In this document: positions 1 to 64,000 of the stretch, in pieces
Position numbering within the stretch: position 1 is the first letter of the stretch
Layout of the letters: each line of letters opens with the position of its first letter
Assembly: GCA_947179485.1 (NCBI GenBank)
Contig: OX359248.1
Location: forward strand, 30,513,378-30,577,377
Length of the DNA stretch: 64,000 nucleotides
Direction: 5' to 3'
Origin: Allacma fusca
Taxonomy: Eukaryota > Arthropoda > Collembola > Symphypleona > Sminthuridae
Notes under the pieces: generated by a model
What the model saw: only the letters and a program-made list of their open reading frames with translations
Told to the model about the DNA's origin: nothing
The model's database searches: none
Made by a program: the position numbers and the translations under genes

Positions 1-3000
1 AATATTAATTAATTATATTTTTTACGTAAAGAAATACATTAAACTATCACTTCCCAGGGGTGGGTTTTGAAATTGAATCGTAATTAATTATAGGAGTTTC
101 TTAGAATAACAGGAATTTTTCCTATCTCACTTCTCAGAGGACATGACAAACATAACTGTAGTTCCCCAGCCCGAGTCAATAATAAACAAGTGTCAATAAA
201 CTTATGTGGACGTTAAAGTACTGAGCATCGAAATACATACCTTATACAATCACTAGGATCATTAAAATGGAAGCACAAGAAATGTACTTTGATGGTGTTC
301 CATTGATGTGCATGGAAGGGTTATATATCTATAATTATTACATATGTAGATATATGAAGAGAGAGAGGAAAGTTTGTTAATGATTTTTGGCAGGACTCCG
401 TAGATTGCTTTGTAAATGGTATATCTTGGGAAGGGAAACGTTTGGGAGAATGGATGGTTGTAGCAGCTGTTGTGATGGTGATGAGGATGCAAAGGATTGT
501 ATATGTATTTAATTCCATTTATGCAAATGCCCAAGCCCTGAAATGCCTGCCTTTTCACAAGAATAACTAAAACATCGTTCTGGAAATGAGAATGACAACA
601 TTATGTTTGGAGTCATTAGGACTCAGTTGACACGAACCATAGTGGTGCCAATGACTCTTCCACCTTTGAAGTTATACAGAGAATCCAAACAAATTCAACA
701 AGTTACAGGAGAGAGAGAGAGAGAGAGAAAAAAAAGAATTCTAATCTAAATTCTATTGGTTCTACATGGTTGTGGGGAATTCTATACGAGATTTTAATTT
801 TGATCGCAAGTATGTACATATGACTCAGCCTCTCTTTCATTGCTATTGAAGGATCTCCGAAAGAAATGGGTTAGATGAAGGGATAAAGCAGTATTTACAT
901 ATTTGACTCTTATTTATTTTAATTCTCTATAATTATTACAAATAGACACAAAAGTGTAGTGGTATATTTCCCCATGGAAATAAAACCGCTTACAGTTGTA
1001 TCCTATATCTATGTATAGTTGAGGATGTTGTGTGGACCTCTCTCCCTCGGAGAAAGTTATCAGGAGAACTGCCTCAAAAGGTTACAAACTACGCAGTAGT
1101 GAATGGTAACTAAGATCGATCCATTGAACTGCGAAACCCATATCTGTAACTTGTGAAAAATCTCGGGAGTTTTCAGCTGATTATGAGTAGTATTCAGAAT
1201 AAACTCCCTCCCTATAGGAATCCTACCTCGGCCTGAAAAGCAAACTTTTGTTGAAACTGTTGAAAAGCTCTGTATTTAAGCTCTGGGAAGATACCTCGTC
1301 ATCATCAACTATGAAGTTTGTTTACGTTCCTAATAAATGTTCCTATGTATATATTACATCTATCTATGTATGTATAATAAATTATACTTTGCCCCTACTG
1401 TAGTTTTTGAAGCGCTCTTTTTGTTTCAAATAAACAAAATCAACCTGACTATATTACAGAATGATGTGGGAATTGTCATGAAGCAACCAGTAATTACTGG
1501 GATTCTTTTTTTTTATACACACTTGCATACATACATATACCATCCCCATAGTGCCCTATGCATGGCAGAGATTATACAGAACTGCTACAGCAGATCTGTA
1601 GCACTTTTAGGGTACTCATAATAATTAGGGGTCTGGCGTATATACACAAACATGTACTACTCTTTACTGTATACAGTAAAGTTTCTATTTTTATTCCCTA
1701 CCTTTGTACGCACGAAGAGAGAAAAAAAACAAGAATTGCTTTCACAACCTTGGCTAGTTGTAACTTTCGTTTTTGACGCTGATATATTTAGACATTACTA
1801 TGTATGTATGTTCAAGGAAACATGGATACAGGGTACACAACCCATAGAAAATTTTTACAATTGAGCCCGTGACAGTTGGACAGTTGGTGAACTTTGCTTT
1901 GCAATAGACTCTTGTTTCGTTGGAGATAGAAAGTGAAAACTTTTATCTGTATTTTCCCTCACTCCTTTCGATTCTTACTTGAATTTCCCTCATGCTGTGT
2001 ACACGCTTCCACATATATTTTTTGTGGTTTTACCTATATACACAAAAGCCCCTCTCCTGTTACTACTACTACTACTGCTTCAGATCCATTATTACAGATA
2101 TAAAATGTAAGCGTAAATATCATTTCTATGGAGGAGTGCTTCTCCGTACCGCAGATTTAATACCAGGATGTCTATGGGATGAGCGACGTCAAGCAAAAGT
2201 GAATTTGGAAAATGCTAGTGATACTACAGAGAAGCGTCTATAATAAGGGAGATTCTATAACTAGAGAAATTCTAGTGGTAAAACATACGTAATTACTTGG
2301 GAGAGCATGTTGCTCCTCGGAATAAAATTAAATACCTTACCAAAACGTGCACACAATATTGCTTCCCACCCTTGCATCGCACCAGATTATCAAAGAACTG
2401 CGGAGAGAAATCTTAATTATTGCCAGAGGCTTAGACACTCCTTGCCTTCGACTCACCCTCACAAGGCAATGTTTTCACATGAGTCCCAGTCTTGAGAGGG
2501 AAAGAGTGTGGTGTCCTGCACTCGAATGGGCACTAAATGCTAAGAGTGCTGTAGCTAGAGCCAATTTTTCCCAGTTAGGGAGTGAACTGTACAGGTGCTT
2601 TCAGGCTTGTTTAAAATGCTATTACATAGCAGTGGAGCCCACTCGTTCTACGAACGGCAGTAATAATCGTAAGCATGATTTTTATCTACCCAGTTACAGT
2701 AGTGACAGAATTCCCTAACAAGGTGGTGACCTATCAATGTTTGGATGTTGAATGAGAATTCTCAATTCTCTCACCTCTGTAGCGTGATAAGTTAAAATCA
2801 AGCTTATGATTATTTTAGCTTACTGCTAGGACCTTTCGCAGAACCGTTGACCTACAATATTGCAAATAAAAATTACCAAGGAACCAACTGAAAAGATGTT
2901 CTCATCCTGCCTGTTAAATACCTGGCATTATCTTTAACCTAAAAAGCTCCTGTAAAGCTTCCCCTATCCGTAACACAAAGAGCTCCTCCCAGCCATAGCT

Positions 3001-4107
3001 CAATCAAATCAGTACACTGAGAAGCTCTCCTACACTTGACGCGTAAAGTTCCTCCTATCCATAATCTAAAAAGTATCCAAAAATCAAAATGTTAATGAAA
3101 ATACATTACCAAGGACGAAACCATGAAGGTGCCAGTAATAATACTAATTATGACAGTAAGGTAGGACGGAAGGACGCCGGACCAGAGTTTCTAACGAGTG
3201 CAGATAATATGGGCACTTATTAAATAGGATCATGATGCTACTTCTTGTTGTATACGCCACCGCTCTGGGCCTCATTTCTTATTGCAGGACACTGTTCTGA
3301 GCAACTGCAACCTGCAACTCCGTCTAGAGCACTTAATTTCCGGCACTGAAAAACTTATCGTATCTTACATCTTATCTAATCAAAGTGCCTCTCCTGGCAT
3401 CATTGAGACAGTAATATGTATGTACATGCAAGGACGACTTGCCTGTCCTAATAGAAAAAATGAAGTATATACATACAGAGCTACTCCCAATGGTTCCTAT
3501 ATACAGGGTGTATGACAATTTCTTAAAATATTAAGAATTTTCGAGACTGCGCACGCATTGGGTGTGATGGTATGCACAGCTTGATCGAAAACTTGGAACA
3601 ACTTAAGTTTACCTGTGAAACATCTATTATTATAAAAATTATAATACAACCTTTGTTTGAGGAGTAGATTAAAGTTCTGAAAGAATTTCTGATTGTGAGA
3701 GACATTATAGATATGCATTCCGAGATAAGATTCACCCATTGTAAACCAGCCTCACTTTGGTTCATAATTGAATCGAATATGAGTAAAATATCAATATTAA
3801 TCAAAAGGTATTAATATGTTGTGACTGTAATCAGAATTCCCGAATTTAGCTTTACAGAAAATAATCAAGTTTTCAGAGTGTAATATATTGAGTAACGGGC
3901 GGTAAATTGAGAACCTTGAAATCGACTAGGCGACCCTACAATAGTAAACGTTTGAGTACTTATATAAGTATGTGAGGAAAGCCTTACGACGTGGTACTAG
4001 TACTACCACTTGCAAATTTGTGGCCATATTTAGTTGCTACGTTGTACACATTAGGGTACAATAAACTTGAAAAGTACAAGTACTTACATTTGACATGCAG
4101 AGTATGT
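1..4107. other. Non-coding AT-rich DNA
   Basis: I see no gene that I can support here. Open frames reach about 120 codons (for example 2347-2718, +), but none shows a family motif or a convincing set of splice sites. A GA run lies at 709-728. Around 2940-3075 there is a loose repetition of 'AAAGCTCCT' and 'CTATCCRTAA' words that may be a decayed tandem repeat. No transposase or reverse-transcriptase signature was seen. Confidence 0.5.
709..728. repeat. (GA)10 microsatellite
   Basis: An uninterrupted GA run of about ten units, followed by a short A-rich stretch. Confidence 0.9.
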
Positions 4108-4190
4108 ATTTATCGTTGCTGAAGAGGCAAAATGGCCTAAGTGTTGTACATGCGCAGGTAAACCGTTTGGCCTCTTATGCAACGATGTGT
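4108..4190. other. Imperfect inverted repeat (hairpin)
   Basis: The left arm near 4111-4135 (TATCGTTGC, then AAGAGGC, then AAA and GG) is matched by the reverse complement of the right arm near 4163-4187 (CATCGTTGC, then AAGAGGC, AAA, GG). This gives a stem of about 25 bp with a few mismatches and a loop of about 25 nt. It could be a small structured RNA or the remnant of an inverted-repeat element. Strand and function are unknown. Confidence 0.45.
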
Positions 4191-4302
4191 CACCACATGC
4201 AAGTAGTGCTGTAATTTGTTCTTAGTTTTGTGTGTGTTTCGAGCGTTTCACAAAACGAGTTTAAGTAGTTTGTTATTCTTTTGTTGCAGTTGGATTTTGC
4301 GG

Positions 4303-4695
4303 TTGTTTTGTTGTTGTTCTCTGTAATATTTGTTTTGTTATTGTTCTTTGTAATATTTGTTTTGTTGTTGTTCTTTGTAATATTTGTTTTGTTATTGTTC
4401 TTTGTAATATTTGTTTTGTTGTTGTTCTTTGTAATATTTGTTTTGTTGTTGTTCTTTGTAATATTTGTTTTGTTGTTGTTATCTGTACTATTTGTTTTGT
4501 TGTTGTTCTTTGTAATATTTGTTTTGTTGTTGTTCTCTGTACTATTTGTTTTGTTGTTGTTCTTTGTAATATTTGTTTTGTTGTTGTTCTCTGTACTATT
4601 TGTTTTGTTGTTGTTCTTTGTAATATTTGTTTTGTTGTTGTTCTTTGTAATATTTGTTTTGTTGTTGTTCTCTGTAATACTTGTTTTATAGTTGT
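4303..4695. repeat. 27-bp minisatellite, about 14.5 copies
   Basis: A T/G-rich unit of 27 bp is repeated about 14.5 times. Two unit types differ at TTCTTTGTAAT versus TTCTCTGTACT. In the middle they alternate, giving a 54-bp higher-order period. Because 27 is a multiple of three, both strands stay open: the minus strand reads as Asn/Lys/Thr repeats dense in N-x-T, and the plus strand as Leu/Val/Phe repeats. Neither frame has splice sites or non-repetitive coding sequence beside it, so I treat the frames as by-products of the repeat. Confidence 0.9.
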
Positions 4696-4729
4696 GATTG
4701 TGCGCTGTAGGATTAAGCAGAATTTCCAC

Positions 4730-5425
4730 TTAAACCTACTATCTGTAACTTGAACCTCAACTTCTTGAACGTTCAGAGGAAGCTGAGTCCTTAACTTGAA
4801 TTTAAATGTTCACTTTATTTGAGGTGGTCAATAAGCAAGCTAAACCAGCTCTGTAAACTTGATCATCAATTCGATCTCTCAAATAAATTTAAACTTCAGT
4901 TTGAACCTCAATATTAAATTAGACTTTTATCTAAAATTGAACCAAAGTCCAAACTCACACCCTTATGTCACATGAACTCAAAATTCAAATTGCACTTATA
5001 TGTATATTATATTAACAGTATTAACCTAAACCTTCGAACATAAACTTTAAATAGTATGTCATCTTGAATTTCTATCAGGACTTGCTCTAAACCTAAAGAA
5101 TTCAATTGAACATATATATAATCCTGATAGATACTAGATAAAACTGAAACCTGTAGGTACTTGAATATAATGTGATTAGACGTACAATACTTGAACTTTA
5201 ATTTGAGTTTAGATCCTAACTTGAATGCAAAACCAAACCTCAGTTTAGATCCGTTATTGAAACTAAACAGGGGTGGATTAATAAAATAATTTTTACCCTG
5301 GTCCCAAACCTCAAAATGAATTTGTGGTTTTCAGCTGGGACCCGTAAATCCACTCATGAATCTAAATTAAAATTCAACTCTATTCAAATTTCAACTTAGA
5401 TCCGAACATAAACTTCGATTCAAAC
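4730..5425. repeat. Degenerate AACTTGAAT-type repeat field
   Basis: The DNA is built from loosely repeated words such as AACTTGAA, AACCTCAA and TTAGATCCGAAC, spaced about 6-18 bp apart. It is the diverged left shoulder of the homogeneous 18-bp arrays that follow. No gene is seen. A 91-bp transposon-like insert interrupts it at 5268-5358. Confidence 0.6.
5268..5358. mobile_element. Short hAT-like terminal-inverted-repeat remnant
   Basis: The left end reads CAGGGGTGGATTA. The reverse complement of the right end reads CATGAGTGGATTTA. A second nested pair (GGTCCCA and TGGGACC) lies inside. The flanking octamers are AAACTAAA at 5260-5267 and AATCTAAA at 5359-5366, a 7 of 8 match that fits an 8-bp hAT target duplication. 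At 91 bp it has no coding capacity. The right terminus departs from the usual hAT YARNG end, and the flanks are themselves repetitive, so the boundary call is tentative. Confidence 0.4.
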
Positions 5426-5656
5426 TTGATCTTAGATCCGAACATAAACTTCGATTCGAACTTGAATTTCGATTCAAACTTGATCTTAGATCCGAACATA
5501 AACTTCGATTCGAACTTGAATTTCGATTCGAACTTGAATTTCGATTCGAACTTGAATTTCGATTCGAACTCGAATTTCGATTCGAACTCGAATTTCGATT
5601 CTAACTCGAATTTCGATTCTAACTCGAATTTCGATTTAAATTTAAACCTGAATTTC
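5426..5656. repeat. 18-bp array, GATTCGAACTTGAATTTC type
   Basis: Its left part contains a 54-bp block that includes TTAGATCCGAACATAAAC and is repeated about twice. The 18-bp unit GATTCGAACTTGAATTTC follows with a few point variants (AACTCGAAT). It merges directly into the perfect array on its right. The long frame across it is a consequence of the unit length. Confidence 0.8.
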
Positions 5657-6142
5657 CATTTAAACCTGAATTTCCATTTAAACCTGAATTTCCATTTAAA
5701 CCTGAATTTCCATTTAAACCTGAATTTCCATTTAAACCTGAATTTCCATTTAAACCTGAATTTCCATTTAAACCTGAATTTCCATTTAAACCTGAATTTC
5801 CATTTAAACCTGAATTTCCATTTAAACCTGAATTTCCATTTAAACCTGAATTTCCATTTAAACCTGAATTTCCATTTAAACCTGAATTTCCATTTAAACC
5901 TGAATTTCCATTTAAACCTGAATTTCCATTTAAACCTGAATTTCCATTTAAACCTGAATTTCCATTTAAACCTGAATTTCCATTTAAACCTGAATTTCCA
6001 TTTAAACCTGAATTTCCATTTAAACCTGAATTTCCATTTAAACCTGAATTTCCATTTAAACCTGAATTTCCATTTAAACCTGAATTTCCATTTAAACCTG
6101 AATTTCCATTTAAACCTGAATTTCCATTTAAACCTGAATTTC
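5657..6142. repeat. Perfect 18-bp array, 27 copies
   Basis: The unit CATTTAAACCTGAATTTC is repeated 27 times (486 bp) with no mismatch that I could see. The array lies between related but different 18-bp and 24-bp variants. Perfect identity across 27 units indicates very recent expansion or homogenisation. The long frames on both strands (Phe-His-Leu-Asn-Leu-Asn repeats and Asn-Gly-Asn-Ser-Gly-Leu repeats) are not credible proteins. Confidence 0.95.
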
Positions 6143-6305
6143 GATTCAAACCTGAATTTCGATTCAAATTTAAACCTGAATTTCGATTCAAATTTAAACC
6201 TGAATTTCGATTCAAATTTAAACCTGAATTTCGATTCAAATTTAATATTTCATTCAAATTTAAATTTTCATTCAAATTTAAACTGTCATTAAAATTTAAA
6301 CTATC
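6143..6305. repeat. 24-bp and variant repeat junction
   Basis: One 18-bp unit is followed by three identical 24-bp units (6161-6184, 6185-6208, 6209-6232). Each is the 18-bp unit with an extra AAATTT hexamer. Variable units then run to 6305. It links the two perfect arrays. Confidence 0.85.
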
Positions 6306-6485
6306 ATTCAAATTTAAACTTTCATTCAAATTTAAACTTTCATTCAAATTTAAACTTTCATTCAAATTTAAACTTTCATTCAAATTTAAACTTTCATTCA
6401 AATTTAAACTTTCATTCAAATTTAAACTTTCATTCAAATTTAAACTTTCATTCAAATTTAAACTTTCATTCAAATTTAAACTTTC
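6306..6485. repeat. Perfect 18-bp array, 10 copies
   Basis: The unit ATTCAAATTTAAACTTTC is repeated ten times without visible mismatch. It is a different variant from the 27-copy array, so it expanded separately. Confidence 0.95.
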
Positions 6486-6499
6486 ATTCAAACCTCGCC

Positions 6500-9400
6500 T
6501 AGATTTATATCCCAACTTGCAGCATCCTAGAGCCTTAGCCTATTATAGGGCCTAGAATCATGGCAGGCGCCCATGTTTGGTGGTGACTGCGTTACATCTA
6601 GGGTATTTCTATTCATTGGTTGGTATGCGGTTGGTGTAATTTATAAACTACACTTAATTATCGTTAAGAAATTCATTTTGTCCTTTCCGGCGAAAATTTA
6701 GGTCCGTTAGTCCAATAGTTCCTCTGGACGATTAAACTTCCGGCGGGTCCCATATCCGAAATACCTGGAGTAGATTTTCGTGACTAGCTCGACCAACAAC
6801 TGAGTACTGTAAAAGGTGTGGATTGGGCTCAAAATGACCGGACCAAATATCCATGAACTTTTGTGGTTCGTATTGTGGAGGAGAGGGAAGCCCACTGAGG
6901 GAAACCGTTTACCCCAGCTCATTGACGTTGGTCTGATCTGGCGGGGCAACCCTAGACTTACATCTAACCACAAATCACAGGACAGCTATGCCATATGAGC
7001 CCAAAAGCAGTACGAAGTACTCAAGTAGGTTTGCCAAATATGTTGATTAGGTGGTTATAATTTTATTCCCTTCAGAAAAAATGTATTTAATGCACATTAA
7101 GAACACTTTTTTTTACAAAAAAGTTGCATTTGCAGCAGTATAGGCTACTTTAGTATTGACGGGTAAGTCTTTATCTTATACCGATTCGGATGTTCAGTAT
7201 TCCCATATTTCAACCTGCGTTTACCGTGTTATGTTATTTATTATATGCAGGTCCCATCAATCTGTATTACTTATTTTATTCTCTACAATCCCATCATCCC
7301 GTCAAAAACGCTACCAGGTGTTGTGTAACTCCAGGCTGGTCCAATGGACTCATGATGCTACCAAGACGTAAATCTACATATGAATTCTCTAAATTTTGTT
7401 ATTATTCATAAACTCCAGTTTACATAGAGTCACCTGAAAGCATTAGCTTGTGAGGGAATACCGAGGTCTTCCCACTAGCAATATTACGAATATCAAAGGT
7501 AGGTGAGAATATTGAAGCTTGTAAGTGGCTGACGAGCCCTCGTCATTGGGAATTTAGTATCGTTGCTCCTCGAGATGCTCTCGTAAAGTCAACAACTTTA
7601 AGCATTCCAGTGGAATACTTATCTGCACAATGAAGTCTGACAAGATGTATGGAAACCGTCTGGAGAGAAACGTTAATTACTGGAAGAACATCCTCACCAC
7701 ATGGTTGGCAATGCCGTCGTGCGTGTGCCACCGAAGTCAGAAACTTACTGTTGGAGTAATGAGACCAGAGCCTGGAAGGACTTGGAGAGCCCAAGACGTG
7801 GGGAAAGTTATTGTGAGCATACAAACCCTACATATATATACATAAGTATGGAAGTGAGGGCGGAAGTAACTTTTATCTACCCATGATTGCTGCCTTTACA
7901 GCTCTGGTTCACCTTTAATTAACTAAATGTGTTGCTCGTTTATAATTCAGTCTTCATAGGAAATTTATACAGTCATTCTACCCGCCATCGTTTAATTTTC
8001 CTCTCGGAATCAGTTACGAGTCCAGGGTGGGCTTATGATGCTCAATGCTACCAATGATGATGATGAGTTTTAATAAACTTCTTCCATCCAGCATGAGCGA
8101 TGTGAGGGAGCATTGATATTAATTAACACCCTAAACGTCAGTAAGTAGGTTTCATACATCTGTTTAAATACGGCCTGCTGACTCCCAGGCTCGGTTTCCT
8201 CATAATGCTAATTTCACACGTAAAATGTAATTTTACCGTTTTCTAATATTTTAGCATTTAGACTTTATAGAAACTCTCAATAATATTTAGATCTGGCATG
8301 AACTTAGACACGCTTACATAAATACATACTAAATAGCGTGCTTTACAGTCTCCCCCTTAGGACTTCCAAAATATTTCAACTACTGGCTTTCATGTTCAAT
8401 GGGCTCTCATCAACGATTAAAAATTCATAATTAGACCATCAATCCACTCAAGTTTAGTGGCCCCTTTTGTACGGATCCAGTGAGCAACTAATTGCGCTTT
8501 GAATTTCCCAGTAATTAATCTTTTCACCCTAATTCAATCAAAGCTCTAATTTTTGATACTTCATTTCACGTATTAAATCATCAAAGGCACACTTAATGCT
8601 CCCTTTTATTGCCCCCTTTATATTTACACCCCTACCATATAAACCATAAGCTTTGTTTCGCTGGATTAAAATCCTTAAATCTTCAAGGCAAAATCGCCCA
8701 TGCCAAAAACCATTCATTGCCTAATGACCTGAAAAGGACGGAGAAAGCATTAAACTACAGACAAATTCCAAGAACTTACCACATTTATCCTCCTACCTTA
8801 AAATACACGTTGCTACTATTCCTTCCAAAAAAAAATGCCAACACTGCATTATTTATGTTGAGTTTGTAATTAAAATGTACTAGTAACAAAAATTAGCAAA
8901 ATAATATAATAATTGTTTCTACAATAGTTATTACAGGCACGCAGTGAGGCATCTTATGAAATAACGTATGTAAAAGGACCCTGTTCCACATTCAAGGTCA
9001 GTTCTTCCCACTTGCCATTACCCATTATTCAAAATTAACCTATTCCAGTGTTCCTAACTCAAGGCTAATATTTCCCCATTGTACACACTATCCCACCTAC
9101 ATGTTTTTTTCCACCTGTAAAAGCTTAATTTAATCCACAAATAATTCCAAGAACCCTGCAGCAGGCAGAATTTAATTACTACACAAAGTAATTACTAGTG
9201 TAGTTAATTATTTCCTATTATTAAAACAGTAATTAAGATGTAAATGTAATGGAATGTAACAGCTTTATTACATCAAATCATCACAGAGTGCATTAAAATA
9301 TCACGAGGAATTTGTAGTCCGTTAAATATGTACTGTCCCTAATAAATCTGTACATAAGGCCTGACATCAAATATCCATAATTACATCAGAAACATTCCCT

Positions 9401-9600
9401 ATTTCAACCACCCCTTATAGAAATATTTATCCGTAAAATTAAGCCCAGTATTCCTATTTTTTCCTGTAAAGAGTATTTTCTTCTCAGAGAAAGTTTACAC
9501 TGGCAAGGGAAAATCCAAGAGCTGCGTCCTCTACCCGGCAATACTTCAACCACATCAAGGAACACAGGTGTGCTCAAAAGGTGCCAAATTCGAAATCTCC
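6500..9600. other. Non-coding DNA
   Basis: I see no gene that I can support. A similar phrase (CTCCAGGSTGG, then ATGATGCT, then GCTACC) occurs near 7330-7366 and 8030-8070, and a weaker relative occurs near 8185. They may be copies of an old interspersed repeat. Open frames are at most 93 codons and none looks like a known family. Confidence 0.45.
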
Positions 9601-9633
9601 AGAGCACGTGATTGGATTTATCAAAACAGGCCT

Positions 9634-10122
9634 TGCGCATGCATTCATCCTACTAAATTGTATTTATTAGAGGTTTTTATGTACGTATTTAGATTTTTGC
9701 TACATGCTCAAATACAGAGGCTGCCAATTAAATGCCACAAAATATTCGTTCGAAATTGAAACTTCTTATTTTGTATGGAACACGTTTTTAACCTCGCCGG
9801 AAAACTTATTATTATAATATTCAACTGACATTAAGGTATACACTATAAAAAATATATTTGAATAATATTTTTAGCAACAGAAGATGTGTAAAGGCTTTTG
9901 AAGGACCTTTTAATTCAAATTGAATGTATCTCAAATTATTTCTTACGACAGCTCAGGATTTTGTGTTTACATTTTGCCGTTCCGGGCTGTGGAACGCGTG
10001 CATGCGCCCTAATAATACCTTAAGTCTATATGAAGCATGTACGGGCATTGCAGTATAGGCGCGAGCTCCATCCATTCACCATTCATTCATTTCAGGGAGT
10101 TCAGTCTGCGAGTGAGTCAGTA
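9634..10122 (+). promoter_or_regulatory. Probable promoter region of the C6orf136-like gene
   Basis: The stretch is locally enriched in CpG. It holds two sites resembling the NRF-1 palindrome (YGCGCAYGCGCR): TGCGCATGC at 9634-9642 and CGCGTGCATGCGCC at 9995-10008. A CACGTG E-box next to ATTGG lies at 9605-9614. Arthropod-type initiators (TCAGTC at 10101-10106 and TCAGTA at 10117-10122) follow. NRF-1 controls many nuclear genes for mitochondrial proteins in animals, which fits the gene downstream. The start site is inferred from motifs only. Confidence 0.35.
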
Positions 10123-10899
10123 GGCTATATGTGTTGTGCATGGTTGCTTATGGGCAGTTCAATTGCATATTCCGCTCTTGAGGGCTCACTCACAGCACAG
10201 TAGTGCAAGCAGTGAATATAATTTAAATTGTAAGTACATATTCGCTCAATATATACGCAAAAGAACTAGAGTTATTGAAAAAATAGGAATGGGAATTACT
10301 GAGCTGAAAGCATGCCAATATAATAATTGTTCGCCGTTAGTTGTAAACAATAGTGTTAATATTAAAACGATGTTTACGGTACGGCTTGACTTGAAGTAGT
10401 TTAAATTGAACACGTTTTTTATTAGAATTCCAGTGCCAGTCTCTCCCATCAACTTTGATGTAGTTCTGTGACGGTGCAGAGACCTACTGTGAGGCAGGTC
10501 TGGGTTTAAAGTCTGTCCTCATTGAAACGTGAATAAAGTAAGTTTTTGAATTTATTTGTCTAATTTAGTGTATTGATTGCAATTGATTGTAATTGAATAG
10601 TTAGTAATTATTACATTTCTGGAAGGCGAAAGATTGTAAGCGAATGTCGAATGTTTGATGTTGAGATGGTTGGGATATGAATAAATTAGTTGAGACAAAA
10701 TAAAGTTCGTATTAAATACTTTAAATTGAAGTGTGCTTATTTATGTAGTGAATGGAATTTTGATTTAAATTCTTTGAATTTGTGGAGTATGTATTAGAGT
10801 GTAATTAGTTGTTTTTGGGATTGGGTGTGTACGTTGGGTTTTTAAAAGTTTAATGATTTATTATGTAGAGGATAATGGATGATTTCGTTAAATTTGCAG
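10101..10899 (+). other. Probable 5' UTR exon and 5' UTR intron
   Basis: A strong donor (AAA|GTAAGT) ends a possible leader exon at 10537, and an acceptor (AAATTTGCAG) ends at 10899, just upstream of the coding start. They delimit a 362-nt intron inside the leader. The second leader exon would be 10900-10972 and contains an in-frame TGA at 10949-10951, so translation should begin at the ATG at 10973. The 5' end near 10101 is an estimate. Short upstream ATG frames occur in the leader. Confidence 0.4.
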
Positions 10900-10972
10900 A
10901 GAGCTCGAGGAGATAGAAGGACTTGAGAGGTGAGGAGTTACTAGACGGTGAATTATTAATCTTGGGGTGGAG

Positions 10973-12983
10973 ATGGCTCAGTACTTGCGGTCGTTGTCCA
11001 TCCGGATCCCGGCTGTTACGGCTTGCTTGTTGAATGGACCGGTATATTTGTCTGCACGGGAGTTTTCCCAGTTGGGATCCTTAAGTCCTCATAGTCACAC
11101 CTTCGTACCAGGATTCTACTTACCTTCTGTGAAGCCTAATCAGCATGAGGGTTTGGGAATCAGACCCGGTAATTCCCAACGAAGCCATTTACCACCTTTG
11201 CTTTCAGAGTCTGCCCCTCCGCCTATAGGGAATGGGAAGTTATATGCGGATTTACTTGTATGTCCTCAACCTAAACCTAATCAAAATGAGAAGAATGCGT
11301 CTGCCTTTCCTTCGGATAAAAGTTGCAAAAATCCGGATGGGAAACCAACCCCTGATCAGCTAAATAGGGTGTACCTTGCGTTGCAGGAAGAGGTATTGTA
11401 TGATTTTGGAGTGATTGAAGTTAATTAAGTTGGATTTGTAATGTCGGTTTGTGAAAGTTGAACCTTTGGACGTTTGTTTCTAGATACCAGAAACTTTTTC
11501 ACGAGCTCCAGATTCATCTTTACTCACGGAGGATGTTGTACTGGTAGACAATATTCGAGGCAAAGTTTTTAAGTAAGTTTTGGATGCAGTTAGAGGTTGA
11601 GGAATGGTTATATTGTTTTGATAGGCATGTATCAAAAGGATGAGCAACTACATTAACCTGACTGATGTTTTTAGTTGTGAATGAAACTGAATTCATTGGT
11701 GTATATTGGGTGCGGATATTAATCATTATCAATGATTTTAGTCAGGACACTTGTAATTCGGAGATCCGAGAGGTCAAAGGTCACCGATGTAATGTATTGC
11801 ACGGATACTAGCACTCTGCACCACTTACTTGGGATGGTTTTATGGATTAAGTCAGTGTATACATATACATTAAGAGTATGAAAAACAAATGCTGTGGAAA
11901 GGATGTAATGTGGGAATAATAAATACTGAGGTTAATAAAATTGATTAGCAAATAACGGTGGTAATCTATATTTTCAGTTTTCTAACCTAACCTAAAATCG
12001 ACGTAATGTGACTAACATAATTATGTATGAATACTCCATTCACCAAGAGGGAGTATAAACAAAAGTACCGTGCACACGCAAGGTGCTAATCTACATTATA
12101 CAGGTGACCTTTGACCTATGGTATCTCCGAATTACGTGATTCCTGAACATCATTGTTAGACGATCGACACACTGAATTTAACCAATGCAAGAGGTTTCAA
12201 GAAAAACCAAAACTTGCTGCTAAAGTCAAGTTATGCCATATATTTTGGTCCTAATTTTGTCTCGTTAACTTTTAGGGGCCTGTCAGCATACCTTTCGCAG
12301 TTCTACCTTTTAAGATTTGTCGGTCATTTGAAGTATAGCAGCGTCACCGCAGAAATAGTCAGTATGAGCCAAGACCTAAAAGATGGCAGGGTGGTTGTAC
12401 AATGGCGAATAAAAGGAGTCCTAGGTTTCCGAGTGAGTTACTTAGGTTTAATATTTGGTAACAAGCAAAGTATTAGTGGCCGATTAAGTATAAATGCTTT
12501 TAGTATAATGGCTGTATTCACTAATTGTATCATACGGCTTTATGAATTCTAGCAGTTGTAATGTTGTTGTCGTCGTTCCTGTTTTGCAGGTTTTCCTAAA
12601 ATTTTGGCAGATCAGATTTTGGGATTGGAAAAGTGCCCTCAACCAGAAAGAAACTTGGCATGATGGTATTTCCTATTATGACGTTTCAGGAATTGATGGT
12701 AAAATATACAAGCATACTGTGGATAGGGTGAGTTGAATTTTTCGAATAATTAAATTATGCTCATTATCTTTCGGTAATCCCATATGTATTTCCAATTAAA
12801 GTCATATAGTATAAAGTGTAACTTTTGTTGAAAATTGAATAGGTAATTAAAGATCGTCTCGAGGAGGAACTACACGATAAGAAGTTACGATTATTAGAAA
12901 AACTGAAACTCGCAGGTGCTTCTGGTGCATTCGTCAGTCCTTTAATTATTGTAGGTACCTTAGACTGCATAGCCCCGACGTAG
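10973..12983 (+). CDS. C6orf136-like mitochondrial protein (DUF2358 family), five exons
   Basis: The coding exons are 10973-11392, 11484-11572, 12276-12432, 12590-12727 and 12843-12983. They give 314 residues, against 315 remembered for human C6orf136. All junctions are GT-AG and keep frame; only the first donor (GAG|GTATTG) is weak. The ATG at 10973 is chosen because an in-frame TGA lies at 10949. Residues 1-31 carry Arg and no acidic residue, fitting a mitochondrial presequence. Residues 32-120 look disordered and Pro-rich. The DUF2358 part runs from about 124 to 275. It shows LNRVYLALQEE joined to IPETF, then DVVLVDNIRGKV, a hydrophobic helix, VVVQWRIKGV (like the human RWRLVGL stretch), WHDGISYYDVSG and KIYKHTVDRV. 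A basic and acidic helix (KDRLEEELHDKKLRLLEKLK) leads to a hydrophobic tail. The function of the family is unknown; it has an NTF2-like flavour. An alternative end through the GT at 12954 cannot be excluded. No AATAAA was found downstream. Confidence 0.85.
11771..11783 (+). promoter_or_regulatory. Perfect DR1 nuclear-receptor half-site pair (left)
   Basis: AGGTCAAAGGTCA is two AGGTCA half-sites separated by one base. This is the consensus bound by HNF4, RXR/Ultraspiracle and COUP-TF/Seven-up type receptors. It lies inside the left terminal repeat of the intronic element. Occupancy is inferred, not shown. Confidence 0.6.
12105..12117 (-). promoter_or_regulatory. Perfect DR1 nuclear-receptor half-site pair (right)
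   Basis: TGACCTTTGACCT is the same DR1 sequence on the minus strand, inside the right terminal repeat of the intronic element and 321 bp from the left copy. Having the site conserved in both arms, while neighbouring bases differ, makes simple chance less likely. Confidence 0.6.
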
Positions 12984-15900
12984 TCATCCAATTTTGAGTT
13001 CATCAATGGATCGGAATCAGATGTGAAAAGAGCTACTACTTTAATCTTGACTATATTGTATGAAAGTAATTTTTGTTATATGAACGTTATCGAAATGTAA
13101 TAGAATTCGAAAAAGATATATCAAAGTCATTGCATGTACATATATTGACTCTCCAGTTTATCGATCACGAGCAATTTAGCTTAGTAAAGTGTCTGCCATG
13201 TGTTAATAGTCATTTGGCAAGTTCACTTATGTTACGTCACATGTAATCTTTTCTTATTTTAAGCATAACGTAATTTTAGTATGTGATCGGAGCAGTCGCT
13301 TACAAACACATCCTAACAATGTTTCTAGTCCATTTGAATATTTGAAATTCTTATTGCCTCATTCCCTGGGTTGGGTTGCATATTTTACATGGTTTTGTAT
13401 TCAGTAATAATTGTACGTAATCAAAGGAAATGGCTTTACACGGTTCTCATTAATTTTACACCGATTTTGAAGCTCCGACTTTACAGTATTATAGGTACAT
13501 ACAAGTACAGTGTGTAGAAGTCATCATATCCGTACATATATGCATTTTCATGTAATTCGACCCTATTGTATTAATACAGGTCAACATGATCTCGGGAGAA
13601 TGCGATGGTAGTTATAATAACCTTTGCTTGCTCTTTCCTCGCAGCAATAATCCATAGTAATAAGTCAACTAAAGACCAAGACGTGGGGACCGAGAGCATG
13701 GAATCTACACCGTATATACACCCTTATACCATTAGCATCTGCCTTTTGGAACAAAACTATCCCGGTTCCAACCAACCACCACCTATCTATGGATTGTTAC
13801 TGACTTGCAAATATGTATCTGCCGAGCGTTTATTACATGGGCATCAAAAGATGAATGGAATGATAAAGCACGCTCGAAAGCTCATGACTCCAGATCAAAA
13901 GGTTTTCAACATGATAAAGTATTTTCCTATTTACACCCGGCTTATTAACATTCTTGCAAAGTCGATTTATCTTTTAATGAAGGGCGGTTTCTCCCTATTA
14001 GTAGCAACTGCTTTTACCCTCCCCTCCCTGTCTTAATAGGATCCGTCCATAGGACGTACATATACAAATACGTTCTCCCAATCGTTACCCACTACACCAA
14101 CCTACTTATGTATGTACGATGACATTCAATTATGGTGACAACATTCTTACTTAAAACAATTAAATTTTATATCCCTTCAAGGCAAGTTTGACAAGGAGGA
14201 ATTAAATTTAATCACTTTGTGCCCCCTTTCATACTTCTCTGATAATTAGCTGACGGTAACGAGTTCCCATCAGAATTTCCACACTGTGAGATCCAGCGGA
14301 ACCAAAACCTCCAAGAAAAATTGAAAATAGTAGTCAGTTTCCTTGTTTTCTTTCTCTTCTTGCGGAAATGTCTACCAGCCCTAGGAGATTGTACTGCCTT
14401 GATTGGGGTACTGGGAGTTGAACGTGAGTGTAGCTGTGCACGTGCACCCATCGAATGTACACTTCTCTGGTGTGGATGCAAGGAGGACGTTGAAAACTAA
14501 GAGGAAGTAAATGGAAAATTTTAGGAGGCTCTGGAGAAAAAGAACGTTTGTCTTCCTTGTTGCTGCCTGAGTTCCTCAGGCACTCCGCCGTGAGCACTGA
14601 TTCGATGGTTACTTGTGATTAGTTGGTGAAAGATCTGAGAGAAGAAAGGAAATGCTTGCACGTGTATTAAAATCATGATATTGCATGCAAGTGAGAGGCT
14701 TTGATTTACGGGAAATTACATGACTACAGTATGGAAGAACAGCTTGTACTTCTATACTCATGCACATTGATATGCTTGTACAATTTTTTTATATTTGCTG
14801 TAAGAGTCGGCAACAATATTAAGAAGTGTCTACCTCTCAAGTCTGAAGTTACAATAATATTCAAACCAACTCATCATGTTTCTGTCATCATATCCGGTTG
14901 TGTGGGTGTTCTTCAACATTGGGTAAAATCACGTCTACCTTTTACTTACGGTCTTCATTCATTTTTAATTCAATGTTTACCAATGAAACTTTTATCTCAC
15001 TTTCACAATTTGAATTTCAATAGTACAGATATTTATAAGCAGGGACTGAAAATACTCATTGTCACTCTCACTGCGGAACACTATTCTTAAAGTCTCAATT
15101 CTAATAAGGAGTTTAAGAACACCGTCAATATTAAAACAACTGAAGTTTACACGAAATACCTCCACATGTGGAAGCCTAAAGGCAATAAATACAATTATAA
15201 GTTTATTGTGTAGAAATTGATGCAGAGTTATCCATTAGTAAACTATGCATACGTACAATTGAAAGTGTATATAGAGTAGATACTAGGAAAAAACTTCTGC
15301 CCGGTAAATATTTTACTTAATTATAGTTAAACATAATGCAATAATTTTAATCTGGCGTATTTGAAAACTTGTGAATGATTAACACGTATTTAGTTAATTC
15401 TTTAAAATTGAAAACCGGATTCTCTTACAATTAATGATAGATTGAAAGCGGAATTAAAATATTTTATTTCTACGAAACGTAACATCTGAGTGTAGTCAAT
15501 ATTGATGGGCACATATGAAAATTTTGCTGGTCCAACATGAACCCCGAACTTTTTCCATTGACTCCTTGTGTATAATTTTAGGAACCATTATGACGTATGT
15601 ATGTACGTAAATGGGTGTGCATGTAGACAATGACATGTAGCATGTGCTATTTACTTTTACGTAGAAACGGCCAATTTGTATGACAAATTTTCCTATAAAT
15701 TTAATTCAAGTTCCTGGAAGCACACAGTTATAAGTTAGTCTATCTGTACATATGCACATAATGGATGTATAAATAATTACAGTGTAGCAGTACAGTCACT
15801 TTCACATGTACACCCTTTAACTAGCTTAATTGCGTGAAAAGTGACTTTTCCGTATTACTTTAAACATAGTGTTACGTAAACAAGTGTCTTGGGTTTTAAA

Positions 15901-15993
15901 TAAAACGTGTGTGTATAGCTGCAAACATTTTTGAGACATCAAAAATTCAAGTTGTTTAAACCGATACGCATGTAGAAGGATGCCTTATTGTAC
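12984..15993. other. Non-coding DNA downstream of the C6orf136-like gene
   Basis: This should include the 3' UTR of the upstream gene, but I find no clear AATAAA. A 143-codon frame at 13605-14036 and a 129-codon frame at 14701-15090 lack recognisable motifs and convincing splice support. Nothing else is seen. Confidence 0.45.
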
Positions 15994-16948
15994 GTCACGC
16001 TTAGTGCATCGCATGGGTACAAAAATGCTGTACCTGGACCTGGACCTGGACCCAAATACTGGGTACCGGCAAAACTCGTACCCATACCCGTACCTGATTA
16101 TAAGTACCCATTAAATAAATGTTGGTACCTGGACCTGATTATTTTGCAAGTAGTGCGTACCTGTACCTGAATTTTACCCGTACCCAAAATATACCCAATA
16201 TATGGACCTGTACCTGAACAATTTTCCTGCGTACCTGTACCCAATCAGGTACTTTAAAAGGAATTACTGTAAACAACTCAATATGATGACATTCGATGAT
16301 TTACATCACAGCAATTACAAGCTATAGAAAATTCTGCCTCGCCATAATTTTTGCAAAGCTAGACATCTTAATGGAACTATAACTTCTATACATCTGAAGT
16401 ATTGCCATCTTCAATTATTAAATCTTCCACTTCTAGGTCATCCTCCATAACCATAATATCATTTAACTCCATTTTGATTGAATCACAAGTGGAATTTGTA
16501 ATTACACATACTTATTGCTGGCACGTTGTGCTAAGTTGGTTAACCATCTCTATTGCTTAAACGTATGCTTTTCAAAAATTACGATGCATTCCTGAAAACA
16601 CGCTGAATAGCAAAATAAATCTTTAGATCGGAGAGAGCCACGTACTACACTAGATACCTCGTAAGGTGGATTTCTGTTCGTAAAAGTACCCAGATTTTCA
16701 GGTACTAATTCATCAGGTCCAGGTATATTGGAAGCTTGTACCTGTTCCTGTCAGGTACAACCCAAACACTTCCAAGTTTGTACCTGTACCCAACACCTGG
16801 TTTTGTACCCAAAATTTGGGTACATATGGCTAGTACCCATAAAGTACCCATTCAGTTTGGGTACTTAAACAGAGTACCCATTTCGGACCTGGACCTGTAC
16901 CCAAATACTCAGGTACTACCTGTACCCATGCGATGCACTGGTCACGCT
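15994..16948. mobile_element. Non-autonomous hAT-type DNA transposon with its target duplication
   Basis: The element is 16002-16940 (939 bp). GTCACGCT occurs immediately left (15994-16001) and right (16941-16948), a perfect 8-bp target duplication as made by hAT transposases. The termini are inverted: AGTGCATCGCATGGGTAC is identical at both ends, preceded by T on the left and C on the right, matching the hAT YARNG terminus. Below each end lies a block of about 245 bp packed with GTAC in words such as GTACCTG and GTACCC (about 14 copies at 16016-16258 and 15 at 16686-16928). Clustered subterminal motifs are typical transposase-binding sites in hAT elements such as Ac. The middle (16260-16680) is AT-rich with no credible coding frame. 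The element therefore depends on an enzyme supplied elsewhere. Confidence 0.88.
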
Positions 16949-17883
16949 TACGGCACTTATAAATACAGAGTCAGGTTGACATGGGATGATGTGCTAGTGA
17001 AAAGTGCATGTCTGAGTTTTGTCTGAAGTGGTTCCATATAAGAGTCAGAAAGCTGACAAGATTTTCAAGGGAGCGGGAAGGAGCTCAGGAGGATGATAAT
17101 GGGAGACGCCAAGTCAGGAAATTAAAGATGAGACTGATTAGGAAAAATAGGCGGCTTTTTATAGGATGCTCTCCCACTCCAAATGCTCCCAGTCCTCTCA
17201 TGCAGTTAGTAGTAAGTTTGTATAGTAAAAGCTCCTCTATCCATCTCTCCAGAGCCACTCGTCATCACTACAAATATATGGGGTAAGTTCCCTCTCCAAA
17301 GGATTTTTCTGGCAATTGCTTTGCTTTCGAAACACGTAATTATACCCAAATATATAATGTATAAAAGCTAAAAGCGTATCATTCCAAATTGATTTTCTCC
17401 CTTGGCTTGATGTACACGACCCAACGACAAGACAAGCTTGTCATTAGGTTTCTGACATGTGTTCAAATTCCAAGTGGGTTTGGTATATCTACGCACAACG
17501 CTTCGTTGCTGTACTATACATACGTACATATATCAAAGTATTAAACACTTGTTAATTACTACGTGACACTTCTTTTTTTCCCTTAAAATTCTCTGATGAG
17601 GAGACCCCGCTAGTGTTTTACATTTCTTTTTATGTCTCCCTCCAGCAGACGCACATAAACATAATTACGCACTGACATATGTATGTATGTATGCACAGGA
17701 AACTTATACAAAAGTGTGAGTCTCAGCAAGTGTTTGACATCTTCTCGACGTTCTTGTTGTTACGTTAAAAGTCCAATAAAAAGTAAAACTGGTGCTTGGG
17801 ATAATAGACACCTAATAGAGTCAGTAGATTTCCAAGTCAGTGAACAATGTCAGGCTTTTAGAAAAACAAGTGTCGTTTTTTTC

Positions 17884-17906
17884 CTCTCTCTCTCTCTCTC
17901 TCTCTC
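17884..17906. repeat. (CT)n microsatellite
   Basis: A CT run of about 11 units. Confidence 0.9.
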
Positions 17907-19452
17907 CTTTATGCAAAAATACTGCTTACACAGTATACATAGGGTCTAATATGCTCATTTATATGCAGTTGTTTTACAAGTATAAACCTTAATTTTTTAT
18001 ACAGTAGAAACTTCAAAGGACTCATATCTTGAAAGAAGAGAGTTATCCGTCACAAAGGGACATAGCTATTTAGAATAAGATTTGGATTTTAGTACGAACC
18101 CTCAATTTATATTATGCAAGGTCTATATGCATTTTTCTTTTGAAATTTAAATCTTTTACTCCCTCCTGTATACACACTCCTCCATTCACACCTTCTTCCC
18201 TCCCGAGCTCCCAACCTCCTCGAATTTACTTTTCCAATTTACACCCAACGCCGTTGAAAAGTTTCGCCCCAGCTTTACGAACTTAAGTTTCTTTAATGCA
18301 TCTCCATTAAAAGAAGCAAGTCAAGGAAGGATTACTTTCCCTCCCTGGAAATTCTATCCCAAATTGAAAATCTTGACAATCTTCCCCATATTTTGCCTTG
18401 TTTAAAGCCTAAAATTGGATTCTCCATGTGTGCGTTGCAACATTCGATGCAGAGTATTACACGCATTATGCAGGTCCATGTGAAATGTGTGCACACAAAT
18501 CCGAAAACTTTTACTTGTGGTCCGGAGGAACATCAAACCTTATAATTTTTAGCATCCGGACTTGGTCGTAATCATATTTGTTAAAATAAAGTGCTTCCTC
18601 AAGTGTGTTATTCACTTCAATTAAATCCTGTTCCTTTGAGTCCTTCACATTTGAAATATTTTAATTAATTACTAAAAAGGGAACATTTCTATAATATGGA
18701 ACCCGATAAGGTCTCCGTTGCTCATACGAATAGGAGAAGTACCAAAATACGTCTGTAATAAGTTTGTTATACATTTTTTGAAGTCTTAATTTAATTATTG
18801 ATGTATATGCATCACAGATAATAACATTGTAGAATAATGTATGTATAACATTATTGAATGTATGTATATTCGATGCGGAGCAATTTTACGGGAAGGATTC
18901 TCTACCAGAGCTCGCTATTGTTTGATTGTAAAATGAACCAATCCGAACCTGATAACTTGTAAATGGAAAGCGTAGGAATTTGCATACAAGTGTTATTAGC
19001 AGAGCTCAAATCCCACTGAATCCTGAGGGTAGCCACAGCAGTATGAAGGAATGGACGGGTTGTTTTGTGAAGCCTAAACAAAGCACGGGATCCGCTTCCT
19101 GTACGAAGGGATTCGACAGCGATAATTATCCTTTGGTTATTGGGGCTCCCCCCTACTATACATATGTACATATACACATCCCTGCTGTCCTACGGATTCA
19201 ACGGGTGCCAGAGCCCTGTACAAAGGAGGAAAACAACCATCTATGACTGAGCATACATCTATGATTGGCCAAACATTTGGAAAAGTAATATTTCCTCTAC
19301 TATACACATGCCTTTAGTTACTTGACGGACCTACGGATTCAATTGAATGAAGCTTTCCGCTCTAAATCCCTTGAAACGACTTTGAAATCAATGAGGAAAT
19401 GCGACCTCCATCAAGACCAGCTCATGTTGGTTACTCACAGATGACTACGTAT

Positions 19453-19491
19453 ACACACACAGAGAGACACACACACACACACACACACACA
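19453..19491. repeat. (AC)n microsatellite
   Basis: AC repeat interrupted once by AGAGAG. Confidence 0.9.
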
Positions 19492-19808
19492 AATCCATAT
19501 GTTTATACAAGATCTATTCCTGGACCTGCATACGCACATATAATAGATACATAAAAAGATCTGCCACTAAAATTCTAACATTGATGCTTACACTGATGCT
19601 TACAAGCGGAGGGTGAAACTGCCGCGGAGCAAGTCTTCAGCCCGAAATTCACGGTCTCAAGAAATTTTTGAACATGTCAGCAAAAAAAATATAAAAGTCG
19701 ATGGAATCCTCAAAATGACAGCCCATCACCCCCACTGCCCAATATTAGTTGAAATCATTCAACGTCTTTTTACAGTTAGAAAAATATTTAAAGCTTATAC
19801 TTGATTCT

Positions 19809-19847
19809 TGTGTGTGTGTGTATGTGTGTGTGTGTGCGTCTGTGTGG
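19809..19847. repeat. (GT)n microsatellite
   Basis: Interrupted GT repeat (one TATG, one GCGTC). Confidence 0.9.
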
Positions 19848-21631
19848 GTAAATCAAGGAAGCTGCGAGGATGTACAGTAGGAGAAGCAGCATTGCCAGTA
19901 GTGTAAAAGTTGGAGATAGAAAAAAACCAAGGGAAAACATTCCGCTTGGGAAAGTTGGAGTGAGAGGAAGCCGATATTTCTTTAGTGAGATATATCCTTT
20001 TGCTTTTAAAAAGAGAGAGAGAGAGTGAGGGAAGAAAAGAAATAGCCGAGCTTTTTTATCATTCTTTTCTTCATTTCCATTCATGTTGAAGTTTACTTAC
20101 TTATCCTCGGTCGATCCTCTTCTCTCACTAGCCCAAGTAAGTATTACTGAGGCCTGTGAAACCGTCCGAATTCGGATGTATTTAAAAGCCTGGACAGACA
20201 CACACACACACCGGTCTTTATAGTACGGAGTCAGAGCCGCAGTAGCCCAAGTCCAAGCTTAAGTTGCCAGCAAACAAGGAAATCGAGTGAAAAAAATTGC
20301 AAAAGATTCCTACAGCAATCGTATAGATAGATACTTATAAAATAAACACAAACTTTTCCCTCGTCTGTGTCTCTAAGCCTTTATACGTACAGGACAGGAC
20401 TACAGGACCCTATATAGTAACTAAGACACACACACTACTGAGAGACTCCAGACCACATAGAAAAATAGTATAAAGTCCAAGAAAATAACCCAAAAAGAGG
20501 AATCTACGAAAGAGTAATAAACTCGCACGGACTCATAATAGAGTTTTACTTTTGTGTAATACCTTGTGTATATATGAGGACTTTGTATAAATACTTTTGT
20601 ATGCTGTACATACATACCTACACCCAACCCTGATTGAATGCATGGGACCCCCCTATGTATATATAGAGTAAAACGTTCGGAAGAAAAATAACACATCCCG
20701 CTTTGAACTACTAAGAAGAAAAAAAAACCACGTCAGAATGAATCCTTCCACTATCCAAGTGTAACTAATAAAAATTCTTTAGAAAGCTCCCACAACTGAG
20801 ATCCGGTCAACTCTCAAGATTTGCTTCGTCCGTCACTCCCCGTCCATTTCCCTCCCTCATAGTCCTTGATTCCTCCAGTATACCTATTCAATTTGATGAA
20901 GACGAGCAGAGTCGGAGGAGACGGTTGAAAATAATATAAAGAAACCAAATGAAACACCGTATAAAAACATTTTCTTTAGCCGTCGTCCAACTCCCTTGTA
21001 TTTCCTTACTTTTAGTCTCCCTCACTCCCCACTCTGGAGGAGCCTTTTTTCCCAGCCTGAACATATCAACGAATTTCCTCTTTTCTCTATGAATTCCAAG
21101 TCAACCTCATATCTCAACCTTAAGGTTTTGATCTTTTTTTTCCTTTCGCAGAAATCATTTTTCTTCCTTCATATGTGAGGTTGTGTCTTGCAGTGCCAAG
21201 AAGTGCATTTCATATATTGGTTAACTAGTACCATATTAAGGTATTCACCCTATAAGGTAGATACATGTATTTTGCAAGTGCATGCATGTGTCCATGCAAT
21301 CTATTTTTAGCAACAATACTATAAAGGGGCTGAGAGTCGAGGCAAAGGACAGGAGAAATAGAACAGCCATTTGGAAAATTGTCGCGTAATTTTCACCCAC
21401 ACTCAGAGATATCTGGGAGGGTAATTTATACCGGGGAATCCTATACCTAAAGGGAAGTTAAGCTTGTACGGAAGTGCCAGACTCTCTTGACTGGTAGTGC
21501 CCATTCTCATAATTGAAGTTACTTGAAGGATTTGTGAAGGAGTACCATTGTCTTTCTTGCCAGTAGATCTTTTTGGAAGTAGCCTCATATGTAGGGTTGT
21601 CTACAGATCAGGGAAAGCTACTATCTAATAA

Positions 21632-21690
21632 GCTCTCTCTCTCTCTATCTCTCTCTCTCTGCCTCTCTGTCTGTCTCTACCTCTCTGCAG
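21632..21690. repeat. Imperfect (CT)n tract
   Basis: CT repeat with CTAT, CTGC and CTGT interruptions. Confidence 0.85.
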
Positions 21691-21817
21691 TAGAGTCCGG
21701 CCATCCATAGACACGGTCGTTGTAACTTCATATAAAGGGGTGAATGTAGTGTAGCGTAATGAGCACATATACAGTAAGAGTTAGAACAGTAATATGGAAG
21801 GGGCTGGGAGGAAGATA

Positions 21818-23248
21818 CCCGAGTAGAAATTTTGGTCAGTGCACCGTTACTAGTACGTCAAAAATTGACGTCAATCGGTCCGAACAACGTCCAGTTGTGA
21901 CGTCCAGCTGAATACAATATGTCCGCTTTGACAACAACAGCTGAACGTCAGATACTTACGAAAATATTACTTTAAAACGGGACGTCTGGTTTACGTCAAA
22001 TTTGTCGTTTAGGCAACGCAATTTATGGTCCCCATTTCACCTAGGTTAAAATATTATTTACTGATTAAATTCCATTACAAAAAAATTATTAAGTAATGCA
22101 TTTCATATTTCTCTCCAGATAATCATTCATAGGTATTTAACCCGTATTCTTCAGTCCTAATTCCTGATCTCATTTTCTGCGCACTCCAAACGGAAAAACG
22201 AAGTCTGAAAATAACAGAAATATTTATTTGCTTTATATATTCCGTTGTAACTTAAAATAAGGCCCAGCAATTAATCACCTACTTTTTTAAAAAAACTTGC
22301 AGCTAAATAACACCTTAGATCATTGTACGTATTCACAACTTATTTTTTGTTTGTCCTTGTACATGAAACTTTTTACTTGATAGAAGTTGATTATTACTGG
22401 TAGGTATATACATATACGTGATAATATTGGTGGCACTTAAATGTACTATTAATGCTCAAAGTTGACAGCCGTTTGAAACTATAATAATATTATTATTGAT
22501 AATAATTAAAAATTACAATTTCTTAACTTCACCATAAGCACGTCCTTATCTACATTCACTTCTGTATAGCTATGTATCAAAGTACCTTTGATATACAGTA
22601 CATAGTTAAAACTAAAATTCTAATAACTGTAAGTTCCTGCTGAAATGACACACATGACTTGTATTATCGTTTAAAATAATAATTTATATTGCTTACCTGA
22701 AAAAATTTACAAACGGAACCCCGAACCTTTGACTGTTGGAACTTACAATTAGAAGTTAGAGCGAAGTGATAAATGAGTCATGTCATTTAAAGTTTGAACT
22801 TGGAGCTTATACAAACTTGGTCTAAACAACGCTCCCGGTCAGTTTGTAAGTACGCATGTGCTGAGTTTACAATGTTTGACCTAAATTTGACGTTGTAATA
22901 ACGACCGGGCTTGACATAATAGCTAGGTGTATAGGAGGCAAGCGCTAGAATCTATTGGTATTTACGTCAGGTTCACGTAAATATAGCCTTCGGTATAGTT
23001 ACTGTCGTTATATGCCGGGAATTTTACGTTAAGAAAACGTTATGAATGTTCTATTAATTAACGTTAGAACTTGATGTTCAAAGAACGCTGTTCATTCGTT
23101 GCGAATTGTGGTTCATATTTGTGGTAGTCACATTGACGTTCATACGACATCCCGCAAATGACCGAAAATTTGAGTTTAGTCAATTTAACGTCAACGACCG
23201 TCAATTACCATATCCAGACGTTCAGCTGATCAACCGTTTCTACTCGGG
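21818..23248. mobile_element. TA-flanked inverted-repeat element with subterminal ACGT clusters
   Basis: CCCGAGTAGAAA at 21818 is matched by its exact reverse complement TTTCTACTCGGG ending at 23248. Each end is bordered by TA (21816-21817 and 23249-23250), as in Tc1/mariner-like insertions. The left 200 bp holds seven ACGT tetramers, mostly in GACGTC-like or ACGTCA contexts. The right 350 bp holds about nine. The centre (about 22,020-22,880) is AT-rich and free of them. No transposase frame is visible in the 1,431 bp, so it would be non-autonomous. The 12-bp inverted repeat is short and the superfamily is not certain. Confidence 0.6.
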
Positions 23249-23595
23249 TACAATTTCCCATCCATCGCTATACACGAAACTTGTAATGGGTAAGACGAAG
23301 CACGTGTGAATTATGTAAGTAGTCATCCGCATCCTGTGTGTTTTTTTACGGGAACATGAAGAACAGGGGAAGAGGATACAGGCCCTTGTCATGTGTACTA
23401 AAGGCTAACGTATGGCTCTGTACTGAAGATGGTGGGGAGTTAGGAAACTAAAGAGGTGATATAGAAAATGTCGTGGGGCAAGTGATTGATTTTTTTCTAG
23501 AGATTCACGTCCTGCACACAAAAAAGCTAGTTCAATAACGCAAGTGATTGGCACACCCAATAAATCCTGAACCTGAAGAATCTCACTTCCTGGAT

Positions 23596-23597
<2 letters not shown>

Positions 23598-23635
<38 letters not shown>
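23598..23635. repeat. (CT)n microsatellite
   Basis: CT repeat of about 18 units with one TTTC interruption. Confidence 0.9.
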
Positions 23636-23639
<4 letters not shown>

Positions 23640-25417
23640 GCATCCTATCCCAGTGTTTAAAATAAGGCACGACTCAAAGCACATGGGAACTGGGAAAAGT
23701 CCCGAGGTATTTCTATATAAACTATGTATTGCATTCCATTCCGTGCTTGTTTCCCGTAAGATCCTGTCAGTCCGTCAGCCCCCCATATGCTCCCGATGTA
23801 AGTACTTGTGATGAGCTGCATTACCAATTCGTCAATACACAAGTTACCCGGGCAGGATTGACTCCATCATTGGGTTCAATTCTACACCTACTCATCCAGA
23901 TTGAGTGTCTTCAGATATAGTTCAGCTACAGTGGAGTATCTGTATACCATAGTATTAGATAGATACAGTTAACTACAATCCTTCATACCTGATACTGCTC
24001 TAGTACTTACATAGACCACATAGAATTATTCGCATACTCTACGTATGTAATTATGTATGTACGTATGCATCCATACATACCTACAGGGACAATGAACAGT
24101 ATAAATACTGTATGGACGCGTCTAACTATGTCTCCTTTTTTACGTAACTTTGCTTTTATAACTTTGTTCTCGAGCTGAATCAAAGGGCTTGGAGGTGCAG
24201 AACCCGAAATTTAAACACGAATGAACTAGTCCTGGTTCTATCCCACTACTCCTGGTATGTGTTGGCTTTTATTTTTGTATTTTGGACTATATTTGCAATG
24301 AACCCCGGATATATTACGGGCATATAGTTCCCTTTATCTGTGGATATATAGGTACACTCGCATAAATAAACGATGCTGTCAGTTGTCTTCATACATACAA
24401 ATAGCCATTGGACTTGCTAACCCAAGTAAGCACACTTACACTTTCCTATCCCATTCGTGTCCACAGTTTTGTAAAAAATGTGTCTTGCATCTAAAATCCC
24501 TAGTTTTTTAACCACTTTCCGTCCCTGGTTTCCGCAACCATTTACCATTCTTATCCATAAGGTTGGGTCCAGCACCTCTATAGCTCTGAGTATCTACATA
24601 TATGGAGCAATGACTATTATTTTTCCCCGGGTAACACTGGACCCACCCGGAAGGGCATAGCAGCCCTTATGTAAGTCCCATATCCCTTGTACAAGCCCAT
24701 ATGCACTCACATGGAGGGAAACCAAAACATGACAGTAAGACAAATACTTGGCACATCACTGCAATACTCAGTTGTGATAAGAGTCTTACTCTTTATACAC
24801 ATACCAATGGCCATTGTACTCCAGGCTGCATTTGATTCAACACGGTTTCTGCATTAGGCCTCCGTCTTATATATATGTATGTAAAGATACTTTCCTTTTC
24901 CCGACCCCAGAAAATGTGAGCTTGTTGCACTTTGTTATACAACTGCTTCAGGATTTTCGCTCCCAATTTTTCCTTTTCAAAACTGACCGTCTATTTTAAG
25001 CTTGCATGATTTTTGCAAATAGTGAGTATCCATAGGTACTAGGACTGCCTTTTGAAAAATAGGTAGATACACTTGTGAGCTTGAAGAATGACTGAAAAGG
25101 ACATTGTCAAAATTGTTTACATATACCTACTTAGGCGGTCGTCTCTGAAAAGGAGGGAAGGCAAGAGAAGTAATAATTTATCCACTTCACGCCGAAACCT
25201 CATCATTATTTCTCCTTGTGTACATTTCTGTCAGGACATTCAATTTATCATCGATAAGTCCTCAAGTATACGGAGGAGGCTGCAGGACTCGTATCACACC
25301 AGGACCGTACTCTGTGTGGGTGTATCTGACTCTGTATCTATAGCTTATTGTTAGCTTATACTTAGTAAGGTGGAATTTAGGAGGACGGTGGACGGCTCCA
25401 GATAAGGAAATAGCTTC

Positions 25418-25458
25418 AGTAGTAGTAGCAGTAGTAGTAGTAGTAGTAGTAGTAGTAG
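25418..25458. repeat. (AGT)n trinucleotide repeat
   Basis: About 13 AGT units with one AGC. Confidence 0.9.
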
Positions 25459-28400
25459 CTCTCCTATCCCTAGTGAAGTCTCAAGGAGTTGATATCTTTC
25501 AAGACGGATGCTTATTCATACTTGCTCTCTCTCTCTATGCTTTTCACACCTTTACGAGTTGGTTTCCTTTTTGAAAAACTTTCGGCTTCTCTTTAGACTC
25601 CAGACTATGTGTATGTACTGGAATATTTATAAGGTTGGATTCTTCTTGGACAATAATATACAGACGTGTGTAGACACTCTACATTTGTGGGGATATATTT
25701 ACCTTGAAGGGATACGAGCATATGAGTAGGAGTAAATATAGTAGTAGTCATGACAGTAACAGCCGTTGTAGACTTCTTTGAGGCTATGGATACAAACTGA
25801 CAAGCCTTCAAATGGTATCAGCTGTAAATTGTTGGGTTCCTTGTGTATTGGGATTGTAAGCCGTCATTTTAAATAACATGATTCATGTTTCATCGGCCCG
25901 TAGATATAGATAAATACATACAAGAGCCTCAAACTTCTCTACTGCTATCTATGTATATCTATCCATATGGTTTATGCATTTTGTAAGTTAATGTCATGCA
26001 AAGGGGTTTTTGTAGTCCTCCGGACATTATCAAAGCCTCTTTTATTAGCATATTTAGGTCACTGTACAAGTAGACCGATTGGGGGGGGGAGAAGAAAGCT
26101 GAAATCATATTTCAAATTGTGAAAGCTATGAAGCGCTGTTCTAACAGAATTTAGCTGACAGCTCTAACAATATAACAAGGAGGGAGTACAATACTCAAAC
26201 TAGTCTTACCACCTACGTAGTATCTACGTACATATGTATCTGCCTCCTTAGAAGATTCTGAGGGAATACTTTTTTTTCCCCCTCAGTAAGAAACTTTATA
26301 TAAGACCTATTGTTATCTTACTACCAGACCATATAGCCCCTTGAATACTCAAGTGGATATTAACTTTAGTAATTTCAAAGGTGGTTATTTAATCCACAAG
26401 AACCAACTTCCCTTTGTGATGGTTACTTCATCTGTTGAGGGGTACAGGTTTGGAGTTGGACCTTATGGAGAGATGCACATGTCTGTGGGCACGGTACATA
26501 CATACATATGTATCTATCTACACATGCCCTAAAGAGGGAAATCCTCAATGGATAAACTCCCATCAGCATATGATTTCCTTTTGAGGAGAGTTTCGGGACT
26601 TTAGTTGACTTAATACAGGATGGGTTGGAAATGGAGTAAGGCTCCTTATGATTTACGGATTTAATTAGACCCGTTCCTTTTCTACAAACTGGAAGTTGAG
26701 CAACTTTCCACAAAAGAAAAGGTTACCTTTTAGTGCCTTTGGCTCATTCTCCTCAACTCTCCTCCGAAACTGGAACTAGGAAACACTTGATTCAACTCAT
26801 GTTCGACAAAGAAAATCTTGTGAGGATATTATTTCATATGATTATTATGATTGGTACATATTTTCTTTACACATTTCTTGTTATTATTACTTTCTCTTCC
26901 GTAGAACATTCGGAGGAGGAGGCCTTTCCAACTTTATACAGAGTTAGTATAATCTCAGATGTACTTCCATCCTAATATGTCCCCTTTCAATTATGTAGAT
27001 ACATACATACATCCATACATCCCATATTCTGGACTTTCACAGCTATAATTATTATTGTATCCCATGAATAAGCATTGTGTCTCAATGTGGAGTGTCTATA
27101 CATGTGGGAATATAACTCCTATGGTATCTCTTACTACACAGTACTTTCTTTTTTTTTTTGCTACAAACAACAGTTTTCCCTTTGAGAAATATCCCAGGTT
27201 GTTGGAACGAGCTGGAGGTTAATGGGTTCGGTTCCTGGCACTTACATACTAACATTATTTTTTGGCATTTTTACCCCAATTCCCAGCTCCTCTCTGTGCC
27301 CTGGAACTTTCACCAGCTTTCCCTTTACAAGGGAATGATTGTTACAGGGTTAGTTACCAAGGTAAAAAAAAATCGGGTTGGGAGGGATATAAAAACAGGG
27401 ATTTCCAACTGGAATATTTATTCGGGATTTCTCTCTTTTTTTGAAGTATCACACACTACTATAGATACTACAGTAGGGGCAACCTGAGAGCTTAAGAAAT
27501 TCATGGAATTGGGTGAGCTGGGAGGTTTTTGCCCATTGTATGCATATCCTTGTAGTATGAATTAATGGAATGGAGTGAGGAAAAGTTTAATTAATAAGAC
27601 ACTGGAATTATTCCATGGGCTCAAGTTTGCACCATTTCATGAAGTGTTCTTCACGATGACTACCGCCTGCCGCCACCATTTAGTCACGAGCTATTTAATG
27701 ACTTTAATGAGCTGGGAGCGGGGAAGAATGGGAGCCCATAGCGTTGACTCCGAGTCCCTACCTTTTACACCATAAACTCCTTCCCTCCTCCCCCCTCAAC
27801 ATACACAGGGCCTGGTTTGTTTTCGACAAGAACCAGGCTTAATTTTTATTAACCTCTCATCCAATTATGATGTAATTGTTCAAGTGCTTTTTCATCCTAC
27901 TTGTCTAACAACTTACTTTAGTTGGGCAATGAGTAACAGTAAGTAATTATATTTCCATGGATGGATATACTGGGAAAACAATAACTGAATTTTCTGAAGA
28001 ATCCGAAGGTATAAGAGACTTGGAGGGAAAGTATTCGATAGGATCAGATCGGAAATTGCAGAAGGAAGAGAATGATTTGTGGAAGATTGGGATTCAAAAA
28101 ATCCTGAGGAAAAAAAAAGGTAGGGACTGTAAATATGAAAAATTAGGGGAAAATCCAATAAGTTTTTACTCTAGACGTCCCTCTCATCTGGATGATATAG
28201 CCCAATAAACAAAACCATTTTCGGGGAAAGCACAAGTTTTTACACTAGACTCAAACTACATATTTTTACAGCAGAGTCTGTATAGTACGTAGGAGGAAGG
28301 TGAAAGTCAACATAAAATTTTCTTGAATGTCTGGAGCTCCCCGTAGAATACATTCCCCATAAAGACGGATCCGATCCGACTCTCACTTGATAATAACTCA

Positions 28401-29360
28401 GAATTTTTTTATCAGATTGTAAACTCCAAATGACTACTACTATGACCTGGGATCCTGACTAAAGGATGAAATTCAATGAGGAAGCAGAATACTGTAAGGG
28501 AAAAGAGTATTTTTTTTTACTGTGGAATATACAGTCATTTCCTTTATAATTCCCTGGGAATTTCCATAGTCCAGACCTTTCGGACCGGGTTTATAGTACG
28601 ACTCTTGAACTCCTACTTGTTGACGATAAAAAAAATGGAAATGTACATTATATTTACAAGCCTTTGGCAATCCTGAGCAAGGCTTGGATTAGTATTATTA
28701 GTCCAAATAAAAAGGGAATGTCTGCTCTGGAGCTAAAAACATTTAATAATTCCGTCATTCCCTTCTTTTATTCCCCCGTCTGGGAATTATTACGGCCTTT
28801 AGGGAATTATCCTCAATTGTTAGATGCCCTTGCACAATTTTAGCTGTGGATTGTAAAACTTGAGGAATTTTTTAATTCAAACGGACCTGCACCTCCTGCT
28901 CCCTTCACTTGTTTTTTTTCTTTGCATAATTTTTAAATTAAGTCATCGATTCATGAGAAGTATAGGAATTAATGCTTGAAAATTAAGATTTCTTTTAGAA
29001 CCTTCAACACTTTGAAATCTGACGATGTCATAATAAAGTAATCACTGTTTCGTCCAACAGTTCTTGTTTGATGCATGTATGTACATACATATATACAATC
29101 TGCCCAGGAACTCAAATCTGGTCGTATGCTGCATACTTTGACAAAAGTAAGTTTCTAACGTAGGAATGCACTTACCTAAATGTTAGACAATAATCATAAT
29201 CGTTATAGGAAGAAAGGAACCGAAAGAGGATTCCAGGGAGAAATTCAAAGTCCACCAGCAACTCAAGAACCATTGTATCAAGCACAAGTTGTTTCTCCCA
29301 ATTTATCTACGTGCAGATTACTACACCAATGTATACATATGAACGTACCTATATAATACC

Positions 29361-29380
29361 TATATATATATATATATAAA
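29361..29380. repeat. (TA)n microsatellite
   Basis: Short TA run inside a TATA-rich stretch. Confidence 0.8.
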
Positions 29381-30888
29381 GGATACATAACTACCTATAC
29401 GTACCATACTCAAGAGACAAAACAAAACAAGGAGGAAAAATCAAAACTTTTTATATCAGCTCCCTCTCACTTTCCTCTCACGTCTTATTTTATCTACTAA
29501 ACTATGAATTCTGGGAATTGGAAACTATTTCCTAAAAATATATAGATATACGAAGCCAACTGTAAAAAATAGCCTCAACTCCGTTCAATTGTTTACAATT
29601 TTGTCCCCCCTCTTTGAAAACCTTTCTCCTTATTGTTGTTCATAAAAAAACAGACTCAAATCAATACCCCGGGATTCTCTACCCAGTAATAGAATTCTCT
29701 GAACTGTTTAAAAATAATTAGTTTTAATTAGCCGATATAAGTGTAAATTTTATAAATGCAAATCATTCACATTGTAATTGTTTTTAGATAGTTTCAAAAA
29801 AGGATCTACGACATACGGGCGACATACGGAGAAAATACTAAACTGTCTCCAGTCGCCCCGCAGGGGAAACTCTGAAGAAATACTGAAAGATCGAACATTA
29901 AGAGGAGATTTTCTCTTGTAAATAGGAATGTTTACCAAAGCTGAATTTATCAGACTTATATTCTATCAGTCGAACATTTAATCCCACTGCCAAGCCGTCG
30001 TGGTAGCAATAATTTGTGTAGTACTACAAAACAGAGATCTATATCTGAAAGTGGTCGGGGATTCCTTTTAGTACTTATTTGTAGTAGCTGTGCATATTAA
30101 AGGCATTAGCTCCACATAATGATAAGCTATCTGTGAGTTTAAGCTGTACTAGGTTTAGATACAGAGAGCATCTACGACATAATAGTATCCCTACAATTTA
30201 CTATATAGGTTGGGAACAGTATGTACATGGACACAATCTTCTTACAGATCCTCCCTTGTATGTATCGACTTTGTCCCTCAACTACTACAGTCTCCCATAA
30301 GCAGATTAATATTTCTAAGGAATTTGAGCAGAATACATTTCAGGATTTTTATGTAGAGACACTTGACTACCTGTACTTACATTACTACACTTGTATTATC
30401 CTTGTAAGGATTCGTACAGTGATATAAATAATTTCTGGGCAGGAGGTCTTTGTAGGGAATTATTTTTGGATGTAATGAAATATGTACGGTAGATATACAG
30501 ATTGGGAATTAAAATTTATGTAATACTCAAGTGAAAGTATAATGTGCTGGTGAAAGGCGGATGACTACAGAAGAGTGGAGAGAAACTGTTTTGGACTACA
30601 CTACAGGCATTTTTTGTTGTAATGCATTACAAGATGCTGTGTTTTTCTCACACAAGGAAGGAAAGCAAATGGGGAAATGGATTCAAAGAGGAAACAGTTG
30701 CATTTCCCAACCCTCCCATAGTTTTTTTCCCTTTGATATGAAATGGAATCGTCATTTCCGCTCCGTAGAGCAGCCAGCAGGAGAGAAAGAAGTGGTATCT
30801 TTTGACTGTTAGCAATTTTCAAGGGTGTAACTTAGAGGCTCATCTTACCACAAAATGCGTTTATTGGTTTCAATTACCTGCGTCTCAA

Positions 30889-30892
30889 CACA

Positions 30893-30931
<39 letters not shown>
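30889..30931. repeat. (CA)n microsatellite
   Basis: CA run of about 20 units. Confidence 0.9.
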
Positions 30932-30934
<3 letters not shown>

Positions 30935-32108
30935 TCCATAGAAGAGGGAGTGTGTTTCGGAAACAATGTTACTATTTGCAAGTCCAAGACACTACACGGA
31001 AGGAAGAGAGGGATGAGAGTGGAAGAGCGAGGAGGGAAAAAAATGAAAGGATTTTCTTCCATCTAATATCCCTCCATGGAGTTTTACATTGTGCAAGCTT
31101 TTACAATACCTCAGAGCATTGTAATGCATCCAACAAGGGCAAATAAAAGGTTCACAAGGTAACATTACTTTAGAATGCATTTCCCTCCTGTAAACTATGG
31201 ATAGGTATAAAATTGGACCTTAATCCCATTCCAGGAGGAGCTCCTCCCTATATAAATATCATATATCAAGATTATTATCCTAGGGAAAGGGAGCTACACG
31301 AGTGGAGGCGTCGTATCATTTCTTTAATTTAACGCCTGATTACAAATTGTCCTGAATAAAATTACTATTCTAATTCTAATTCCTCCCGGAACATACATAC
31401 GTCCATTCATTGGATCCACATCGAGAGGAACAAGGAATTTGAGAGAACTCCAGTGATTTCAACCTGTGATCAAGACATAGGGAACCACTCTTTGGGCTAT
31501 GGGAGAGATGTTGGGGAACAATTGGAACATATTGCTCAGTCCGACACACATTTAAGGTACATTAGGTACATATTTTCTAAGAGCTTCCAGGCATGGTGTC
31601 TCTGCCGTACGTACATATATGCCTGTGGATATATCTCTAAAGGGTTACATGGATTCTACAGGTACATAAGTATAGGGCAGACCCTCTGTCTGGGTAGGAG
31701 TCAAAGGGAAGAAAAGTCCCGGGTGCTACGTTTCTTGATGGAATTTCCTCTCTAATAAATTGAGATCAAAGGAGTTTCCTGTCTCCAATAAATATGAGAC
31801 CTTTCTACTCGCTCAAGTGAAGAGAGACACTAAACTCCTTTTCGTTTACATGCCATTGCACCTCCTTCCTGTAGTCTCATCTGTAGAATTGAATGTGGAC
31901 CTTCATAGGCTCCATATGCTCAAGTATAGTAGGAACCATCCACTCTGGATATATGCAGGGTGATGGTAATATGCTTTTGGACGTGTTAACTTTTTTAATT
32001 ATCTTACCGCACGCTACCCTTGCTTACTGCCTTTCAATGACTTAATTTCAAATCCTTTCTACTTCAAGGTCCAAGCTGTAGATACATATCCGAACTCTGG
32101 GTACATGC

Positions 32109-32373
32109 CTTAGCACTAGGTACATATCTTAGCACTAGGTACATGTCTTAGCACTAGGTACATATCTTAGCACTAGGTACATGTCTTAGCACTAGGTACA
32201 TATCTTAGCACTAGGTACATGTCTTAGCACTAGGTACATATCTTAGCACTAGGTACATATCTTAACCCTACGTACATATCGTAACCCTAGGTACATATCG
32301 TAACCCTACGTACATATCGTAACCCTAGGTACATATCCAACTGTAAGTACCTAACCCAACTGTAGATACATAT
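32109..32373. repeat. 19-bp tandem array, about 14 copies
   Basis: The left half is built from CTTAGCACTAGGTACATAT. Units 1-6 alternate ACATAT and ACATGT, giving a 38-bp higher-order period. The right half changes to TAACCCTASGTACATATCG units that alternate G and C at one position. Two or three diverged units lie at each edge (from about 32,070). No gene is seen. Confidence 0.92.
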
Positions 32374-32935
32374 GTGTGTAGTGTACGCTGCTAAATAAAC
32401 CGACAGATTGATTAGTTTCCAATCACAAACATTGCATTTCCGGACGTACCTTCCATTCGTAATTACTCAAAAATGTCCTCATGACATTATAATCTGCAGT
32501 CAGTGTTGCTCTTGTGACTGTCCCCTAAAAGACGGATTTGGGACAGGGAAGAAAGAGAAAGTTTTGCATATAAACCCATGCTTTGAACTGTAAGTGTAAC
32601 GTTGTTGTATGTACGTAAGTACAGCTGCTGTTACTGTAGACCCTGATTGAAGAAAAAAAATTGTCAGGCACGAAGTACATCCACCTCAAAGATACGATAA
32701 AGAGCTCAGACCTGAGCTTCCCATTACTAGTTACAGTGTGTAGCTATAGATAACATACATGCTAAGATATCTAAATATAATAATATCCTGAAAAAAGGAC
32801 TCGAGATTTTTAAACATCTTCCGAGGGAAAGGTAAACCCTTGATTTTACAGCATTTGCAAGTCGACTATCTCCCTCTCGTCTCCTCACAGCCTTCCCCAC
32901 GGTTCCCTATCAGACAGAGCCATTTATGGGACAAG

Positions 32936-32938
<3 letters not shown>

Positions 32939-32976
<38 letters not shown>
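32939..32976. repeat. (GA)19 microsatellite
   Basis: Uninterrupted GA run. Confidence 0.92.
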
Positions 32977-32979
<3 letters not shown>

Positions 32980-34710
32980 GTGTGAAAGTCATGAATCCGG
33001 ATATTTTGGGGAGCATCCCATCCCATAGAGCGATAAGCTCGTAATTCAGCCTTCAGTAGCATCAATAATGGACTCAATGTAGCATGCAGATCTGTGGCTA
33101 ATGAGTGAAACGCCTTCCTGAATACGGAGTATTAAAACATCCCTACCTTAAATTCTCACACTATCTCCCACTCTCAATCCTTCCCCATTCAAGGAAAAAT
33201 ATCCAAGAAGTAACTTTTTTTGAGTCACTCTTCCTCCTCGGAAAAAAAATTCCTGGAATGTCTAAACTTGGAAAATGTTCCAAGGAAATATCTCTCATCT
33301 CATTTTGACTTCCACGTCCACGTTTCTATGCTCTACATTGTAAAATGAAAAATTTTTGGGAGCAATTTTTATATATCTATACACCATGTCAAATTATGCA
33401 GATAACTTTTTCAAATGTTCCCTTTCGGCGCACTTCTTCATCATCCCAGCTCTACATTCCCTATTTTTGGGGTATAGATAAACCGGAAGTTGGAAAACCT
33501 TTAAACTCAGAATCAATGATAGTGATAGACACTGACCTCATAAACATTGATTTGAATGGAGCTACTTCCATACATCCTTTAGCTTACACAGCAAGAATTT
33601 TTTTTTTGAACAATAAGCTTCCACCTGAGGTTCCTTGGAATAAGTTCCAGGGAAGAACCGGGAAAAAAATGATTTGTAAGGGATAATAATAAAGACGAAG
33701 GAATTATAACATTGGGGATAATACTAAAAAAAGTTTTATATTAGAATGGAAAAGTATAAATACAAGAAATTGTTTTTGTATCCTGGAGAAAAAGTGCGTA
33801 TGTGATAGGACAAATAGTAGCTACGGGAATCTACATACAAGTGTTGCATACAGTTGTGTGTTGGTTGAGGGACGAAAACATGCGCCAGGAAATTACCATC
33901 GATCTCGCGCCGCACAAGTTTCACCGGGAGAAGAATACCCGTGTGTTGTGAGAGGAGAACTCTCAGTTTTACCTTAGCCTCCTCCCGATGCAGACACTCG
34001 GATCTCTCTCTCTCTCTCTGCCTGTCTGTCTCTCTAACTCTTGAAAGGATCTCATACGGAATTTCCTCACTTGCACCAGTCAGTCACTCCAAAGGATCGG
34101 AGTAATTCTATAGCTTTTGATTCTGACAGGTCTTTGTTACTTGTAGGCTCATTCTTGTGCGTGGCTATAAATGTGTGGACGGGAAGTGAACAAAAAGCCG
34201 AAGGATCGTTATGAGAAGCAATATTGACGGACCTAATTAGTCAAGGAACAAAAAGATCTTTTGTGCTTCGACATATATCTATACCTTCTCAATTTTCTTA
34301 CTTCTCTCCCACAAAGCACCATCCATGCTCAGTCATGGTGACAACCTAATTAAATCTGTGTATGGATTTAGCCTAGGAAAAAAAAAATCTTCTCGGAAAT
34401 AATAGCAGGGCTCTCAACCCCGGCTGGAACTTAACGAATAAGGACCCAACTTGTAACAAAGCTGGTTTTAACAAAGCCCCTTGTTCTTGCAAAAATCTGT
34501 AAGACATCAGCAGCTGGAACTGGGGCAGACTAGACTAGCGGAGTGCCCCACACAACAAGTGTAAGTAAGTCGGAGAGTGGAGTTACATATAAGAAGCTGG
34601 GAGATAGTAAGGAAGCAAATTTTGAGATGTGATTGAGTTTCTGGGAAAGTGTTGTGTTCGCAAAACTGTATGGACTTTTGGTTATTAAATTATATAAGAA
34701 TTATTGCTCC

Positions 34711-34736
34711 GTGTGTGTGTGTGTGTGTGTGCGTGT
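34711..34736. repeat. (GT)n microsatellite
   Basis: GT run with one GCG interruption. Confidence 0.88.
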
Positions 34737-36232
34737 GCATGGACATATGTTTATATGGACAAGGGACACTTATTGTGACCACAGTGGAATGTACTTTTTC
34801 TCCGGACGCTACACTCAAAAGTGAGTCCATGTACTGGAGTGAGAAGGAGTGAGAGAGAAAGAGAAATTTTACGGTCAACCAAGTTTGGAGAAATAAAGTC
34901 GACATCAAAAAGCCATCAGGAACACATGTCATCTCCAGCCTAATCTAATTGGTCTGGTTGTACTTACACTGTAGACGGATTTTATATATGTATAGGGAGA
35001 GGTCTCTACCAGTAGCTGTGTAGACAAAGCTGACAAACCAAGGGGTTCATTCTCCCTGTAATAACCTTCCGAGTGAGAACCACTTGGTCGGCCCCAACCA
35101 CTCCCAGCAAAAACCACGTACATACTTCTATCTACGAGGTAAGTTTTTCCATCGGTGGTTATATGTTATTTTGTATAACGCTCGGATATGAAAATCCTAA
35201 ATCCTGGATATTTCACATTACAATATATACATATGTACCAATACCTACAAGGAACATCCTACATGCTCAATTCCCCTTGCAAAATGTGTTCGTTCGTGCA
35301 ATTCCAACCGCAGAACTCTTCCTTGACCAGGATTTTCTTTTACTCGCAATTGCCCCGTAAATACCAAAATCATTCCCGGACACATTCCATATTTTTCCCA
35401 TTATACCCCACTCGCATTTTAATTCTCTTAAATTGTCACTTTCTGGGTTAGATTTTTGCGTGTGTCAGTACATAATGGAATTAGATCCCTGCAAAAATAT
35501 TATTACAGTATTCCCAATAAACACTTTCCCTACCAGAGGGAAAGTATGTGCTGCTCCATGGTACAGCAAGTTTAGAATAATATTATTATTACTGGCTTTG
35601 ATATGAGAGTTGAGAGTTAATTACAGTACCCCTAAAAACTATTAATGTTGTATTTCGTGTCAAGTTTGTACCCACCACCTTTTGATTACGGTCTGAAAGT
35701 AGAGAGAAGCTTCCTTTTCACTTTCGACCCCTTCATCGATTATATTTCCTGCTGTTTCTCAAACCGTGAGAATGACCTTGATATTAGGAATCTTGTTTCT
35801 TTGACATGATCAGATTGGATTAAGGAACGGGACACAAATTCTGTGTTGTAATCATTTCTGTTGTGTACAAATATGCATGTGAGAGTGTCTACGTATAGAT
35901 ATGAATGTGCTGGGGGGATGAGTATAATTGGGAAGATAAGGGTGTCCTGGAGAACTTGAGGAATGTGATAGTACAGGTGTGTGAGTATTTGTATATGTAG
36001 GTACTTATACATATATGAGGAGGCTTCCATAGGATTTTTAAATTATTGCGTGGGACAGTAGGACACAATTTGCACGCTCCCACGTTGTGGGCAGAGAGTG
36101 AAGGAGGAGTAAAAATAGGGAGTTATTTTTATGGAGATAAGTGTAGTATAAATACGATTAGGTGATTAGTACTACAAGAGCCACAGAGAACATATACGAC
36201 AATTACCTTGGAAAGAGAGAGTGTCTGGGGAA

Positions 36233-36235
36233 GGA

Positions 36236-36268
<33 letters not shown>
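36233..36268. repeat. (GA)n microsatellite
   Basis: GA run with one ACAG interruption. Confidence 0.88.
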
Positions 36269-38442
36269 CTCAGTAGATTTATTATACTTATTCCATGATG
36301 TGCATGGGAAGGAGCTCTTTATTATAGGACCGTCAACCATGGACTTCCATTTGGTCTCATTAATATTTCAAAATGTCCAAAGTTTACCCAGTGCCAACAA
36401 GGACAAACCAACACACAAACAGTCGGGTCCATATGGAACATGGTATCTGTTCCTAGTCAATACTTTCTCTCAAGTACTTATTTATTTATCTATGTATATC
36501 TAAATATATAGAAACACATTATATGGAGTAGTGCCCTGACTGACACCATACATCCCACAAACCTTCCACGGAATAGGGAAACTTCCTACGACCGACCTCC
36601 ATGGGAAGGGAAGGGGGGATTTTAGAATGAGAAAACACGCGACTTTAATTAGTTGCTCCGTTATATTATTACTTTTTGAACTGGGCACACAGCAAACCTC
36701 ATTACACAACGTGGGGGCAAGGAGAGGTGAGGACAGAGGTATATATAGATATGCCATACTCCAGCCAGCACTCCCAGCAGCATACGAGGGACTCTGTAGG
36801 CCTCTATTTATTATTTATGAGCAAGGACTATTACTTTAATAATGCACTCTCTGCAAATAGACGTTGCTGCATTGGAATAGCCCAGAGTGAACTGTATTTC
36901 CTGTATTTGATGAAAAGCTCGTAACCCCAAAGTAGTTAATTGACTAATCAGCATAATGTTCTGCATGACACAATCCTTTTCCCCGCTTGCTTTCTCCTCC
37001 ACTTGCTCAACCACATACCACTGTCTTCTCTCCCAGTTAGAATAATAACCCCTACCGACTATTAATTTAATTTAGGGTACACAACTAATGCATGAGCCCT
37101 CATTATTTTAGAATGTAACAAATCTTACGATTTTAAAGTCCCATTCAATGGGTGTTTTATTGTAGCTGGGAAAACCTTGGTAACTGTGAAGTGGGAGAGT
37201 AAAAGTAAGTGGAGAGAGTCAACAGTGAGCAGAGCTCAGACTGGAGAGTGTGATTTGAGCTGAAGTGATTTGAAAGGAGAAAGTAGGAGGAAAAAGTTAG
37301 ACTACATTGGGGAAATCAGGGCTGCAACAGTAGGAAGGGAAAGGAGCGGAGACAAAAATAAATTTTTTGGCCGGGGTTGAAGAAAGTTGAGTGAAAGTCA
37401 ATCGAGAATTAGGATATTTTTTCCGAGGAGAAATGTGTCACGGAACCATTTGTACAAGAGGATAAATGGTAATGGAGAGATGATGGTGCAAGCCAAATAT
37501 TAATACGCTGACAGTGCCAACTTAAATGTTATACGACTTGAGTGTACACACGCGCCTAAGATTAGACGAAGCTGACGACTTTCAATGTAATATTTCTTGA
37601 TGACAAGTCGCTATTTATTTTTCCCAAGGATTTTCTCCAATGTGCTTTCCTTCCATATAGATATGTATATCTGTATGTCCTAGTCCGTATCTGTCCATAA
37701 GGAATTTTTTGGCTTGGTGACCTCGCTCTTCCATTACTCTCTCATTCTGAATCTGTAACTTTATCCGCGCCAAAGGAATATACATTATATAAGGACAGAG
37801 TGGGAAAATTTTATTATTATTTTTTTTACAAGGAAAACAAATCACTGAATTGGACAAAATATGTTGACCAGAGAGAGAAAAGGGAAGTGTGCTTGGGAGT
37901 GCAAATTTCCACAACAGCCCTTTCCAAAAGTCTTTGAAAGGAAAGTATGTGACAAGCGTGTAGAGAAAAGTTAATGGGAGCGCCGGAGCATTATTATATG
38001 TGAGATGTGGAAAATGCCTTTTTTTTTGTTTAACTTTTTTTCTCTTTTGTTTCACCCAGTAATGTACATACAGATAGGATCCTGTTCACAGGAATTTAAA
38101 AATAAAGTAGTCAAAATTCTCGGGGAAAGTTTACAAACTTTCTCCGCTGCTTTCTCCTTGCCAGGTCGTCCTTCCCTGATTTTCTCCAGCCTCTGTGTCG
38201 GCAATGTGTGGAGTGTGTTTTATATCTATATGTATATGCGTGAGAGTGGGAAAACTCTTCTTTTGTTTTATTGGCTCTCCTGACCAGAGACAGGGAATAA
38301 ATGTAAATAGAATTTGGAGCATGTTATGAATTCTTATGGACCCTTGTGTACAGTAGATATACAGAGGATTTCTCCCAAGAACAAAAGATTAGACTTGTAA
38401 GGGGTGAAATATGGGCAGAATACTTAGACGAGATTTTTACGA

Positions 38443-38463
38443 GGAGAGAGAGAGAGAGAGAGA
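38443..38463. repeat. (GA)n microsatellite
   Basis: GA run of about ten units. Confidence 0.88.
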
Positions 38464-40174
38464 TAGAAAGAGTGAGAGTGGAAAGTACAGCCTTTTCGAG
38501 AATTGTTCCGGCTTTTGCTTTATGTCCTCTTTATATATGAGTTTATTTGAACAAGAAAATTCAATCAGCTTGATAGGTTTTTATTTGATGTACGCCTCCG
38601 CTATTTTGGAGGTCAAAGACATTATCTATGCTTTCACTCCCGGTCATATGTAGATATACTACAAAGAGGGATAGTCAAGAGCAGTACAAGTCTGGATTTC
38701 CAACTGCTGTTGTAACTCTGGCAGATGAAGGTTACCATGAATATTTTGGTAGCTCTCGCTCCTGGTACTATATGTATGTATCTCCTAGCATTTTAAAATT
38801 TTATCCTACCTCAAATGTCACACGTTCACCTGTCATCGGGCCAAAGTTGAGCAGCTACTAATAATGTCCTCTCTTACAAAATTTCTCAAGATTTCTTCCA
38901 ATTATTTTAAATTCTACAAGACAAATTTTAATAATTTATTTAAGATCAAATTTATTATTTATAAATTTCAAAGCAAAGCAAAAAATGATGCCCACTCAGC
39001 CCCCTCACTCAACTCAAGTATTTTCCTATGTAATTTTATCATACTCTCCAGATGCCTCAAACTACTTAGTACGCCCTGGTTTGATGTAAGTGTCCATAGC
39101 AGGGATTATTTGTCAAGTGTTTACAAAGTTCTAGAAAAATCTCATTAGATCCTGTATATCTACTTTAAATTTGAGTCCCCCTCGACAAAAAATTCAATCT
39201 TCTCATTAGGGGATATTTATTAATGTCCCTCTTTAAAGCACCCTCCCAGTGAAGATATAGGATTCTCATGATGATATTAACTCCTGTAAAAAATCAACTC
39301 TCCAGTACACTCGAAACCACTAAACTCCTCATCTTTCGTGATATTATCTCAATCTCCCCTTCTCCTCCTCCTCCTCCTGGAAATTCCAAGTGCAACACCA
39401 AGAGCCTCACAACTGTGGAAAATCAATACTGGCCATGAATTTATTAGAGTAAAAAAAAGGAACCCCACAGGAGTTTCCCCAAGTGTTGGGTAAATTGGTA
39501 CATCTTAGACTCCCCATTAGAACCAGTTAGCGTGTCCCCAGTGGAGGAGAGTGGAATGTGATGCCAGGCTATAATAAGGAAATGCAGGGGAATTTGAATG
39601 AAGCCCTATCTTAGAATAACAGGAACTCCTTAAGTGGTTGACGTCGAGTCTCTTTTGTGATTTCAGATAGTCGTTGAAGTAACAAGGAGGGAAGAGGCAG
39701 TACCCCAGAAAAAAAAACTACCGACACCCATGAAGGAGCTAGTCGCTCCAGGGCTTGACTAAAAGCAACTACACAGTTTCTTTTAAGGAACTCAAGCATA
39801 CGTTCAAGGGTGCAATTTCTATCTGGAAGAAGAAAAGAAGGAGACGGAAGGAGAATATTACGAAGGAAGGAAAAAAAACTGACTTTCTCCATATAAGGAC
39901 TTATATGTATGGAGCTCGGATAAGGCATCCCTTCTCCTCAACCCGTATGTAGATAGATACGTATACAGTCTCAAAAAACCTACAGTCAAAAAAATAGTTC
40001 CGGATTATAAACACTGTCCTCATATACACTCCCGCCACGGAGTAACAACTCCCTCTCAAAAAAAGAGTAACTCCTCTCCTTGTGAGTATCAAATGCGCCT
40101 GAAGGGCCAAGTGCAGTCGTTATAAGTAGAAAAGAGAGACACGGATTCTTTCCTGAACCACCACAACAGTTGAG

Positions 40175-40265
40175 ATGGATGGATGGATTTTTCGGTTTTT
40201 CCTGTCGACTCTCCTCTTCTCTGGGGCCTGGCTCCCGTCACACACATTTGGAATCGGCGACACGC
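40175..40265 (+). CDS. First coding exon of a discoidin-receptor-like gene: start and signal peptide
   Basis: The ATG at 40175 follows an in-frame TGA at 40154-40156 and has G at -3 and +4. Thirty codons run to a GTAAGC donor at 40266. They encode MDGWIFRFFLSTLLF then SGAWLPSHTFGIGDT: a start with Asp and Arg, a hydrophobic core and a polar end, as in a secretory signal peptide. The exon ends with one base of a split codon (C). The acceptor at 59,897 supplies the other two bases (AT), making His before LCTAPLGMENR. Phase agreement, strand and the expected order (signal peptide, then discoidin domain) support the link. The link itself is inferred, because 19.6 kb separate the two and other exons could intervene. 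Confidence 0.6.
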
Positions 40266-42168
40266 GTAAGCACTTTAAAACTTTTTCCCTCTCTCTCTCT
40301 TATCACCGTCTCTTTTAGTCCTGTGTGGAGTGTTTTTTGGGCCACTGTATGTATATCTATCCCTAGGTATGGGATCGAGAGCCGGAGATTCCCTTGTACA
40401 CAGAGGAGCGTAACCTCCTCTTCCCATACCCTTCTGACCCGATTGCTTCCAATTACATCCGAACATTTTTCCAGGATGTAAAAAGCCTTGTAAATTATTT
40501 AACGCCGTTCTCACTCACATTCGATAAATCCCCGTTATTTTCCAACTTTTCCCTTCTACTCTGGCAATTCCTTGGCTGATATGCTATTAGCATGGGGTTC
40601 TATGACCATGGGAAGGTAGCCCTGTTCCTGTAGCATTTGCCCCCGTCTTCTTCCCCGGCATTGCTTCCGTATGTCTTCCGCTTTACTTTACTACGAGTAT
40701 CTATAGAGAAATGTTTTCTTGGCAACAACAAGGGAGGAGGAGGAGGAGACGGCTGCTTCAGTATTGACTCCAACCCTACGCATGCTGCGCTGCTTACTCC
40801 CTGTTAATCTTATCAACAGGGAAAAATCATTAGGGCAAATAGAATTAACACCCATTTACCTTATTACTCCTGGAACCGTATCACTCCCGTTGGATCCGAA
40901 CATTAAAGGAAATTAAAGACTTGAGAGGTCTTGACTTGAGTTCCTTATTGCTGGCACGGAGCAACATATGAGCAATTACTCCTTTTTCCTTCCCGTTTGA
41001 TCCAATATTATGACTGTCTATATATTGTATTGTAGATAGATAATTACTCATACATGCGTATTTATGTGCATCTGTCACAGCCCTTGAGGCTATAAATTTG
41101 CTTGGATTTTATGGAGCTGTAGTGTGAAGTATGTAGCTCCTGCAGGATCCATGGATGCTCTGTCAAGAGAAAGTCCACACTGTAACTGAGCGTGAAGAGC
41201 TGACAAATTAAACTTCAATGGTAAACGTTCTATGGGTGTAAAATTGAAAAAAGATTTTAAGTTGGTATCATCGACTGTTAACTGTAATGTTGAAAGAGAA
41301 ATTCCTAGCAATTCAGTGCCTGAGTATCATTTTCCAAAATTCCAGCTGACAAATTAAATGGTGGGGACAACTGTTGTTTGGGACTATTTGTTTTCACATT
41401 AATTTTTTTTTATTTTCCATACGTTTTGGAGAAGATTAGTGGAGGAAAGATCACCCCTATTTTATTTTCTTAGCGTAATTTGTTTTTTGAGCAAAGGGAA
41501 TTATTTTAGCAACTGTGAAGTTCTCTAAGAAAAAGGAAGGCAGGGAGATTGTAAGTTTGGTTTCACTCGGTGCAATTGTAAAAAATGGGGTCGGGAAGGA
41601 AAGCCCTAATTCCTCTGTGCCTTTTATATTCTAGCATGACAAGAGTAATGAGATTTGGAGGAATCTCAGCAAATGCAAATGCACTTGATTCCTTGCATAG
41701 TAATGAGGGGGATATCTGGTGCATATGCTATTGTTTCGAGGAACGTCCCCCGCCTCCGCTCCTGTTACTGACTGAAGAGGAGTCCGTGGAATGGGAGAAA
41801 GAGCAAGGAATTTTAAAATGATTGTTTCTAATGGGAAATGACAGAGGGAAAAGTTTCCCAACATATGTGAATTCATTGACTTTATATTTTGGGAGAAAGT
41901 AGTGGGGGTAGCGTCAGGTTTCAATTCGCAAGTCAGGAGGCTTTTGGAGTCGTTTTGAGGATGAGAATTTCTCAGATAGTTTTGGTTACAGGAGTATGTC
42001 CTTCCCCTCTATGACTATATACATATGTAGAAATATATGTAATTTCTGTATATACAGTGTACAATCAGGTTCTACATATATGTATAGGGGTCGTAGAAAG
42101 TACATTGTCGAAATGACCGAGTGTGGAGAATGCTCACTCTTGTATGCAAGGTTCTTCCTCTCTTACTT

Positions 42169-42195
42169 TCTCTCTCCCTCTCCCTCTCTCTCTCT
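42169..42195. repeat. (CT)n microsatellite
   Basis: CT tract with two CCC interruptions. Confidence 0.85.
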
Positions 42196-42510
42196 TGGTT
42201 TTTTGGACATTTGGATTCTTCGGGAAGGATTTCGCCCAATTCCCAATGTGATTTGCATCGTAGCTCATCCAACATCGTTTTCCTCCGGTGTCTTGGGACT
42301 CTTCTCGTTTGCTCCTTCTCATGTCTCATGTGTGTGAAATTCCAATGCCTTTCCTCCTACTAACTTTCTCCAGCCTCTAAAACTTCTGGAGTGGTCAGCT
42401 GCTCCTGGAACAATGCTCCTAAAGATTGAGCATATGCTCAACTTGTTTTTTCCCAATCTATCCTTTCATATAGCACAAGCGAACAATCTGGCCGTCTGTA
42501 TCTTCCTCCA

Positions 42511-42529
42511 TCTCTCTCTCTCTCTCTCT
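42511..42529. repeat. (CT)n microsatellite
   Basis: CT run of about nine units. Confidence 0.88.
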
Positions 42530-43891
42530 GTTTCTCTCAGATAGAATAAAAAAGTATATGCTTCGGTAGATATACACATTTATATATAAATAAACCCTGG
42601 CGTCATATTTTCAAACGTGTATACATATAGATACACAAGAGTCCACTCATTTATATTCTTGGAGTGTGTGACCCTATAGTTATTAACCTATATATCTGTA
42701 CGTAATTCCGCGGAAATATATCTACAGATAAAAAAACTAGAAAAAAATATAAGAGAAAGCACAAATGTGCAGACCCATGTCAGGCACATGTATTAGCATT
42801 GACCACTCATTCCAACAAAAAAGAATTAGGGAAGGTTGGATGCTTTAAAAAAAGGAGAATATATTTGGGCTGTAGAATTCTATGGTGGAAAAACGTTGCT
42901 TTCACTTTCCCTTCCTCCTCTATTTCCTATACATTTTGTTACGTTTTACGCCTCCCTCCATGCATTTACTCCCCAACATTAGAATAGATTTTCCCGGAGA
43001 AAGTCAAGTGAGCCGTTGAGCTGGACAGAGGCGCATCGCACTTGTCATTTGATTCCTTAATGGTTTTCCAGCCACACATCCCATGGAAAAGTCCATACCC
43101 TTTTCCTGTCCAAGGATAAAAACCGGAAAAATACTGGGAAAAAAGGGAAAAAAGAGAAAAACTTGAGTATCTTTGTGTGCATAAAATCAAATTGTCCCTC
43201 CAATTTCCACAAGTTTTTCTTGTATACAAAAAAAGACTGTAACATACAATTTCAGGAAATTCCTTTCCAACAAAGTAACTACACTATACCCATCTCATTT
43301 TCCTTTATAGGAAGAAACATCGTAGAAAGTTTGAATTTCCCGGGGTTCAAGTCCGCCTTCCCCTAATTTACACAAGCGTACTTACGTATGTACCTGTGAC
43401 AGGGAGGGAAAAAGGTTTAAAAACTGGGGGTTTTAAAACATGGGATTTATTTTCTCTGTAAGAAAAACATTGTTCATCATGACAATCATTCCCTTGTGGT
43501 TTTCTGCTCTCATTGCCAATACGTCCTTTTCCCTCTAAAACCTCTCTCCTTAGTGTGAGGACGAACATCGAGGGGAAAAAAACTTGAGACGTGGCCAAGG
43601 ATATGTACTATACGAGTAAGAATGAGAGACTGTTGCTTTCCTTTTGTGATTTCCCGTCACAAAAAGGTACAAATTTTTCAATCGTAGCGAAAAGTAAGCA
43701 CCATGTCCGTCGTTATTCTTTTTCACGTAGTTTCTCCATCCCACCCTTTATAACTAAATACACAAGTACTGATTTTTCCCATGGTGAAAAGAGTTTTTCG
43801 GTTTTGGGAACTACACCATCCAAAAGTTACTATGTATGTATATAGGTTTGTGTATAAATTCAAACTATAGCAGAAACTCAGGTTTTTTTTA

Positions 43892-43909
43892 AGAGAGAGA
43901 GAGAGAGAT
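43892..43909. repeat. (GA)n microsatellite
   Basis: GA run of about nine units. A second purine tract (AGAAAGAAAAAGAAG type) follows at 43,982-44,020. Confidence 0.85.
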
Positions 43910-45731
43910 AGAAACGGATCACGGTTTGTGACTTGGCACAACTTGCCCGCTTCGTTGGTCACGCCTGCCGCCGTACCGCAAAGAGAGAGATAGAAAGAAA
44001 AAGAAGAAGAAAAAAAAAGATTCGCATATAAAAACCTTCCCGTATTTGGAGAAGTCACCTCATAATTCTCTCAATTACTCAACTTTCCCCAGGACTGAGT
44101 GAAGGTGGAACGTGATGTGTCTTGTGTGTATTTTCCGCTACTTTTCATACTGAATTTTTTCCGTAGAGTCCCCGAAACAGGGACTCTGAGGAAAGCCGGG
44201 GAAAGGGAAGGTGAAAGTAAAAAACAAATAACTAATGAAAGCCCCAGTCCTTGAGGCACTTTCCCTTCAAGCCCCCTTAAAACCATACATGGGCATTGGG
44301 AAGAGCCCCGAGAGGAAGTCTGGTTAAAAAGAATTTTGAACTTAATCTTAGAGTAGACACTTTTCCAAGAAATATCTAGAAGAACAGGAAAGGGCAATCA
44401 GGTTTGTCGGGGCAAGTGTTCCTCCACTATCGGAGGAAAGTTCTACATTGTAATTATACACCTCCTTTTGGGAGTTGGTGTTAGGTACCGGGGAACATGC
44501 TCCCTCCTACAGATGTACGTCTCCGAAGTCACTAATATGCGACAGGACAAGTATCTATACATATATAGATAAGCACACGGGCTATCCCCAATGGTGCTGA
44601 AGTAAGGCGGCAAAAGCCAGGGAAAATTAGTGGTGAAAGAAATTCCGATTTGCTTGTTGGAAACTTTTGTCAGTGACGAATTGAGAAGAAGAGCTGGAGC
44701 CGAAAGCTTTGGCCGGAGCTAGAGCAGCATCAGCTTTATGGAGAAGAATAGATTCGGCAGGGACATTTCTCAAATGCTACACGGCATTTGTGTTGGTGTA
44801 CATAGATACATTACATATGTATCTATGTATGCACATACATGTATATAAGTACGAGCATTTACATATATATAGCCTGTGCACAGTTCCAGGTCCAAATATA
44901 GGTTATAGGAGTTTGTTCCAATTACGTCCCATGCCTACGCTTACCTTTTGTATGGACATGTATGTACAGATATATGCATGTGTAGATTGCATGTGCACTG
45001 TATAAGTGTATACGCATATATGTATAGATACATGAAGTTCTAGGTCTAAGAGTTCTGGAGATATGACATGAAGCACTGTAACACATACATATGGATTGAG
45101 AGTCCTGTAGTGGAGGCTCTCAAGGAAAATGATGCGTAGAGAAGGAAAACATGGGATGACTCTTGCATGTGGGACCCACTCAACTAACCCTTTAGAGACG
45201 GCTGGATTCATTCTTTATCCTCTCAGCCCTCAGCAGCTGGTTGGAGTCGTTTTATTAGAAAAATTAACGAAACCATTCATTCCATTTTTCTCACTTCACC
45301 CGCCTCCCTCTCGCCCAATTGATAACACTTACGGACAATGCCCCAGGACTGGGAGCATTTTTGATGGGGCCATCAGATCCACAGAATCATTAAGAAGTGG
45401 GATATGTGCAGTAGAAAATAAATAATATGGAAGCTACGAAATTAGTATCAGTTTGTTTTTAAACTTTCCCTTCACTCCCAGTATTTACTCTGAGTGAGGG
45501 AGTTGTGCGGCCCGCATCCCACAAATTGGATCATTATCCTCTCATCTGTAAGAAATTCCCATCTCACAGGAGGGTACTTGACGGAGCAATTTTAGGATTG
45601 CTAAAAGTGGAGAGAGAAAAAAAACCTAGTTTGAACAATTAGGGATCTGGGGAAGGATGTGGGTTTGGCCTATTAGGAGGGACATCTTAATGGCAGAATT
45701 CGTTTCTTCATAATTGTTGAGACATGCCTCT

Positions 45732-45734
<3 letters not shown>

Positions 45735-45781
<47 letters not shown>
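45735..45781. repeat. (GA)23 microsatellite
   Basis: The longest uninterrupted GA run in the window. Confidence 0.93.
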
Positions 45782-45784
<3 letters not shown>

Positions 45785-48700
45785 GAAAGCCAGTAGGATT
45801 TGATATTTAACTATGATTCACGCTACGTGGACTCTCTATGTACTTGCTCTCCCAGTCCCCAGACAAATGTGTACTTTCCATATAGGGGCAGCTGCGGCTT
45901 TAATTCCCTTTGATTTAATTCCGACCAACTGCTCCTTCCGACTCTTACCGCACTCAACCACCGGCACGTAGACTGACGCTCTCTCGGGCTGGAGTCGCAT
46001 TGGGAAAATCAATGGAATAATTCTGAAATGTAGGTCCTTCCGTGTTTTGACACAAGAGTGTGGAAACAAAAATTCAGGGAAAGTTCCCTCCGTGACGTGA
46101 GCCCTCTGCTCACCTGTCAAATCGAGGTAAATGTAAATACTTAAATGTACCCCTCCACTAATTCCTGGTCAGGAGGGAAAAAGGCGCGAAGAGAGGAATT
46201 TTTCGGCGTAAATCAATCCCATGTAAGGGAACTCTGGCTCATTAATTAAACCTCATATCTCCACTAGGATCTACCACCTTATAAGCAGACGTCGGCGGGG
46301 CTGTTATTAAGTACACGCGTCTCCCGACCATAGGGCTGGGTGCTTTGACATTAAATACATGCAATTTTGTTAGGCTACACTTGGGTATCTACACACACAT
46401 TGTAACTCCACTCTCTCCAGAAATAGTATAGATTTCAGTAGGAGCCCCATGCTTTATTCATGCCAGCTCTCAAATGATATTACACTATTTAAAAATACGG
46501 GGGAAAGTCACTCGGGCATTAGCGCCCAGCCTTGTTTTACAGAATGGTCTCCCAGGTATATGTAGGTTCTCGGCAGCATGCATCCCCGCCATTACAGAAT
46601 GCTAGGTAGTAAATTAAAAAGGTGAAAGCAACTATGCTCGGAGGATTTACCTCAAAAATAACACTTGCGACGTGGGTTCTGGGGTATTCCGGACTATGTG
46701 TAAGTACAAAATGTGCTAGAACGGCAGGAAATAAGGGCTGTGTAGCTCCATTCAGCCCCCATAAACCTTACATGGGTAGAAACTCCATTGGAAATAAAAT
46801 ACAGGGAATTTCTTTATCCCTCATGTTTTTCTCGAGGGTCTGTCATATGTAGATATGTATGTACGACGAACGGCCTGAGACGGAGTCTCAGCACATAAGT
46901 AAAAAAATATGAAGTGGCGTGTTGGTCAGGTAACAAGCGTTATCTCATGCACGGTTCATATTATGTCATAAAGTATGAGATGATTGTCATGCAAAAAAAA
47001 ATGCTTGTAAAATTGAGTCCTTTTGTAAAAATTTACTAGCTAATGGGTGAGGACTGGAGTATGGGCGCCCTTATTTTTAGAACGACTCTCTAAATTTTAA
47101 TAAATTTATCAGCAGTTCTTATCCCAGGCGAATAAAAGAAGAAAAAGTCAATTAGCCACGTAGGACTTGGCTGGGGCTATTCAAATCTAAATATTTGCTA
47201 TCTATTTGCCAGCACCCAATTATCTCCTTGAGTCACGCCCATGCTCCGATGGTAATTGACAAAATTTTCAAAAGAGCTTTTAAAGGACACTTATTAGGTC
47301 TCCGTAATTATTTGAGTTTAAATGCCGTCTACTAGTGGCATTTCAGTACTGGTGTTTTGTTCCGTAAAAACAACTCCCGGCGATTATTGTGAGGGTCGAT
47401 GAGTGTTGTAGGCAGTGGAAAGTACCAATTTCCTCCCAAGCCCATTTATGTATCTATATACACTTGGAACTAAAAAAAATTGAGCGTACACAACCGTTTG
47501 TATTGGAATCAAAAACTAGCCGACGTAACGTATAAAAATATATAGAATGAATACTCTGTAGATATAAAAATTATAATCCTCTCCTTTCAATATATAGGAG
47601 TATTCAGAGAAGTGACATTTATAAATGTTTTATTACAAAATATTTATTACTGCAATTTCTTTACCTCCCGAAGGACAAGTTATATTTATGCACAGTCAAA
47701 TGCTTTGTGATACCTTTCAATTTACAATGGGACATCTCTTGAACAGTACGCCATACGCTTCTGAATTCCAGGTCTAGCCTGGGCTCCTTCCCGGTTCTTC
47801 TTCTAGGAAATAAACACAAATAATGCAAAGGAGTTACTGACTGTAGTAGTAGCTATTAGGAAATTCATATGCGTTCGGGATGCTCCATCAGAAATTCCAT
47901 CAATGACAAGGATCTGACAAGTTATAGGGCAGCGGTCGGAGTGAGGTCTACTCTGATAAGGAGGAAGGACCCGCTGTGCATTGCAATTACCCCCAGTTAG
48001 ACAGTCTTGATTGATCAGGTTGACTCTGGGAAACTTGTCATCGTCAGGGACGTGACGGGGTACTGACTGCTCCTATCCATAGAGACATCCCTCTACATAT
48101 AGAAACGATCCTCTAAATAAATAAATAAACAATCTGGAACTACCTTTAGTTTTACAGGTTTTAAGTGCAAGGATACTAGATACAGAAAGCTGTAATGAGA
48201 AACAAAGCCTGGGGGTTTCACCAAGGAGGAAATAACGCCTAAGTAGGTAGTTAATCAAGTATCTCTGAAATATTTTGTAGTTTATTATTTTTTATAGCTT
48301 CCCCTGTCAAATTCTATCTTTTTCTTATCAGCGATACGAGCAAGGGTTGAAATTTGGCTCCGGATCAAGATCCGACTCTTGTTTAAACCGATACAGGGGA
48401 AAATTTGTTCTGGGACTGATAACAATACTGGTTTCGTTTCAGATATGAGCTTGTTCCTACCCTTATATGTCATGTCTAAGGTTCTACATATAGCAATTAT
48501 TTAATGATATGCTCAAGCAGTCATCGTACATAACAATATTGCATGTTGGGTTCCTCACGTAAACCAATGCGTGTTCATTGTCATGTACCTACAAGGCATC
48601 AGCTGTGTCTAGGTACTTACAATGTGTAGTGCACATTTGTGTCTACATATGGAAACAAGTGATATATATTCAGTCAGTTGCATATACTGTGTATTTATGT

Positions 48701-50134
48701 GCTTGAAATAATAATTATTATATAGGCATGCATTCAGATCGGAACCCTGACAATGTCAACTTATGTTCTTGTAGCAGGAAGTCTGAATAAAAACATTCTA
48801 CATGTCTGTAAGTAAGTAGTGGAAGCGTGGAACTGTGCAATTCTCCAATAAATTTTTAAAGTACGTTCCCTAAGCAAAACAAGTGGAGATCCGGAGTAGT
48901 GGATAGACTTTGAGGAAGAAAAAAAATGGAAAACCGATCGTGAGAAGCCGAACCCTCTCCCTTCCGATCCGACTACATTTATTCCCTGGATTAATGTCTA
49001 CCTGACGTGCCAGCGGTCAATTAAGAAAAAGTCCATATGAAAAATTAGCTATGGTAAAATATGGCTCACAACAACAAGCACGCTGTTCCCTCCTGTCAGA
49101 CTCTCTATGTGTTACTTTTCGATAACTCCGATAGCTATTAACTTGACACTGTTCCCCTCTTCAGTAATGGCTTTGTTTAACAAACTCCTCTCTCTCTCTC
49201 ACTCTCTCACTCTGCACTACTACAACTGAGAACAATATAAAATATTTGGGCTGGTAAAGTTCTTAATCCTAACTTTCAATTTCCTTGTGTTTCTCCTCCC
49301 CTGAAATATAAATATATATGTGCATATTTATAGATACTCATACTAATGCACTTTTTCAATGCTCTCCCTTGAATGGGCCAGACCCGTGGGCAAATACCGT
49401 GTCAGGAATTATTTTGAATGCACTTTCTTAATTTCCGACGGGGCTCTACACAAGGAGTATTTACGGGGAGCAGCCCCGCACTGGGCTGTAGAATTGAGGA
49501 TAAAATTGGGAGGAAATTGTAGGGGAGTGCATGTACATATATTTGGGGTGTATAGGAGAGCAGGAGGGAGATGTCAAAAGTTCCATGATGAAATGCATGG
49601 GGTAAGGAAGAGAATGGGAGACTTGGGAGAAATGGATTCTAATTATGATGAAACGACCAAGAATACATAAATGTCAGAATCCTGCATGTCATAAAAGCTT
49701 ATGTATCGTGACTTTGACTCCAATGATTATTATTACTGCTGGAGCTGTCTTCCCGCGTACCCATAATCTTCTATATTTTCTGGGATACTTCCCAATAGGT
49801 ACGTCAACATATAAGGACCTGCTCCTAATAGGAGATTCGGATATACTGGGATAAATGTATTGTTCAAATATTTAGTGCGTACGAATGCACTTGACGGGGA
49901 AATTCCCGGGGTAGGTTGATACTTATGTGAAATTTCATTGTAGGTGTAGGAACATGCATATAATTACTGAAAAGGGCCCCACAACTGATGCCTTGAAGGA
50001 GACCACATTTTACTAATCATATGTATAGTAACAGACAGCTGAGTTGATCAGGACTGCTGTAGCCGTGGCTCTCCTTATGGTCTTCAGCAGTCAAGACTTT
50101 ATTATATAAATTCGTCTTGAGGGAGGGAGAGGCG

Positions 50135-50154
50135 GAGAGAGAGAGAGAGAGAGA
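50135..50154. repeat. (GA)n microsatellite
   Basis: GA run of about ten units. Confidence 0.88.
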
Positions 50155-51115
50155 AGTTCCTTGTAGTTTTGTTCAAGTTATCTCAAGCAGACCTCAGCAT
50201 AGGAGTTGGGAAAGGATCGGAAACTTATGCTTAATCGTACGTAACACCCAGGCAATGCTAACGATAAAACTAATGAACCGATTTCTCAGTGGTCTTTCAA
50301 GAGTTGCTTTCACTCATGGGGCACGTACATAAGGGGAGACACAACTGGAGGAACACATTAGCCGGAGAATTCCATCCGGCACAATGACCATCTTAAGAAA
50401 ATCGTATTGTTATTTGATAGCAAAAGGGAATATTACTGTGGGGTACATATAGAGCCACTTGGAGAATTATTATGATTATTATAGGAAATAGAATAGGAGG
50501 CCTGCCGTTGTTTATTGTTTTGTTCAAATACCATTCCTATTTAATTTATCCTTATTGAACAACAACAAGAGTTGGAAGTTGGGGTGTATGTATGTATGTA
50601 ATGTATGGGGTGGTCTTATGTATGGAGGGACGGGAATGACTATATATGGAGGGGATACTTAGCAAGTATTTTCCTATAAAGGCATGAGTAGCTCCCAATA
50701 AAATAACAAGTGTGGTCGTTTGTATCAGTCCACCATTTGTTATGCTCTATCGGGCCCAGGTATTGTGCTTTATCTCCCGCTCTCCTTGTATCCTTCAGTA
50801 TTTTATTATGAGTTAGTCCAAAAGTTTTCTCACTCCTCCCCCTCCATGTACACTTCCCATAGACATAACATACATATCTACAGGGTTATTTTCTTACACA
50901 ATTCCTCTTCGGGTAGCAGTTGGGCTCTACCTTGGGTTTGGACTCAAGCGTAGGAAATATTTGAAAGCCTCGGTCATAATTCTTCCCTTTATGCTTTTAC
51001 TTTCAAGACTAAGCTTTTTCGGACGCTGCTCCTCCTGCCGTTGTGAAAAGGTGCAAGCGGGTAATCCTTTCCCACCTTTCCCATCCTCCAACTTTCACAC
51101 TCTCGCTATACACTG

Positions 51116-51117
<2 letters not shown>

Positions 51118-51155
<38 letters not shown>

Positions 51156-51160
51156 TCTCT
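51118..51160. repeat. (CT)n microsatellite
   Basis: CT run of about 20 units with one CCC. Confidence 0.9.
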
Positions 51161-51900
51161 GTTCTCAGCGGTTGCATTTTCTTTCAAAAACATATTAACT
51201 ATTTGCGCTTTAGTTTCCATGCCCTCCTACAAAAAAAAGCTTGAAAGTTCTCCACAAGTATCATGATACGATTTATCCTTAGACACTATCAACTCGAACT
51301 GGAAAAAACTTTGCTTTTGCAATAGCCCCCACAGAATACACTAACCCTCCTCCAAAAGACCATCCTTACAGGATTTCCTCATGAGGTAACAAAATCTTGA
51401 ATGCTCACAAACTCCCTATATACAAAAGATCTATGTATGTACCTCTCTATATAGTTACTCCTTCCGTGAGCAAATACAGTACGAACAGGTAGGGAATTTG
51501 TGCGTACGTGATTACAATCCACAACAAACAATTACCGACAACCATGCTGTAGTTAAAGGTCTCTCACGAAATCATTAGATTACTTCCTACACTATTACTT
51601 ACCTGAGTGAAGGTTCAGGTTCATTAAGGACCTCGGCACAAACTGGGCATGGAGCAGGGCTAATGGGTAGGACAAGGACTGGAGTGAGTGGTTTGTCAAT
51701 GAGGAACTCCGAGAGACCTGGATTAATTGTGGGATTGATTGAGAATTGCCGGAACAGAAGGACTCGGTCGAGTCATCACCATAGCTCTGTTCCTTTGTGG
51801 GAGGCTCTCTTGGAGTTTAGTTTATTTGAGGAAAACAACGACGAGAGTCTGTCCCTGTGTATACTTATATGTGAAGGAGGGAGAGACGGAGGGAAATGAC

Positions 51901-51924
51901 GAGAGAGAGAGAGAGAGAGAGAGA
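51901..51924. repeat. (GA)12 microsatellite
   Basis: Uninterrupted GA run. Confidence 0.9.
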
Positions 51925-52159
51925 AATAAAATAGGGAAATCTGAGTGAGAGATGGAAAGGGAAAGGAGATAAAGAGAGAAAATGTTTCAGGTAGGGAAGT
52001 TGCAGGGGAGTCAGGAAGCCTTACAGGAGAGTGAATTGAATGAAGGGAAAGCTGCCCGGATTACGTCCGACATGCAATTAGAGGGGTGAAACTAAGAAAA
52101 TGCCGACAACTCATGAAAAAAACGAGTGCATCCTGTCTTTTTTCCTTGCAGTTGTGTGG

Positions 52160-52163
52160 GTGT

Positions 52164-52204
<41 letters not shown>
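52160..52204. repeat. (GT)n microsatellite
   Basis: GT run of about 22 units with one TCT. Confidence 0.9.
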
Positions 52205-52206
<2 letters not shown>

Positions 52207-53173
52207 TGGATGAGTTGGGTGTGCAAGAGTGTATTGATTGACGGTGAGAATTATAATGCAACTGATCCGACCTTGTTTCTAACTATATCCCCAAACTCCT
52301 CCAACCTTCTTCATGTGTGGCAGACATAAAAACATCCATTGTCTTTGTACATATAGAGTCGTAATAGCTCCGTACATTTGCATATGTACAGGTACATACA
52401 TACAAGTTCGCCTTATAGACCCCGGCTGAGAAGCAGAAGGGAACATCTGCAGGCTTTGGGAAGGTAAAAAAAACGAGTATATACTTTCCCCTGCAATTTG
52501 TAAACTTCCCAACTGACCTTATGTTCCATATGTAAATATATCTACAAATTGCGATAGTTTTCATAACCATGTAGATACCTATAGGATTTATATCTGGAAT
52601 GTGTACAGTAGGATTTATCTCTATAATTAAGTACTGACCGCAAAAGATAGATATAGACACCAAGCTGATCTCCGTGTCGGAGGGAAAGTAAAAGACTGTG
52701 GATACAATGGAGTGTAATAAACTTGACTAACAATATCTACTTTTAGCTTCTGTTACACGGGGATGTAATGTGCCTGCTCATTGGATGGAATGGATCCCAT
52801 ATATGGGAAGGCAGAGTATCGGGAGCAATACTATTAGAAACTAAAACACCCTAACTTACAGAACAACAGGCAAATGCGGCACTAACCAAGGAGCGCAATC
52901 TACAATAAAAATGCTATTAACTCAAGAAAAACTGGGGAGAGACAGGGACCACAAAGTAACTCTTACAACAGCTCCAAGACAATACTCGGGCGCAAAGAAA
53001 TATAGATGCATTAGTGAGGTGCTTTTTTATGTTCTCGTCATTTTCTTTTCCATTTGGAGAAAGAGAGGAGAAACTTCTCTCCATCAAATGGTTCTTTGAT
53101 TCAATCGATGACGAATTCACGTCCTTAAACCCCCCAATGGATTGCATGATGATGGTCCGTTGTGTGTATGCTT

Positions 53174-53207
53174 CTGTGTGTGTGTGTATGTGTGTGTGTG
53201 TGTGTGA
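53174..53207. repeat. (GT)n microsatellite
   Basis: GT run with one TAT interruption. Confidence 0.88.
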
Positions 53208-54988
53208 GGAGAGGAAATTGTGGCTATGGATTTCAGATTGTGGTTTTCCCTTGTAAGCTTGAAGTATGTACGGGCCTTGTACGGCTCCTATACTGAGCTA
53301 AATGAAACATACCTAGGGATATAGGAAAGCCCCTAAAGAATGTGTAATGGCTCTAAGGAAGAAACAGTAAGAGGGGTCGAAATTGATATAGTCTTGAAAA
53401 CGTGTACAATCACCTCATCAAACTACTACGAGTATTTTTTTTTTATCGCCAGACTTTTTTATGGTCTTTACAGTGCCAAATAAATGACACGGATGAGGTT
53501 TTGTCAGCTCAAATGAGACAGACATTTTAGAGCTAAGTACTCTTCCAGCAAGGAGAGAGGGGTGCATTCTCAATGAATCTTCTTTGCAATGAGTCTTCCA
53601 TCCTTGTATGTTCCTATGCATATATGCAGATCCTGTGTATTTTGTATATCCATCCCTATTCCTCCATATAGTCGTTCCGCAGCTGTATGCAAATACACAA
53701 ATTTTCAGTCTCGAATTTCTAACTCGAATTCCGCTTTGCTTTTGAAATATAAATGCGAGTTTTGTCAAGGGTAGGAAAATGTGAGAGCTACAGCGTCCCA
53801 CTGTCTAATAGTGTGAGATAGCTCTTCCATTTGCTCACCCTTTTCTTCTCTCACACTCTCGGCTCCTCAATGGGAAATCATTGATTTGTACTCAGGAGAA
53901 TCCTTGAGCAGTCACATTGTAGAGGAAGTTGCCACCTAAACGGATCTGCTCACTCTCTCTCTCTTTCTCACTCTCACTCTCTCTCTCTTTACGAATACAT
54001 TACGGAGTCGTATAGTTTGAATTTATTCCAGCAAAGGGTAAATGATGCCACTTAGTACATTCTTTTCAATGGCGTCTTCCTTAAATCTACATCACATTAG
54101 TCAAGGAGAGGGAGAGAACAAGCATTTGATGGTTGCACTTTTATTTCCTCCCTCTTCATTCTTAGAATTTCATAGTGACAGGGACTCCGCAATTTCTAGG
54201 TGTAGTCTCTTCAGTTTATACGTGTCTGGAATGTATTTGTTTACCAAAGCACACGTCACTGGATTTGTGGAGGAAAAGGGATACAGGATTAATGGGATTA
54301 TCTTCCAAATGTTCCCAATGACTTGAGCACGTCAAGGGGCACCGGATTTTCACTGCATTTAAATTCGACATTGTGGAGGTGGGAGATTCCCCTTGTGAAT
54401 CTTCAACACAAAATATATATCAACACTTTGAATTCCAAATTCACTACACACCACAGAAACCTAAATCAATTTTTTGTATTAGTTCTTGGAAAAAACTTTT
54501 ATTGTATTACTAGATAACAATACGTTTGAAAGTTTATATAATATTATTTTATATTTAAAATACACTTTTACTTACAGATGTTAATGTAAAAAAAGATCTT
54601 GCATTGAGAGTTTCGATAAAAAGCAACAGTTTTTTCAGTCCTTTAGATTTATTGAAATCTTTTGGACTAAGATTTAGGAAAAACCAAGTGTTGTTCCTAG
54701 AATTTCAATGGAGTCAATGAGGATTAATAGGTAGTTGAAATCGAATTCGTAGGAAGATGAAGTCTTCAAGGAATGGAATAGTAATGTGAAAGTTGTATAT
54801 GTAGATACATTTTTTGGTGAGGCTCAAATACAGAGGATCCCTGTTGAGTCAGCAAAAACTGAGACATAGCGGAGGAAAAAGCATTGCATTATTATGACAA
54901 GGATAAATATTCTTGCCCAGCAAGGTTTTAAAACTTGCTTCGTTTTATTTTCCCCTCGACTCTGACTACAGTATTTTAAATACATGGT

Positions 54989-55029
54989 GAGAGAGAGAGA
55001 GAGAGAGGGAGAGAGAGAGTGAGAGAGAG
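54989..55029. repeat. (GA)n microsatellite
   Basis: GA tract with GGGA and GTGA interruptions. Confidence 0.88.
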
Positions 55030-56279
55030 GAAAGTTATCCCCATTCGTTTCTCTCTATTATACTTGTGCATATCATCAAGACGAATTGATCTATAATTCA
55101 TTTTGCCTTCACATCTTGCATACTCAACACCTTTTTTCTAATAATAAAACCACTTGGTTCCTAATGGGATGGAAGAGAGGAAGAGAAAAGGACACTTTTA
55201 GATTCCAACGAGATGGCATGTCTAACGACCCCTTGCAAGTCGTTATTACCCTCATTCATTAGCGCTAAAAAATGAGCAGCCTCCTTGCGAGTTTTAAGAG
55301 GTTCAAAAACCATGCCAACTCCCTGACCCATGCTTGCACTAAATATAACTGGTAGTGTGAGGGAAAGTGAGTGCTAACCCCTCTTTGCCTAACTTTTCCT
55401 CTCTGGAGCCCACACTTGCTCCTAAATTGCATTAATTCCAGCAAATGTAGTCCAGACCTCCGTATAAATCCTCATTTCAACAGGGATTTTTGGCTTTACC
55501 ACTACAAGCCCATCCATGTGCATGGGGACCCACGTGCGGGGGAAATATCCCTAGTTTAAGGATTTATGTCCCTCCAAAATTCTTAAATCAATCACTCCCC
55601 CAGTATAGAAATATTATTCCCTTGGAATAAATAGATACGTGGTTTGTTTCCGAAGCTCAATACATTTTAAATGGGAAGAGGCCACTAAATCAAAAAACCC
55701 TTAACTACCGATAGTTCCTCACTCGCATACTTCATCATTAGTGCTGGAGCAATAGCTCCCCATAGTGAGGGCCTGAGAGCATTAGATCCGGGAAGAGCAT
55801 ATCGAACATCCAATATTTCAGAGTTTAAAATTTTATGGGACTCATTATTCCGAACTGGCTCCTTCCACAGACTTTAATGGTGAGGAGGAGGCCATACCTT
55901 AATTTCCCGTTCGGTCAATTTCCCTCATTACGTCGACGACGAATCTCAGGAACCTATTTGGAAACTTTCCACCTCTCATATACATATACTCTCCCGCGAC
56001 CAAATGAGGCTCCGCGAGTTTAATATTATTCAGGTAACTTACACATTTTCAAATATGTAGATACTTACTCCTTGTGTACGCATATCTGTAAGACATGACG
56101 TCAAGGTTAACATTTAAATTACCCTTTCTACGCGATGAAAGCCACACCTCGCTCCGCCTAATTTTGATCAATTGCAAAGTGTTTAATAAACTCTGCAGAA
56201 GGCTGCCAACTTCCGCGGAAAATTGCAAATTGGTCATTGGCCTCCTTATCTTGTTCCAGTAGTTGGAATTTACTCAGAA

Positions 56280-56298
56280 GAGAGAGAGAGAGAGAGAG
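56280..56298. repeat. (GA)n microsatellite
   Basis: GA run of about nine units. Confidence 0.88.
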
Positions 56299-56935
56299 CA
56301 GCGGTTTTTTTTACTCCCCCAGAACTCTCCTCTGGAGTCAGGAACGATTCAAGTCTTTCCTATAAAATTCGGATTTGTTTTTGATTTGTTACTTCCCAAG
56401 TAATTACAAGTAAGCTCTTCAGGAACCTGAGTCGTAATTTTAAGGTTGAATCTCGGAAATATTCCCTACCCTAAAAAATTATTACTCTAATATTGTCAAG
56501 CTGTGGACGCTTTGGGATTTACTTTAAAATAGTGCTATTTCAGTTCAGTGAACCATGTGATAAAAATGAGGAGAAGACTTTGTAAATAAAATGTTGTGAT
56601 GAAAAGAGAAGTGAGCTTGAAATCCGGAAAGTAGGGAAAAGGAGAAAGGGAGGAGAGTGACAGGGCTGCGTCAAATGTCATAATATTAAATAAGAATTAG
56701 CTATTTCAAAGAGTGGGGAAAACTTGTTCTGAGGATTCCGTTCATTTAAACAGGGGCAGAGGCAGGAGAGATGTAATCATAATTGGTAGAATGGCAGCTG
56801 AGGGCCAAAAGGTCGGCTCTCTTTTTGGCTCTACCTCTCGCCTCGCGTTTACTTCAAATTATTATCAGCTTGCAAAACTTTTTTGACCGAGCGACACACA
56901 AATCCTCTGCGTACACTTCTCCACGCACCTTCCTT

Positions 56936-56957
56936 CTCTCTCTCTCTCTCTCTCTCT
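56936..56957. repeat. (CT)n microsatellite
   Basis: CT run of about eleven units. Confidence 0.88.
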
Positions 56958-59119
56958 TTTTCTACTCTTATTTGACTCTGAGTCAGTGTAGTCGTTCTTC
57001 CCTAGCTAAAAATTCAAACTCATTTATTATGATGAGATAGCTCGCTGCTCTCCCTGGCTCTCCCTTTTATAATAAAGTACTACACAGGAAGCAAGTTTCT
57101 CATGCGGATAGTCGGAGAGCCTGCTTTCCACAGACAATGCTCTTGGCAGTCAACCAGGAATCCTCGGTAAATATCCGTCTCTGAATCTAACTTTCTTTTC
57201 CAGTTGTTTTTAGGGTCTGAAAAAAGTGACAGAAAAACAAAGGGGGGCTTCCTCCCAGCGCAACGTGCCTTTAAATATGTATGCATATTCCGGACCGTGT
57301 CGTCCGTATCAGAGGGAGCTTCCTCCAGAAACTCCTCCGACAGGGTCCAATACGTACCTACATATATCCCCACATGTAATTATTATAGAAAGAGATACAA
57401 AATACAATACATTAGACTCAGTCTACATCTAAGTTTTCTCCTGATATTAATCTAAATTAATCCTTTAAAACACTATGGTCGTAATTTGGAAAACGTAACT
57501 GCTGGATTTGGATGAAAAACTGGCCTTATTTGTATTATTCAACAAATGGTTATTGTTCCGTGGGGAAGAGGCACCTGGGGTTTTTATCCACTTTAATCTC
57601 AATGTACATACATACATACGTCCCGGCCAAATGCGTAATCATGCATCACTGACAATGACAGTCACACTTGGGTTACCCCTTTTTTATGGAATTCTCCTCT
57701 CTTTTAATAAATTATCGTAACTGAATGAAGCCTAAAGGGTTTTAGTATTTTTACCTTCGGATCAAAATGACTGAGATTTTTGAATATTTCTGAGGAAATA
57801 CAGTACTTCCACTCGCAATCAGAGTTTGGTAATAAAGTAATTACGTGTAACAGTCCATACGCAATACATACTGTAATACTGCACGTGCAGATACTCCAGT
57901 ATCATTTGTACATGCAGTAGTGGTGTGTAACGCTATTTTTTGAAAAATGGATTTCGGGACAGTTTAAACACTACAGCTCTGTGTGTAATTGATACAAATA
58001 CACAATTTCATAGACGGGGCCCACATCTGTACGAATGCTGTGTTATTGAGTTTGGCCAGGTATCTAATTAAGTATAGTTAATTACATCTGAGTATTGTCA
58101 TTGGAATCTATCCATGTAGGGACATTTGATGCAGTATTAATGTCAAGGTGGCTACCCGATACAGCCTCATCCATTTTCAAATCAGAGCTTCATCGAGGTC
58201 TGACTGTCTGTAGGACTAGATCCTTTAAAACATAGAATATAACTTTCTCTCCCGATTACGCTTTCCTTGTTAGCAGTTGAAAAAGCACCTCTTGAGCCCT
58301 TCCCTCCTACATGCTTTCAGGGAAAGGAGCTACTTATTTCTCAGCAGTGGAGTAATAAGAGAGGAGTGCTCTGGAAAAAAAGGGTGTAGTTTTCATAAAT
58401 CTTTCACTCGTCCATACCCGGCCAGGACAGGGTGAGCGGAGGTAGTGGTGTGTATCTACTGTAGGATTACTATAGGAAAAGGGAAATTATTTATTGGGAG
58501 CATGCAAACTTATGTATGTGCATCCCTCACTTGTTCCTCCTCTCAATTCTCCCCCCTCAAAACTTTCCAAACTCATTCTCCATCCCTACTCCCAGGACAG
58601 GCACAATAATTATTACAAATACAACTGAGCAGATGAGCATATCCCCGGATTAAAAATTATCAGATTGGGATCTCGGAACTGTCACACTTTTTATCATTAA
58701 GATATTTGAATCAAGCACGATATTTAAATTGTAGGAATGAAAACCCCAGCATTACAAACAGTACAGTAGTACAAGACATATGAAAAGCAATTATTATTTT
58801 GAAAATGAAGATATCAACACCAGGGTAGCTTGTACAGTAGAAGTTTTTAACGGTTAAGGTCATTACATGTTCTACCTTCACATTCACATGCTGCGGACTA
58901 CAGGCTTCGAAGACTACAGTCCCGTAGGAGCCATCGAAATCCACAGTGCTGAGGTACATTGCTCAGGAAGGACAGCATGTATATTCGGAAAGGCTGCATT
59001 GCTTTCCCATTTTGAGCCGAGCAATTTCTCCCTTTCACTTTTGTGGGGGTCTATTTGGATTAATGAGATAGTCATCATCATCAACATCATCTGCCGTGTG
59101 CTGAATTCATAAGATTTCA

Positions 59120-59143
59120 AGAGAGAGAGAGAGAGAGAGAGAG
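59120..59143. repeat. (GA)n microsatellite
   Basis: GA run of about eleven units, 750 bp upstream of the discoidin exon. Confidence 0.88.
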
Positions 59144-59502
59144 CAGGGAATTTATTTGTTTCTCGAGGTGGTCTTCCCCTATGAGAGCATGCATAGCCAA
59201 CTGTATATGAAGTTCGCTCTTTTGAGCGTATAATCTACGAAGGAAAGAGCGTATTCATTTTGTTATTGTAATTTATCGTCCTTTGGTTCCCAGAGCAAAG
59301 AGCAACACAGCGAAGAGAGAACATTGGCAGGAGCGTTAAGCAAAAGAGAATTGACTTTAGGAAAACAAATTTCTATCCTTTCCCCATATTGTTGTAAAAT
59401 ATGGGTAGCCATAATATTCCTATAGTAAAAACACAATTCAGGAGTAGAAGGAGAGTTGGTGGAAGTGCGTTGTTTAGGGTATGCTTCCTGCATTAGAAAA
59501 AC

Positions 59503-59527
59503 AGAGAGAGAGAGAGAGAGAGAGAGA
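59503..59527. repeat. (GA)n microsatellite
   Basis: GA run of about twelve units. Confidence 0.88.
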
Positions 59528-59710
59528 CAAGTCGGAGAGGAAAGCATGGAGGGACTAATAATAACGTCTATGACATTATTATGGATGGATGGTAATGGAA
59601 TTCATTGAATGGCAAGAGTGTAGCTATGATTTTGATGAGTTTGTGTACGCATAGGGAACGACAATGTGGTAACGTGAATAAATAACAAGGTTCTGTGTAT
59701 ACCCATCCAC

Positions 59711-59729
59711 TCACACACACACACACTCA

Positions 59730-59767
<38 letters not shown>
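59711..59767. repeat. Compound (CA)n(GA)n microsatellite
   Basis: CA repeats (one TCAC interruption) pass directly into GA repeats. The tract ends 129 bp before the start of the discoidin exon. Confidence 0.92.
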
Positions 59768-59896
59768 CAGGTACATGGGCTTATGTCTCCCAGTCTTTAG
59801 AATACGAGCATTTATTGAATACAGCGTCTGTAGTATGTCTGTATGTATTTTTTGTACTAACACTATTTTTGTATTTTTTTTTCTTCCTCTCGATAG

Positions 59897-59999
59897 ATTT
59901 GTGCACGGCACCGCTTGGAATGGAAAATCGAGCCATCCCGGACTCAGCCCTGAGTGCAAGTTCCTTCTATGTGAACTCCGTTGGTGCGTTACAAGCAAG
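59897..59999 (+). CDS. Exon encoding the start of a discoidin (F5/8 type C) domain, ddr-like
   Basis: A long pyrimidine tract and TAG precede 59,897, and CAAG|GTAAGG ends the exon at 59,999. The frame reads LCTAPLGMENRAIPD then SALSASSFYVNSVGALQA. Cys, P-LGM, a central IPD and ASS are the opening signature of discoidin domains. The combination matches discoidin-domain receptors best (vertebrate forms begin C-x-x-x-LGM, then IPD, then I-x-ASS). The exon starts with two bases of a split codon and ends with two (AG), so the next residue is Arg or Ser. The following expected segment, with its G-A-W-C-P motif, is not found before 64,000. In the receptor the domain binds collagen outside the cell and the kinase lies at the other end of the protein. 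Another discoidin protein (CNTNAP/neurexin-IV or hemocytin type) remains possible. Confidence 0.78.
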
Positions 60000-62900
60000 G
60001 TAAGGAAATAATTAAACTATTTTTCTCTTGGACGGTTTGTGGATATGAAGTAGATAAAAGTTTCTACAGAAGAAATGTGTATCTATGATTCGTATAATAG
60101 CCCTATATACTTTGAATAGTTGGATAGTAAAAAGATGAAATTTTATTAAAAAGTACCTATGCTCGGGCTATGTATATCTAAATATCTACTCCAGTCCTCG
60201 GAGTGGGTCCTACTCTGTACTAGTATCTATGTGTACTAGGGGGAAAGGGTAATAAAAAGGGAATAAAGTATATGAAATGATACTACCATGATGACCGAAG
60301 GTTTACAAGTAAACAATCTAATATTCATTAGGAATAGAAAGGAAACACGTTTCATGCATTCTGAACTCTGGGAGAGAGTTTTTAGTTATAGTAGATATTT
60401 CAACTCTTCCATGTCTGAGTAAAGTTTAAAGGGAAAATTTTACGACGGATCATAAACTTTAGGGCTCCTCATCCTGTGCTGAGGCCTCCACAACAGTGGA
60501 GTGGAATCACGTGCACTCCCCCGTACATGACTGTGTGGTATGAAGTCTACAAGCAATAAAATGTTTGGTCACATACAGCCCATTTTAGCATGTCATCATA
60601 TGCTTCTCCTTCCCTCTGAATTTCAATTCCATCCGTGTATAATATGTCGGAACAGGTTGTATGAGATCACGTGGGTTGTAAAGTCTCCAGGTACATAATT
60701 TTTTTTATGCTAAACAGCCCCATGCTTAGCTCATGTTTAAATTGCATGCTTAAAAATTTAGTTTTTTCTCTTTTTCAGAGAGTTCCCCCGGAAATTTGAA
60801 GGTTGAGAAATGAGCCTTTTAAAATAAAATAGTCAATTTTTCTTGTAATAGATTCCTCTAAAATATTTTATGTATTTTTCATGTCCTATAAAATCCATGT
60901 ATGTATTTGTAACTAGATGTAAGTATCACAGGGGAGCAGGGACATTCCAAAATTCCGTTGGTAGGTTCCAGGCTCAGGAAATATGTTCATACTTTCTCTG
61001 TAAGGCTAGGTATATTTGAGTATCTACATGCATGGACTCATGTATTCCAGTAATTTACATAGAGGAATTCTTAAGTGGAGTAATACTCGTAGATACATAA
61101 ATATTCCAGGATATTTTTCTATAAAACAAAAAAACTCAGCCTCATATTAAATTTCACATCACATTCACGGAGTCTACTTGGAACCCTAAAAATTCCCAGT
61201 GCCATTTGCAACTTCTCAGTTCTGAGTTACCTCTTTTGCTGACTGAGGGACGGATCATGTGAGTTCAGCTAAAAGTACATTTCTCAAGTATTTCGCGCCC
61301 GTCCCTGAATATTGACAATGTTGAAACTGAAACATGTGCGGAACTTGATAAACAAACCAGGGAGCTTCATATCTGTACATATGGGGGGATATATCTATAG
61401 ATATGCACACAAGTGTTAAACGTATCTACATGTGCTTCTGTTAGTATTTATATGAGGCACCACATGTACATATGCACCCTCATAAAAATTGATTGTGGTA
61501 TAATTCTCAATACAAAAATGTCAACCGTGCTCCTCATACGAAAAGTTTGCAAAAAAAAAATAAATTCCGAACCATCGTGTCTATCCCTAGACTTTCTCCA
61601 TAGACAGATATGTACGTACCTTGTATCATCAGAGCTCTCCATTGTTTACGCCTACATGTTACATCCTTACCAATAAAGTAATATTGAAACTAAAACAGTG
61701 GGGATGATGTAACCCGACTAAAAAAGGGAATACCTCAAGTTGTCACTCTCCTCGGAGAAAGTCACGAAACGAAACACTTTAGTAAATGGCTTTCGCCCAA
61801 AATTTTACAATCATCCCATACTGAATTATTACCGAAGGTAACTTCCAGCTCTACAAATACCCATGAGAAGGCGTAGAGGGCGGGGTTTTTTAAAATATCG
61901 TACTTTAATAGTAATTATGTGCGAACATATTTTCACCGCCGTATGTACACACATGGGACAAGCCTTTACTAGAGAGTTCCAGCTCAGAAATTATTCTTAA
62001 GCTCCTGCCATTTATATTAGACTTGAGGGGGTTTTAAATGCTAAAAAGGAGACTATTACTGTTACTATTACGAGTTCCCATGTACGTACATACGTACATA
62101 TGAATCCTCCAGGCACATGTATGTGCACCCCATAGATACATACCTATGGACGTGCCTATGTAATATAAAAGAAATTCCTAGATTTTTCATCCCAAGTTCT
62201 TTACGACAGGTAATAAAAACTCGGCTGTGGTTGGGAATATAAGGAATAGGAAAAAAAATACGAGTATCTACCTCTCCACCTCCATTACAGTTTAGACAGT
62301 CTAGGTGAGACGCCAGTTTTTAAATTTTGTCTCACATTTTTAAACACATGATAAAAAAAACATTTCTCCGAAGACTAGGAGCCAGCTGGAAAGCCCGAGC
62401 TAATAAAGTACATGTAGTAATAGAGAAAGACTTAGCCTACGGGCTGCGGAAGACTGGAGTTCTCTCGACACGCAATATCCGATGCCCGACACCCTTTCCC
62501 AGCAATAATGATATCTCGTGCACTCCACTTTTATGTCAAGCCGGAGTCTTTGACGCTCTCAGTATACCCCTAGCTCTGGGCTAGGGGCTCAGACCTACGG
62601 ACAGGAGTCCCCATTATGTACGTACCTTCCTGTGACATTACATGGAATGACATGCATAAACACAAGTACAATCCCATACGTACTGTACGTAATAGTTTAC
62701 CTAATAAAAGCCAGCCTTGTATCAACACTTGAGCTCAATCCTATAGACTCACGTAACATAAAGTTGTCCATGTAATTCCACTCCTGCTGGTCTGCTTTTG
62801 ATGCCCTTGTTTCTCTCTTCCTGTGTGTACATATGTGCACATTCCTCCAACTTTCTCCTTGGCTTTTTACTACAGTGCCAGGACCCAGTGTGCCTCTCCA

Positions 62901-64000
62901 GAAAAAAAAACTAAAATTTTCTCAAACCAGGATCCTACATATGCAAAATCCTTATTATACACACTCATTAAGGCTTTCCCTACTCAATAAGTTTACACTA
63001 CAGAGGTTATTACAAGTTGTAATAGCCCCTGCAGCCTTATTTGAGACTTTCTCTACTCCTACTACAATTAGTATAGAAAATATTTTAAGGAGGGTGAAAA
63101 AATATTGGGAATTTCTTTCCCAAGGGAATACTATTATGTAGATACGTTAGTGTGAGTGGGAGTGTGAGTGTGGAGTGTGTTTGAGGTTCGAGCTCCATAG
63201 GGAAAGTACGAGCTTGACAAAAAGTGCATGTGAGTCAGTTGGGGGTAGCTAATCTTTATGATTTGCTCGCCGGAAATTGCTTCACAAGCATGATTTTGCT
63301 CATAAAACTAACCCAAGAAGGGTTTTCTGATAACATCAGACGTACTTATTACTTGCTCACCCATCTGAGCATTTTCCTTGTGAGTATTTTTCTTCTCCAT
63401 CCTTTTTTTTTTTACTATTCCTCTGTAGTATTTTTAGCATCGAGTCTTAAGGTAGTTACATATGTACATACATTCATACAGTACGTCCTGTATTTTAGAT
63501 ATTCAAGGATTTATGTATGTATGTACGAGAGAGAGAGAGAGGGAGAAAACTGAGGATTTGTGTATACCTTAAACTTGGAAAACTTCGGGTGGATTTTCAC
63601 ACGCTATTTAAAGCTTATCCAGCATCTCTCCAGTTTACAACTCCAGGTTTAATGAACAAGGAATAAATTGGAGAGTGAGCTTATTATTATTAGAGGGATC
63701 GGAGGATTATAAATTTCAATTTAATTCCATTATAAAAAAAACTTCCTCGCATGTTTCTTATTATATTCTTTCTTTTTCTACGTGACGGGACGGGGTGGGG
63801 GACGGGAAGGAGTCGGAGTGCAAATACACTCCAGGGCTTTTTTCCCCCTCACCTCATGTACCTGCCTACGCTCTCATAGATATAGGAATGGACGAGAGAA
63901 TGCAATTATTTTCTGAGAGTGGTGACTGCTTCAAAGGTTTCTTTTACTGTGTAAACACACTCCGACGTGGGGTAGTATGCACACGTGTATCATTAGAATA
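60000..64000 (+). other. Presumed intron after the discoidin exon (continues past the window)
   Basis: It begins GTAAGG. I looked for the next discoidin segment (Arg or Ser, then GAWCP and later QGR) and did not see it. A short GA run lies at 63,527-63,540. Open frames reach 109 codons without recognisable motifs. Confidence 0.45.

Follow-up and report, generated by a model that had tools for sequence, protein, structure and literature searches.

An inverted pair of exact DR1 sites in a DUF2358 intron is very probably inherited from an old, decayed MITE-like element

The window (the whole stretch of 64,000 nucleotides of DNA that was analysed) contains, within an intron of a DUF2358 gene, an inverted repeat whose two arms each carry the DR1 sequence AGGTCAAAGGTCA. 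The intron is 703 nt long as read from the sequence, and the peptide obtained by joining its flanking exons matches PF10184 (DUF2358; E 7.1e-14). The human relative, C6orf136, has a mitochondrial location. The features at the locus are as follows.

11573-12275, + strand: host intron of the DUF2358 gene (GT/AG and reading frames, boundaries placed by eye)
About 11638-11644 to 12237, no strand assigned: whole element (arm alignments of relatives plus terminus fit)
11638-11796, + strand: left terminal inverted repeat arm (alignment with relatives)
11753-11765, + strand: adjacent block GTAATTCGGAGAT (13 nt), the same in both arms (arm comparison)
11771-11783, + strand: left DR1, AGGTCAAAGGTCA (exact 13-mer match)
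12092-12237, - strand: right terminal inverted repeat arm (alignment with relatives)
12105-12117, - strand: right DR1, AGGTCAAAGGTCA (exact 13-mer match)
12123-12135, - strand: adjacent block GTAATTCGGAGAT of the right arm (arm comparison)

The exact 13-mer occurs twice in the 64 kb, against 0.0017 occurrences expected from base composition, and with up to two mismatches allowed these were still the only two matches (1.92 expected). The inner arms (11742-11796 and 12092-12146) are identical at 45 of 55 positions without gaps, and the fold of 11716-12170 has a z of -6.07 relative to 100 shuffles. The two exact, oppositely oriented sites within an inverted repeat that the earlier note had described were therefore confirmed at 11771-11783 (+) and 12105-12117 (-). 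The note had further held that the arms differ elsewhere while DR1 is identical: the difference it cited (ATCCGAG against ATACCAT) is real and DR1 is indeed identical, yet it is not the sole identical block, as GTAATTCGGAGAT is equally intact. With the 10 arm mismatches scattered at random, a clean DR1 is obtained with P 0.05, a run of 15 anywhere with P 0.31 and two runs of at least 13 with P 0.04.

The element is larger than 11756-12132, the interval that had been assigned to it. Among 11 aligned arms the inverted repeat extends ~100 nt outward past this interval on both sides, in agreement with a larger set, and the arms of relatives reach ~11638-11644 and 12237. The left end was placed at 11638 by eye and at 11644 by fit of the consensus end, and the right end at 12237, for a length of ~600 nt; the right arm was also matched by an outer-arm profile at 12237-12140 (E 8.1e-9). 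The terminal inverted repeats are ~150 nt long and start with 5'-GG, with DR1 located 120-135 nt inward of each element end rather than at the tip. A TA target duplication at 11754-11755 and 12133-12134 was ruled out, because the arms of relatives run through those positions. The element is short and non-coding, as MITEs are, with no stop-to-stop frame of 100 aa or more inside it; a 130-aa frame (12160-12552) shares 78 nt with the right end of the element and contains the next DUF2358 exon.

The window's own genome (392.7 Mb in 91 contigs) was searched for relatives. Searched directly, the window copy retrieved five diverged relatives, with 68-81% identity in the parts that matched. With a 142-nt arm consensus as query, at least 41 genome matches were obtained, a lower bound since 40 of 62 candidates were scored; two of these were the arms of the window copy itself (91 and 86% identical) and the others were 73-89% identical over the matched parts. 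From this search, 35 newly met places were retrieved. Furthermore, a profile built from 61 arms produced 68 arm matches in 42 sequences, and 21 facing arm pairs are spaced 361-859 nt apart. One relative (L129), used as query, retrieved only itself and the window copy. A sample of 200 kb (20 pieces of 10 kb from three contigs) contained one copy (L149; E 1.7e-19) and no exact DR1; extrapolation from this sample puts the genome copy number, with very wide error, at about two thousand by order of magnitude. A second, older arm relic lies elsewhere in the window at 3595-3689 (+; outer-arm profile E 8.5e-5, with no match up to E 1 in reversed sequences), and no DR1 was found in the sequence that follows it.

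These relatives are spread over several contigs at unlinked positions, and many of them have arms of either orientation, so that both terminal inverted repeats and multiple dispersed copies, as in MITEs, were found. The proposal that the intronic repeat is a mobile element is borne out by the terminal inverted repeats of its dispersed relatives, and the suggestion that it is multi-copy by the numbers above. The arm-set consensus includes DR1; the motif thus belongs to the ancestral terminal repeat and was dispersed with the element, as the earlier note had supposed. Five places (L171, L172, L185, L186 and L188) have in common a variant block, CCGAGATATGAGAGGTCAAAGG, in their arms, a pattern suggestive of related subfamilies that share their inner repeat block.

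The autonomous partner in the Merlin superfamily of DNA transposons carries an IS1595-type DDE transposase (PF12762). The arms found here end in 5'-GG followed by roughly ..AA.TTTAGTTTACTAG in the arm consensus, the GG being absent from some decayed arms. For 20 end pairs (20 of 21 scored; L166 was left out, one flank being cut), the match between flanking stretches of 8-9 bases was 0.586, as against 0.504 for shuffled pairs (P 0.0005); of the seven displaced controls, one (offset 25) reached 0.576. Because this control is nearly as high, an 8-9-bp target duplication is regarded as suggestive. Three pairs reach 7/8 (L169, L180 and L191), of which only L169 is clean, since L180 has a GGTCC-rich stretch and L191 an A-run. 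At the window copy the flank match is 0.5, about chance, and no target duplication is visible. Published marks of Merlin elements are GG ends, inverted repeats 24-462 bp long and target duplications of 8-9 bp (PMC8101967); the present element resembles them in its 5'-GG ends and in a repeat length within this range, the duplication being suggestive only, and differs in being non-coding, in being known from non-autonomous copies and in lacking a visible duplication at the window copy. From the GG ends and the suggestive 8-9-bp duplication, the family is probably Merlin-like.

The earlier note had raised the possibility that DR1 is kept more strictly than the rest of the element. A first comparison set comprised 11 arms from the five relatives, the window copy and the copy of the 200-kb sample; in its nine non-window arms DR1 is exact in none, column conservation averages 0.632 over DR1 and 0.713 over the remaining repeat, and of 95 13-column windows 90 score at least as high as DR1. 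Arms retrieved by the DR1-containing consensus (41, including the window's two) agree with the consensus at 0.869 in DR1, at 0.849 in the adjacent block and at 0.700 in the inner block, with DR1 exact in 13 of 41 (11 of 39 without the window's two). This good retention probably reflects ascertainment, because the query contained DR1.

Partner arms, detected by a profile restricted to the outer repeat (though trained on these same arms; 65 of 67 outer-profile matches scored), were therefore scored separately. Across these 24 arms, consensus identity was 0.718 for DR1, 0.711 for the adjacent block, 0.645 for the inner block and 0.597 for the outer hexamer; DR1 was exact in none, within one mismatch in two, and CAAAG was kept in seven. 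The set is not fully DR1-independent: L133(+) and part of L129(+) fall within regions that the window query had matched, L129(+) was also matched by the arm consensus, and L149 was found with a DR1-including profile, while L161 is unaligned. Without these four (20 arms, sums by hand), DR1 stands at 194/260 (0.746; none exact), the adjacent block at 219/300 (0.730) and the inner block at 245/380 (0.645). Two further partner arms, L160 and L163, may derive from neighbouring copies. Stricter retention was thus not supported: DR1 is retained better than the inner block and no better than the adjacent block, and on these alignments the comparison shows it decaying at the adjacent block's rate. Judged by consensus identity, DR1 and the adjacent block both somewhat outscore the flanking bases in the partner arms, which could reflect constraint on the two blocks or greater uncertainty of the consensus beyond them.

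The element in the window is thus very probably an old, decayed, non-autonomous MITE-like DNA transposon, of which AGGTCAAAGGTCA is an inherited inner piece of the terminal repeat beside TTTCGGAGATA. A Merlin-like MITE with long terminal inverted repeats would have inserted into the DUF2358 intron and then decayed. DR1 and the neighbouring TTTCGGAGATA block may together have formed a sub-terminal transposase binding site; the match of the repeat block to the DR1 consensus would be a coincidence, and the intact pair in the window would owe itself to luck and to the attention of the earlier reader. The arm comparisons do not show selective retention or receptor use, and from sequence by itself no DR1 function is apparent.

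A different account would have DR1 serve the transposon: bound by a receptor or by a zinc-finger domain of receptor-like type, it would aid movement or expression in certain tissues, and would thus have been preserved for as long as the family was active. DR1 and TTTCGGAGATA are among the best-kept stretches of the 61-arm alignment, and both exceed the inner block in the partner arms, which speaks for this account. However, the 61-arm set was mostly retrieved by a query containing DR1, the outer stretch AATCTGAAAGAATTTT is about equally kept in it, DR1 does not surpass the adjacent block in the partner arms, and no autonomous copy is present among those found. We consider this account unlikely.

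Alternatively, the window copy may have been co-opted, its DR1 pair being under selection as a putative intronic enhancer for HNF4/USP/SVP-type receptors while the family decays. Of the 19 loci that have arms of both orientations, the window's alone has two exact DR1s, and all 22 scored DR1 positions are kept in it, versus 122 of 162 positions (~75%) agreeing with the consensus elsewhere in its arms (P ~0.002 by our own arithmetic, uncorrected for how the copy was found). Yet the copy was chosen for having both sites, and one such pair is unsurprising among many copies; moreover, the two arms also agree throughout the adjacent block, and preservation is accordingly not confined to DR1. Because the copy was noticed for its two intact sites, such local selection seems very unlikely, and the more specific proposal of a local exaptation, in which an HNF4- or USP-class receptor would use the retained inverted DR1 pair in the DUF2358 intron, is to be regarded as highly improbable. 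An origin of the inverted repeat as a palindrome arisen by chance or made locally has virtually no probability left, being refuted by the many two-armed copies at unlinked places on several contigs.

Repeats carrying receptor sites are already known: HNF4alpha binding to Alu repeats has been shown on arrays (PMC3252374), and Alu repeats are reported to carry DR2 retinoic-acid elements (PMC1785376). Both cases concern a repeat family that disperses AGGTCA direct repeats through a genome; Alu, however, is a human/primate retroelement with array-shown HNF4alpha binding, whereas the family here is a DNA transposon whose exact DR1 is known from sequence. A second case is honghaier, inserted at eloF in Drosophila prolongata (PMC12044895). 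It is likewise a small repeat with predicted transcription-factor sites at a metabolic gene, but it was tested by reporter, is without terminal inverted repeats and has sites for dsx and bab1 (PMC12044895). In the partly covered literature on receptor sites and MITEs, no report of a DR1-bearing MITE was found; the family may nevertheless already be catalogued in a repeat database. The locus offers a worked example in which a perfect consensus site within a repeat is explicable by inheritance from that repeat, and the family supplies numerous natural DR1-block variants usable for receptor-binding tests.

In public collections, the 15-mer AGGTCAAAGGTCACC matched 69 IMG/VR stretches and a looser arm pattern 51, numbers that are probably about those of chance; stricter arm patterns gave no match. 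The best of the 15-mer places, L041 and L045 (of identical sequence; arm score 25), were not counted as relatives, because a few of 2000 random draws reach 25 (top five 30, 25, 25, 25 and 24). Among the 51 looser-pattern stretches the best arm score was 20. No Rfam family and no tRNA was detected in the window.

Tandem arrays are present in the window at 4195-4761 (27-nt unit), 5304-6555 (18-nt unit) and 32036-32356 (19-nt unit), and in those with 27- and 18-nt units both strands carry long open frames, which look repeat-derived rather than genic. At the end of contig C12 (L157), 1.5 kb consist largely of a 12-nt tandem array with a unit like CTTGTAGTTAAG, and no long TTAGG-type array was found in the four 1.5-kb contig ends examined. 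As six contigs (C1, C5, C8, C9, C10 and C12) together hold ~386 of the 393 Mb, the genome (G000) appears to have six large chromosomes.
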